DNA of 64,000 nt from Triparma columacea. Its lineage: Eukaryota; Sar; Bolidophyceae; Parmales; Triparmaceae. The position numbers and the translations under genes were made by a program. The stretch lies in contig BRYA01000059.1 of NCBI GenBank assembly GCA_030267965.1, positions 1-64,000 on the forward strand, read 5' to 3'. A model generated the notes under the pieces. The model saw only the letters and a list, made by a program, of their open reading frames with translations. It was not told the DNA's origin and did no database searches. The stretch's first letter is position 1; the number at the start of each line of letters is the position of its first letter. This document shows positions 1 to 64,000 of the stretch, piece after piece.

Positions 1-87
1 CATTATTTCACCTTATACCCTCCTCTCTTCTTCTCTCAACCCATAACTCCTTTCTACAACCACACTCTCCTTCCTTTAATTCATCCC

Positions 88-310
88 CATACACATCCAC
101 TACGCTTCCATTATACTCACAAACCACTATAACACTGCCACAACTCTCCAAAATTTCATACACATCTACTACACTTTCTCAATACCCACAAACCACTAAA
201 ACAATTCAACAATACATCTACTACACCTCCACAATACTCACAAACCACAATAACATTCCCACAATACATCTACTTTACTTCACAAGACTCACAAACCACT
301 TTAAAACTGC
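88..310. repeat. Imperfect short tandem repeat, four copies
   Basis: Four diverged copies of an AC-rich unit begin near 89, 159, 211 and 263. Each carries a version of ACATCTACTAC followed about 25 bases later by CACAAACCAC. Spacing is about 70, 52 and 51 bases. It lies just downstream of the stop codon of the giant minus-strand gene, and no coding potential was seen. It looks like a decayed minisatellite in a 3' flank. Confidence 0.6.
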
Positions 311-404
311 CACAGTCCTCCATATATGCCTAAAACACTTACACAAAAGTCACAACTATAAAAATCCAAATCATTTTGTCCTACAAATGTTGCTGCCCTA
401 TTAG

Positions 405-1980
405 CTACTCCCCATCCTCATCTTCATCTCCTATTGGCATGACACTGCTTACTTTAGCCTTCCCACCTCCTACCCCTATTATGTCTCCACCATCAGCGCC
501 TCTAACACTTGCTCTCCTAAAACTTGCTCTCAAAGAACCTGCTAGACCACTCTCAGCTTCAGCATCAACACTTGCTCTCCTCAAACTCTCTTTCCTTCTA
601 GCATCTCCTGCTACTGGAATGTATTCCACTGGCACTCGAGATCTCATTGCATTGTCAAACCACTCTGGCTTCTCATCCTCCCACCTTTCCCAGTTTGCCT
701 GTACCCAAGATTTTACTTCTTCTTCAATTGATTTCCAATAATGTTTTGAGTTTTCAAAAATTGCTTTTGCCCTCTTTTTATCATCGATTGAGTTACTAAA
801 GCGGGCAAGTACACCATCTTTTCCTCTTTCAAAACTGATGAAGGTACCCCAGTATTTGTTTTTTATGTTCAAGAAGAAGATAAAGAAACACATAATAGTG
901 AATGGTATTATAGCCCTTACAACAGTACGTGCAATTGCCAAATTCTTTTGAGCAACATCTCCTATATCAGCTAGGATAATAGCTACTGGGAGACTTCCAA
1001 TCGTCAAAACAAAGCCAAGCAGCCAATACATTCCACCAAGCTCATAAGGATGCCTAAACTGCACAATTGATGTAAAGTCTGTCACCACTTTCACCAACAC
1101 TCTGCAGACAATACTACTCAGTATTTCAAAATTGCCTCCAACAGGAATCCAGTACCAAAAGTCTCCTCTGATGATCTTCACCAACAAGTACAGGAGCATA
1201 TCAGCACCAACATAGAGAGAGACCCATCTACCACCAAGTAGCCCTAACACAACTATTGTCATGCACCTTATCACAAGCATACAAGCACTAAAGAACACCA
1301 TTGCAACAAATATGATAGATCTCTTGGTTGGATTTGCAGGCACATACCCATAGAAGTCAGGCACTTGCTCTCTCCTCACTGGGTCAGTGTCAAAGTCATA
1401 ACTTATAGTTGCAGATGCAAAGCCTGTTGTCAATGCTGAAACAATAAGTGAGACCCAAGCTGCATCTGCAACTTTCTTTTCACTTGTTGCCATAGCCATA
1501 AGTTGGATAATCACTCCTGGTATTGCCTCAGCGAACATCTCTATCCCTTTCATGTAAGTCATCTCTGTCAGAGCATCAATTGCTTGTCCAGTCTCTTGTT
1601 TTCCTCCCTTTGCCACCCTGTAAGCATCAACAGCAGGCTTAAACCCAATCAAAATAGGAAACCATTCCCTAAGCACTCTTAACATCCCCAACTTCTTGTT
1701 TTGTCCCCAAACAAAAAGCATTTGAATCCCAATAGAAACTGCCAAACTTGCCAGAGAAGACTTAAAGTACCCATCCTTCCCATCACTCCAAAACATGTAC
1801 GTCACGTACACATCAGTCAGCAAATCTGTCATACTAGTGATAGCACCAACAGTAACCCTCATCTTTAACCCCCACGGCACTTCCTCCAATAGCCTGTAGC
1901 TCATTGTCTCAAGCATAGGTCTGAACCAATCATACTCCTCATCAAGCTCCTGTAGAGCAGGGAAATTTAAGATGAAGGCA
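405..1980 (-). repeat. Second copy of intragenic multi-membrane module
   Basis: This stretch repeats 2250-3830 at an offset of about 1848 bases, with long runs of near-identical translation (for example PVRREQVPDFYGYVPANPTK in both). Both copies end with RVPVEYIP and then Arg-Arg-Ala-Ser motifs. It is a tandem in-frame duplication inside one exon, giving two membrane bundles in one chain. Confidence 0.85.
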
Positions 1981-4900
1981 TCCACAGCAGCAACTGGCTG
2001 AGTATTAATAGCCAAACTCCTTGCTAAAGACTCTCCAATCTCCCTCCCTTCCTTCTTCCCTACCTCTCCAGCCTTCCCCTTGACATTCCTCAGCCCATGC
2101 AATCTATTTTTCACAATAGCTGCAAGCATTGGTATGACAAACTCGTACTTCTGAGCCACACCGCACAACGTATGGTCGTTTATGACAAATTTTCTGACAG
2201 CATGTTCTTTTCCCATTCTCTTCTTTCTAGACTTCACAGCATGTAACAGTTGTCTACCTAGCTCCTCTCCTATATGTTTAGGATCTGAGATATCTTGTAA
2301 GTTGTCTCTAAAGACGGCTGGAGCTAATCTCACAACATCATCTCCATTTCCATATCCAATGCTTGCTCGTCTCATGCTTGCCATCAAAGCGCCTTTCACG
2401 CCATTTTCTCCTTCAAGATCAACACTTGCACGCCTGATACTCTCCCTTTGTCTTGATGTAGCTTTAGGAATGTATTCAACGGGCACTCTTGATTGTGTTG
2501 CTTCATCAAACCACTTTGGCTTCTCCTCCTCCCATCTATCCCAGTTTGCTTCTACCCAAGCTTTTACTTCCTCTTCTATCGACTGCCAATGGTGCTTTGA
2601 ATACTTAAATGTATACTTTGCTTTGACAGCATCTGAACCCTCTCTGAAATTCTTTACCGTTAAGTCCTTACCCCTTTGCAAGCTGTAGAAGGTGCCCCAA
2701 TATTTTTTCTCAATGTTAAAGAAAAATACAGCAAACAAAAAGATTGTACATGGTATAAATATTCCAACTACTTTCCATGCCAATTTAAGGCCCTCATCTA
2801 CAACATCTCCCCTTTCAACAATAATTATAGCTACTGGAAGACTTCCCATTGTCAATACAAATCCAAACATCCAATTAATCCCTCCAACCTCAGTCGGATG
2901 CCTAAAGTGCACAATTGAAGTAAAGTCTGTCACCACTTTTACCAAAACTCTACTAACACTGCTCATCACAATCTCTGCATTGCCACCAAGAGGCATCCAA
3001 TACCAAAAGTCTCCTCTGATGATCTTCACCAACAAGTATAAACCAAGGTCGGCACTAACATAAAGAGAGACCCACCTACCACCAAGTAGCCCTAGCACAA
3101 CTATTGTCATGCACCTGACCACAAGCATACATGCGCTAAAGAACATCATTGCAACAAATACAATAGATCGTTTGGTTGGATTTGCAGGCACATACCCATA
3201 GAAGTCAGGCACTTGCTCTCTCCTCACTGGGTCAGTGTCCCAGTCATAACTGATACATGCTGATGCATAGCCTGTTGTCAATGCTGAAACAATAAGTGAG
3301 ACCCACGCTACATCCTCAACGTCGTCTTTACTTGTTTCAATAGCCATAAGTTGGATTATCACTCCAGGTATGGCCTCAGCAAACATCTCTATCCCTTTCA
3401 TGTAAGTCATTTCTGTCAGAGCATCAATTGCTTGTCCAGCCTCTTGTTTTTCTCCCTTTGCAACCCTATAAGCATCAACAGCAGGTTTAAAGCCAATCAA
3501 AATAGGAAACCACTCCCTAACCACCCTCAACATCCCCAAATTTCTATTCTGTACCCAAACAGCAAACATTTGAAGCCCAATTGACACTGCCAAACTTGCC
3601 AAAGATGCCTTAAAGTACCCATACTTTTTATCACTCCAAAACATGTATGTCACATAAACATCAGTAAGCAAATCAGACATTGATGTAACAGCACCAACAG
3701 TAACTCTCCAAAGCATACCCCACGGAGCCATCTTCACGACGCCCTTCCCAATCTCCACAAACATGCCCTCCATCCATGGAAACTCCTCAAACAGCTCCCC
3801 AACAGCCCTGTTCTGCAATCTCCACATATCTACCCCTGCCTTAATCACCTTCCTGCTCTTCAAACAAGGCATCAAGTTATTTCCAATCACCCATGCTTCC
3901 TTCTCCTCAACACACTCAAGCTTGGTAGACACTGAGTTGTTGGAGCTAAACTCACAAAGCCTTGCCCTCTTCAGCAAAGTGACAAACCATGGGTACTTCT
4001 TCACAACCTCCCTCAAAGCGACATTCTCCTTGCAGACCTCCTCAACATGTCTCTCTCTGTCCTTCCTTGAGTGTGCTCCTCCAAGCTGTCCTCCATCCCA
4101 AACCAAATCAGCACCCAAGGCCTCGCCAACTTGCTTAGACATCTCCATTAAAGGAACAAGGTCAATAAAGTATCGTTGTGCCTCAGCAGCCTCGTCTAGG
4201 TGCCTCTCCAGAATTGATCTTGTTGCCTCTACACTCACAGAGCTACTAAGCTCTACCTTGGTGACAAATTCTACCTTGGTTGTCTTCTTTCCATTTTTTG
4301 TGAATATTATTGTGACTTCTTCAGATGCCCTTTGTGCAGTGCTTCTCGTAGTGTTGCTCAAAGCATCACTTCTCTTCATATTCTCCATTATTGGCTCCAT
4401 TATAATCACAATGATTTCTTCACCCATCTTGTGCAGCTTCATCACATTCCAGAACTCTCTATCTCTGTTCTTGACACCATGTTGTGATTCCAACTTCTGC
4501 CTTCTCCTCACAACCACTTCCCATGTCCCCTTCTTCTCTTCAACAACCCTCTCAACATCTCCTGTTGTTTCTTGATGGACTCTGCTCTCAAAGTCCCAGA
4601 AGTAGGCAGCAGCTTCCTCTAGACCAGCTCTGACTGTCACTGTTGTCTTTCCCCATCCCTTTCCCTTCTCTTCCACCTTAATCCAGGTATCTGAAAGAGG
4701 GAATGCACCTTCAACCTTTTGTTGGCCTTCAAGCTCTAGGAACTTGGCATCAAATGTCTCAGTGGTCATTTCTTTGATTTCACCTATTCCCCTCATTATC
4801 TGGATCCTTGTTGAAGCGTCAATGTCTCTGCTTCTGTCAAACTTTCTTCTCATATTTGAGACAGTTGAAAGAAACCTTGGCGCAATTTTGTTTATAATGG

Positions 4901-7900
4901 AAGAGTAGAAAATACCACCGAGGTCTACCTTTGTTGTGAGAGTGACTGATGTTTTTGGCACATCTCCAATAGGGTCCAGTGGCTCAAATACATAAAGTGT
5001 GTGTGCCTTCACTAACACATTCCTGGCCTTCACTGGAAAGTCTTCATGAAGCTCCTCTGTATCTTCAAGATTAATGATAACTTTGCCGTCATTTTGTTTG
5101 AGCCAGGTAACTTTACTCCTCCCATCACGTGGAGCAAATCCAGGGAGACCAAGTTCCCTTGTTGTGATGTAATAGAAGGTGTGGCCATTAACATTTTTGA
5201 CGTGATACTCAGTAATCCCTCGCTCCTTTGAAGTTTTACGGAATTCTCTTGAACCAAAATAAAACGCATAGGCAGCACACTCCTCCACACTCGCATCAAC
5301 CACAGTAGTGGCAACACCAGTCCCACTACCTGCCCCATCAACGTGCACTAGCTTCATTTTGACCCTCTCATCAGGACTTTTCAGATCATCAAAGTTCTCA
5401 TCCTCCTTGCATTTCTCATAAAACTCCTTCCCTTTGCTGATTGTGTCCTTCTCCTCATCTGTATAATCTTGGTGTTCATTCTTGATGATGTTGGTAAGAG
5501 AGGCCAGTGCAGCTTTATCAACCTCTTCATTCCGATTGAAGTAGTCCCTTAGTGTTGCTATTGCACTTAGTCCTCTTGGTATTGTTCTGTCGACAACTTT
5601 TACTGGAATGTACCCCCCTGGATCCATAAATTGGGTAAATGTGAGTTTACACTGGTGAACACCATCTTGGTCCTCAATATTCTTAGCAGTAAATATTCCA
5701 CTAGTTGTTGCCCGCACAAGCTTTCGAAGGTTTCCCCCATAGTCAACCTTCTCCTCAGCTGGGACAAATGCCACAGACATGTTGCCATCTAGGTGTCCCC
5801 TCTGCCATACAAACCTCAACACAAACTCTCTTTTGTGAAGAGGGAAGCGAAGTTTCTTGACTGCTGCAAATAGCTTCTCATTTACCCTTCCCTTGCCACC
5901 ATTCCTCATCTCTAGCCTCGCAGGGTCCCCTTCCTCCCGGCTCATTACCATCCTCTCCCTGCTGCAGTACTCAAAGAACCAAGCAGCTGATTCCTCGGCT
6001 GAGCAGTCAGCAACACACTCGGCTCTTCCAAAACCGAGTGTCTTTTCCCCTTTCTCCTGCTGCTTGTACTTGATCTCCATCTTCACTCCCTCGTAAGGTG
6101 ACTTGAGAGGCCCCCACCCTCTTTCCTCCTCCCCACCAAAAAGCTCCTCCAACTCCCCGAACACCTTCTTCTGGTCCTCCTCCAACTCAACCCCCTCCCT
6201 CATCCTCTCCACCAAGGCCTCCCTGACCTCAACATCAACCTTCTTCCCGTTCCTCCTGAACTTCTCCTGTGTATCATTGTCCCACTGCATTTGTTTCTTT
6301 GCGAAGGACTTGAGTATAGTCATAGGAAGTGAGCTATTAAGATCGGCCTGTTGAACCCTAAGGACTGAGCAGACCCTCGGGGCAACTTCAGTAATAATGC
6401 AGACAGATGTTGATGTTCCAGTCTCAAAGTTTCCCTCGAAGTTTATGGATCTCTTTTCTCCGTGATACTCGTGTAACGGAACAAAGGCAAACACAAACGA
6501 AATGGTTCCATTGTTGTTCTTAACTTTTTTCCAGGTACGCCAGCCTTCAAAGAGGCGAGGGAAGAGAGGAGATGGCAGCTTCTTCATGGTGCTATACTGT
6601 TGTGCCCTAGTGCCGTCAATGTTGTTCCAGATCTTTCTTGGCAGATTCCCATTCTTTGTTTTGTGCTTGATAGCTTCACTATAAGTGTCAATGGCAGTGA
6701 TCTCGGCTAGAATATTAGCTGCAGGGGCATCAACGCTGCATTTTGATACGCCAAATACTTTGCTGGTGTTCTTCTCCACATAGAGGAATTGTTCTGTGTC
6801 TTCCTTGAGGGAACTATATCGCTTTGCATTCGCAGTTGAATTCACAAGGGCTACTCTTCCCTCAATCATCGTTTGCTCTTCTTTTGTCAGAGGGGCTGCA
6901 TTTGGAATAACCTCCTCCACAAAGTGCTTCTTCCTCCTCTCATCAACAACCTCAGGATTGTGAAAGTTCTTCTCGATCTCCTCCACCAGGCCCTTGATTG
7001 ACGCGTAAATGATGTTGACGTCCCCCCTTTCCCCCCCCTCACTTGCCATTAGCCCAGATGGTTTGTTCCGTTTGACCATACCTTTAGTTTTCTGACGAAA
7101 CAACCCTTTGCCTGGACTTGGTGAGCCTGGAGTTCCTGACGCACTCCCTTCGACCTCCTCGACTTCCATCATTCCGACAAGAGTAAGCGCGGTTTGCCCA
7201 AATTCGTAGCTTGAAAGCCTGATCTCACCCTCGACCCTCGCTCTCATCGCATTCTTAGAAGTTACAATCTTGACAAGTTTCGTCTTAGCCTCCTTCGGTA
7301 AGCTTTTCTCGTCCTCCGACTTAATCACGATGCACCGGCCCGAGCCTTGCTTGTTCACAACACGGATTCTTAGGAGATACTCGACCACTACCGTCCCCAT
7401 CAAGTAATGTTGCCAAAACATAATCCTTCCTCCCTCCCCTTCCCCTCCCTCATGAATAACCTCACGTCGGAATGCTCCCACACTTGAACCAGCGAGGATG
7501 TAATCGAGGACACGCTCTTTCTCGTCGTGAACGACTACGCCGACATTTGCTCTCTTGGTATTCCAAGATTCCTCGATGATTCCTTCAACGGCACCCCTCT
7601 CCACGAGCTTTCCCACAATGCCGTCATGAGCCTTGCCGTTGTTCTCGTCCCGCACATCGTCAGGAATGCTTTCAAGCGCGATAGCTTTCAACGCACTAGC
7701 CTCACCTCGCTCATCGAGCAAGGTGGAATCGACGTCCTTCATGTTCACGTTCGCCCGACCTAACTTTGCATTCGCCTCGGCCAGCTTCTTGGCCAACTCC
7801 CTACACTTCTCCTCAAGCTCCCTCTCCTTCTCGGTCGCCAAGCTTCCGCCTGCACTCAAAGATCCCTCCCCATGTTCTCCGAATGCTAATCCGTCTCCAT

Positions 7901-9656
7901 CTATTACCTCCAAATCGAAGTTTACGCTCCTTCTTATCTCCCTCCCTTCCGTCCCCCCCATAATCAATTTGCTCCCCCCTACCCCATCAGATACGCCTTT
8001 CTTCCCAGTTTCGAGCTCTGAACGGTTATTCGCACCTGCTCCGACCGTGGTTCCTCCCTCTGTTGGGGTCCCAATGCCCATATTCATAACCTTTCTCCTC
8101 TCCTTCGCCTGTGTGAGGAGCGAAGCAAATTGCGAAAGCAAAGACGTTAGTAAGTTAGGAATAGTAACGTCGACCGTAGGGGAGGCGAGATTATATTAAG
8201 AGACAAAATCATCACGCGCATGGGCGTGGCTTGCAAGGTGCGACATCGTTTTTACTCCTATTCCTTTCTCACCTGTGACAAGCGTGGAGAGTTGTGCAAG
8301 AATGGGGTTTTACGAGAAAGAGTTAGTATTGCAGCGGCAGTGTGTGAGGCTTGAGATGCATCTTATACAGAATGAAAGACTCCTGCGTATGTTCTCCCTC
8401 GCAATCCCTAACGTTTTCAGCCCGTCACTTCGCTCCTCATTTCATCTCACCTCTTGCATATCCTCACTTGAATTCTCAATCTGTGACGGCAGCGAAGTTC
8501 CCCCCATCTTATCAAGGGGATCCTCTCCTACCAGAGAGTGAGCGCCCTTTCGAGGCGTCGCTGTGAATGTAAATGTGGGCGTTTGTTTATGAAGATATAA
8601 GTGTTGGTGGGGTTGACACATATACGAAATGATATTTGACGAGCCTCTGCAGTCACACAAACTCCGCGCGCTAACCTCCCTTGTCATCTACCTCCCCCCT
8701 TTCACCCCCATCTAACCTTATCTCACCTCTTTCAACTCCCCCGGCTTTAGTGTCGAGCGCACTCATCTCACTTGACGTCTTTAATTTCACGCCCTCGCTT
8801 GTACTGGCGACCTGCAACGGCAGTGAGACTCCGTCACCTTCAGAGAGAGATCCCTCTTGAGGTAATACTTGAGTGTGATAACCGCCTCGAGGCCCTGCTG
8901 TGATGGTAAGTGTGGTTACATCCACGGTGCGTTTCGAGATGACATTGGCTGTTGGAGTTAGCATTGGATAAAATTTGACGAGGGGGGGGGAGGGCTGCTA
9001 AAGACAAAGTAGATGACGACGAGCACAATTTTATCCGGTATTAAATGTTTCTCCGTGTAGATCTCATGACGTTCTTTCCCTTATCCATCCATTCTCACCT
9101 TCCTGCCAGAAACCTTCACCCTCCTCATGAGTCCTAGGTGACGCTACGAGCTTAGAATCGCTTTCCACTACGGGTGGTAGACCCTCCTCAGGCTCCCCGT
9201 TGACCTCAATGACTGCTCCGTTAGACTCTTCTTGGTCATCAATGGTATTTGCAGCAGACATTACCTCTCTCGATGCAGGCACGCCTTCATTTGAGTTCAC
9301 GACTTTCGATGGTTCCGAAACTCCTTCAGTTTGGAGAAGGTTCCCATCCTCGGCTATCCTCCGAGTCTGAGGATTTCTCCTGGACGTCTCTGCAGTGGTG
9401 GAACGATGGCAGGGGGGGGAGGTTGTTAGCTGATAAGCTTTCAGATTTTGGACTTTCCGAAGTCGGATAGAACCCCTCCATCCCCCTTAACATTCCCTAA
9501 CGAATACTCGCAACCTATTTACGTACCTTCCTTGACTCTGTTAGTCCTCTCACTGCCCTCCATCATGTCCTCGGGACCCAGTTTGCCCAAGAGGTTTGAC
9601 TCTGAGGGGTCGGCATGCCCTACTTCTCGTTGTCCGGTCTTGGAAGATTTACTCAT
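405..9656 (-). CDS. Giant START-like repeat protein with duplicated multi-membrane module
   Basis: Proposed exons (transcript order): 9656-9527, 9389-9099, 8897-8727, 8560-8451, 8108-405; about 2801 residues. The last exon is one 2568-codon frame and is certain. The four small 5' exons are my inference, supported by matching splice phases, GT-AG sites and an ATG at 9656; the fallback start is the ATG at 8087. Residues 1-234 are acidic with diverged repeats. A coiled coil follows near 330. About four to five START-like repeats run from about 400 to 1550 (new units near 668, 898, 1143 and 1371, marked by LKSPxExVKM). Two near-identical polytopic modules, each with about nine hydrophobic segments, begin near 1700 and 2315. 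START domains bind lipids. The membrane module has weak XK-scramblase-like marks (SDLLTDV, EAIPGVIIQL). A membrane lipid-handling protein is likely; the exact role is unknown. Confidence 0.8.
8109..8450 (-). other. Twin intron with abutting splice sites (zero-length exon)
   Basis: Intron 4 of the START gene. Read on the minus strand, it is two complete intron-like units back to back. 8450-8273 starts GTGAGATG, has ATACTAACTC and ends GTCACAG. 8272-8109 starts GTGAGAAAGG, has CTTACTAACG and ends CTCCTCACACAG. The inner acceptor touches the inner donor directly. Removing both preserves the frame into the giant exon. Removing only the first would add four codons and a stop. Confidence 0.55.
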
Positions 9657-10503
9657 CTTCTACCACTCTGTTTTTAAAATCTTGCGTAAAGCTCAATCTG
9701 GGGTTGGGATGGGGAAAATAGTGTGAGGATATCGCAGGTGATGGGGGCAAGTGAATCCTCCAATGATTGGGTTCGTCATAAATCCTTGTAGATGTCGTCT
9801 CCCGTAGTTGTTAAAGCTCGAAATAATAACCGAAGACCAAATTTCTCCGTGAACACACTAAAAATAAGACCAGTCGAGCCAACAGCCCAACGACAGCATT
9901 CCTCTGTCACAAATCCCACACCGCTTCACGCAGTAATAACATAAATTTAGAAGATACCTTAACTCAACGGTTGGCCCTCTCGCCTCGTCCGTCCCCATTA
10001 CTTACTAACAAATATAGAATTGAATATTTTATCCAAGACAAAGGGGGTGGTTAGGGAGGGGAGAGGGTTGGGGGGAACCCCTACTTTCCTTATAATTCAA
10101 GTGTCTCTTTGTGCAAGCCTTCGGTAACGTACGGTTAGATTTACATTCTATTCACCACTCACCCAGAGGCAACCATCCCGTTTAGGATGGGGGGGTGGGG
10201 GCAGTCCGTGCATTTCGTTAGCCATTGGATAAAGGAGTTATATCCAAGAGTGTTTTTAACGATTAGGGTATTTTCAAGTGTAATTTACATACGTAGGTAA
10301 AGTATCCTATAAGTCCATCCCGTGGTAAGTGTTCGTTCCGTTCAAAGTTTCTTTCATTTTTACCCCTTCCCTCCCCTTATCTTTTTCTTATTTCTTTCTT
10401 TCCCCCTTTTCTTAACCCCCCTCCCTACCCTTATCTCTCTCCTCCTCCCTCCCTCTTCTCTCCGTCAAAACAGGTAGTTAGTTAGTTCCCCTTTCTTCTC
10501 TCT
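9657..10503. other. Intergenic region without recognised gene
   Basis: This is the 5' flank of the START gene and the 3' flank of TPI. It holds pyrimidine-rich runs (about 10350-10500) and short G-runs near 10060 and 10190. No ORF with coding character was seen on either strand. Confidence 0.5.
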
Positions 10504-11545
<1,042 letters not shown>

Positions 11546-12135
11546 TGTGATTGTAGTAGTGTGTATGTAGTGGTGTGTATAAGCGTCTGATTTAGCGTCT
11601 GATTTAGCTTCTGTTAGTGCCTATAAAGGGTGGCTTGCTGAGCTGCGTGAAGGAGGTTAGTTGTTTGATGCAATATTTGTGTGATTTTGTTGATATTATG
11701 GTATATTTGTGTGTGTATAGTGTATATATATTATGTGTATGTGTGCGCGTATGATATAAATAGAATATGAGGCATAAATGGTTGATTAAAGAGGATGGAT
11801 ACGGCTGGTGAGGTGTTGGAGACGGTCATCTATTTCCAGACAATTAGACTCTTTTAGCGATATTTTATGATATATTCGATACATTACCAAAACTTTTGCC
11901 ACCAATATAACCTTAACGGCCTAATAAACGTCTTAAATGCCCTTCGAACTAACCTGAGAGTATTTGGCCTTTCTTGAGGTCAGGGCGGAGGGCATGGCGT
12001 AGAAGAAATCCGAAAGAAAGGCTCGATTGTTGCCATAGAATTGCTCCTCAGAGATAAATTGTAGAAGAACTCTACGAAAGCGCTGTTGTAATTATAGCGT
12101 AATAACAAATATTAGCACAACGCAGTGTTGTATAA
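11546..12135. promoter_or_regulatory. Divergent promoter region, TPI and EamA transporter
   Basis: These 590 bases lie between two divergently transcribed ATGs. TPI's side is TG-rich with a GTGTGTAT-type low-complexity stretch near 11550-11580 and 11700-11760. No gene, tRNA or clear binding site was recognised. The promoter role is inferred from gene orientation only. Confidence 0.4.
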
Positions 12136-13572
12136 ATGTCATCTTCTAACTCATCTTCTGACCCAAATGAGGAGTATGGCATTATTACCGCATTATTAGC
12201 ACCTCTATTAATGACTATAGGCTTTATTATATGTAAGTAAGGAGTAAGGAGTCGAGGTACATCCACGTATCTGTATCTTGATTCGAGGTACATCCACTAA
12301 CACACATCCTTTAACACAATATTTCCTCAACACAATTGTGCCTCCCACCAACACAACAACAACATCCTACAACAACAACACCCTACAACAACACCCACGA
12401 CCACCCCAAAACCCACCCCAAACCCCTCCCCCACAGGGGATAAGAACTGGAAAGGTTCCGCGTTCTCCTTGAATCTCTACAAGTGTACAGTAGCCTCCTT
12501 CGCATTCCTCCTCCTTTCCTCCTTCACTCGTTCTTCTACCTCCCCCACTTCAAAACCCTTCAACTCAGACACCTTCAACTCTACAACGGTCGGTTACTTA
12601 ATCCTAAGTTCCTTCATAGGTATATTAATAGGTGACTCCCTCTGGTTAAAATCCCTCAGTTTAATAGGTGCTCGTCGTGTGATAATCGTAGATACCCTTA
12701 AACCCTTCATGGCTGCTGTGCTTGGTAAGGCTGTGCTGGGGGAGGATATGAACGGGTGGGCGGTTGGGGGGATGGTTATTACAGCGACTGCTGTACTTAT
12801 GGTTAGCTTAGAGAAGGAGGTAGGGGGGGAAGAGGAAGAGGAGAAGGAGGAGGAGGATGTGAAAGGTGGTGGGGCGGACTTTGAGATAGACGTAGACGTT
12901 GAGTTGTGTGACAAGGCTTTACCAAAAGAAGCTAGCCCTTCCCCTCCAGACCCATCGTCAGATTCACCTACCGAAGCAGACCTACACAACGTCAGCCCCA
13001 AAGTCCCCCCCAAAGCCTTGGGACCATCTCTAGGGCTCGGTTACACTCTAGCCCTCGGTAACGTCGTACTAGACGCCTACGGTTCCGTTCTAACCAAGCA
13101 GCACGGTTCTAACATGACGACTTGGGAGATCAACCTTGTCCGGTTCGGGTCAGCCGCCGTCGCTATGGCTTTGATTTCAGCGGCTTGCAGGACTTGGGAA
13201 TGGGGGGTTAGAAAGGGGGGGGATGAAGGGACTCCTGAACCCCTGGTTAACAAGGAGGCGCTAACACACTCTCCCGGAGACACAACAATAAGGAAAGGGT
13301 CGTGGTACCGTATGCCTTCCATGCCACACTCCTTGTGGTGGCGTATAACACTGGGTGTTTTCTTCGTCACGTTCTGCTGCCCGGCGCTTTCGAACTACGC
13401 GCTGTTTCAGATACAGCTGGGACTTGCGCTTACGCTTAATGGGACGGGACCGGTTTACTCACTACCTCTTGTTGCAGTTATGAAAGGAGAGAGAATTACT
13501 GTAAGGGCAGCGGGGTGGACGGCGGTTGCGGTTGGGGGGGTGGCGGTACTTTGCCTTAAGGGTATGGATTGA
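12136..13572 (+). CDS. EamA/DMT-family membrane transporter
   Basis: Exons 12136-12232 and 12437-13572, about 410 residues. Exon 1 (ATG at 12136) encodes a short Ser-rich start and the first membrane helix. Its single leftover base joins the second exon as a Trp codon, giving GFIIWDKNWKGSAFSLNLYK, which fits the first-loop pattern of this family. About ten membrane segments follow, interrupted by an acidic, Ser/Pro-rich loop near residues 150-200. DMT transporters move small metabolites across membranes; the substrate is not predictable here. The 204-base intron is rich in CAA/CAC repeats (12340-12395), so the second frame looks open but lacks an ATG, which is why the upstream exon is needed. 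Confidence 0.8.
12336..12400. repeat. (CAA)n-like low-complexity stretch
   Basis: Alternating CAACAACA and CCTACAACAAC units lie inside the EamA gene's intron. It is simple sequence only, with no gene content. Confidence 0.7.
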
Positions 13573-13644
13573 AATGGAATTGGTAATAAAGTCGCTGTAC
13601 TGTTTTTTTAAGCGAACTATCTAACCCCTCCAAACACAATTATT

Positions 13645-14560
13645 TTACTCGTAAGTCTTGCTAGTCCCGTCTAGGAATTCCATAACCTTATGAAACTCCC
13701 CCCTAAGTTCCTCATACGCTACCATCCCCGTAGCGATCGGCGGGCTCAGCGCTTCCATGTCTAGCCTAGGTTGGCACATCAAAAGGTCCTCAAATTTCTT
13801 CGGAGTCTCATCGAACGGGTTCTCCTCAGTAGCTTCGCCCGTGGACTTGTTAACGTAGAACTTTACGCCGGCCTCAAACACCACGTCCCAGAGGTCGCTC
13901 AAAGCCGGGGCTGCTACAGCCTCACGTGCCTTCCTCTCTGCGTTCCTCTTAGCCGTTTCTTTTAGGAGTTGTTTCTTCGACGTTGGTGAAGATCCCATCC
14001 TGCCCGCTAGTAGCGTGGCGACGGGGTTCTTCTTATGATCCTCCTCCGACGAGTCAGACTCGTACTCAGAGAGATCGTCGGAAACGAAGAAGGCGTGCTT
14101 CTTCACGCCCTTGGGGCTGGGACGCTTCTTCTTCTTCTTCTTCTTTGTGGGAGAATGGAACGATAACACATCACCGAGGTGGGCGTCCTCGCCGATTTCG
14201 GGGGCAGTGTGGATCTTACGAGCTGGGGATTTTTCAAAAGTGGCGGAGGGGGAGAGGGGGGGGGGGGTGAGAAAGGGGGATCTACATCTGACAAGGCGCC
14301 CCTTGAAAGAAAGGAAAAACACACACCCAAGGTGCAAACCCTCAACCAAGAAAAACCGACCGAGACCAGCCCACCCCCCCCTCCCCCCCCCCACACACAC
14401 CGACCCCCCATACCTCCTTACCTTGATCCCTTGACAAGAACATGGTGTCAGGAGGTGTGCTAACAACTTCCCCCGGGTCATCTCCCATGTAAGCCCTCCT
14501 CATCTGGTATTCCATCCCCTTCACATAGTCAGACTTCGTCCCGAAGGTGTCCCCGAACAT
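13645..14560 (-). CDS. WW-domain-like protein with lysine run
   Basis: Exons 14560-14422 and 14222-13645, 238 residues. The join reads SRDQ/ARKIHT with matching phase. A basic run of seven or more lysines (codons around 14120-14145) follows an acidic-to-Ser region. Near residues 175-200 there is a WW-like fold signature: a Trp, then KFYVNKSTGEATEENP, that is an aromatic pair, Asn, Thr-Gly-Glu and a closing Pro. WW domains bind proline-rich peptides. The second canonical Trp is not obvious, so the domain may be divergent. The lysine run could act as a nuclear signal. Function unknown. It ends 73 bases after the EamA stop on the opposite strand (convergent). Confidence 0.7.
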
Positions 14561-15168
14561 GAGTTGTCCGAGGGGGGGGCCTTTATTCTAGACTTAGCGG
14601 CTCGTGAACACTCCCTGGTGATCTTACACAGCTTTGGACGAGAGGGGGTTGAGGACTTTTGAGGGCTCCTAGATTTATTTATGAAGAATCAGGGATTGAC
14701 GCAGCTTTAAATCCTGATACGTGCCCGAGCTGTCGTCCTATATGATCGAAGATTCGGATTTGGGGTTACTCCAGTAGAGAAAATGTTCTCACCCAACTTA
14801 TTTCACCTCACGATCTCACGATCCTGGCTTTTGCTTTCCTCTATTTTTTGCTTTGCATATTTTCATGCCAGCAAGGATTCGTTTCCCTGTGAAGTCAACA
14901 AAGAGAGAAGGCGCAGAACTTTCCGGATAGGGGTTCCGTTAAGGGGAATTTGGTTCCACACCCTTTACGTCCATCATATCGCAGTAAGTGCAGTGTTGAG
15001 GACTCTCTGGGGGACGCTATTCAAACCGCTGCTGCAGGTGTAGCTCGTGCGTGGGGTGGTGGACCCGGTGCTAAAAAAATAACGCGTTTTTGGAGCATGC
15101 CGAGGGGTCCAAATATTAGAAAAAACACAGGAGGAAGTCCCAAAACCAAAAACACGCCACCTGGCAAT
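14561..15168. promoter_or_regulatory. Divergent intergenic region, WW protein and DnaJ
   Basis: 608 bases between divergent start codons. An 86-codon open frame at 14783-15043 shows no recognisable domain and overlaps what should be promoter sequence. The promoter role is inferred from orientation only. Confidence 0.35.
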
Positions 15169-16691
15169 ATGAGATCATTTCTTAAGTCATTAATCCTACT
15201 AGCAGTGATCCACCGTGCTTTTGGTGACCTTTATAAGTAAGTCCCGCTGGTCAATGAGCGTTTTCGAGGAGTGGATTTGTCTGCCTGGCAAAAGTTCCAA
15301 AACGGCGCTCCACGAACACTGAGTTTTTGAGAGTCACATGTCCCCCTTTCGCCCAAAAATACATCTAATTCGCTAATGTTTTAATAATACCCTCCACAGG
15401 ACACTCGGAATCTCAAGAAAGGCCTCAGAAAAGGAAATCAAGAAAGCGTATCGAAAGCTTTCCATCCAGTACCATCCCGATAAGAACAAGGAGGAGGGCG
15501 CGACTGAAAAATTCCAGGAGGTTGCGAGGGCTTACGAAATTCTTTCTGATGAGGAGAAGAGGGAGACGTACGATAGATATGGAGAGGAGGGATTGAAGCA
15601 GCAGGAGCAGAGGTGAGAGAGAGGGAGAGGGGGAAAGATGAGAGAGGGGGGGGGATTATGCTCGGAGCGCCGTCCTGACTTCCATCGCAACCCAACGTTT
15701 CCTCGCAGGGGTGGCGGGGGTGGTGGCGACCCATTCGCTTCGATGTTCGAGCAGTTTGGTTTCCGCGGCTTTGGTAACCAGCAGAGAAATGAGAGGGAGC
15801 GCAAGACTCCTGACGTTGAAATGCCTCTCCGTATGACCCTCAAGCAACTGTACCTCGGCGAGGTATTAGAACTGGAGTACGTCAGAGAGACCATGTGTTT
15901 GAACTGGAAGGAGTGTACCAAGAAGAGCCAGGACTGCCAGGGCCCTGGGATCAAGGTTAAGACACAGCAGCTGGCCCCCGGTTTCGTGCAGCAGGTGCAG
16001 GTTAGGGACGATAAGTGCACTGGGAGGGGTCAAATGTGGAGGAAGGACTGCAAGGTGAGAATGATGATGAGATGATGAAAGAATGAACACATTCTCCATG
16101 ACGCAAATTATCCCAACCCTTTTCTTTCTACTCCCTTTGCTCGTTGCAGGCGTGCCCCAACGGGCGCACCCAGCCCGAGAAGACCTCCCTCACCATTGAC
16201 GTCAACAAGGGCATGAGGTCGGGAGAGCGCATCACGTTCGAAGGAGTTGCTGACGAGAAGATCGGACACAATGCCGGAGACCTAATTTTCTACATCCAGG
16301 AGATGGAACACGAACATTTCAAGGTGAGAGGGAGTAGATAAGAGCGATCAGATGGGGCATTCGAAATACTAAACGCAACTTTCGCCTTCGGCTCCTCCCC
16401 CGCTCATCACAGCGCGACGGCGACAACCTCTTCATGGCCATTGACATCCCCCTCGTCGACGCCCTCGTCGGCTTCACACACAAGTTCAACCACCTCGACG
16501 GTCACGAGGTCGTAATCACCGTAACCGACCCCGTCGAGTGCGACGAAATTCAGAAGGTCAAGGGGGAGGGAATGCCGAGGCGCAGCGGGAACGGATTTGG
16601 GGATCTTTTCGTTACCTGGCAGGTCAACTTCCCTGATGAACTCACGCAGGACCAGAAGGACAAGCTTGACGAAATACTCAGAATTAATTAG
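15169..16691 (+). CDS. Secretory-pathway DnaJ/Hsp40 (ERdj3/DNAJB11-like)
   Basis: Exons 15169-15236, 15400-15612, 15709-16054, 16150-16323, 16413-16691; 359 residues. Exon 1 encodes almost only a signal peptide (hydrophobic core LILLAVI, residues 1-19). The J domain spans about 21-88 with HPD at 48-50. A Gly-rich linker follows. The substrate-binding beta domains contain a shortened Cys module ([14 protein letters not shown] ... CTGRGQMW ... CKACPNG), as in ER DNAJB11. The C-terminal dimerisation segment ends [16 protein letters not shown]. It should stimulate the ER Hsp70 (BiP) ATPase and bind unfolded clients. No HDEL-type tail is present, which matches DNAJB11. Introns are 89-163 bases, two ending CTCGTTGCAG or CTCATCACAG. 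Confidence 0.93.
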
Positions 16692-16881
16692 TGGAAAATA
16701 AGCGATAGGGACATGATTCATTTTTACCAAAGCAGTTACTTCGTGTTACAGTGTTCTATCTGCCTTGCTCGCCTCTACCCCCCTTGCCCCCCATCTGCAT
16801 CTCGAACGCTATTCCTCCATCCCCGTCATCATCTTCCTCTCAAGCTTCTCTACTAGCTTCCTCACACAGGGCGAAGAAGCG

Positions 16882-17403
16882 TCAGGATCTTGGGCTTGAG
16901 GGTCCTGAGAAATCGGGCCTTCTTGGGGCGGGGGCAGGGGGGGTATCCCGCAAGGCAGTAGGATGGGAGAAGGCGGAGAGAGTGGGGGGTAGTCTCTGCG
17001 GTAGCTGTGCCTCCTGTAGAGCGCCTGAACCTGAGATGAGTAGGAGGAGAGAAAAGAGCGACGCGACGACCGAAGAGAGTTGGCGACAAGAAATATGGCA
17101 ACCCCTCCAACTCGCCCTCGCTCCAACAACTTCACTCACTTTGACAATGTTGACCTCGAACTTATGGATGCAAGCTCTAACCCAGAACCCGCGCCATGTG
17201 CGTTGTATATGTCTAGCAAACGCCTCCATTATGTCTACCTTCACCTGTATCATGAAGGGGGCAACCAGAAACCTGATCCAAGTCGGTGGATGATTGTCGC
17301 TTTGAATCTCAAGGCTTACTTGGTAGAGAAGAGATTCAAGGTGGCCCTGTTGGGTCAATCCTAAACTCTCAATCTTTTCCGTATCCTCTGGTGGCGCCTG
17401 CAT
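16882..17403 (-). CDS. Doubtful small protein with IQ motif
   Basis: Open frame with ATG at 17403, 173 codons. Near residue 65 it reads HIQRTWRGFWVRACI, a perfect IQxxxRGxxxR calmodulin-binding motif. Upstream MQAPPEDTEK and a helical stretch look protein-like. After about residue 100 the translation becomes low-complexity and Ser/Pro-rich, so the true 3' end may be elsewhere or spliced. It lies convergent to the DnaJ gene and 277 bases from lipoyl synthase. A plus-strand frame (17080-17364) competes. Only the motif supports it. Confidence 0.35.
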   Translation of the reverse strand: MQAPPEDTEKIESLGLTQQGHLESLLYQVSLEIQSDNHPPTWIRFLVAPFMIQVKVDIMEAFARHIQRTWRGFWVRACIHKFEVNIVKVSEVVGARASWRGCHISCRQLSSVVASLFSLLLLISGSGALQEAQLPQRLPPTLSAFSHPTALRDTPPAPAPRRPDFSGPSSPRS

Positions 17404-17680
17404 TGTGAACAATTCAGAAGACAAATTTCTCGGCGTCAATTTCTAAAAGTGTCTGATTTCCAGAGCTAAAGGGGGCGGAGTGTCCTAGGTTGCGCGTGAT
17501 GCCTTTCCTGTGGTGTTTTATACGTGGTAAGAGGTCTGTTTCTTGAAGAATTGGGCGTAAACAAATCCTGAAATGAAAACTAATTTTGATGATTCCACAA
17601 CCCCGAAAAAAAACTTTCACACATTCATCACACTAACCTTAACAACACATCTACGTTACTACCCCCCCACACCATTGAGC

Positions 17681-18931
17681 CTACACCTCCTGTTTTGCCC
17701 CCGCCCTCTCCTTCACCAGCGCACTCAAGAAGAACTCTCCGGCCTTATAGCTGCTCCTTACCAGCGGTCCGCTCGGCGCATACAGGAACCCCATCCCCAG
17801 GGCAGTCTCTCCCCACTCGTCGAACTTCTCCGGCGTGACGTACTTCTTCACCGGGAGGTGCCTCCTGCTTGGCTTCAGGTACTGCCCGAACGTCACGACG
17901 TCGACATCGTTTTCCCGGAGGTCCCTGAGGGTCTGCATTATCTCGTCGTCCTCCTCCCCGAGACCGAGCATTATGCTGGTCTTCGTGATTAGGGTGGGGT
18001 TGATCTCCTTGGCCCGGGCAAGCACCGCAAGGGTCTGCCTGTAGTTGGCCCTCCGGTCCCTTACCCGACTGGTGGTCCGCTCGACCGTCTCAATGTTATG
18101 AGCATAAACGTCCAAACCTGAAGTGGCCACTGCGTCGATCATCGAGTGGTTGCCCTGGAAGTCGGGCGTCAAGGCCTCCACAAGCATATCTGGGTTCTGC
18201 GATGGGGGGGCGGGGTGGGGGGGAGGAGGGAAGAGACGACCCGGAAGGTGGGTAGGAATGATGCAGTGAGCAAATTGATATTTAACGTCTTCACTTCACT
18301 TCGCTACCTCGCGACCCGTCCTCCACCCTCCACTCACCTCCCTCTTAATAGCTTGGACGACGGCTCTAAAATGTCCGGAACCCTGGTCCGGTAAATCGTC
18401 TCTATCCACGCTAGTAAGCACGACATAGTCGAGTCCCCATCCCCCCACGCTCTGCGCCACCTTCTCCGGCTCCTCCGGGTCTAGGGGGGGGGGCGCCCTC
18501 GACGTTTTGACGGCGCAGAAGCTGCAGCCCCTGGTGCAGGTGTCGCCCATGATCATGATGGTGGCGGTGGCTGTGCCGTCGTCACCACCTCCCCAGCACT
18601 CGCCGATGTTAGGGCACTTTGCCTCCTCGCATACGGTAGCGAGGCCCTTGGAACGGACAGTTTCGCGGAGGCGGTGGTAGTTGGGAGAGTCTGCAGTCTG
18701 GACCTTGAGCCATGACGGCTTTGGAAGGTCCTTCTTGCTCCTCTGCGCCTTCTTCCTAACGATGGGGATGTTCTCTCCAGCAGCGAAAGTCTGCAGAACC
18801 TCCACTCCATCCAAATCGCTCTCAGAGTCAAGCTTCGATCTCAGGGCCTCAAGACGTGAACGCGCAGGCTTAGCATTTGTTGAAAACCTGGAAAGAGAAA
18901 CACCACCCCTGGCGAGGGTTGTGGCAAACAT
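17681..18931 (-). CDS. lipA: Lipoyl synthase (radical SAM)
   Basis: Exons 18931-18338 and 18196-17681, 369 residues. It inserts two sulfurs into protein-bound octanoyl groups to make lipoate. Both iron-sulfur sites are intact: the auxiliary-cluster [12 protein letters not shown] (Cys101, 106, 112) and the radical-[11 protein letters not shown] (Cys132, 136, 139). The C-terminal [10 protein letters not shown] carries the conserved Arg-Ser-Ser-Tyr that ligates the auxiliary cluster. The N-terminus ([20 protein letters not shown]) is an Arg/Ser-rich amphipathic presequence typical of mitochondria, so a mitochondrial location is inferred. The 141-base intron separates IKRE from NPDMLVE. It is divergent from the phosphatase gene at 19230. 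Confidence 0.95.
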
Positions 18932-19229
18932 TGGACCAGGGAGGGAGTTGAGTGCTTTTAGATGTGATTTTGAGGGTGTATATAGTAGCTTGGTGGAGAA
19001 CGGTGGAGAATGGTTATTTAAATGAACTAATATGGCCGTAAAACTTAAAAACCTTTTTTTGGCCTCTTGGGGGAGAATGTGTCCATTTTGAACCCCCATT
19101 TTGAACCCCTTTAAAGACATCCTGGGGTCATTTGCGTATCTTTTACCCATCTTCCTCCATCTACTTATCGTAATTTCATCGAAATCGAGCGCGCGAATTG
19201 AAGAGAGCCCAAAATCTATCACATCCCAC

Positions 19230-20273
19230 ATGTCTGGTGCAGAACATTCAGCAGGTACGCTTGGCCCGTCGTATTTATCGCTAAAGTAACCATTAACATC
19301 ACTTCTTAAACTATTTATCTTACCTATCATTTACATTTAGTAACCATAGCCCTCTCAAAGAAGGAAATGAAGGAGCATCAAACTCCAGATATGGACGCAC
19401 TCTTCCAAGACATGTCCAACAGACCTATCATCATCGAGGCTTATCCCATACAAGAGGAGCCCACAGATACACCGGGCTATACGGAGGTGTGCACGAAGCG
19501 GGTCCATCTGATCAGGTGAGATTTTAGGGGAACACGGTTGATCAAATCATCGATATTGTCCTTCCTTCCTCTCTTACCCTGGCCCTGCTCTCCTCTCTCC
19601 CCCCACCTCCCCCCCCCCCTTCCCTAGGCATGGACAGGGTTTCCACAACATGTTAGCAGACAGTTACCGTTCAGAGGGAAAGTCCTGGGACCAGTTCGTG
19701 TCAGATTCCCGTAATCCTTACGTCGTTCCCGAGGTCACCGACGCCCCCTTAACCAACAAGGGCCGTCTCCAGGCCTCTGCCCTCCAGCCTTCCGCCCGGG
19801 ACATGTCTCCCCCCGTGGAGCTCGTCGTCGTATCGCCGCAGTGCAGGGCAACGCAGACGGGACTCATAGCCTTCAGGCACCTGCTGGAGGGGGGGGGGGG
19901 AGGGGGGAAGAAGGTCTTCGTTGCACATGAGAACGTCAGGGAGGAGAGCGGAGTCCACGTTTGCGACCAGAGGAGGAGCATTAGCAACGCTAGGTTTGAG
20001 TTCCCACAGGTCGACTGGACGGGAATTGAGAGCGACGATGACCCTATATTTAAGGCTGACAAGAGGGAGAGTAAGGCTGAGGTTGGGGAGAGGATTTACG
20101 ATTTCTTGATGTGGTTGAGGGAGAGGGAGGAGGGCACGGTCGCTGTGGCTAGCCACTCGGGGTGGCTTATGACGCTTTTTAGTGGTGTGTGTGTGAGCAA
20201 GGAGGAGCTGAAACCCTGGTTTCAGACGGGGGAAATGAGGAGCGTTAAGTTGGTTTGGAAGAAGAGGGACTAG
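19230..20273 (+). CDS. Histidine phosphatase / phosphoglycerate-mutase-like protein
   Basis: Exons 19230-19254, 19341-19515, 19628-20273; 281 residues. Exon 1 codes only MSGAEHSA plus one base. The catalytic RHG motif is split by intron 2 (LIR/HGQGFH, His68). The second catalytic His is in VAVASHSGW (His243), and the conserved SP.CRATQT segment is present. The family transfers phosphate through phospho-His; the large subgroup with this HxGxGxHN start acts on varied small phosphates. The substrate is not predictable. A six-Gly run (GGGGGG) comes from a G-homopolymer at 19888-19906. No signal peptide is apparent, so it is likely cytosolic. Confidence 0.88.
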
Positions 20274-20668
20274 ATTTGGGAGGAGGAGGACAAGGAGCTT
20301 AGAATACATAAAAAAAATAACAGGGGAAGTGAGTGAGAGGGGAGAGAGAATGCACAACATTGAGCCAGCCTATATCATAAAAACTTCTTTTACTGATAAA
20401 CGGATAAACGTGATACTTACTTGGCAATGTATGTTTCGTCCATACAATGAAGGGTTTCCTAGAGGGTTCCTCCACTTCAAACCCAAAGTGAAGCCAAAAA
20501 AAAGTGAAGCAAAATCAGTACTCTCGAATTCCCCCAGTTCATCCACATAACGAAGGCTTGAACACCCACTGAATACATCAACTGTACCATTCAAATCCCA
20601 ATAAATACCCCTCAAGTATCATTTTTGAAGCTGACACACACCGACCTCAACACTAACCTCAACCCAAA
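20274..20668. other. Intergenic, no gene seen
   Basis: 395 bases between two plus-strand genes. It holds the 3' end of the phosphatase gene and the promoter of the transporter. A 73-codon plus frame has no protein-like character. Confidence 0.5.
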
Positions 20669-21821
20669 ATGACAGTCCTCAGCCTCCCCGTCCAGAAAAC
20701 ACTGGTGGGTTGTACATGGTTTGTCGTTAGTACTTTTTTAACGACAGTTTCGACGACAACGTTCTTGAAATACCCCCGTGATCCTCTCCCTAGTTCACTC
20801 TCCACCAAACTGCCTAATTCACCTGTCGCTCACCTCGTGAACGGCACGCCCGCGGCCCTGCTCCTGACATTGTGGAGGTTCGGTTTCTCGCAGGTCGCTT
20901 CTCTTTTAACTTTCGTCTTCTTAGACCCCTTTTCTTCCCCCTCGTCTCCCTCAAACACGGTGTTACTCTCCATCCTCAAATCCCCAATATCCCTTTCTTT
21001 GCGCCTCCTCTACACCCTCCCACACTTTCTCCCAGCTGCCCTCTCCCTCTTTCTCGCCAACCTTTTCAACTCCTACGCCCTCTCCACCTCTGGCATCTCC
21101 CTAACCTATGTAACAAAGTGCTCCATCCCAATATTCACCCTCCTCCTCTCCCCCCTCCTCATCCCCAACACGCCTTTCAAGGTCTCTACTGCCTCCGCCC
21201 TCTCTCTCCTCCCCATCTGCCTCGGCATCGCCCTAACCAGCTACGACTCTACCAACTTCAGAGGGGACGGATTTGCTTTTGCCATCATGAGCTGCGTGGC
21301 GCAGGTCTGCCTCAACGTATTTAGTAAGAAGGCGATGATGGGACTCAACGTGGGGGGCATGGAGGTGAGTATGGAAAGAGGAGTGGGGCGAGGAGCGCAA
21401 ATAACTAACTCTCAACCGCTCTTTCCCTTCGCTCTTTCACTCCTAGGCATTTATGAACCTAACCCTCGCCGGTTTTCTCTTAACAACTCTGAAGATTCTC
21501 TTCCCTCCCCTCCTTTTCAAGACTTCCTCCATCCTCCTCCCCTCCCCTCCCCCCCTCCCTAAGTCCTACGGTTCCCACCCTCCCCTAAAACTCTCCATCT
21601 TCGCCGCTGCCTCCTACCACGTCGAGTACCTCCTCTCATTTGTATTAATATCCCTCATAAGTCCCTTAACCTACGCGGTTTCAGACGCCGTGAGGAGGTT
21701 GGCGGTGATACTGGTGGGGAAGACGTGCTTCCCAAAGTCGGAGGACAGATTCACGAGGCAAAATACGGCTGGGATGATCATGGCGCTGATAGGGGCTGCC
21801 TGCTACAGCCTGTTGAAGTAA
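20669..21821 (+). CDS. Triose-phosphate-translocator/nucleotide-sugar transporter family protein
   Basis: Exons 20669-21364 and 21447-21821, 356 residues. Ten hydrophobic segments are predicted by eye. The C-terminal half has the family's signature stretch (SPLTYAVSDAVRRLAVILVG), where the Lys/Arg pair contacts substrate phosphate in TPT-type carriers. GAACYSLLK at the end matches the family's last helix. The substrate could be a triose phosphate, phosphoenolpyruvate or a nucleotide sugar. There is no clear plastid presequence, but the first segment could act as a signal anchor. The 82-base intron contains AACTAACTC and ends CTTCGCTCTTTCACTCCTAG. Confidence 0.85.
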
Positions 21822-21824
21822 CAA

Positions 21825-21862
21825 TACACACACGCACACACGCACACATACACACACACAAC
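21825..21862. repeat. (CA)n microsatellite
   Basis: CA dinucleotide run with a few CG and TA interruptions, directly after the transporter's stop codon and before a GAATAAAC that could serve as a polyadenylation signal. Confidence 0.8.
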
Positions 21863-21923
21863 CGAATAAACGTTTATTCATTTCTATCTAGGCACAGACT
21901 TTATTTTACAATTGAACAGCCCC

Positions 21924-22940
21924 TCACTCCCCGACTCCAAAGATAGGATCCTGCCTCTTCTTCGGCGGGTGCTTAGTCCTCTTCCCCGCCGGGAACTCCT
22001 TGTTTAGTACCGCAGTCCCCCTCGCAATGTTGTACTGGTCAAGGCACGCACTGACCTTGCTCTGCTGAGTCTTGCTGCTCCTGGGGTTGGACGACCGACC
22101 CTCCTTCATCATCTTGGCGAAGAAACCGTGGGGCGTGGCCTCTATCTTACCAGTTGCCCATTCAAGGACGTCCAAGGTCTCCCTAGGGTGGACGACGGAC
22201 TTGGAGAGACCCTGCTCCTCAAGGGTACGCTGGACAGACCGCTTTATGGGGTCCTTCAGGACCTCCGTCTTCACCCTGATGCTGTTCTCCCTATTCGGGA
22301 GCAGCGGATCGTATTCGCTCTCGATGATGATGTCCCTGAAGACGCTACCCTTGGCATTGGTAACCTCCAGGAACTTGTTGTAGTGCTTCAGCTTCTCCGT
22401 GTGGATCTCCTTGTAGCTCTTGGCGTTGAGGGAATCGTGGATCTGGTCGTTTATCCTATCGTAGACCGTGGAGTTCCACGTGTCGTACTGCTTCTTAACC
22501 TTGGCCCTCTGCGCTGTCTCGTGGTTCACTAACCAGTCCCCAATCTCAGCCGCCAGCACTTGGCCCTGCGTTATGTCATTCCTGAGCACCCTGAAGTTCT
22601 GCTCCTTCCTCATGGCGATCTCCGAGACCTTCTCCTTGACCTTCCTGCTGTGTTCCTTCATCTGCCGGTTGACCTTTTCCTTGTGTTGGAGGAACCTCTT
22701 CTCCCTCACCATGCTCCTTTCCATGGCCTCCTCGATCTTGTGCATTTTCTCCTGCCTCTTTCTGTACCGGGCGGCTATATCCTGCTGCGACATGCTTGTA
22801 GGGCTCCCCCCACCTGTGGCAGGTTCCTGGTCGGAAAAGAGGCTGTTGAAAAGGCCCTCATTCTGTACCCTTACGACTCCGGGGATCTCCTTCGGGCGGT
22901 TCATCTCCTCGTGTATCGATTTGGTGGTGTGGGTGGCCAT
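21924..22940 (-). CDS. Coiled-coil protein, possibly FAM228-like (flagellar)
   Basis: Single exon, 338 residues, ATG at 22940. The first half is a long, highly charged helix (residues about 55-130). The middle (DWLVNHETAQRAKVKKQYDT, then KLKHYNKFLEVTNAKG and ESEYDPL) recalls FAM228-type proteins known from ciliated organisms; this recognition is from memory and moderate at best. The tail is basic. It starts 82 bases from the divergent EF-hand/TPR gene, suggesting shared control. A flagellar role is inferred. Confidence 0.7.
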   Translation of the reverse strand: MATHTTKSIHEEMNRPKEIPGVVRVQNEGLFNSLFSDQEPATGGGSPTSMSQQDIAARYRKRQEKMHKIEEAMERSMVREKRFLQHKEKVNRQMKEHSRKVKEKVSEIAMRKEQNFRVLRNDITQGQVLAAEIGDWLVNHETAQRAKVKKQYDTWNSTVYDRINDQIHDSLNAKSYKEIHTEKLKHYNKFLEVTNAKGSVFRDIIIESEYDPLLPNRENSIRVKTEVLKDPIKRSVQRTLEEQGLSKSVVHPRETLDVLEWATGKIEATPHGFFAKMMKEGRSSNPRSSKTQQSKVSACLDQYNIARGTAVLNKEFPAGKRTKHPPKKRQDPIFGVGE

Positions 22941-23022
22941 CTCAATCTACTTTGGTGGGAAATTATTAGCCGAGATGTGTTTCAGGTGGAGTCGGTTAGT
23001 GCTGAGCAAAAAAAGGCCTCTT
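22941..23022. promoter_or_regulatory. 82-bp bidirectional promoter
   Basis: Only 82 bases separate the ATG of the coiled-coil gene (minus) from the ATG of the EF-hand/TPR gene (plus), so both promoters must overlap. No specific binding site was recognised. Confidence 0.45.
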
Positions 23023-25983
23023 ATGACCAAAACTCAGCCCACCGTCCAGGTGGATATGGGAGACTTCGAGGAGTCGGTCGTTGGTACACTGTTGTCTAAG
23101 CCGTCGATGTTTCTTGAGCTCCCAGACCAAGTTAGGAACGCAGTTGAGCATCTTGTCTCGGCCCTCGCACTGGTCAAGATGATTGACTCCTCAGACAGCG
23201 CAACCTTGGGGGTTTTGGAAGAACTATACCCTCTGGTTGCGTCGTTCAAGAGGTTCAAGGGTGGAAACATTCAGGCCCTCAAGGCACTAGAGGAGAGCAT
23301 GGTGAAGAAGGAGGACAAGGGGGAGCAAGTCGAGGAGAAGGTGAGTGAAGTGACACATTCAGGAGGCATTCTTTGTTTGTCCACTTGCCAACCCCCTCCC
23401 CTCCTCACTTCCCTCGTCTCCTCTCGGCTCGAAGAAGAGCGACGACCCTGCCGCTGGTGGTGAAGAGAATGAGGATGAGTTCAACTTGGATGAAAACGAA
23501 GATGAGGAGTCTGAGGAGGAGAATAAGGTGAGTTTGAGGGGGGCTGCGTCGCACCTACTGCTTCCCACACACATACACGAGCCTCTTCTCCCGCTTACCT
23601 CCCCCTCCCCCCCCCCCCAGCTGCTGGAAAAAATAACAAAGATGTTTTTATCTCTTTCGCGGAATCCCAAAAAACGCAAGCCCAACTTCAAGCGAGTTTT
23701 TGAGGAAATGGACGCTGACAATTCTGGGTGTCTTGATCACGAAGAACTTAAAAATGCAATGAAAGCGCTCGAGATGCCCCTCAATGACGAGGAGATGGCC
23801 ACGCTTATCAAACGTCTGGACTCTGACGGGGACGGGACTATCGACTACATGGAGTTCATACGTTTCGTCCACGTCGGTGGGGATGAGGGTGACGGTGTCT
23901 TGTCGACTGATAGGGTGGAGGACGCCTTGACTCATTTGTCGAGGGCCATCTTCCTCTATTCTGATCACAACTTCTTTAACATGAGAGCAGAATGCTACTT
24001 TAGGCTGCACGACCTTAAATCGTGCATTTCTAACCTTCGTTACGTCCTCAAGCTTCTTCCTGGTGACCAAGACACTCGAAAGAAGCTTGCAAGGGTGTTA
24101 GACTTGCAGGGTATCAACTGGTTGAAGGTGGGTGTTCTTGTTGGGATGGTTGAAAATGCACTGGTTTGTACCTTTTTCTAACCCCGCCCCCCTCCCCCCT
24201 TCCATCAGGCAAAGAATTATATGGCTGCCGAATCTTGCTTCTCGGAATCTTGCAAGTTAGACCCCATCACCTCGACCTTTTGGGTGCACAAATCAATCGC
24301 CTTTGTTTACGCGGAGAACTACTCCGAAGCCCTCAAGGCGGTGGAGCAGGCAATGAGCGTGGAGCAAGCCACGGCGGAAGTTTACTGCCTCCGGGGGAAG
24401 ATCCACTGGGCCCTCGATCTTGTAGACACTGGCAATAGGGACTTTAGAATGGCACAAGAACTAGCCCCGGACCACCCCGAGGTGGTGTCGTACATTTCTA
24501 CCATGATCAAAAAGTCTGGCGACTTCTACAAGGAGGCTATGTCAAAGCTTCAGACGTTGAACCTCGACAGCAACTCCAATAGCGAGGGGGAACTCAGCGA
24601 GGCTGTGAGGCTCCTAACCCAAGCCCTCGCCCTCGTGCCTGATGACATGCGCCTCCTCATCCTTCGAGCCAAAGCTCACAGGGCCCAAAAAAACTTTGAA
24701 AAATCGCTCGTTGACATTGACGATGCCGCCTTCAACTACTGCAAGTCAATGCTGGGCGACGAGGTCCCCAAATTCGTTCCGAATCGGAGAGTGTGGCTAC
24801 AAACTCAGGCAATGAAGGGCAAGTACAGGGAGCCCATTATCGTGACACAGCAGCGGTCTCTCACCCTCAATGAGCTGGCCATGATCGAGGTGAGGCAAAT
24901 CGAGGAGCGGGGTGAAGAGAGGAGCGGAAAGGGTGGGAATACAACACGCTTGTGGCTCGCTCGTACCTCCAAGGGTTAGACATTTCTTATCGCTTACCCC
25001 ATTCGGTTGTCACTTCACTCCTCTCCCGCTCATCGCAGGTTCGGAATCGAAACTATTCCAAGGCCATCATGCTCCTGAACCGCGTCATTGAGGAAGAATA
25101 CCAGCTTCACGATAAGGACATGACCAAGGTGAATGCCAAATTCTTCGTCAACAGGGGGGACTGTTACAGGGCAACTGGGAAGATCGAGCAGGCCATGTCA
25201 GACTTTCACAGGGCATATGACTCGGACCCCAACAATTGGGAGACGAAAACTAGACTCAGTATGATCCACTACATGGCGGGGCTCCAGCTTTTCAATGATG
25301 GTATGTACAACCCGGCTGAGATAGAGTTCACAATAGCGATCAAGTACAACCCCAAGGTGTCAAAGTACTACGAGTCGAGGGGAAAGAGCTGCTTTTACCA
25401 GTACAACTACGACGGGGCTTACGCTGACTACAAAAAGGCCCTCCAGCTTGACCCCGGTAACCGCGACGTCCTTGTGCGTATGCAACAGTTCGATCCATCG
25501 GGGACAGAAGTCGCAGCTATCACCTCCGATGGGGGTACTTCGGGCAAGGCGACCAGAGGCTCCAACGGGGCAGTCATTGGAGACCTCGGAATGGACTTAG
25601 CGAAGTCTGCGTCCCAGCAGAACATCCAGATCGTCAGGATGAGCAGAACCGCCCCCGCAGCGCCCGCCAATGAGCCCTTTCTTCCCTCCCTGACCCCCCT
25701 AACGAGGGTCAACCCCCACATGAAGAAGGCCGCCATTGTCAAGGACTTCGTCACAAGCAAGAGGGAAAAGATGTCGAGGACCCTCTCCGTGAACGCTAGG
25801 AGGAGGCAGCATCCCATCAAGAAGGGCAACCACTGGACCGTCATGGAGCCCAAGAAGATTGTCTACAAGAGCATGACGGATAGGAAGGCGTTGTTGGAGA
25901 AGGAGAAGACGAAGAAGAAGAAGAAAGGCTTCAACCAGAAGAAAGAAGTCAGGCTCGGAGCTTCATCCACGGCTATATTTTAA
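23023..25983 (+). CDS. EF-hand and TPR repeat protein
   Basis: Exons 23023-23340, 23435-23527, 23621-24127, 24209-24889, 25039-25983; 847 residues. An acidic segment is followed by two canonical EF-hands (DADNSGCLDHEEL near 167 and DSDGDGTIDYMEF near 203), which should bind calcium. TPR-like helical pairs then run from about 225 to 650, the clearest being ESRGKSCFYQYNYDGAYADY and NRGDCYRATGKIEQAMSDF. The C-terminus is basic with a KKKKK run. TPR arrays hold protein complexes together; with the EF-hands this suggests a calcium-responsive scaffold. Partners are unknown; the divergent neighbour may be flagellar. Introns are 81-149 bases. Confidence 0.85.
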
Positions 25984-26099
25984 AATGTGTAACTTTGTTG
26001 TATTCAGAAAAACGCGGGGGACTATGTTCTGCGTGCGTAATTTAAATGGCGACGTGAAAGTAAGTGGATGCATTTTCCCTGCTTTAAGCAAAATAAATA

Positions 26100-27136
26100 A
26101 TGCTTCAATTTTTAATATTGTCGTCTTTGGTGATTGGCGGTCATGCCTTCAACGTCATGGTAAGTATAATTCTCTAGTTGTTATAGTTCTTGGACGAATG
26201 TAGTCTTCAGTAAAGGGTTTTCTTCCCCCCTGTCGACGATCTCCTTTCCCTTTCCCATTTCTCATACTAATCCCACCACTCAATGCGCAGGTCAACGGTA
26301 TGCCTGGGCCTATGGCTACCGCAGCTGCTGAGGCGTGCTTGAGAAAGGGCATGGACTTGGCTCCTTTTTGCTTAACAGGACCAGATATCGAGGAAACAGA
26401 AATTGAGATTACAGACCCTGATACCAAGAGGTCCCAGAAGGTGACACTTGTGCCGTCCACCAAGATCGGTAGCTTGGTCGACAAGTTGGGTGGCGTGGAG
26501 GGCACGGTGGCCATCGATTACACCCACCCCTCGGCTGTCAATGGCAATGGGGAATTTTACGTCAAGAATCGCATACCGTTTGTCATGGGAACGACGGGGG
26601 GGGATCGTGATCTCCTCATGAAAACCGTCACATCGCCGTCGCCCCATTACTGCGTGATAGCTCCCAACATGGGGAAGCAGATAGTCGCCATGCAAAATGC
26701 TCTTGAGTTCTTACAGACCCAATTCCCAGCCTCCTTTGAGGGCTACACGCTCAAGATAACCGAGAGCCACCAAAAGAAGAAGGCCGACACCAGCGGAACG
26801 GCCCTCGCCGTCATTGACTCCATCAAGGGAATGGTCGGCCCTAAGTGCACATTCCAGCAGGACGAGATCAACATGCTCCGCGACGACGCCAGCTCCAAGG
26901 ACTTTGGCGTCCCTACGGAGTACCTGGAGGCCGGGCATGCTTTCCACACCTACACCCTCACATCCCCCGATGGGTCCGTGGAGTTTGAGCTCAAACATAA
27001 CGTGTGTGGAAGGAGGGTTTACGCAGAGGGGACCGCGGACGCTGTCAAGTTCCTAGCTAAGCAAGTCGAGGAGAAAGGCGACGGGGGGGGCAAGGTTTTC
27101 AATATGATTGATGTTCTCGAGGCGGGAGCCCTGTAG
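26100..27136 (+). CDS. dapB: 4-hydroxy-tetrahydrodipicolinate reductase, plastid-targeted (plant-type DapB)
   Basis: Exons 26100-26159 and 26291-27136, 301 residues. It reduces the dihydrodipicolinate-level intermediate of lysine synthesis with NAD(P)H. VNGMPGPMA corresponds to the Rossmann glycine motif (VNGCxGKMG in relatives), VAIDYTHPS and FVMGTTGG to the cofactor region, and ESHQKKKADTSGTA to the catalytic/substrate loop. The 20-codon first exon (ATG at 26100) encodes a hydrophobic signal ending GGHA/FNVM, an ASAFAP-type plastid signal. The intron lies exactly at the border with the enzyme. The start is chosen by phase; the exon 2 frame alone would lack the Rossmann start. Lysine biosynthesis in the plastid is expected. 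Confidence 0.88.
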
Positions 27137-27349
27137 TTGACGTAATGTGAAGCCAAGGAAAAAAAAGTTTTGGTCTATTATTCTTGTTTGGAGAAAGGGA
27201 GCCCATCCCGCGATAACGAGCTCATTTATAAAACAGCTACCCTCCCATCGCCTCCCATCGCCAATTCTTCCCCTTTTTCTCCAAATATCTGTCGTAACTT
27301 GCTGTAAAACTTGGTGCCCCCCACAGCCTCCCACCAACGCTGAAAGACC

Positions 27350-30300
27350 ATGTTCGCCACAGAGGATGAATTTATGGGAGAGTCAGCCCCAATGGATGTT
27401 ATTGACCCTAAATCTGATGCTTCTATCCTGATTTACTGCGATCTTGATGGCGTTCTGGCTGATTTTGATTTTGGGATGGCTCGACTCAAGGATGAGAAGG
27501 GATTCCAGGACCAGGATCAGCAGGTGGTATGGAAGGAGATAGCGAAGGACCCTCAATTTTTTCTAAACTTACCTATGACATCTGACGGGGAGGAGCTCTG
27601 GAACTACATCAAGGTGTATAATCCATCCATCCTAACAGGTGCTTCGATGCCCACCCTCAACAAGCTGAACTCGGTGGCGAATCAGAAGGCTGCGTGGTGC
27701 CGGAAGATGCTCGGTATGGTTGACGCTGTGCACATCGATGTGTCTCAGAGCGCCGGGGATCCGAGAACAACTTCCCTGTCCCCCAGCGGTGGCATCATTT
27801 TCACTTCGAAGTCGGAAAGGAAACACGAGTGCAGCGGACCGGGAAGGATACTGATCGACGACAGGCCTGGGACCGATGGTAAGTACAAGAGGAGTTGGGA
27901 GGAGGCTGGCGGTATTTTCATTCACCACAAGTCGGCAGCGGAGACCATCAGGGCCTTGCAGGCCCTTGGTATCACGCCGAAATCCGCCACCATGACTCCA
28001 AGCATAACCACAGTGGCTGGAACGTCATCCTCCGACACTTCCAACCCCCCAATTTCGAAGAAGCCGCTGGCCTACGACCTGAAAAAGGCGCTCCCAGCCA
28101 CTGCTCTGGATGAGGTAAGAATGGGCGGGGATCAAAGCAACTTTGTTGAAACCTTGTCGCGACTCCCTTTGCCCATTGCGAATTTTCAACTTCCCTTCTG
28201 TCATCGCTTCGCTCCTCCGCGCTCGCTCGTCGCAGATCCTCAGCGATAAGTACGAGCCTGCGCCTAGTAACTTCATTGCATCGAATGCCGTCAAATTCTC
28301 TTATCTCGTGAAGAGGTTGGAGACTATTGAGAACAATAGGTCGACTATTCCTTCAAAAGCTGCTATGCTTGATTGGCTTGTACCCCCTAAGCTCTTCAAG
28401 AAGTTTTTAGACCAGAAATCGTCGGGTTTCCCTTACCTACGCCTTCTGATGCCTCAGATTGATAACTCTCGGCCGGGACACTACGGGATGAAAGAAGCCC
28501 AGATCGCCGAGATTTGGGGGTTGAGCATGGGCTTGGATCCCAAGTCTAAGGCCCAGGAGGCGCTGTCATATTACAAAGATCCAACGAGGGCGGGGAGCAT
28601 GGCTAGTGGGGATCTAGCGAGCGCCATACAAAGAGAGCTGAAGAACAGGGGCAACGACGAGACATACTCCGAGGTTACGCTCGGTGAAGTCAATGAACTG
28701 ATGGACGAGGTAAGAATAGATAAGAAGTGGGGGAGCACCTCGAGGAGGAGCGAGGCGACAACATAAGCGCACTAGTTATAAATTTACCTTCTTTAGACTC
28801 GCTTCGCTCGTCGTGCAAATCTAACCCATTGATGCAACTCCCTCCGCGACTCGCTTCGCTCGTCGCAGCTCGCCTTCATCAACCGAGGCAGCACCGTTAT
28901 AAATCAATCGACACATGCGGAAGCCAGCTCTGGGGACGTTGCTAGACTATCTAATAACATTAGGTCTCAAATACCTGCCAATCCGTATCTAATGAAAGAT
29001 AAGACAAATACGAAGAAGAAGGGCAGAAAGCAGAAGCGAATCGAATGGTGCAAGGACCTCACCGAAAAGGTAAGATTATGCCCAAGGCTTGCTTCGTTCG
29101 ATGGTGCCCGCCGCAGCTGACTCTTGCTCTCCAACCCCCTCCCCCTCGCTTTGTAGTACAAGATGTCTCCTGACGAGCAAAAGTGGATCGTTAGGATCAT
29201 GATGATGAAACTGGATATCAGGCTGAACCACGAATCGATCCTTCAATACATGCACGAAGACATGGTGAACATGTACTCGGCGGTGCAAAGGTGAGAATGG
29301 AGATATAAAGATGCAGAGTGATGAGGATCGCAATGGGGAGGCTCGTAGTCGACGACTTCATGCGTGCGCTCGCCCCTCATCCCTTGCTAACTCCCATCTC
29401 AGTCTTGAGGTCTGTTGTCAACAACTTGCCGACAAGGAGTACATGAGGAGGCGGAAGCTGAGAAAGTTGGCCATGCTCCAAATTGAGACGTCGTTTATCA
29501 CGTCCACCAACGTAGCATCCGGTATCATTGTGCCCCAAACAGACGGCGTCAAGGTCGGAAATGCGTACTTGCCCATGCTCGCTGACAGGACTTCCTTCCA
29601 GAACCTGCTTTCGCATCTACAACAACGCATCAACAACAATCCAGTCCTGCTGAGGACCGCGGCCGGCCTCACAAAGTCCGAGTACAAGAAGCGCATCCTA
29701 GATTTGCCCCTGGATATGAAGCACCCCGCCTTCATAGGAGAAATCAAGATGGACGGAGAGAGGATGCTCTTCCACGTTAAGAGGGGAATCGTCACGTGTC
29801 ACTCGCGTAAAAACAACTGGTATTCGGAGATGTACTCGCCGTGCCTTGGCCCGGCTATTAGGAAGGCCCTCAGCAAATGGGACGTTGACTGTGTTTTCGA
29901 CGGTGAAGTCATTGCTTGGGACAATTTCAGAAACGAAGTGATTCCGTTTGGGATGAACAGGGCCGTTGCTAAGTACCGGAGAGAATATTTGCTCTCTCAG
30001 GGGCTCGTCGAAGAGAGAGACATTGGATTTGAGAAGAAGGGGAAGAACTATTTGGGCATTCTCAAGGGCCCCATGGGCAAGGGGGACACGGCGTATAAGT
30101 TGAAGGAGAGAAACCAAGAGAATATGGAAGCAGAGAAGGGATCTTCCGCGGCCCCTTCGGTGTCTGAGAAGGAGCAATATCCGGGGAGCTACATGTGGTT
30201 GACTTATGTGATTTTTGACATCGTTTACCTCGGAGGTCCTGGTGCCGAGGAATTTTTGGATTCCATCGGATGTGCGGACATTTTCAATATCCCTGGCCAC

Positions 30301-33300
30301 GATGGTGGTGACAGAGGCGGTCGTAGGGGTGGGAATGGGGGCAACTTCGGTGGAAGTCTCACCCACGTTGACCTGAACAAGAGGAAGAGGATTCTTTACA
30401 TGCTTCTCGAGCAGCAAAGGAAGAAGGTCGAGGTTTGCCACGGGGAGGTGATAACGCCCGACGGGAGGAGGGTTGGTGCTGAGGATTACTTCAAGAAAGG
30501 AGGTATGGAGGAGGACCGGAACCGAAATCACTTGGGGAGAAACAGCACGGAAGTGGAGGACGAGGCGTTCGAGAAGAAGAGAGGAAAGGCTATCGATGGC
30601 TTTTTCACTGACACCGTTGAGAATAATGGGGAAGAAGGGCTTGTCATCAAGGAGCTCACTAGTCCGTATCTGCTGGGGACACAAAAGTCGAGGAGCAAGG
30701 CGTTCTGGAGAAAACTCAAGAAGGACTACGAAGGCGAAAATGTTGCGAGTGACATCGACGTGCTTGTTTTGGGGGCTTACTTTGCGGATGGCAAGCATAG
30801 GGCGGGTATGATCACGAGCTATTTGGTCGGGCTAGCGAACGAGTCGGTTGATTTTGATGGAAAGCTTAGGTATCTGCCGTTCTGCAAGATCTCAGGGTGC
30901 ACTTACGATGATTACAGGAATGCGCAGAGATTCACTGGGTTCAGGAAGCGTGATGGTGTTTTCGATCTTGGTAAGTGGTGGATGAGCGGAGATGATAGAA
31001 GCGTGCTGCCTGATCACATCAGCACCAAGAGTTTCCAGAGAAATACGGATAAAGGGGATGACCATGGGTGGGTCCCGAACAAACTCGACTGGCCAGATCT
31101 CTGGATCAAGCCGGAGGACAGCTTCATGGTTGAGTGCAAGGCAGCAGAAATTGTTGGAAGCAAGGAATTCTCCTCCGGTATGTGTCTAAGATTCCCAAGG
31201 ATCGTTAGGATGAGGTGAGATGATTTGGGTTTGGGGATTTGGAGGCATTTGCACACACCTCATCGCTAACTTCCTTTGCTCGTCGCAGGTTCGACATGGA
31301 CAATTTCAACGGTGGGGAGAAGCCTATTGAAGACTGCATGACCGTCAAAGCTCTGAAGCAAATGAATTCGGAAAGGAAGAGTGCGGAGAGGATGAAGAGT
31401 CGCTCGGCCCGTGATAACGATGATGTCCCTTGCCGGTTCTTGACTCAGTCTGAGAAGGCGAAAATAGTAGACGCGAACAGGCGGAAGAAGAGGGAAGCGG
31501 GTGGGAGAACAAAAGACAAGAGTCTGGCCAAGAACAGCGCTGTCGCGAGGGGGACGCACATCAATGTCAAGAGCAATATTTTTGAGGGCCTGACGTTTTG
31601 CGTTCTTCCTGGCGAGTACGGACTGAAAGAGGGAGATGTGGAGTACGCCGAGGCGAAGGAGCTGAATTTTGCGAGGAGTATCAAAAGGGTCAAGAACAAG
31701 CAAGACGTGGAGCGATTCATCTACCAGCACGGAGGGAACTGTATCGGCGAGGTATACAACACACAGGACAGTGTCATTGACTACTACGTAGGCGGATCTT
31801 CTAAAGATTTGAAGGTTGAGACGATGCGAAAAAGTGTCGAAAAGATCAATCAAAGATTCGTTGAGCACGATTTCAAGGTGAAGGAAAAGCTGGTTGAGGG
31901 GAGACTGAGCAAGGTCAAGAGGGAAAAATACGAAAACATGGCAAACGTCGTTGTGGTCAAATGGACTTGGGTATTTAGGACAGGTGAGGGGTCTGAGAGG
32001 GAGAGAGAGCGAAGCGAGTGAGAGAAAGGCTGGAATAAATATGCGCCTTTGATGCTAACCCCCTGCGTCGTCGCAGCTTCCGAAATGTGGAATAGGGGGA
32101 ACAAGGGAGTGGAAGGCGCGGCGGAGGAGGTTCCACGCCCGAGGGGGTTCGATTTTTTGTTGCTGAACCAGAGGGAGAAGGAGAGGCTCGAGGAGGTCGA
32201 GGACAAGTTTGGGAACGTCAAGGGAGAAGAGTACACCGTGGTTGGGTTGAGGAGGATATTTGAGGGAATGAGTGAGTTTGGGGGGGGGGGGGCAGTGAAA
32301 CATGAAGCAATGGGGTCGTGGCAGGAGGATGATCGGTTGTCGGAGGGGGAGAAGTGGGTCATGGGAGGAGAAAGAGCGGAGCTTTGGAAGAGGGAAGGGG
32401 AGGAGGGAGAGGGGGCGAAAGTGTGGGTGTCTGGAGGGGAGGACGAGGGGCTTAGCAAAACTTTGCCGTGCGGTCTGCTCGTGAGGCACATGGGAGGAGT
32501 GATTCAGAGGAGAATGGGAAATGAAACGAACTACGTTCTCGTGGAAGAACTGGGAAGATACAAGGGCCTGACATGGGGGAGCGTAAAGAACGATATCGAG
32601 CTAGGGAGAATGTACAGGGAGATGATTTGGTGGAAGGAGTGTGAGGCAGCCGGTGTCGGGTTCAACCCCCTTATAATTACAGTGGAGTGGGTGCACGAAA
32701 AGTGGGGGCCTTGGAATAGGTTGGAAGGTGGTGGGGGGGGGGGGGCGGAGGGAGCGATTGATGGGGGGGAAGGAGGGGCCGATGGGACAGGGAAGGAAAA
32801 TAAGGAGGAAAAGGAAGAGAGGATGAAAACTGGTGTTATAATGGTCGGGTTTCCGGGGAGCGGAAAATCTACGTTCGCAAAGCACCTGGAAGAGAAGGCG
32901 GGAGAGGGCGAGAACAAGTTCATCATCGTATGCCAGGACAAGCTCCAGACATATGCGAGGTGCAAGGAGGTTGTCAAGAAGGCAGGGAAGAAGAGGCTAA
33001 ACATCATTATTGACAGAATGAACTTGAAGAGGGACGACAGGATCGACTGGGTGAAGTTATTGAGAGAGGGGGAGGTTGTAGATAAGATCGTCGTTGTCCT
33101 CATGGCAACCGATCTAAATACTTGCCGGGAGAGGGCCGACGCAAGGCAGGACCACCCAACCATAAAGCCAGGAACGGCGGGTGCAATAATCGCCATCCAC
33201 CAGCCAAACTTTGATATGATTGATGCCGAGGAGGGTGAGGAAGAAGACGCAAAGGCCGACAAGGTAATTATTGTTGGAGATGCGGAGGGGCAGGTGGGCT

Positions 33301-33344
33301 TTGAAGAGGGGTTGGAGAGGGTCATTGAATTGCTGGGGGAGTAA
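27350..33344 (+). CDS. LIG4: DNA ligase IV fused to HAD phosphatase and polynucleotide-kinase-like domain
   Basis: Exons 27350-28114, 28236-28709, 28869-29069, 29157-29290, 29403-31214, 31289-31983, 32077-33344; all phases agree, 1782 residues. Domains in order: HAD phosphatase (DLDGVLADF at 31, LTG 95, Lys113, LIDDR 168-172); ligase IV DNA-binding domain (256-560, LRLLMPQIDNSRPGHYGMKE); nucleotidyltransferase core with EIKMDGER (Lys640 is the AMP acceptor), FDGEVIAWD, EEGLVIKE, WRKLKKDY; OB fold (from about 976); BRCT (about 1224-1360); second BRCT (about 1490-1568, ending EWVHEKW); P-loop kinase (GFPGSGKST, Lys1624; CQDKL; IDRMNLKRDDR). The kinase resembles those attached to plant aprataxin-like proteins. 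The ligase seals double-strand breaks in end joining; the flanking domains could trim 3' phosphates and phosphorylate 5' ends. All ligase motifs are intact. Confidence 0.93.
28796..28865. repeat. Intronic 18-bp direct repeat
   Basis: GACTCGCTTCGCTCGTCG occurs at 28796-28813 and exactly again at 28848-28865, 52 bases apart, within intron 2 of the ligase gene. The second copy is the functional acceptor end (followed by CAG); the first looks like a retired acceptor end followed by TGC. The same core tails other introns in the window. Confidence 0.85.
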
Positions 33345-34033
33345 AAGGGGAGGGGGGGCAGAGAGTGTCTGTTGTACATGAACGAACGTGCTTCTACTTT
33401 TGCAATTTCATTCGCGAAAAGCGTGTTTCAGTCACATTCTAATAGCATTGAACGAAGGTATGTCAAGTCAGGGCATTGCGATCTGTTACCAACGATCAAG
33501 ATCGATTTTGTCAGAATTGTCAAGAATTTGCGTTTTTTGGCTCATTTTGACTTTGGAATATAATTAGTATGCAAAGATTAAATGATATATACAATCATGC
33601 AAATAGATCAAAATAAAACAAAAATACATATTTGAAAACTGCCAAGATCATTTTTTTAGAATGATTTTGATGTACTATAAAAATTATTCAAGATTATTTT
33701 TATGATCGAATTATTATTGCACAAAGTTATAATAAGTAAATAATACATCTTCATAAGTTATGCTTTTCTAAAAATGTGAAAATAATTTGTCAATACTTGA
33801 AATAATTTATGATGAATAACTGAACATAGAAAATTACTCAAATATTTTATCAAAAATCAAAAACTGATTACTGAAAATCTAAAAATTCGTAGGGTTTACC
33901 ATTTACTCAAGAAACTAAGCGTTTTAAATACCCCTCGATAATATTTTCGTGATTAACCCGGTGTATTAAGTCAAATTTGAACGAATCGCAAACTGTATCA
34001 CCGCCAAAGCTTTATTTTCCCAAGAGTCACTCG
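33345..34033. other. AT-rich intergenic region
   Basis: About 690 bases between two plus-strand genes. From about 33560 to 33960 it is strikingly AT-rich compared with the rest of the window, with many AAAAT/TTATT runs and no long open frame. It holds the ligase 3' region and the promoter of the TRM11-like gene. No repeat family or RNA gene was recognised. Confidence 0.6.
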
Positions 34034-35385
34034 ATGTCGTCGCTTTTCCTCGTCCTCATTGTCCACACACTTAGTAGTTCTCGAATCCACGCGTTCTCTC
34101 ATACATATCTTGTTCAGTGGCGAGGCGAAAAGGACTTCGCGTACAGCCCACGTGAATTCCGGGAAGCTGAGTTTCGGAATGCATTGCAAGCAGAGGATCT
34201 CAGTAGCAGTTCTCTCAAGTTTGAGTCGGTCATGGGGGATTCCGCTCAGCCGAATCAAACGAACCAGAACGATATCATTCAGTTGATGTCTACGGAAGTT
34301 TCTAAGATGAATGTAATAAATGGTGCATCGCGATGCGCCACAGTAAGAAATCTCTATGAGGTGCTTGGAGAGGGCGAATCTTATGAGTCTTGTGCTTCTG
34401 CGGCTTCAGAGAAGGATAGCTTTACAATGGACGAGCGAGCAGGGGCGAGTTGGGCGGTGAGGTGCCGCGATTATAGAAACGGTAGGGTTGGAAAGGCAGT
34501 TAATGTGGGGAAGACTTTTGAGCGGGAGGCAATAATTGGCATATCAAAAGTAACGGATCAATTGAGAGGTCCAGTGTCCCTGTCCACCCCTACAGTTTTA
34601 CTCTATGTTGCCATCTTTCCTGGTTCGAGGTACCTCCTTCTTCGTGAGCTTGGGCATGGGTTTCCTGATCTCCGCAAATTCGACCCGAATACCCGGCGGT
34701 GTATAACCTCCACGCCTCTAGAGCCAATAGCTGCCTTCGTTATGGCAAATTGTGCACGCGTGAGGCCTGGGAGTAGTGTGATCGACCTTTACGCTGGGTC
34801 ATGCGCCACCTTATTGGCAGCAGGGGGTCTTTGCAAAGACGTGAAGACGGTGGGTGTTGAGCGAGACAATGATTGGTTGGTCCCCTTTGAAAAAATTAGA
34901 GAAGGTGAGACAATCGCGTTTCTTGTAAACAGATATTAATCCAACCCTGCCCCTCCTTCGCCCCCTCAGATTTCACCATCCGAGATCTCCCCCCCCCTCA
35001 TCTGATCCGTGGCGATTCTCGAGACCCCAAAACGCTCCAAGAAGCATTAGACGCCAACAATGGGAATCCCTTTGACGTTATTATGGCGGATCCTCCCTAC
35101 GGAAAGCGGGAGAAAAAAGATACCAACGCTTCAGAACCACTGTTCGACATAGTTAATGCTTGCGTTACACTGCCCCTACTAAAGAAAAATGGACGCTTGG
35201 TCGTCTTCGTTCCTGTCGAAACGGAGCATCTGGACACACGGAGCTCCATGGAGGTGCTCGAGAGCCTTTGTGTGACAAAACCCCTCCTCATCTCAGCCAA
35301 GCTCCAACTTCGCGAGCTGTTATCTCAGCGCTTGAATGCCCACCTCTCTCGTCTTCTCCTTGTCTTCGAGCACGTATCTACGTAA
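34034..35385 (+). CDS. TRM11-like tRNA guanine-N2 methyltransferase, plastid signal
   Basis: Exons 34034-34904 and 34970-35385, 428 residues. The N-terminus (MSSLFLVLIVHTLSSSRIHA then FSHTYLVQW) is a signal peptide with a Phe at the likely cleavage point, as in stramenopile plastid proteins. The C-terminal half is a Rossmann methyltransferase: TSTPLEPIAAFVMANCARV, then VIDLYAGSC (SAM-binding), VGVERD, and the catalytic ADPPYG near 330, typical of N2-guanine or N6-adenine methylation. The order and motifs recall TRM11, which makes m2G10 in tRNA. The N-terminal THUMP-like region is hard to see. Plastid location is inferred; a cytosolic form is possible from an internal ATG. Confidence 0.8.
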
Positions 35386-35422
35386 ACTCAAATTTATTTA
35401 TCAAATTGTTTTCTTTATCGAT

Positions 35423-35441
35423 ATCTCTCTCTCTCTCTCTC
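35423..35441. repeat. (CT)n microsatellite
   Basis: Nine to ten CT units followed by a C-run, between the convergent TRM11-like and kinesin genes. Confidence 0.8.
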
Positions 35442-35478
35442 CCCCCCCTCCTCCCTCTCCCTGTCGACATCCCCTCGC

Positions 35479-38400
35479 CTACTTGTATTCTACCCTCCCA
35501 CCTCCCTGGTGCTCCTCCTTGGCCTCCGCATGGCCTCCATCCCTCTTCTTCCTCCTTCCTGCCGTGTTCGGTCTATCCTTCCTGCTTCCCCTCCTTTCCT
35601 TCTTCTTGCGGTTCCCATCGGCCCCGTCGTTCTCCCTGCCGGCGTTGGCGTCCTCTGGGTTGTAGTGAAGGTAGGGGTTTCCGAGGCTGCGAATGTGCGA
35701 GAAGCGAAGTTGGTTATGGTTAGAGAGCGTACACATTTTCTCTCCTCCCTATCCCCTCTCCTCACTCCGCCCCCCTCTCCCTCCTCACCTGTTCTCGACG
35801 GCGCTGAATTGAACCTCCTCATCGTTATCGTCCATAAGGCTCATGTTCAAGACGGGCGCAATGCGGCTCATCATGTCCGGGCCCTCGTAGTCCTGGGTGG
35901 TCCTCTCGCACATATCTAATTCCATGGTAAGCACGTTGTCATATTTGTACCTCGCGTTGGTGTCGTACTGCTTGCGGTGCCTCGAGTACTCGGTCTCGGG
36001 CCTCTTGAGACCGTTGGCTGACACGAACCTCTGGGGGCGGAGGGCGTTCCCGGTAATCTCGAGTCTGTGTGTGATGAGTGAAGCGAGTTGTGGAATTGGT
36101 AGTGATGGTGAGTAAGATGTCGGTAACAATTATGCCACGAATCGGCGTAAGCATCGTCGCCTACTGTCCTGTCATATCCTGTCATCATCATCATCTCCTA
36201 CCTTGGGATGACCCAGCACTCCTCCTCCTCCTGCCATACCGCCCTGCCCCCATTCTGAACGTCGTCAAAGTTCCTTGCGTCCTCGGGAGGCACAAAGTTG
36301 GAAATGATGAGCTCCTTGAGCTTGAGCTGGCGGCTAAGGTCCCTGATCGTCTCCAACATGTCGTTCTTCTCAGCCTGAAATTCCTCCGTAATGTCCCTGA
36401 CCTCATTCTTGCTTTGTTGATACTTGTTCCAGAGTTTCTTAAGCTTCTTAGTCTTGGCGTCAACTTCGTCCTGAAGACTCCCGAACTTCTCTTCCAACTC
36501 GAGATTCATCTCCTCCTGGTCCGCCATCTGCCTAGCTAGGGCGAGCTCTTTGTTCTTCCTCTCCGCTAGCTCCTGCTCCGCCTGCCTTAGCTCGGCCTCC
36601 TGCTTGGCCGCCTTGTTGGCAATTTCTCCACCGACCATTAGCTTTTCCTCCATGGCCTTCAGCTTATTCTGTAGCGCGAGGCGCTGGTTCTCCATGTCCA
36701 TGCGGGTCTTTGACTCCTTCTCCAATTTCTCTCTGAGGGCTTGTCTTTCCTCCTCGGTCTGGTTCTGCTGGTCGAGCAGGGCCTGCACGTCCTTGTTGGC
36801 CCTGGCCTGGATCTCCGCCTTTTCCTTGTCCATCTTCTCCTGCATCTCTCTCATGGCCTCCTGCGGAAGAAGGGGTTGCGTTAGTGTTTAGAATCGACAC
36901 ACGGGCCACTTCGCGCCACTTCGCGAACCCCCATGCTACTTCGCTCCTCGTTTTGTTCCCCGTCCATTCTCACCTCGCTGATGCCCCCCTTAATCTGACT
37001 GATTTCAACCTCCTTCCCGTCTAGCATAACCGTCCCCCCCCCCCCTCCGTCCATGCCCATGAGCTGGGCCTTGAGCCTCTGGATCTCGTCCTGGTACTCG
37101 CGGAGCATCGCGTCCTTGGGATCCTCGTTGATTTTGGGCTTGTTCTTGATGTTCTTGGCGCGGTTCGCGTATCTCAACGTGGAGACGGTCTCGTCGTAGT
37201 TGTACCCGGCGGGACCAGCATTGGCGCACATGAGGGTCTGCGATGAGCGTTCGTTAGCGGGTGAGAATCATCTCGCGGCAGCTTTGTTCCTTCGCCAATT
37301 CTCATACTCACCTTTGTGTTTCCTCCCAGACTGTCTTGCAAGATACGCGTGAGCTTGGAGTCTCGGTAGGGGATGTGCTGGGACTTGCCATCGATGAGGG
37401 CAGAAATGACGTTACCGAGGGCGGAAAGGGACAAATTAATCTTCGTGGCCTCCTTCAACCTATCTCCGGTGGCTCCCGTCTTGGACTGACGCTCCGAACC
37501 GGCAAGATCGACCAAGTTGAGCTTTCCGACGCGGATGTGCTCTCCTCTATCGTCCGAGCTACAGCATTCGATGACAATGGTGAAGACGGAGTGAGAACGG
37601 GACGACGCCTGGTTCATGAGGGTCTCTCCGACGCTCCTGTTCTTCTTTCCCGCCTGCATTACATGGTCAATCTCGGAGGTAGACTTGACGACGAATGATG
37701 TAAGGTCCTTCACGTAGACGCCCGAGTCCATGTTCTCCTTGAGCTCGAGCCTGCGGCGAGCGTGGCGAGTTACGGAAAGGTTAGGGACTGTAAGCGAGGA
37801 CTAGGCGATGTGCTTTGCCATTCGCTGCGTTTCTCCTCGCTCCTCACCTGTTCTTGGGGTCCTTGCTCAAAAGGTCCCTGATTTCCTCCTGGTAAATCTC
37901 GAAGTAAGAAGCCCTCACGAGGTACTTCTCGTTCTCCCCCAGCGCAACGTGGTCGAAGATATGCTGGAAAGCGTTGGGGATGATACCCCTCAACTCTGGA
38001 GGGTCAGGGTAACCCTCCATGGTATGGGTCTTACCCGCTCCGGTCTGACCGTACGCGAAGATGGTACCGTTGTAGCCCTCGAGCGCCGACTTGACGATGG
38101 GGGCCGCGCAGGTGTCGTAGATGTGCCGCTGCGTGGATTTGGAGGAGAAGACTGCATCGAAGGTGAAATTCTTGGGGGGCTCAGAGGCATCGTTACGGGG
38201 GTTGCGAACCTCGATGAGACCGCTGTCCTCGTAAACCTCGCAAACGGCTGTGGGAAAGGGGTGGATAGGGGAAAGAGGGACGGGTTGATGGGTTAGGGTT
38301 AGTAGGTCAAAGGAGGTTTGCGAAGGGGGGGGGGGGTTGTGAGGGAACCGTTTTGGGGAAAGCGGGATAAATAGGGGGGAGAGGAACCTCAAAGGTATGT

Positions 38401-38623
38401 GGGTAATAAAAAGGGGGGGGAAGTGCAGCGATAGGGATCTTGGCAGGAATGAAGGGTTACCAAATCCGAACCCCTCGACCATGTGGAAACCTCTTTTGAA
38501 ATTTTTTTGACTCCAGGACCTTCAAAACTCCCGCTACCCACCTTCATGGCCATCTTGGATCTCTTTTGAGCTCAGAGGGCGGATTCGCACCACCACCTTG
38601 ACGGTTTCCCCTGCTTTGCCCAT
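35479..38623 (-). CDS. Kinesin-2 motor subunit (KIF3/FLA10 type)
   Basis: Exons 38623-38542, 38247-37848, 37750-37312, 37237-36974, 36860-36202, 36064-35789, 35686-35479; 775 residues, all phases consistent. The N-terminal motor starts [14 protein letters not shown]. It has the P-loop [13 protein letters not shown] (about 93-105), switch [11 protein letters not shown] and switch [10 protein letters not shown] (about 240). The neck [18 protein letters not shown] is diagnostic of kinesin-2. A coiled-coil stalk (about 390-600) and a basic tail follow. Kinesin-2 drives anterograde intraflagellar transport as a heterotrimer. Exon 1 is only 82 bases and encodes the first beta strand; without it the motor would be truncated. 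Introns 2-6 are 74-137 bases and several share the CTCGC.../GCGAGCG end sequences. Confidence 0.95.
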
Positions 38624-38863
38624 CTCTAAAAATGGGACTGGTGAAAAGAGGTTGGAAGCAGAAGGGATGAAGGGACTGGGCAAGAATGATACGACAATTT
38701 AAGAGATTAATTATCCTCAGGTCGACATGCTCAAAACTTGATACCATTGCTTTCAATACTTTCCCCCAACTTTAAAGACGTATCGGTTCTAATAATTCCT
38801 CAACTATTTGTGTTTTAGATACTGAAATGTGATTTCTCAAAAAACCCTCGCCCCTGTCCTTAC

Positions 38864-40009
38864 TCACCCCCCCCCCCTCCCAACCGCAACCTTAAGAAGT
38901 TTAAAAATCAGATCCCCCGCAAGTCTCAGTGCCTTATAGTCAGTATAAACGATCCTCAGCGCTCCCACGACCTCCTGGTTCTTAAGTCCCGCGTAGCACC
39001 CTCTTAGTATCACCCCAGACCTGCCCTCAGACCTCACCCCTGCGTCCTCCCACATCTTAACCTGCTCGAGCATGGCTGTGAACTTCCTCTCCCTCTCCAT
39101 CTCCCTCTCACCCTCAACTACGCAGAGGTCCTTCGCCTCCCCCCCCGGACCCCCCCCCGCACACTCTTTGTCCCACGTCGAGAGTATCTCCTCGATCGTA
39201 ACGGTGCCGTCAGAATCGTCAATCGCCTCAATCAGCGCCTTCATAAACTCCTGAAATACCACGCCAGGTATATCCCCCTTCTCCCCCCTCCCTCCCTTAA
39301 ATGCGTTCCTAACACCCCTAGATTTCTTGTTCCCCCTTTTCCCATACTTATCAAGGAAGTCATCAACGTCGAAATCCTCACCGAATACCTCCAACATACC
39401 CTCACCCTTAACCTCAAGTTCCTCCCTACTAATCTCCCCGTCCTTATTAACATCAATACCTTCAAACACACCCATACCAGCCGCGATTTCTTCAGTACTA
39501 AGTGTCCGTCCAATAACCTCCCCAATACCCCTCGCTTGAAGCTCCATATCACTCCTGCTTTTATCAGCGGCTTTAGATAAGTAATTGAATATTAAATCAC
39601 CACCTAATCGAATCACGGACATATCTTCATACAGTGTTAGGAAGGCATTCACTACGGCGACGTCGTTAGATGCACTACGGGCACCTTTGAATAGGGTGAG
39701 CATACGAGGTGATGGTAGGAGGAGGAGATCTGCGTCGGTGTAGGATGATATTGAAGACATCTTTAAGAGGAACTTTTTAGATAAGGATGAAGTTGGGGGG
39801 GGGAGTGAGGGGGTGGAGGAGGATGAAGTTGATGGGGATGAGGAGGGAGGGTATGAAGACAAGGCAAGGGTCTTGTATCGGGGGGGGATGAATTGGTGAG
39901 GGGATTTTTGGGGTTTTAAAGGGTGTTGAAGGGGTAATTTGTAACATATGGTTTTATGAGATAAACAGTAGACCAGAAAAAGGGTGAATAACACCCGGAA
40001 ATAGATCAT
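38864..40009 (-). CDS. Secretory-pathway EF-hand protein with internal repeat
   Basis: Single exon, 381 residues, ATG at 40009. The N-terminus is a hydrophobic signal peptide (VLFTLFLVYCLS) followed by a Ser/Pro-rich stretch. That could be a plastid transit region, but the expected Phe is not clear. A canonical EF-hand (DVNKDGEISREEL) and a weaker one (DDSDGTVTIEEI) follow. A helical block occurs twice: VVNAFLTLYEDMSVIRLGGD near 120 and VVGALRIVYTDYKALRLAGD near the C-terminus, both followed by LIF and a basic helix. Probably a calcium sensor in the ER, plastid or secreted compartment. Role unknown. Confidence 0.75.
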   Translation of the reverse strand: MIYFRVLFTLFLVYCLSHKTICYKLPLQHPLKPQKSPHQFIPPRYKTLALSSYPPSSSPSTSSSSTPSLPPPTSSLSKKFLLKMSSISSYTDADLLLLPSPRMLTLFKGARSASNDVAVVNAFLTLYEDMSVIRLGGDLIFNYLSKAADKSRSDMELQARGIGEVIGRTLSTEEIAAGMGVFEGIDVNKDGEISREELEVKGEGMLEVFGEDFDVDDFLDKYGKRGNKKSRGVRNAFKGGRGEKGDIPGVVFQEFMKALIEAIDDSDGTVTIEEILSTWDKECAGGGPGGEAKDLCVVEGEREMERERKFTAMLEQVKMWEDAGVRSEGRSGVILRGCYAGLKNQEVVGALRIVYTDYKALRLAGDLIFKLLKVAVGRGGG

Positions 40010-40745
40010 GACTTGGAAACCTTGGTCAAAGATTTGATGAGGTTTTCCTGTTTTATTTCAATCCTCCCGTGGTTTGGTGCTTATTTTTGGAGCCTTAATT
40101 AGATTGTCATTGAATCTTTTGGTAAGATTAGGGTTAGTCTATATGTCGTAATACTATGATTGTAGATGCGTATGTGTCGTTTTAAAGTCGTTTAGGGTTA
40201 TTTTAGGCATATTTGGACATTGCCTCCATGAAGGAGTCTCGAAGAGGAGTACCAAATATAATCTCTCTATCATCCTTATATAACCATTTTTGTACATTTA
40301 TTGTTGTATTTATTGAATATATTGAGTATAAGTAGCTATATATTATCATAATATGACGTTAAATGAGATAAAATGAATCATCACAATACCATTTCACAAT
40401 TTCATTTATTCAGCACTCATTTATATCTCATTTACGTCTCATTTACGTCTCATTTACGTCACACTTAAACAACACGCTTTCAACAAACTCACAACACACT
40501 CATTATACTAAACCATTCATCCTCTCTCCCCTCTTTCTCTTCTCATTCTCTTCCTCCATCTCATCTCTCTCTCCATCTCCATCTCATTCTCTCATTTCTC
40601 CCTCCAACACAAACCTTTAACACAAAAACACTAACAACAACAGTCAAAACCTTCGTACTACAACAACAACAACCATATAAAGTCCCCTAATACCCCCTAA
40701 CATATCATCAATACACCCACAAATACACCCACAAATACAAACACA
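40010..40745. promoter_or_regulatory. Divergent promoter, EF-hand protein and Rpn9
   Basis: 736 bases between divergent ATGs; AT-rich in the middle (40250-40400), then pyrimidine- and CAA-rich toward Rpn9. It contains a four-copy 11-base tandem repeat at 40416-40459 whose last unit creates TTTACGTCA, a CRE/bZIP-like site. No ORF with coding character. Confidence 0.45.
40416..40459. repeat. 11-bp tandem repeat with bZIP-like core
   Basis: Units CTCATTTATAT, then CTCATTTACGT three times, the last followed by CAC. Each later unit holds an ACGT core. Its position, about 290 bases upstream of the Rpn9 ATG, would fit a regulatory repeat, but function is inferred. Confidence 0.75.
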
Positions 40746-42049
40746 ATGGCCGAGTATATAGAAGAATGCATGACATCCTACCCAGACCTAAAATCTCACT
40801 ACGAGACAATGCTCAACCTCTGCACCTCCAAGCTTTGGCACCAACTCACTGTCAAGCTCCTTTCCTTCACTTCTGACAAGGCCAACATGAGGGACTCAAA
40901 CCTTTCCTTCGTCAACCTCTTTGACAAGTTCGTGTCAACCTTCGAGGCCAAGCTTAACCAGCTCTCCCTAGCCAAGATCGCCACCAACGTCGCGGACAGC
41001 TACGGGGCGGACGACCTCCAGAGCAGGCAGAGCATGATAGAGGGCTTGCTAGAGAAGAGGGCCAGGCTAGGGGAGCAAGGTGAGAGAACCTTTTGTAGAG
41101 AGTAGAGGGAGGAGTAGAGGATGGACTAGAGGACACAAGTAACAACTTTCATGGACACAATCACAATTAACGATGATCAAGGCACACTAACGCAACCCCC
41201 CCCCCCCCCCCCCCACACCCACCAGCCTCCCTATACCTTGACATGTCCCTTTGTCAAACGCTGGTATCCCGCAACCTGGACCTCGCCCTCTGCAAGAAGT
41301 CCCTGGCCTCCTCCAAGGTGATCCTCGACACCCTGGAGGGAACCTCAGACACCTCCTGCCACTCCTCCTACTACAAGGCCGCGTCCATGTACCACAAGGT
41401 AGTCGGACCACCAGAGGCTTTCTACAAGTCCGCCCTTATGTACATCAGCTACACCGACGCGGGGACCCTATCCCCAGACGAGACCCAGGCCCTTGCCACG
41501 GACGTTTCCCTGGCGGCACTTACAGGGGAGGGGGTATACAACTTTGGGGAAGTCGTAGCTACGCCGATACTCGAAAGCTTGAAGGGGACGAAGGACGGGT
41601 GGCTCATGGACCTTATGCTGGCGTTCGCGAACGGGGACGTTAACACTTACAACGGTATCATGGCTAGGAGCAGCGGGGAAGTCAAGAAACACTCGGCGCT
41701 CTTCACCAGGCTGGAATTCGTCAACGAGAAGATCAAACTGCTGGCGCTTGTTAATATGGTGTTCGAGAGGAACGCGGGGGATAGGAACATATCGTTTAAG
41801 GAGATTGAAGCGAGGGCACAGGTGGAAGGGGATATGGTTGAGTGGCTTATTATGAAGGCGTTGAGTCTGGGACTTATTAAAGGACAGATGGACGAAATCG
41901 ATCAGCAGGTTACCGTCAGCTGGGTCATGCCGAGAGTTTTGGGGAAAGAACAGATTGAAGCATTGGGAGAAAGACTGGGGGAATGGGGGAAGAAAGTTGA
42001 CGAGATGAAACACTATATGGACGACCAGACTATCGAACTTTTTGAGTAA
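40746..42049 (+). CDS. RPN9: 26S proteasome regulatory subunit Rpn9 (PSMD13)
   Basis: Exons 40746-41079 and 41226-42049, 385 residues. It is a lid subunit of the 19S regulator of the 26S proteasome. The N-terminal helical repeats include YYKAASMYHKVVGPPEAFYK and ISYTDAGTLSPDE, characteristic of this subunit. The C-terminal PCI domain runs about 200-345 (ISFKEIEARAQVEGDMVEWL, MKALSLGLIKGQMDEIDQQV), where the winged helix binds other lid subunits. Length matches relatives. The 146-base intron has a run of about 18 C residues (41199-41214) before its acceptor. Confidence 0.95.
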
Positions 42050-42158
42050 GATTGCAAGAGAAGGTACGGGTTTGGGGTGGAAATTGGGAGAGAGAGGCTA
42101 TGATATAATGAAAACAACATATTCTTGGGTTGTTTGAAAAATCAAAACTCCCTTTAAT

Positions 42159-43723
42159 TCATCTACCCATTGCAGCCTTTGCAGCCGCCTCCCTCTGTTT
42201 GAACATTCTTTTAATGTCCTTCGGTACCGCCGCATCAAACTCCGCTGGGAATAGTAAGTTAGCATCCGCCGATATTTTCTTAAGTTCCTCCAGCTCTTTA
42301 TCAGTCGCGAATCTATCTCTCTCGAATAGTTTCGCGACATCCCTAGCTAACCCCGTGACCTGGTTAGGCTCACGGTCCGCGTATATACCGGAGAGGGAGG
42401 AGTTTATACCGAGAACGCACTTCTCGCGATCGGAGGTCAGCTTTTTTTGGAGGGCTAGCATGTTGGAACGGATTAACTTCCCGGTTATCGTGGAGGGATC
42501 CTGAGGGAATATACGGGTCGCGAACTGAGGAGTGAAGGGGTGGGGGGTGGGGGGGGGTGGGGGGTTAGCTGCTTAGTGGTTTGAGTTATCGCGCCATTAT
42601 CATAACAACAAAGCCCCCCACCACCCTCACCTGTATTACGAAATGAATGTCCTCCAAGTCCGGGCAGTCCTTCCTCCCCTCCTCCAGGTAGTTCTCCGGC
42701 TTGTACTCCGCGTAGATGGACTTCAGCCATCCCTCGATCTCCGTCGGGTCGTGGTTGTCGTAGTATATCGCGCTTATCTTAAGCTCCATGTCGGCGCTTA
42801 ACTTGACCATTTCGTTCTCACGAGTCAGAGTTACGTAGTCCTTCTTAAGCTTCGCAGCTTCCTTGGCAGCAACCTTCACCGCTAGAGCCTCCCACTTCTG
42901 TCTCCTCACAGCCGGACCGTCCGATGGGTTGGTTTGAAATATCTTCCTAAGCTCAACCGGGGAAGAGTACCTGGCAGGGAAGAGCCTGTCGGCGTTCCTT
43001 GCGCAGTTCCTCAGCTCCCCCATGTCGGGGAAGACCCCGCACACGGCCTTTACTAAGGCCTTCACCACGATTCCACCCTCTACCATGTCCGCGGTCTCTA
43101 GGTATTTAGCGGCGAGGAGGTTGTTTTCCATTTCGATCGCAATGTTCGTCCTCTTGTCCTTGACGTCCAAGTAAGCCAACAGCTCCTCAGTGTTCCCGCG
43201 GAAAGGGTCCAGCTCCTCGGACAGAGGGGTACCCCTAAGGTCGACGAGGAAAAGGTTCTTGAGCCTACCGATCTCCCGGGGCATAGTCGATACCATCGTG
43301 TCACGAATGTCGAGGACCTTGAGCTTCCTGCAGTGCTGGAGCTCAACGGGAACGCAAGTAAGGGGGTTACCGTTCAGCCAAAGGTTCTCGAGGTTTGTCA
43401 TGTACTGGATCTCGGGGGGGATCGAAGTTATGTTGTTGTAGCTAAGGTCGAGGCGGGTGATCATGTCCAAATTGAAAACTGCGGGTAGGGCCATGGTGTT
43501 GTTGTTGTAAGGGGTCAGGGTTAGTAAGTGAAGAGGTTTCTATCCAGGATTTACATTCTCCATTACAATCCACTCCCCTAACGTCCCTCCGCTCCCCACC
43601 GTCTTCAATCCCCACCCCCTCTCACTCACCAGGAACGGGAATCGAGTCCAAGCCCCTGTCATTTAAGTGCAAAATACGAGAGCGCTTCGCCTGCTCATAA
43701 AGAGGGGACGAAGAGAGAGCCAT
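42159..43723 (-). CDS. Leucine-rich repeat protein
   Basis: Exons 43723-43630, 43478-42631, 42524-42159; 435 residues. Leucine-rich repeats begin in exon 1 (ILHLNDRGLDSIPV) and continue through exon 2 (ITRLDLSYNNITSIPPEI, LENLWLNGNPLTCVP, LKVLDIRDTMVSTMP, LFLVDLRGTPL) to about residue 135. A helical C-terminus with two related segments follows (FPDMGELRNCARNADRLFPA and LFERDRFATDKELEELKKIS). The repeats are the short SDS22/Ras-suppressor type, which bind protein partners. Role unknown. An ATG within exon 2's acceptor (MALPAVF) would give a shorter but equally open frame; the spliced model restores the first repeat. Confidence 0.82.
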
Positions 43724-44022
43724 CTACGTAGCTCAAGCTATTCTGGGTACAGACGGAGGCAGTTGTTGCAGTGCAGTGTTCAAATTGGTGCCCTTGTTTA
43801 TGGGTGCTGTTTTTTTGCAAAGCTGTTGGGACTTGGCCAAGGCACCCTCTCCACCCACAAAGCCCAGACGCAGCCCCCACTCTCCGCTCTCCACCTGCAC
43901 CCCCTTCACTGTAATTTCCAAGCCATATCAGCCCCCTAAAGGTTATATAGACCCACAACAGCAACAACTCCTCTGCCCGAAGCTCGACCCCTTTCTCCCC
44001 ATCTCTCCCCCCCCCTCTCAAT
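43724..44022. promoter_or_regulatory. Divergent promoter, LRR protein and NPHP3-like ATPase
   Basis: 299 bases between divergent start codons; C-rich near the plus-strand start. No defined site recognised. Confidence 0.4.
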
Positions 44023-47000
44023 ATGAGCTCCTCTCACGAACTCAACAATCCTTCAATGCCATCATTATCAACAATGTACACTCAAAACAACCTCGTCGAG
44101 CCTGATACATTCAATATAGGTATGTTGGAGAAGGACCTCCACGAGACTTTTGGAGGAACTCGCGTCCCTTCTTCAGAGTACGTCTACTGCAAGCACGGTA
44201 ACCTCGAGAAGGTCCTCGATAAGTACTGCGACAACCCGTCGCTTTACGGGAAGACTCTCCCGATGGTTGTAACTGGTGTTAGTGGGGTGGGCAAGGTGAG
44301 AAAGAGGAACAACAAGAGCGAAAGAAAGGAGCGAGGAAGGAGCGAGGGGAACACCAGGCGACGCCCTTGACGAGCTACAGCAGTCACGGTTATACTATCG
44401 AGGCGACGAGTTGCACAAACTCTAACCCTCTTCAATCCCCTCCCCTCCCCTCCCCTCCTCCAACCCTCCACACACACAGAGCGCTCTCGTGGCAAACTGG
44501 TGGATGAAACACAGACAGGATCTGAAACGCAACCGCCTCAACGGCCAGCACGAGTACATCTTCTGGCACTGCGTCGGCTGCAGTCGCCAGTCTACCTACA
44601 CCCACCACACCCTCCGTAGGCTCATGACCGAGCTGAAGGACTTCTTCGAGCTCCAGGCCGTCGTCCCAGAGAGCAACGCGAAGCTCCCCTGGGATCTCCC
44701 CCGCTTCTTGGAACTTTCCGCCAAGAAGGGTCGCGTGCTTATAATCATCGACGGCCTCCACAGGCTCCGCTCCGACGACGGGGAGGCAGACGACGGCCTC
44801 AAGTGGCTCCCGCTTAGTTTCCCCGTGAACTGCCGCGTTATCGTCACAACTACCGCACCCGGCGGCGCCGACGACGAGGATGCCGGTTTTGATACCGGAA
44901 ATGCCGAGGATGACGCCATCGGGGCCTCGGAGGGCAAGAAGCTCAAGGTCCTTAACGAGCTCAAGCGCCGCAACTGGCACATAGAGGAGCTAAAAACCCT
45001 CCCCAACAAAACATCGGCTGAGATTGTAGACTCCTTCCTCCGCCTCTCTACCAAGACGCAGGCGAAGAAGCGACGAAAGCAGGCCCGGAACGTCGCCAAG
45101 GCCAAGAAGAATAATGGTACCGGGAACACTTTCTTGACTTCCGGTATGAGCGAGGACGGCGGCATGGAGGAGGAACTGGACCCCCACTTAGAGAAGGCGC
45201 TCGTCCTTTTTCCTAGCATGAAGAAGAAGATCCTCGAGGATCACGGTGCCGCCAACCCCCTGTTCCTCCGTACTCTCCTTCATGCCGCTGAGTACGCGGC
45301 CAACTACGGTTACGACCTTTGGTCGAACGTTGACAAGTGGATGGACGGGGCAGACGGAGTGAACCGCCTTTACGATGAAATCCTCCAGACCTTCGAAGCG
45401 GGCCAAGACCCAACGAAAGTCAACAGAAATGCGGCCAAGCGCAGGTGTGTGGAGGATGGGGGCTTCCAAGCTCTTTTCGACTCGAACCCTTGGAACCCCT
45501 CTCTCGCCTCCATGGTCGGCAGGACACAGAGGAACGTCACCAAGGAGGAGAGCCTCCTCGAGGAAGAGCTTAACGAGCACGATGACGACGAAGTTGTCCA
45601 AGAGCGACTCATGAAGGAAGCCTCTGCGATCGCGGACGCCCGCCTTGGCGATCTCAAGGCAGCGGCCGATGAGAAATTGAAGAACCTTTATTCTGACATT
45701 GTCTCACGCGTCGGAGAGGGAGGCGGCATTCAGTTCCTGTCCTGGCTCGACTCCAAGGAGGGATGGGATGCCATCCCTGGGGCCTCGGATGCAACCGCTG
45801 CCCCACCCGCCCCGCCCGCCGAGAGCAAGGACGAGGAGAAGAAGGCCGAGGGGAAGGAGGAGAAGGGGGGCGACGACGATTATGACGAAGAATACGACGA
45901 TGACGATGATTATGAAGACGACGATGACTACGAGGATGAATTTGAGGACGACGAGGAGAAGGAAGACTCCAAGGAGAGCCGCAGCCCCAAGCCTGAGGGT
46001 CGTAGCCCCAAATCGGAGAGTCGCAGCCCCAAGCCTTCCCTGTCGAAGTACTCAGAGTCCCTCTCCCTCTCCCACTCGTCCTCGAAGTTACCAAGCTTTG
46101 CTGAGGAGAGAGCAAAGAGGCAGGCAGAGGAGGAGGCGAGGATAGCTGAGGAAGAGAAGTCGAGACCAAAGAGGAGGAGCACGAGCCTTGACATGAGCAC
46201 GGACAGTAACGACGGAGGTGAGAATGGGAAAGAGGACAGAAAGACACCACCGCGGATCACCTAGCAGCACAGCGGCATCTCACACGCACCCTTTCCACTC
46301 GCTCGCCTTAGATGCCTTTGACTCCATTCCTGTGTACCTAAAGGGAGGGACCAAGGTCAAAGGGCTTGGAAGTCTTCTTGGCAACTCTTTGGCCCTCCTT
46401 TACGTCGCGCGCCATGGGCTAAAGGACACCGAGCTTTTTGACCTCTTGGTGAGGATCATGGAGGAAGACGAGTGGACCAAATCCACAGCCGGCACGGAGG
46501 CCGACGCCGAGATGAAGATCATGAAGGAGCTCTCACATCACAAAACTCGCCTGATTGACGTCTTCAGACAGTTCGACGCTGACGGGAACAACCTCCTGTC
46601 GCACTCTGAATTCCGCAAGGGTATCGAGAAACTCCATCTCAAAAGCGTGTCCAAGGACCAGATTGAAATGATCATCAATTCGCTTGACAAGAACCACGAC
46701 GGCGTGATTGACTTCGACGAAGCCATGGGCAGGTTCGAGCAGCACGCTAGAGATTGGAGCCATGGAAAGCATAGGATCAACCCCGACGACAATAGTTCTC
46801 TGGAGAGCGGGAGCCAAATTAGCAAGAAGAGTGTCGTGGCTGGGCTTGACATGGACTTCCTGAATGATTCCTCAGTCGATGTGTCTAAATCGCAGGAGAA
46901 GACCCTGGGGAGTGCTGTGGAGACGGCTCTCCGCAAGGCCCTCATCAACCTTGGAGTAATTTACGCGCCCGCCAACGGTATCCTAATGTTGCCCTTGGAG

Positions 47001-50000
47001 AGTGAGGCCCTTCGCGAGGTTGTTTGGTGGCGCTACATGAAGTCCATGGAGGGCCAACTCAAGTGGCATGCGCACCTAATCCAATTCTTCCAGGAGCTGA
47101 TGCCGTCGCTACGTCGCTGCGAGGAGCTCCCTTGGCACCTTCGCAAATGTCGCAGGTGGACCATGCTCAAGGACACCCTGGTGGACCTGAGGACGTTCGA
47201 CATCATGTACGACAACGACGACGACATAGACTATAATGCAAATGGTGCTCTCTCGGGCGTGTGGAAAGAGAAGATCAAATTGTACAGGAAAAATCTTTCG
47301 AAGGAGCTCTTCAACTACTGGAAGAACCTCATCGAGGGACCTCTTTACGTCAGCGATGAGGACCAAGAGAAGGGCTACAAGAGCCAGATCGAGTTTGCGA
47401 GCCACAGTCAGCAGCTATTGGAGGAGCTCGATACGTCATCGAAGCTGGGGCTTACCGATAGTCAGATCAGGAAGGAGAGGTTGAGAGGCCAAATGGCCCC
47501 CTTCGACATTGTGGATGAGTACAATAAGGCCGTCGAGATTTGGCACAGTGGCACGTCGCCCAACACTATTCGCCTCAACAAGATGATCGTCATGATCGCG
47601 CAGTTCATGGCGTGGTTCTCGAAGCTCATCAACAACTGCTCCGAGCCCCCTCCCTTCCTCCGCAAGACCATGAAGTTCGAGCAGCTCAATGATGTCGGCG
47701 TCGACCAGGAAGAAATCCTCGGCCTGAAGAAGGCCAAGGTTTCGAATAGCGGCGAAGACGACTTCGGAGCCGAGGAGAAGAAGGAGGCCCCCGAGCAGCA
47801 CATCGGCAAAGCCCCTTTGGTCAAGTTTTCCCCGGAGAAGTACAACATCGGTGGGAAAGGAATGAAAAAGCCGGACTACTACTACTTCAACCGGTGGCTC
47901 TGGATTCAGTTCCCTTGGCTTTCTCTCGGAAACGCCAAAAAGTACAGTTCGCAGATGCTCATGATCGACAATGCCGGACCGACCGCGCCGAAGCCCGAAA
48001 GGAAGGGTTCTCTTATCAGCCTTGACTTTGACGAGGAGGGCCTAATGGGATTGGATAACCAGCTCTCGCTGGACAGCAAGAAGAGCGATGTCAGCAAGTC
48101 CAAGAACCAGAGATTTTGGGACGTGAAGAAGGTCGACCCCAGGGCTGATCCCAAGGGGAACGCCTCGAACTCCAGGGTGAACTCAATGATTGCTGTAGAG
48201 GCTGGCAGGGTCAGTGCAGCCAATAGGATGTTCGACAGAATTGACGAGGAGAACAGGGTCCTAGGAATTGCCCCGCGCACCAAAATCAAGCCCTCGAGGA
48301 TGAGTATCGAGCCGACTGAGAAGCCAAAGGACAAGAGCGAGGAGAGCATCCCATTTGCGTACTCCAGTGTGAAGAGCGTCAAGAGAGGCTCCCGTTTCCC
48401 AAGTGTCGAAAAATTCCATAAAAAGCAGATCGAAGAAATTGAGAGCAAGAGGGATTTTGCAGAGAAGAAGGCGATTGAGATTCTCGTGAGCAAGGAACAC
48501 AGGGGTAAAGATCACCCCAAGACCCTGGTGGAGTACGTCGACGCGGCACAGGCGGAGGAGACGCCCTTCAGTGCTTCTAACGGAGGCGACATGGGGTACC
48601 TCCCCGCGCACTCCATGACCTTCCCGGCCACCAATGACGACGCATTACTGGCCCAGGCTTTCGCCAAGGCCGGAAAGATGAGGGAAATCTTTGACAAACT
48701 AAAGTTGGAGAGCAAGGTGAAGGCGGAAAAGCTCGAAAATATGCAGAGGTCCGTCAACGAGAGGGAGAGGAAGGACGAACTTGTTCACAAGAATATGCTC
48801 GCGGGAGAAGAAATCATGTCGCTTTTGTCGGAGAAGCTCGTCCACATGGACAGCACCCTCAAGAATGCCAAGTACTTGGGAGAGTTTTACGTCAGGATCC
48901 AGGAGGTCCTGCTGTCCAACCCTGCCAAGGACAAGAATCACCTCGACGCTCTCGAACAGCAGCTAAACCTTGCCCGTCAGCAGCTTGCAGATATGCTCAA
49001 GAGGAGAAACGCTCTGAGGGTCGAGAAGAACTTCATCGAGAAGACTGAGAAGCCACGCATCAGGGAAGAGATTGAAAAGATTAGGGAGAATAAGGAGAAG
49101 AAGGCAAGGGAAATAACCAAGATGAGAAAGGAAGTGGCCAGGAGAAAGGCCGAGCACGACGAGAGGAGGGGCCTCGGGAAGGGCAACACCTTGGATAGCC
49201 TCTTCAGGAGTTCGACGAGCAAGAGCGAACTCGAGAGAGCCGAAGTAGTGGAGGGCGGAGGTAGTGCTCAAAATTCTCGGCCTGCAAGCAGCGGCGCACC
49301 CGTGAAGCTAGGTTTCTCGGCGCTCACTCCATCGAAAGCGCTCCAGACCAGCGCGTTGGGTGGGCTCGCATCTCTATCGTCTGCCATGGTCCAGGAAGCC
49401 GACGGGTATAAGTCTGGCCTGGTTGTCGCTGCCATGGAGAGGCTGGAGGAAGCCACAGGGACGACGGACGGCGACGAGCTTGTTGAGAAGTTGAAGCAGT
49501 CGAGTAGGTTAGGCCTGAAGTTGAAGGACGACAAGAAGATAGTGGAGCATCAGGCACAGGTTCTCAAGAAGGAGCTTGCGGACTTGAAGGAGGAGCTGGA
49601 CAAGTTGCAGTTTGCTGGAGAGGACGGGGCAGGCGAGAAGGAGGTCACGACGGACGTGAGGAAGCTTGATGAGATTACGAACAAGAAGGAGATGGATTGC
49701 ATCCAGGCCCGGAAGAGGGTGGAGAGGACGGCAAATTTGTTGCACCTTGTCCAAACTGGAATCATGCACTTGAAGCGGATCACGGACGAGACCGACGAAG
49801 CCTATGAGCTTCCTGCCACCAAGGTCCACTCTCATATTTTGGACGAGGAAGGGATCAACGAGCACGTCAAGGTCTTGGCTAGGACGGAGGACAGGCTCAC
49901 GGGCGTGATTGAGGCCTTGACATTGGGCAGCTCGAAGCAGCTGGGCGACGACCGAAGCTTGTCAATAGCCCAGAAACAGACAGAGATTGCCGAGGCCGTC

Positions 50001-50612
50001 CACCGCGCCAACATGAAGAGGCTTGGAGAGGAGAAGGCCAAAAAGTACAGACCGACAAGCCGAGGTGGGGCGCTTGAGGAGAAGACTAGACCTCAACCAA
50101 ACACAACCCAGTCACTGTCGAGCCCAACTGCTATCAAGATCAAGGTCTTGAGCCAGTTGGACCAGGAGTACGACAATGAGACGGAGAGCCTCCTCAAGAA
50201 GCAGGACAGGAAGCAGGATCTGGACGAGGCTGAGATCATCGCCGCCGCCGACGACGACGCTGGCAAGGAGGAAATCGTCAAGTTTATTAACGAAGCGTTG
50301 CACACCAGGGAGAGTATGAGGGAGCAGAGGAAGGCTCACGTTCTTAGCGAGAGCAAGACGGGGAACCACAAGGACATGGGAATCACCATGGACACTGTCC
50401 TCTTCCAGCAGGAGGAGAGGCTAGCAAACGCTGGTCCCGCGGCGTTGCTCACCATCAAGAAGGGTATACACTCCCCGAGGTCGAGCATAGCCGTTCACGA
50501 CAGGGACGAGCTGAAGAAGCATGCAAGGAAGCTCCAGAGGGCGGGGGAGAAGGAAATAGCTAAGGAGGAGGCGGCCAAGAAGAGGGCGCTCGAGCTCGCC
50601 ATGGCGGGTTGA
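44023..50612 (+). CDS. Nephrocystin-3-like STAND ATPase with EF-hands and coiled coils
   Basis: Exons 44023-44295, 44480-46217, 46312-50612; 2103 residues. The Walker A motif GVSGVGKS is split by intron 1 between Lys91 and Ser92. IFWHCVGCSRQST, LPWDLPRFLEL, the Walker B LIIIDGLHRL (about 178) and LPLSFPVNCRVIVTT match the NTPase domain of nephrocystin-3 and related STAND proteins. An acidic run (about 530-570) and a thrice-repeated RSPKPEG/RSPKSES motif (about 590) follow. Two EF-hands (DADGNNLLSHSEF and DKNHDGVIDFDEA) lie at about 755-815, then a helical region and long coiled coils to the end. NPHP3 works at the ciliary inversin compartment; a flagellar role is inferred. The usual C-terminal TPRs of NPHP3 are missing. 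Confidence 0.85.
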
Positions 50613-50672
50613 ACTTGATAAAAGCTTAATTTGAATAGCAACAATAGTGTGTATTTTTTGTGTCATCCTATC

Positions 50673-52619
50673 CTATTCCTGTTTCTGTCGTTTGCGTTTT
50701 TTTCTCCCGCACAGAGTTGCTGCGGTGTCTAGGAGGGAGGCGACAACAATGACGTCGAGCACCTTGTGAGCGCTCCCGTAACTGGCAGCGAGGGGTATGC
50801 AAGGGATGGCGAGGAGGGCGAAGGCTGCCGAGAGGAAAGGAGATTTATTGGAGGGTTGGGGTTTTCTTCGGGAGGCTATCAGGAGGTGAAGGATGGAGAC
50901 GAGGACTTTAAGGACGTGTGGAGTGTGGGGGAGGAGATGGGAGAGAAGGTGGGGGGAGGAGGAGGAGGAGAGGAAGAGGGTTGTAAGGTGGTGCCCGAGG
51001 GGGAAGGTGAGGACTATGGTTGGGAGGTGGAAGGCATAGACTGATTTTGAGGGGAAGGCGACGAAGGGGAGGGACGCGGCGCCGATTAGGACGAGCGATC
51101 GTACCGCAGTGGAGGGGGAATTCGAGACGGCATATACTAGGGGAGGAACGAGGATTAGGGGGACGAAGATGGGGAGGGATGCGAGGGAGAAGATCCCGAC
51201 GATGACCCAGAGGACGAGGAGCATTTCCATGGAGGAGGGGGAGGCGCAGGACTGAATGAACGGGAGGAAGGGGGGGAGGCAGCCCTCGTGCTCCTCTTCG
51301 TCTGTTTTAAGCTGCTCCTCGAAAGGGGGAATCTTGCCTGACTTGATCTCCTCAAGCAGCATGGGCTTGGCCTTGGGGCTAGACTCAGATATCTTGGTCG
51401 CCAGGACCGACAGAGTCACGGTGCGCTCGTAGTGCGCCCTCTTCTCCGCCGCCGACATTCCGATCGAGGACGCGACGGCCGATACAGAGGAGAGGATGAT
51501 GTCGCGGACGGGGAGGAGGATCTCTCTGCACCAGACGATGGCCCTGTGGTCGGTCCCGCAAGGGCAGGCGTCGGAAGCCTGGGACTTGAACTTTGCGAGA
51601 AAAGGGGCAAGGACGGAGATGGAGGAGGGGACCCTTGCGGTGGTATCGGTGAGATGGGAAGGGACGGTCTCGTCGCGAGAGGCACCGGAGATGGAGACTA
51701 AGGACGTGGAATGGAGGACGCCGCCTGGGGAAGTGTTGGAGGTATTGGCCCAGAAAGCATGGACGGCGGAGTAAAACTCTGAGACAGAGGGATCTAGGGT
51801 TAAAGGGGAGTGCTGCGAGGAGTTGTGGGTTGGTGGGGTAAGGGGGTGGAGGGAGAGGTAACTCAAGCATTCTCATTGTCACAGTTTGTACAAATAAATT
51901 CTCACCTCGTGGGGCGTCGCGAGCGTCACAATCGTGTCTACAACAGGCCTCCCTCCGAACAGCTTCTCGTAGTCCGGATGGTTGAAAATGGACCTCGCCA
52001 CAACCCCCCCAGCGGAGTGCCCGACCAGCACGACCTTGTCGAACCTACCCTTGCAGTGCCGGGCGAGGGCGTGGTCGATGGAGTGGATGAGGAAGGAGGC
52101 CTGCCGAGAGAGGGTAGAGGAGTGGAGCATGGAGCTCTCCTGGTCGAAGGATAGGGTGTAGGTGTCGTAGTTTTGGAGGTAGGTGAGGTCGCTGTTTTTG
52201 TCGTTGTCATTGTGGTCTTTGAAGAAGTTCTCAAAGTTCTCCTGCATATAATGCGCCTGAAGCCTCTCAGCTCCATCCCTCCTCCCATCTCCCCCCCTAA
52301 CGTGCCCCAACCTGAACCCGTGAGCCCCAAGCGACCTCCCCTGCTCAAACTGCCCCAAGTGACCAGGGACGAATATGACGGGGGGGGAAGAGCAACCCTC
52401 TCTTGACCAGGAGCGAGACTGATCCCTCATATCCCTGAAGAACTTCATGGAGTAATTCCCGAACCTTCCGCCAGGAGACATGGGGAAAATGGTATCGTAA
52501 CGAGGAGCGGACCAGGACATGCTACAGCAAGAGGCCGTGGCGAGCTTTTGACGCATTATGAAGCCTACCAAGAGAATCAAACAACACACTACGCTATACA
52601 AGACTAGAGTAACGGTCAT
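50673..52619 (-). CDS. PGAP1-like GPI inositol-deacylase
   Basis: Exons 52619-51906 and 51812-50673, 617 residues. An N-terminal membrane anchor (VLYSVVCCLILLVGFIM) is followed by a lumenal alpha/beta hydrolase: PVIFVPGHLGQFEQGRSLGA, the nucleophile elbow VVLVGHSAGG (Ser) and TLATPHEHSPLTLDPSVSEF, where the splice join recreates the family's His-containing TPH..SP segment. The C-terminal third has several hydrophobic helices. PGAP1 removes the inositol acyl chain from GPI anchors in the ER. It is shorter than animal PGAP1, so a related ER lipase is possible. The ATG at 52619 is chosen because upstream in-frame codons lack an ATG. Confidence 0.85.
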
Positions 52620-52916
52620 TTTAGCAGGTAAATATACAAATTTTACACCAGGATTGTCGCAGTCTGTCTTATTTAGGTCTGTAGACAAATGTTGAAAGTT
52701 TAAGCTCACTTTTAGGGGAAATGAAGGGGCATATGATCGATATACCAGCTTTCAAATCGTTTAGGTGGGAAAGTGCTGAGAGAATGAGTTTTTTATGATC
52801 TTGACTTTGGGGAAAGGTGAGATTCTGGAAGGCGCCCCTCCCCAACTGCCCAGCAGGACATATATTTAGGTGACATATCTCCCTTTTGAATAGCCCTATT
52901 AAATATACGATACAAT
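52620..52916. promoter_or_regulatory. Divergent promoter, PGAP1-like and PhoD-like genes
   Basis: 297 bases between divergent ATGs, AT-rich near the plus-strand gene. No defined site recognised. Confidence 0.4.
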
Positions 52917-55037
52917 ATGAGTGATCACTCGGAAGTACCATTACCAACGATGGACGATTTAACACGTCTATTGTTCGAGGGGTTGAAGGACACCATGGAG
53001 GAGGCCAAGAGGAGCGATAGCCTGATTGGCCCATTGTATGGTAGACCTAAGCAGATGACGATTGAGGATTTGGAGGCCAAGTTGAACGAGTCGAGCAGTG
53101 ACGATGATTCTGATGAAGAGGATGAGGATGAGGAGGGGGAGGATGATGGACAGGAGAGTGACGAGGAGGTGAGTTAGGGTGGGGAGAATGGGGGTGATTG
53201 GGGATAGTGAAGGGATTTTTGGGTAGATGGTGCGACGATTGTTGTAGTGTACGATCGATTTATACTGTGTGTTGCCAATATAATTCTTATGGCTTTGTAA
53301 AATCTAACCTCTTCCACTGCTAACCTCTTCCACCCCTCTTCAACCCCTCCTCTGCCGCCTACACAACAGATCGAATTCGATTACAAGTACGGCTTCAACC
53401 CTCTAGTCCACCTTGGCATGTACTTGAAGCGTAACAACCCCAAGAACATCGCCATCCGTGCCAAGATGAGGTCGGATGCCATCAACATGTTGCAGAAGAG
53501 GGCCTCCCACTCTCTCCGCCAGCTCGAGGTCAAGGACGAGATCGAGGAGCTCAGCCACAAAATGATGACCGGCGTGGCCTTCGGCCCGGCCGTCGGGATG
53601 GTCTCAGGCTCTACCGCCACCGTCTGGGCCTCCACTGTTCGGCCAGGCAGCCTCGAGGTCGAGCTCTCGAGGGTGCCCACCTTCGACGATGCCTCAACGG
53701 TTCTCCAACATGGGGACTCCGCCTCCGAGCGTGATGGCGACCCCTGCGTCGGCTCCGTGAAGTTCGAGAACCTCGACAGCAGCTCCAAGTACTTTTACCG
53801 CTGCTGCCTCAAGTCCGCAGACGGGGCCTTCCCAGGCCTGTGCGCGGAGAAGTTCACGGAAGGGAGCTTCTCTACCCTCCCGGACTCTGATGAGCACGGG
53901 GACGCGAGCTTCGTGCTAGGTAACCTCGGGAGCTCCGGGTTCGGGGAGTCTCTCAAGTCCATCGCCTCGACCAAACCCTCCATGGTAGTCTTCCTCGGGA
54001 GCCTCTTGTCCCCCAAGTTCCTAACGGCGATCGGGGACTCGCCGGATTCGTCGAAGACGAGGCTGGGTAATCTCAGGAAGAAGATCGAGCACGCGTGGTG
54101 CTTGCATGACGTGGCGGCGCTCGCTCAGTCTGTTCCCTTCTTCGCTGCCTTCAACGACTCCACAAAGGGCTCCGACGACAACCTTGCCGCCGAGGAGTCA
54201 GCGCTCGGGCTCGATGGCTCCAAGTCATCCTCCAAGAAGAAGTCCCGCAAGAGCAGCTCCGTAACAGGAAGCTCCCCAGCTCTAAAGTCATTCGGCGAGC
54301 TCTTCCCAACCGAGCTCATCCGCAAGCCCACCCGCCACGTCTACCGGAAGGTAGAATTCGGGATCAACTGCGAGATCTTCCTCCTAGACACCCGCTGTGG
54401 CTACCTCGGGGCATCTCAGTACAAGTGGCTTACCTCAGGCCTGGAGGCCTCCCACTGTATGTGGAAGGTGGTTATCTGCGTGCCGACGGCGACGTTCGAA
54501 AGGTTGGTGGACAGGAGTATCGAGGAGGTCGCGGCGGCAACGGAGGAGGAGCTGTCGCAGCAGGCCGAGGCTGCGAGGATCATCCAGGAGAAAGCCCGGG
54601 AGAGGGAGAAGTCAAAAAAGAAGAAGAAGAAGAAGAAAAAGGGATCGATGGAGGACGTCAAAGCGTACATCAAGGAGAACAACCTGGGAGGGGTGGTGTT
54701 CGTGACTGGGGAGACCCGCTCCCACGCAGTCGTCAAGAGCGAGTACGGCTACGAGTTCTGCGTCGGGAACTTTGTCACAGAGCAGCACCCCACCTTTAAC
54801 TTTGTCGGGGGAGAAGCCAACAGGGTTTACATGAAGGCCAGGGATAGCGACGGGTTCGGGAAGTTCACGGTAAAGGACAACAAGGCACTGGTGTACGAGA
54901 TCTACGGGGGAGAAGGGGAGATAGTGGATTCTATCGAAATTGGGGCTGACGGGGAGGTGGTGGTGCCGCAGGCGGAGGGGGAGAAACTGGAGGGCGGGGA
55001 GGAGAAGGAGGGGGGGGGCGAGGAGAAGAAGGAGTAG
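52917..55037 (+). CDS. PhoD-like metallophosphatase fold, probably inactive
   Basis: Exons 52917-53168 and 53370-55037, 639 residues. An acidic N-terminus precedes a fibronectin-like domain (GMVSGSTATVWASTVRPGSL) and a PhoD-type phosphodiesterase fold. Fold landmarks are present: FLLDTRCGYLG near 422, QYKWLTSGLEASHCMWKVVI, and VVFVTGETRS near 530. Metal-ligand positions look lost. Relatives have LGDxIY, WDDHD and SGDRH; here the matching places read LGSLL (about 292), FNDST (about 343) and TGETR. No secretion signal is seen, unlike most PhoD enzymes. A lysine run (ten K) sits near 505-515. Likely a pseudoenzyme used for binding. Confidence 0.75.
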
Positions 55038-55151
55038 TGACTAGGATTGATGTATGCGAAATGCCGAAGCTTTTTGAACGTCAATCTCAGTGCAATATAT
55101 ATCGTCAACCTGTCCATTTCAAAACCATTTTTAGTCAAACGTCAGCCCACT

Positions 55152-56390
55152 TTAGTCAAACACCCGCCCCTTTTGGTTGATGGCAAGTTCCTCTTTGTGC
55201 TTCATCGCGTAGGAGCTGTCAGCGTTGGGTTTGGCCGCCCCCCGCACATTTACGGAGACGCTGGGCTCGAGGGAGGCTTTTCTTTTTGCTTTGGCTTTCT
55301 TCTTGAACTTTTCGGGGTCCTCCCCATTGGCAATGGCCTCCTCAATCTTCTTTTTCTTCTTCGCTTTTAGTTTCGCCTTTCGCTTTTTTTCCTGATCTTT
55401 CTGCTTCTCTTTTAAATCGGTGGCAAAAATGGGCGCCCCCGCGTCGTTGGCGAAAGAGATTCCTCCGGCCCCCTTGAGTTTCCTCTCTGAACCGAAGCCC
55501 TTTACGTTGGCTGCCATTGCCCTTTTCCGTTCCTCCTTTTCATTATTTAGCGTCTCCCCCCTCAAGAGAGCCTCCTTCTGCCGTTCTGCCTCGTACTTGG
55601 CTGCGACTCTATTGGCGAGGAGATCCAGTATAGTTCGCTGCTCGTATTTCGCCATCATCGTTTGCATCCTCACCCTCTCCTCGTCCCAGAAGTTCTCCCC
55701 AAGGCACCGCTTCTGCAGCGTCGTCTGCATCAGGTACATTGGCCGTAAGAGCATCTCTGTCTTGGTGTCAAGTTGGAAGAACTCCTTCTTGGAGATGTGC
55801 CCGTCATCGTCGGCGTCGAGGGCCTTGAAAACTTCGCCCACCAACGCCTCAGCTGCAGCCGGCGCGTGAGGGGACGTTTCCACGACCATCTTCTCAACCT
55901 GCTTGGGGTAAAGGTTACCGTCATGAACTTCGTCGTACAGCTCAAAGACGTAGTCTTCCAGGAGGTCTTTGGTCATGATGCACAGGTTGTAGAGTCCCAC
56001 AGTGAACTCAGTAGGATCGAGCGCCCCAGCGCTCTTCCCCTTCTTGTTGAAGTCCATGGCGCCGAAGCACCTCTCTATGAAAGGGACGTAGTATTTCTCA
56101 AGTTCAAGGAATATGATGAACTCATCTAGTGAGATCGAGCCCGACTCGTCGTCGTCCATTTTTTTGAAGAAGGTCAGGAACTTCGTCACTGCCCTCGACG
56201 GTACGCTGAGGTGGGTCAGCACCGTGTCAACCTCCTTCTGAGCCTTGTTTAGCTTCTTCTTCTTCCCCTTCTTTTTCTTCTTGTCCTTCCCGTCTTCGCC
56301 CTCATCCTCATGATCAGTGGCAACTTCTACGTTTGGATCACTGTCATCGTTGCTATCGGCAGTTTTGGGGGCTGTTTGACACTGACCCAT
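55152..56390 (-). CDS. N-myristoylated EF-hand protein
   Basis: Single exon, 412 residues, ATG at 56390. The start MGQCQTAPK combines an N-terminal Gly (myristoylation) with Cys4 (palmitoylation), typical of membrane-anchored calcium sensors. A lysine-rich block follows. EF-hands: DDDESGSISLDEF near 105, a degenerate one (DFNKKGKSAGALDPTEF), and DADDDGHISKKEF near 215, in the arrangement of the calcineurin-B/recoverin superfamily. The C-terminal third is a long basic helix. A GTG upstream is not needed as a start. Likely a calcium-dependent membrane adaptor; target unknown. Confidence 0.85.
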   Translation of the reverse strand: MGQCQTAPKTADSNDDSDPNVEVATDHEDEGEDGKDKKKKKGKKKKLNKAQKEVDTVLTHLSVPSRAVTKFLTFFKKMDDDESGSISLDEFIIFLELEKYYVPFIERCFGAMDFNKKGKSAGALDPTEFTVGLYNLCIMTKDLLEDYVFELYDEVHDGNLYPKQVEKMVVETSPHAPAAAEALVGEVFKALDADDDGHISKKEFFQLDTKTEMLLRPMYLMQTTLQKRCLGENFWDEERVRMQTMMAKYEQRTILDLLANRVAAKYEAERQKEALLRGETLNNEKEERKRAMAANVKGFGSERKLKGAGGISFANDAGAPIFATDLKEKQKDQEKKRKAKLKAKKKKKIEEAIANGEDPEKFKKKAKAKRKASLEPSVSVNVRGAAKPNADSSYAMKHKEELAINQKGRVFD

Positions 56391-56636
56391 GGTCGGGGAG
56401 GAGGATGGGGATGGCTGGGTTATTGACACAAGGAGGGGTCTATGGACTCACAAATGGTCCGGGGAAGTTCGGTTGCTATATTCCTAGCAAGAATATTACG
56501 TCCAATACGCAGATTAGTCTAGTGTGCAAGATGACCAAGAGTTTGCTCAACAGCAGCCCTAACTCGGACCAACTTCCTCAGCAGAGCATTTTGGTGGCCT
56601 AAAATAATCGATTGCGCTTCAATAGCCGAGAGGGTC
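56391..56636. promoter_or_regulatory. Divergent promoter, EF-hand and coiled-coil genes
   Basis: 246 bases between divergent ATGs. No specific motif recognised. Confidence 0.4.
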
Positions 56637-59591
56637 ATGCCAGAAGCCGAAGAGGAGGACGATGTCATCACGAAGCAGATTATAGACGAGTATAATCGAA
56701 TGTCTGGGTATTCCAGCACCATTGACCAGGCAACACAGGCGTTGGGGGTGAGTAGTCCCCCCCTCACGGTGGTATGTTTGCGATTCTGACCCTCCTTTCC
56801 CTCTCCTCAGAGTCGTTTTGAGGACACACACGCGTCAATCAGTGTGGCAGCGAAGGTTACCTCCACCAACATGGTCGAGGAGCTCAAGACAAGGTTTGGC
56901 AAGCACATTACAGACTTCTCCAAGTACCTCGAGATACACAAACTGGGGCCTAACCAGCGGACAGAGGTGAAGCGGCGACAGGAGGAGGTCCGGGACTACC
57001 TCGCAGACAGCATCCTGGCGGCCTCGGATGAAATCAACTGCAAGACTGATGAGACCATCAAGACCATGATTGACGACAGCAAGAAGCTATTCGACGACGC
57101 GCTTGAAAAGCACGCGGGGGAGACCAAGAAGCACATTAGGTGGGTCGTGCAACAATTCGAGAAGCGGCTAGCTCAGAGCAGGCAGGCGCACCGGCTGGAG
57201 ATTCGCGACACCATCGCTCTCGACAAAGCCCTCAACAAGGAGGAGATGAGGGAGGCGATGAAGAACCACGCCGCTGACGTCGAAAAGGTGAAGGAGCAGT
57301 TCAAGGAGTCAATAAAGACGATGAACAAGGGCAAGATGGACGCGTTGAGGGCCAAGGCACAGATGGAGACGGTGAACAAAAAGCTCCAAGACCGAATTCA
57401 GGGCCTTAAGGAGAGCATGAACCAGCTCAAGATTAACAACGAGGGGACCCTCGCTGAGATGCGGAAGATGCAGGCCGATAAGGAGGAGTGGCAGCTCAAC
57501 CAGCAGTTCACTGATGACACCATCAGCGGGCTCCAGGAGGAGGTCGAACAGTTGAAACACAAGCTCAAGGTTAAAAACAAGGAGATAAAACGGCTGGAAA
57601 TGTTCGCAGGCCAGAGCTCCAACCAGGCGGAGGCGGCAATCGAGGAGAAGAAGAGACAAGCGAAGGAGAAGGAGGAGGGCATGCTGAATCGCATCAGGGA
57701 CCTGGAGGAAACAGTGAGGGCACTGAACGGCAAGGAGTGCGAGAAGTGCGGCGCGGCCGTCGCTGCGATTGAGCCCCAGAACTTTAGCTTCTCTCCCGCG
57801 AGAGACGGGGCCGGAGATGAGGGGGAAGGAGGAAGCAGGGTGAAAAGGTTCAGTCTGCTGGAGCAAGTTATCGACAAGAAGGACGAGGTTGGGGGGCTGA
57901 AGCCACACGAAACAGTTTCCAGGCGCCCCTCAGAGGTGGCCAAGAACAAGGGTGGGGAGGAGGAGAAGAAGGAGAGCGACAACGAGACACAAACACAAAC
58001 ACGAACGTCTCCGGTATCAGGATCATCACCAAAATCACCAGGGTACCAACAGGACACTCGACGCAATACAGTTATAGACATCTACAACAGGCGTGATATG
58101 TCTGGGAAGGTAGCGAACGCAGCCGCAGCCAAGCAGGAATTTGAAAAGAGGAGAGCTGAGCTGCAGGAAGAGCAAAAGCTGCTCGAGAAGAAGCATGCCT
58201 TCCAACTCCAGCAGCGGGAACTGGAGAAGGCGAGCGAGAAACAGAAGGAGGGCATGGAGGAGGAGATGAGAAAGTACCAAGAGATGGTAGAGGCCTTGAA
58301 GCAAAAGCAGGCCAATATTTTAAAGCAAGAGAGTGAAATGCTGGAGAGTATAGAGAAGGCAAAAAAGGAGGAGGAGGAGGAGGAGGCAAAAGGAGGCGAG
58401 ACTGAGGAAGCGAGAGCAGAGGACGGGGAGGTGAAGGCCGAAGAGACGAGTGCCCAGGAGAAGAGGTCGCCAATAAGACTTACTCCGTCAGGAGATGCGC
58501 CGCGCCAGCCTTCATCGCCCGACTCTGCATTCTCAACGACTTCTTCCGAGGCAACTCTAGAGATCGAAAAAATTGAAGAGAGGGAATTAGCCGAGATGGA
58601 CGACTACTCCGAGAGCACCTGGAACGACATTCCCATTGATAATTACGACGAGGTCGATCGGAGGCTTGATAAATTCGGCGGGCACTACTCTGAGAACAAC
58701 GAACTTTACGATGACTCCGAGGCAATGACCGTGAAGATTACTCGTACTATGTCGGGTAACGACTTGGATTGGTCTACCAAACAGGTGGGAGGCTTCACCT
58801 GGGTCGATGACGAAAGGAATGACGACGATGAGAAGAATACCGAAGAGTTGGACAAGATCGACGCGTCCATCCCGATCGATGACTCCCCAACTCCCCAAGC
58901 CACCACCCCAAAGGCAATCGAGAAGATAGAGATGGTCGTGAGGGAGAAGGATAGCACGCCCATCAGGGGCAATATGCACGCCAGGCCGAAGCAGAAGGCC
59001 GTAGCAAGCAACAGCGAGCAGTACGGCATCATGGGACTCGATGGCGGCGTACACCCTATCGTACCGGGTTGGGTCAATCAGGGACAGCCGAAGGAGAACA
59101 TGTCGCAGTACTTGTCTGTCGTTCAGGACCTGGAGGCATCGCTGAGGGAGGTGAGGGAGGAAAATAAATTTGAAAGGCAGAAGACGCGCGCCGAGATCCA
59201 GCAGCTTAAGCTGGTGATGAAGGAAAAGGACTTGTTGTTGACTGAGGTTGTGAAGAGGCTGAAGAAGACCAAGAGGGAGAAGGTACTGATTAAGGAGCGC
59301 CTCGACAAGATGCAAGATGCATGGGACAACGACATCCATTTCAGAGGCTTCGACGTCGAGGGGCTGGGGGCCGGGAGGGTGCCGGAAGGACCGAGGAGCC
59401 AGCCCGTTAGCAGGCAGAGGTCGCGAGTGGAAAGGAGGGACGGATTGGGAAGGGACGACGGGGACGGTCTGAGGCCGAGGACAGCAGGAGCGCTAGGGAT
59501 TAATAGGGAGCTGTACCTGAGGAGGAACTTGAAAAGCTCAGACGGCGTTAAAGGAATACGGCGAGTTATGAAGGGACTCATCAAAGGGTGA
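56637..59591 (+). CDS. Large coiled-coil protein of unknown function
   Basis: Exons 56637-56747 and 56811-59591, 963 residues. The short first exon (MPEAEEEDDVITKQ...) is joined in phase through a 63-base intron, the shortest in the window. Charged heptad-type coiled coil runs about 150-300 and 430-520, with a lone CEKCGAA between. An acidic, Ser/Thr-rich region follows, then a conserved-looking segment (IMGLDGGVHPIVPGWVNQ) and a second coiled coil about 780-860. The C-terminus is Arg-rich. No catalytic domain was seen; a cytoskeletal or flagellar structural protein is plausible. It shares its promoter region with the acylated EF-hand gene. Confidence 0.8.
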
Positions 59592-59672
59592 AGTAGTCTA
59601 AATGTGATATTTTATACTAATAAAACCTCCCACGAACATTCATTTTCGATGGAACATGTCATTCACCTACTT

Positions 59673-62600
59673 TTAGTCGCCGAGCCAGACAACGTTTGGA
59701 TTTTTCTCCTTCTCGGCTTCCAACTTCCCAACCAGGAATCTCTCTGCGTCCTGCAAGTCAAAGTCCCCCTTCTTCGCCTTCCTCCCCGACTTAGCCGTGC
59801 CCCCCGCGGCGCTTTCCTTCCCCTTCCTGATCCTCTCCGCCCTTTCTCTGAATTCCCTTGCCTGCCTTTCCATCAGCTCTGCCGCCGCCTGCAGTTCTTC
59901 AGCCTCGTCAACGACAGCTTCGTAAGTAGCCTCGCCAGCACTTTCGTTAGACTGGAGGGGGAGCGAAGGTGACCCTTTGGGTGGTGTGATGACAGAGGGA
60001 GACTTCTGGGTCATGTCCAGCTCGGTAGCAGCCGTCGTCTCTTTCTTCTTCTTTTTCATTTTCTTCTTCCTCTCCCTCTCCTTCTCCTTCCTTTTCCTCT
60101 CTTTCTCTTCCCTCTCCCTTTCCTCCTCCTCCTCTCTCTCTTCCTCCTCCCTCACAACCTTCTCTACCCTCTCCCACTCCTGCCGCTCCTTCTCATGCTC
60201 GATTCGAGCCTTCTCCTCTTCCTCAGCCTGCTTCCTCGCGGCCTCCTCCTTTTCTATCAGAAGCCTCTCCTCCTCCTCCCTCTCCTCTCTCCTTCTGACC
60301 ATGTCCTCCTCTTCCTTCCTCCTCTTCTCCTCCTTGGCCTTCTCCTCCTTGCTCTTCCCCTTCTTTTTCTTCTTTTTCTTTCCACTCTTCTCGCTCTTCT
60401 CCTCCTTTTTATCAAGTGATCCTTCCAAGTCGTTCTCCAGCTCCTCCAGCAGCTCCCTGGCCTTTTCTTCCGCCTTCCACATCTTGAACGCCCCCTCCAT
60501 CCACATCCACCACTCCATCAGAACTTCCCCACCGATCCTCCTCTTTGCCCCCCTCGTGCCGTCCGGGCGTCCCGTATCATCATAACCACAGAGTACCCTT
60601 TCGCCCTCCTCCAGAACCTTGAGGGCCGCGTAGTCGTTGCTGCCGAGCCAAGTGACGCCCAGGTCAAGGGCCATCTTCAGGGCCCTGACGAGCATGCAAA
60701 CGCCAGACAAGTATTCCCTCTCCGCCTCTCTTCTCCTGCTCTCCTCCTCAACGACCCCCTCCTCCTTCCAGCTCCACTCATCCTCGTCGTCGCAATTTCC
60801 CTTCATCTCGGCGTTTACAATCCTCTCCATCCCCTCCTTAACAACCCCCTCGACTTCCTTACACCCCTCCTCAACGATCCTCTTGAATCCCTCACTACCG
60901 ACTACGTACCCCTTCTCGAGCCCCCCGGCTTGCCCATAGACGTCCCTGAGTTTGGCGAGAAGCCCCTCTATACCGGATTGCACGCTCTTCCTAATCTCAG
61001 CCCCCACAAAGAACTCCCCGTCGTCCCCGTCGTCATCCTTGGCAGTTTCAGAGGAGAGTGAGGAAGAGTTAGGTGGATTTCGTGTCTTCACCTTGAAGCC
61101 GCTACGGAGCTTGCCTTTGGACCACTCGTGGAAGGTTAGAGGGAGACGGAACTTGACGCACTTCCCCACGGCGTCCTTGAGCTGTTCGATCCCTTCCCTA
61201 AAAGTGTCGCTCGCCTCCTTGACTGTCGACGAGTTCTCAAACTGTTTCTTGCTATACGCCATCAGCGTGTCTCTTGCGCTGCGGCGAAGCGGAGAATGGC
61301 GTAAGTGATCCGTGTCCGTTAAGGCTAATCGTCGCTGCCCCGTGTGAAACTTCGTCCCTTTCTCACCTTCCGCTAGGAACCTCGAGCTTGGATATATTAT
61401 TTCCTCCCTCGTCCCCCCAGAACGCGTTATTCCTGCAGTCATAGGCGTCTTTATCGTAGCGGTATTTAATTCCCTTGAAGGCGGAGCGCGAGGATGGAGA
61501 TTTAACTTTATTTTCGCCCCTCAACTTCATGCACCTCTCGATCTTCTCCTTCAACCCCACGGCCGTCCTCCATGTCGCCTCCAGGTACTTACAGTAACCC
61601 CTTCTGAACTCCTTATCGGTAAGCTTGTTTCCCTCCTTCCACCCCCCCATGAAGCCCATCTCGAGTTTCCCCGCGTTTCCCACATAGCCCATAAGGTCGA
61701 GCCCCTCAATGCCCTCCACCACGTACCCCTCGATTGCCAGGTTGACGGCCTTTTCGAATACCAAGTTCACGGCATTGGAGAAATCCGACGCGTCCTTGGC
61801 CTCCCTGTTTGTGGGCGAGCGGAGCATTATTCGAGGATAAGATGCTGTCGCCTTGGTTTTCTAATCTCCTCCATTCTCACCTTAAACAGCTCATATCATT
61901 GTCCCCCCCCCCCCCGCCCCCCAGGCTAGCCGCCAGTCTGACAGTCCTTTGTATCCCCACGCTCTGCTGTATGTGTTTGACAAGTTCCTTAAATCCCCCC
62001 AAGAACTCCTTCCCTAATTCCTCCTCCTCCCCTTTCTTCGCGTTGGGTAGCTTGCTTGCGCCCCCCGCGCCTTCCCCCCCTCCCCCCTCCAGTCCAAACT
62101 CGTCTTCCCCCCCCAGTTCCCTTCCCCCCCAATCCTTGTCTCCCCCGTACCTAACCTCCCCCCCCCCCTTCCCCCCTCCACCCAGATCCATGAGCGCATC
62201 GTAAATCCTCCTAACGTCCTCAACCTTTACCACACCCCTACCCCCATAATCCCACATGGTCGTTATACAGTGCCTGCAACCGTCCCCACCACCCTCCGAA
62301 CTCCCGACGTTACCGATGTAGTTGTCACCCCCACCACCCTTACCCCTCCTACCGCTCTTTTGCTTGACCCCAACTCCTCTGACCTTGGTGTCAACAACGA
62401 ATCCTAAACCACCGACGTCGAGGGTACTGACGAAGTCGTCCACGAATGTGGCGGCTGCTCTTTTGCAAAAGTGGCATCTGATGCGACCACAGATATTGGA
62501 TAGGTGGAGGGTGGAGACGGAGAAGGAGTCGTTGGGAGAGGAACGGAGGGTGCCCCACCAGGAGAGGAATTTAGTGAGAGTTGGGAAATCGGAATTTATT

Positions 62601-63248
62601 ATTGCAGAACGGACGCAGGATGATCGATCTGAGGGCGGAAGGAAGAGGGTCGGTCGAGGGTGAATGAGTGAAGAGAGTGGAAAGAATGTTATGTTTGTGG
62701 TGGGGTAATGGGTTGTTTCCATTGGTGCGTCCATATCCTTGTCCATATCCTTCTCCATATCTCGTTCCTTCGTCCCACCTCTCACCTTCTCCCTTGTTCG
62801 TTTCCACCTTCCATTCCCCTACCCCCTTGTAGAATTCGTAGCACCTCAAGCTGCAAGCCGACCTCCCCTCCAAGTCCCCCCCGCCACCCCAGTAGTCGTT
62901 GCAGCAGCTGTGGAACGCGTCATCGGCAAACCCGCAGTCGACACCGAACTGGTCCTCCAACTTGTTGGCTGCCTTGACCCCGCCAACTTTGCCAGAGACG
63001 ACTTTGCCACCCCCACCCTTGCTCCCACCGCCTTTACTCCCGCCCCCCCGCTTTCCTATTAGTTTTTCATCCTGTTGCTGCTGCACCGGGTGCCGCACGG
63101 TGTGCTGCTGCGAAGCCCCCTCTAGCCCCTTCCCTAACCTGTACACTTCGTCATCTACAGTGGAAACCCGTAGTCTTGAGACGTCAGAACTTACGGTACG
63201 AGGTTCCATGACGCCAGGTTTTGCTTGTGAGTCCTGTATTTGGTGCAT
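59673..63248 (-). CDS. Cys-containing protein with Lys/Glu/Arg-rich coiled coil
   Basis: Exons 63248-62786, 62628-61881, 61804-61367, 61278-59673; 1084 residues, all phases consistent. The N-terminal third has a Gly/Lys-rich stretch and Cys clusters (VDCGFADDAFHSCCNDYW, CSLRCYEFYKG, then CGRIRCHFCKR and CRHC), which could bind metal or form disulfides. The middle is helical with conserved-looking Trp/Tyr. A long KER-rich single helix covers about 850-980, and the tail is helical. No signal peptide is apparent. I do not recognise the family. Three introns of 157, 76 and 88 bases; one has the shared donor GTGAGAATGG (61880). Confidence 0.75.
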
Positions 63249-63476
63249 CAAACTGTCGGGTCTTGTCGACAAAAGTTTAAGGGAGATATTTATGAGGTTT
63301 AATACTTAGAGAGGAGGTATATTGGAGGGTTAGGGTTGACTTCCAATACCACAATTTGAGGTTAGATTCCAATAAAAGTGGAAAAAGAGAAAAAAGAAAT
63401 AATAAAAAGGAGGGCAAAGAAAGGTCGGAAAATAAATCCAAGAAGCGAAAACTAAATCCAAATAAAGCAAGCCCTT
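63249..63476. promoter_or_regulatory. Divergent promoter region
   Basis: 228 bases between divergent ATGs; purine-rich in 63370-63470 (GAAAAAGAGAAAAAAG). No defined site recognised. Confidence 0.35.
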
Positions 63477-64000
63477 ATGTCATCTCCCACATCTCCTGTC
63501 ACACCGACATCATCAAATACACCTAATCAATCAAATCAATCACATATGACACATTCATCACCAAATTACTCTACCAAAAATGATAAAATGTCAACAGAAG
63601 TGCCCTCTCTCTCGGAGGATGATGAGGGGATAAGGGGAAAGAGGCTTAAGTTCTTGCAGAGATTCAACAGCAACAGTGACAATAGTGATGATGGAACCAA
63701 CTTAGATGATAATAGTAGTGTCCAATTATTAAACCATGAGGTGAACAATGAGATAAATGACGATGAGCTAAATGGAAAATTAAATGCCAAGGATAAGAAC
63801 AAGTTGTCATCCTCCATCTCTACACCTTCCCCAACCACCGCGGCCACTCCCACCGCCACTCCCACACTCTCAGATATAGTAACCCCCTCACCAATCCCAG
63901 ACATGTCCCAACCTCTGAACCTGGACATGACTACCATGTTAATCCTCAGTCTCAGCAAAGCAGAGTCCCGTATCAAGGCCCTCGAGGACATTCTCCTCTC
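63477..64000 (+). CDS. Partial gene, low-complexity N-terminus (runs off the window)
   Basis: The ATG at 63477 opens a frame of 174 codons to the window end with no stop. The translation starts MSSPTSPVTPTSSNTPNQSN, is Asn/Ser/Asp/Thr-rich, has two ATP-rich runs (TTAATPTATPT), and ends in a likely helix (LILSLSKAESRIKALEDILL). That resembles the disordered N-terminus of a regulatory or coiled-coil protein. Function cannot be assigned from this part. Codon use is more AT-rich than its neighbours over the first 120 codons. Confidence 0.65.
   Translation, partial: MSSPTSPVTPTSSNTPNQSNQSHMTHSSPNYSTKNDKMSTEVPSLSEDDEGIRGKRLKFLQRFNSNSDNSDDGTNLDDNSSVQLLNHEVNNEINDDELNGKLNAKDKNKLSSSISTPSPTTAATPTATPTLSDIVTPSPIPDMSQPLNLDMTTMLILSLSKAESRIKALEDILL

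Follow-up and report, generated by a model that had tools for sequence, protein, structure and literature searches.

Can a DNA ligase bring along the enzymes that heal the ends it seals? DNA ligase IV is known for DNA end joining, a process seen in eukaryotes as the work of numerous individual factors that XRCC4 and Ku bring together. The gene described here lies at positions 27350-33344 of the forward strand of the window, i.e., the whole 64-kb stretch of DNA that was analysed (G+C content 51.3%), which is contig C59 of the genome searched (an assembly of 37.85 Mb in 789 contigs). It appears to code for a ligase IV with an N-terminal hydrolase of the HAD type and a C-terminal P-loop kinase. 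Given a phosphatase-type front and a kinase-type back on a ligase, one protein may both clean and seal DNA ends.

Structure of the Gene

The spliced reading frame is intact over seven exons (5349 nt, 1782 aa) and has no internal stop; it opens with the ATG at 27350, two codons downstream of a stop codon, and closes with the TAA at 33342-33344. Its six introns measure 121, 159, 87, 112, 74, and 93 nt and are bounded by GT-AG in all six cases. Exon 1 (27350-28114) codes for residues 1-255, with the HAD hydrolase domain at residues 25-208 (27422-27973) followed by a linker, and intron 1 (28115-28235, 121 nt, acceptor GCTCGTCGCAG) joins it to the ligase. The DNA-binding domain of the ligase begins in exon 2 (28236-28709; PF04675 at 3.1e-12) and continues through exon 3 (28869-29069) and exon 4 (29157-29290), the latter assigned from the splice chain and the Pfam scan of the spliced protein. 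Exon 5 (29403-31214; PF01068 at 5.8e-19) carries the adenylation and OB domains, with the lysine codon of KMDGER at 29746, and exon 6 (31289-31983) carries the end of the OB domain and, starting at about 31554, BRCT1. Across intron 6 (31984-32076, 93 nt, acceptor GTCGTCGCAG), within which the unspliced frame hits a stop at 32019-32021, follows exon 7 (32077-33344), coding for a linker, BRCT2 (about 32313-32741), a Gly/Glu-rich linker, the AAA_33 P-loop kinase (32835-33155) and the stop. The motif residues are DLDGVLADF at residue 31, K113, LIDDR at 168, KMDGER at 640, GFPGSGKST at 1618, QDKL at 1647, and IDRMN at 1672.

The first-pass annotation had read HAD domain, ligase IV and kinase as one splice-consistent chain and had placed the second BRCT and the kinase in one uninterrupted exon. 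Both statements hold: the chain gives 1782 aa across GT-AG introns with every motif at its expected place, and exon 7 is a single frame of 421 codons, open throughout, whereas the other two frames reach no more than 61 and 69 codons without a stop. At the level of the sequence, the described gene architecture is confirmed.

Two runs of exactly 13 G occur in exon 7 (32280-32292 and 32733-32745) as glycine linkers flanking the BRCT2 region; a break of the frame at these runs was considered and rejected, as the frame is unchanged before, between and after them. By eye, the upstream neighboring frame (26204-27136) resembles a dihydrodipicolinate reductase and the downstream one (33953-35385) a methyltransferase that contains DPPYG.

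The Ligase IV Core and its BRCT Domains

Pfam recognized the ligase in the spliced protein through PF04675 (8.6e-20) and PF01068 (2.7e-17), and the OB-fold family PF04679 reached 20.8 bits, below its 27.5-bit cut-off. Against the PDB, the protein coded by exon 5 matched DNA ligase 4 best (2.4e-16), followed by ligase 1 (8.1e-8) and ligase 3 (3e-7), and the KxDGxR adenylation motif is present together with the later ligase motifs. By these matches, the middle of the protein is a ligase IV.

The two BRCT domains claimed at first pass fared differently. BRCT1 stood, aligning with BRCT1 of human LIG4 at a z of 8.67 (0 of 1000 shuffles as high); its Pfam match lies below the cut-off. BRCT2 proved weaker than claimed, as Pfam gave no match in exon-level or spliced-protein scans and 566 of 1000 shuffles scored as high in the pairwise alignment with human LIG4 BRCT2. 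A small home-made profile was built from seven BRCTs of the same genome (of 11 matches) and the two of human LIG4. On it, the BRCT2 region, picked by eye beforehand, scored 7.2 bits (0/1000 shuffles as high) and BRCT1 5.4 bits (18/1000), and the leave-one-out controls gave 12.3 bits for human BRCT2 and 18.8 bits for L197, with 0/1000 shuffles each. None of 1419 real bacterial or viral fragments and none of 198 from the same genome reached the score of BRCT1 or BRCT2, and the 25 best 143-residue windows along the whole protein all start at residues 1161-1291 or 1381-1491. It is this one profile that supports a probable second BRCT.

The linker between the BRCTs had no match in Pfam, and 107 of 1000 shuffles scored as high against the XRCC4-binding counterpart of the human protein. 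A search of the genome for the XRCC4 family found no match, nor did it find any for the controls. The AlphaFold model of exon 7 (pLDDT 35.6) was too poor for a structure search.

The C-terminal Kinase

Exon 7 matched AAA_33 in Pfam at 6.7e-14, and its best NCBIfam matches, to the PNK-3'Pase family and to bacterial Pnkp, fell well short of their cut-offs (TIGR01663 at 2.2e-8). In the PDB, the best matches of the kinase were two fungal-type kinases, 9drz (1.8e-15) and 9d8a (1.7e-12), followed by PNKP at 0.008; 9d8a is named as a Rhizopus azygosporus kinase, and the literature searched yielded nothing on Rhizopus kinases. Exon 7 was also the query of a protein search in which the best 8000 candidates by shared words were scored, and two matches resulted: P0007, a phosphatase-kinase whose Pfam numbers we take to denote a PTP-type phosphatase, and P0008, which combines PNK3P and AAA_33. 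The first-pass annotation had put the kinase nearer to plant aprataxin-linked kinases than to PNKP itself; the comparison made here covers kinases of other repair proteins and a Rhizopus kinase, which score above PNKP with the window kinase. The phmmer bit scores are 59.8 for P0007, 52.6 for P0003, 50.0 for P0002, 46.5 for L011, and 42.9 for the PNKP P0008.

In the alignment, the Walker A motif GFPGSGKST and the motifs QDKL, DRMN, and RQDHPTI of the window kinase line up with PNKP and with the kinases of repair proteins. QD, DRxN, and HPTI are common to the window kinase, P0007, P0003, P0002, and L011; P0008 has RD and DNTN and lacks HPTI. By motif and alignment, the C-terminal domain is a P-loop kinase of the polynucleotide-kinase type that keeps the Walker A motif and the catalytic Asp.

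PNKP, Ku, and Other Repair Genes of the Same Genome

The genome holds two matches to PNK3P-type phosphatases, L002 on contig C716 and a partial one, L003, on C365. With 22 of the 59 kinase candidates scored, none of the 17 AAA_33 matches fell on either contig, and the C716 frame stops directly after the phosphatase domain. The contrast first drawn between the fusion and a separate bifunctional PNKP seems to fail here, both PNK3P matches being without a P-loop kinase match among those 22 of 59 candidates; a kinase partner could hide in introns, unscored candidates or gaps.

Ku-family proteins matched twice, on different contigs; the frame beside one of these matches contains, by eye, a SAP-like stretch. 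C24 and C449 carry further DNA ligase matches. A second kinase of the type of the fused one, L011, is found on C199 (about 10202-10570) in a frame of 332 codons, in which a RanBP-like zinc-finger motif, CRFCTYENGPNDLNCLIC, was seen by eye.

The N-terminal HAD and its Relatives

An HMM search of both end domains, suggested at first pass, succeeded for the kinase (AAA_33) and failed for the HAD, whose exon has no match of its own in Pfam or NCBIfam; profile search, PHROGs, and fold identified it. Its profile and fold matches are 5'(3')-deoxyribonucleotidases, enzymes that act on free nucleotides. The PNK3P family is absent from the Pfam scans of the exon and of the spliced protein, which, with the profile and fold matches, bears out the early impression that this HAD is nearer to the 5'-nucleotidase type than to PNKP. 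No PNKP phosphatase is among the PDB profile and fold matches listed, an absence that carries no weight as evidence. The NT5C family PF06941 did not match the window HAD; of 70 aligned members, 31 match that family at an E of 0.01. By profile and fold, the domain is a hydrolase of the 5'(3')-deoxyribonucleotidase fold with its catalytic residues kept.

The HAD query found one match in its own genome, and none of exons 1, 5, and 7 found relatives when scanned against viral contigs. HAD relatives were confirmed in IMG/VR and GTDB contigs (234 + 355 = 589), and the best 80 loci per scan were read (160). Among these best 160 of 589 loci, no RNA ligase and a single weak kinase match (L102, E 3.8e-4) lie near the HAD, so that the HAD relatives of bacteria and viruses look stand-alone in their sequence surroundings. 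L102 (1559-4516) is itself a 985-aa frame on a viral contig with a C-terminal HAD of the family of the window HAD, adjoining a P-loop kinase-like frame. HAD relatives with a functional name are mostly called nucleotidase; the 40 phage HAD records listed comprise 12 nucleotidases, 24 hypothetical proteins, 3 DNA repair endonucleases, and 1 unannotated entry.

Long proteins present another picture of the same family. The HAD protein search covered proteins of at least 980 aa, lengths of 447 to 979 aa falling outside both HAD searches, in a database that includes MMETSP transcripts, the source of the stand-alone HADs P0109 and P0115. It returned six matches, whose Pfam annotation combines an AAA_33 kinase with an RNA ligase in every case; five were rescanned by Pfam, and the RNA ligase of the incomplete P0001 falls just under the cut-off. 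A 2H ‘Swiss Army Knife’ domain was matched in P0002, below the cut-off, and in P0003; the label ‘Swiss army knife’ on P0001 and P0004-P0006 is our own. No full-length fusion of HAD, ligase IV, and kinase from a second species is among the proteins of at least 980 aa. P0001 and P0004-P0006 (1720 to 1868 aa) combine RNA ligase, HAD, and kinase; R3H occurs in P0001, P0005, and P0006 (below the cut-off in P0004), a 3'-5' exonuclease domain in P0001, P0004, and P0006, and prim-pol-like matches in P0001 and, below the cut-off, in P0005.

In P0002, the HAD (about 751-910) directly precedes the kinase (from about 938), and P0002 as a query against the genome finds four places: the kinase end of this gene, two pieces of its HAD end, and the C199 kinase. 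The ligase IV thus sits between modules that elsewhere adjoin in one repair chain. In the HAD tree (106 rows; 20 rows without the exact motif dropped and P0009 left out; deep branches weak), the window HAD is not sister to the HADs of RNA-ligase repair proteins, which leaves common descent of the HAD-kinase pair unproven. The independent assembly proposed in the first-pass annotation needs rewording: both end-domain families already adjoin in RNA-ligase repair proteins, although in the tree the window HAD is not sister to theirs.

If the fusion is real, the HAD might nonetheless be a nucleotidase, or a module that docks without catalyzing anything, and be inactive on polynucleotide ends, leaving healing to the kinase alone. 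We regard this as rather unlikely. The profile, fold, and names of its relatives lean that way, and with PNK3P-type phosphatase genes elsewhere in the genome, the HAD could be dispensable for 3' phosphates; the kept catalytic residues, and the P-loop kinase and RNA ligase that accompany the window-type HAD in 6/6 long proteins, argue for a role at polynucleotide ends. So do the jumbo-phage ‘Swiss-army-knife’ HADs, mostly stand-alone, which an overview (PMC7824862) credits with taking off linear phosphates in the course of RNA repair, the window HAD being a candidate for membership of that exact family.

The Junction between HAD and Ligase

The N-terminal fusion depends on the join between exon 1 and exon 2. 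It is improbable that two or three adjacent genes, i.e., a HAD (exon 1), a ligase IV (exons 2-6), and a BRCT-kinase (exon 7), were misread as one. Exons 1 and 7 both bring their own Met and open frame, as separate genes would, and introns 1 and 6 are the sole links between the three parts; yet the gaps between the putative genes would be just 121 and 93 nt, and BRCT2 shares one frame with the kinase. The first in-frame Met of exon 2 comes 43 residues in, past the start of the conserved ligase domain, which Pfam matches from residue 21 (profile position 2).

Two relatives bear on the donor side. P0010 (ENA source), 72% identical to the window protein and aligned from residue 1, shares 13/24 residues before the HAD, 144/182 in the HAD, 16/33 in the linker, and 10/14 of the last residues before the donor, and diverges just beyond: its alignment stops at most four residues past the splice donor, and those residues are partly encoded by the donor sequence. 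P0009, a JGI-sourced copy, is identical over exon 1 (255/255) and differs at 2/44 positions in the read-through past the donor. On the acceptor side, GCTCGTCGCAG occurs three times in the 64-kb window against an expected 0.00 (100 shuffles), and all three copies (28225-28235, 28858-28868, and 31278-31288) are acceptors of introns of this gene, namely introns 1, 2, and 5, a sharing that also argues against separate genes. The genome has 23 copies of a longer form, CTCGCTTCGCTCGTCGCAG, and none of that form in reverse reading, the pattern expected of a repeated intron family. The proposed HAD-ligase splice is backed by P0010 homology that ends near the donor and by an acceptor motif confined, in the window, to the introns of the gene. 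The intron ends with GCTCGTCGCAG and CTCGCTTCGCTCGTCGCAG look introner-like, and intron 2 contains a second copy of GACTCGCTTCGCTCGTCG.

A Candidate Heal-and-seal Enzyme

The gene is probably that of a ligase IV with an attached end-healing pair, N-terminal HAD and C-terminal kinase, acting as a one-chain heal-and-seal enzyme of end joining. Where Ku has bound a double-strand break, the kinase would use ATP to phosphorylate 5'-OH ends and the HAD would, we infer, clean 3' ends by taking off a 3'-phosphate or a related 3' blocking phosphate, after which the ligase would seal the healed ends. End healing would thereby come along with the ligase and replace a separate PNKP recruited by XRCC4. Least certain among these steps is what the HAD does at DNA ends, because its fold family acts on nucleotides. 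We infer expression as one protein, a DNA 3' end and not a free nucleotide as the substrate of the HAD, DNA and not RNA as that of the kinase, and coupling of the activities at breaks. That the fusion protein instead repairs RNA or RNA-containing ends is suggested by end modules that are those of RNA repair proteins, whose families co-occur with RNA ligases and both of which an RNA-ligase protein (P0002) finds in this gene, and is made highly improbable by a ligase with tandem BRCTs of the ligase IV type and by the Ku-family matches in the genome.

Whether the lineage made ligase IV a complete break-repair chain from RNA-repair-like modules, with the bifunctional PNKP lost, is in our judgment evenly balanced. 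The gene is filed here as a ligase IV variant and is neither a PNKP nor a Swiss-army-knife protein. In the literature searched, with subscription papers mostly outside it, no title or abstract described a kinase or HAD domain on a ligase IV. If the heal-and-seal proposal is true, covalent fusion can stand in for the gathering of factors by XRCC4 and Ku, modules known from RNA repair are linked to DNA end joining, the order of healing and sealing becomes testable in a single protein, and some lineages are predicted to manage without a bifunctional PNKP.

Comparison with Known Systems

The window protein shares with LIG4/Dnl4 the DNA-binding, adenylation, and OB domains, KxDGxR, BRCT1, and a probable second BRCT, and differs by the added N-terminal HAD and C-terminal kinase, reaching 1782 aa against 911 in the human protein (7lsy_X); the XRCC4-binding linker is not demonstrated in it (107/1000 shuffles). 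Mammalian PNKP heals ends in end joining, and its FHA domain is the part that binds XRCC4 (PMC7337934). The window protein implies the same two chemistries, and its kinase is a distant relative (TIGR01663 at 2.2e-8, below the cut-off); unlike in PNKP, however, the HAD lies outside the PNK3P family, FHA has no Pfam match, and the modules are covalently part of the ligase, at its opposite ends. With P0002 and P0003, composed of 2H phosphoesterase, RNA ligase, HAD, and kinase, it has the HAD and kinase families in common, adjacent in those two proteins. It carries a DNA ligase IV in place of the RNA ligase, and the HADs are not joined in the tree; in the Pfam scan of the spliced protein, RNA_ligase reached 14.6 of the 27 bits needed, on the DNA ligase core, and 2H gave no match.

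Bacterial LigD is likewise a single-chain end-joining ligase that carries an end-healing domain. It has a PE phosphoesterase and a polymerase and lacks kinase and BRCTs, whereas the window protein has both of the latter. A repair operon of Deinococcus radiodurans codes for an ATP-dependent ligase-like protein, not functional alone, together with a PNKP of HD-phosphatase and kinase (PMC1997131). Ligase-type and end-healing functions are genetically coupled there as in the window; the operon differs from the fusion by its separate proteins and its phosphatase of the HD type.
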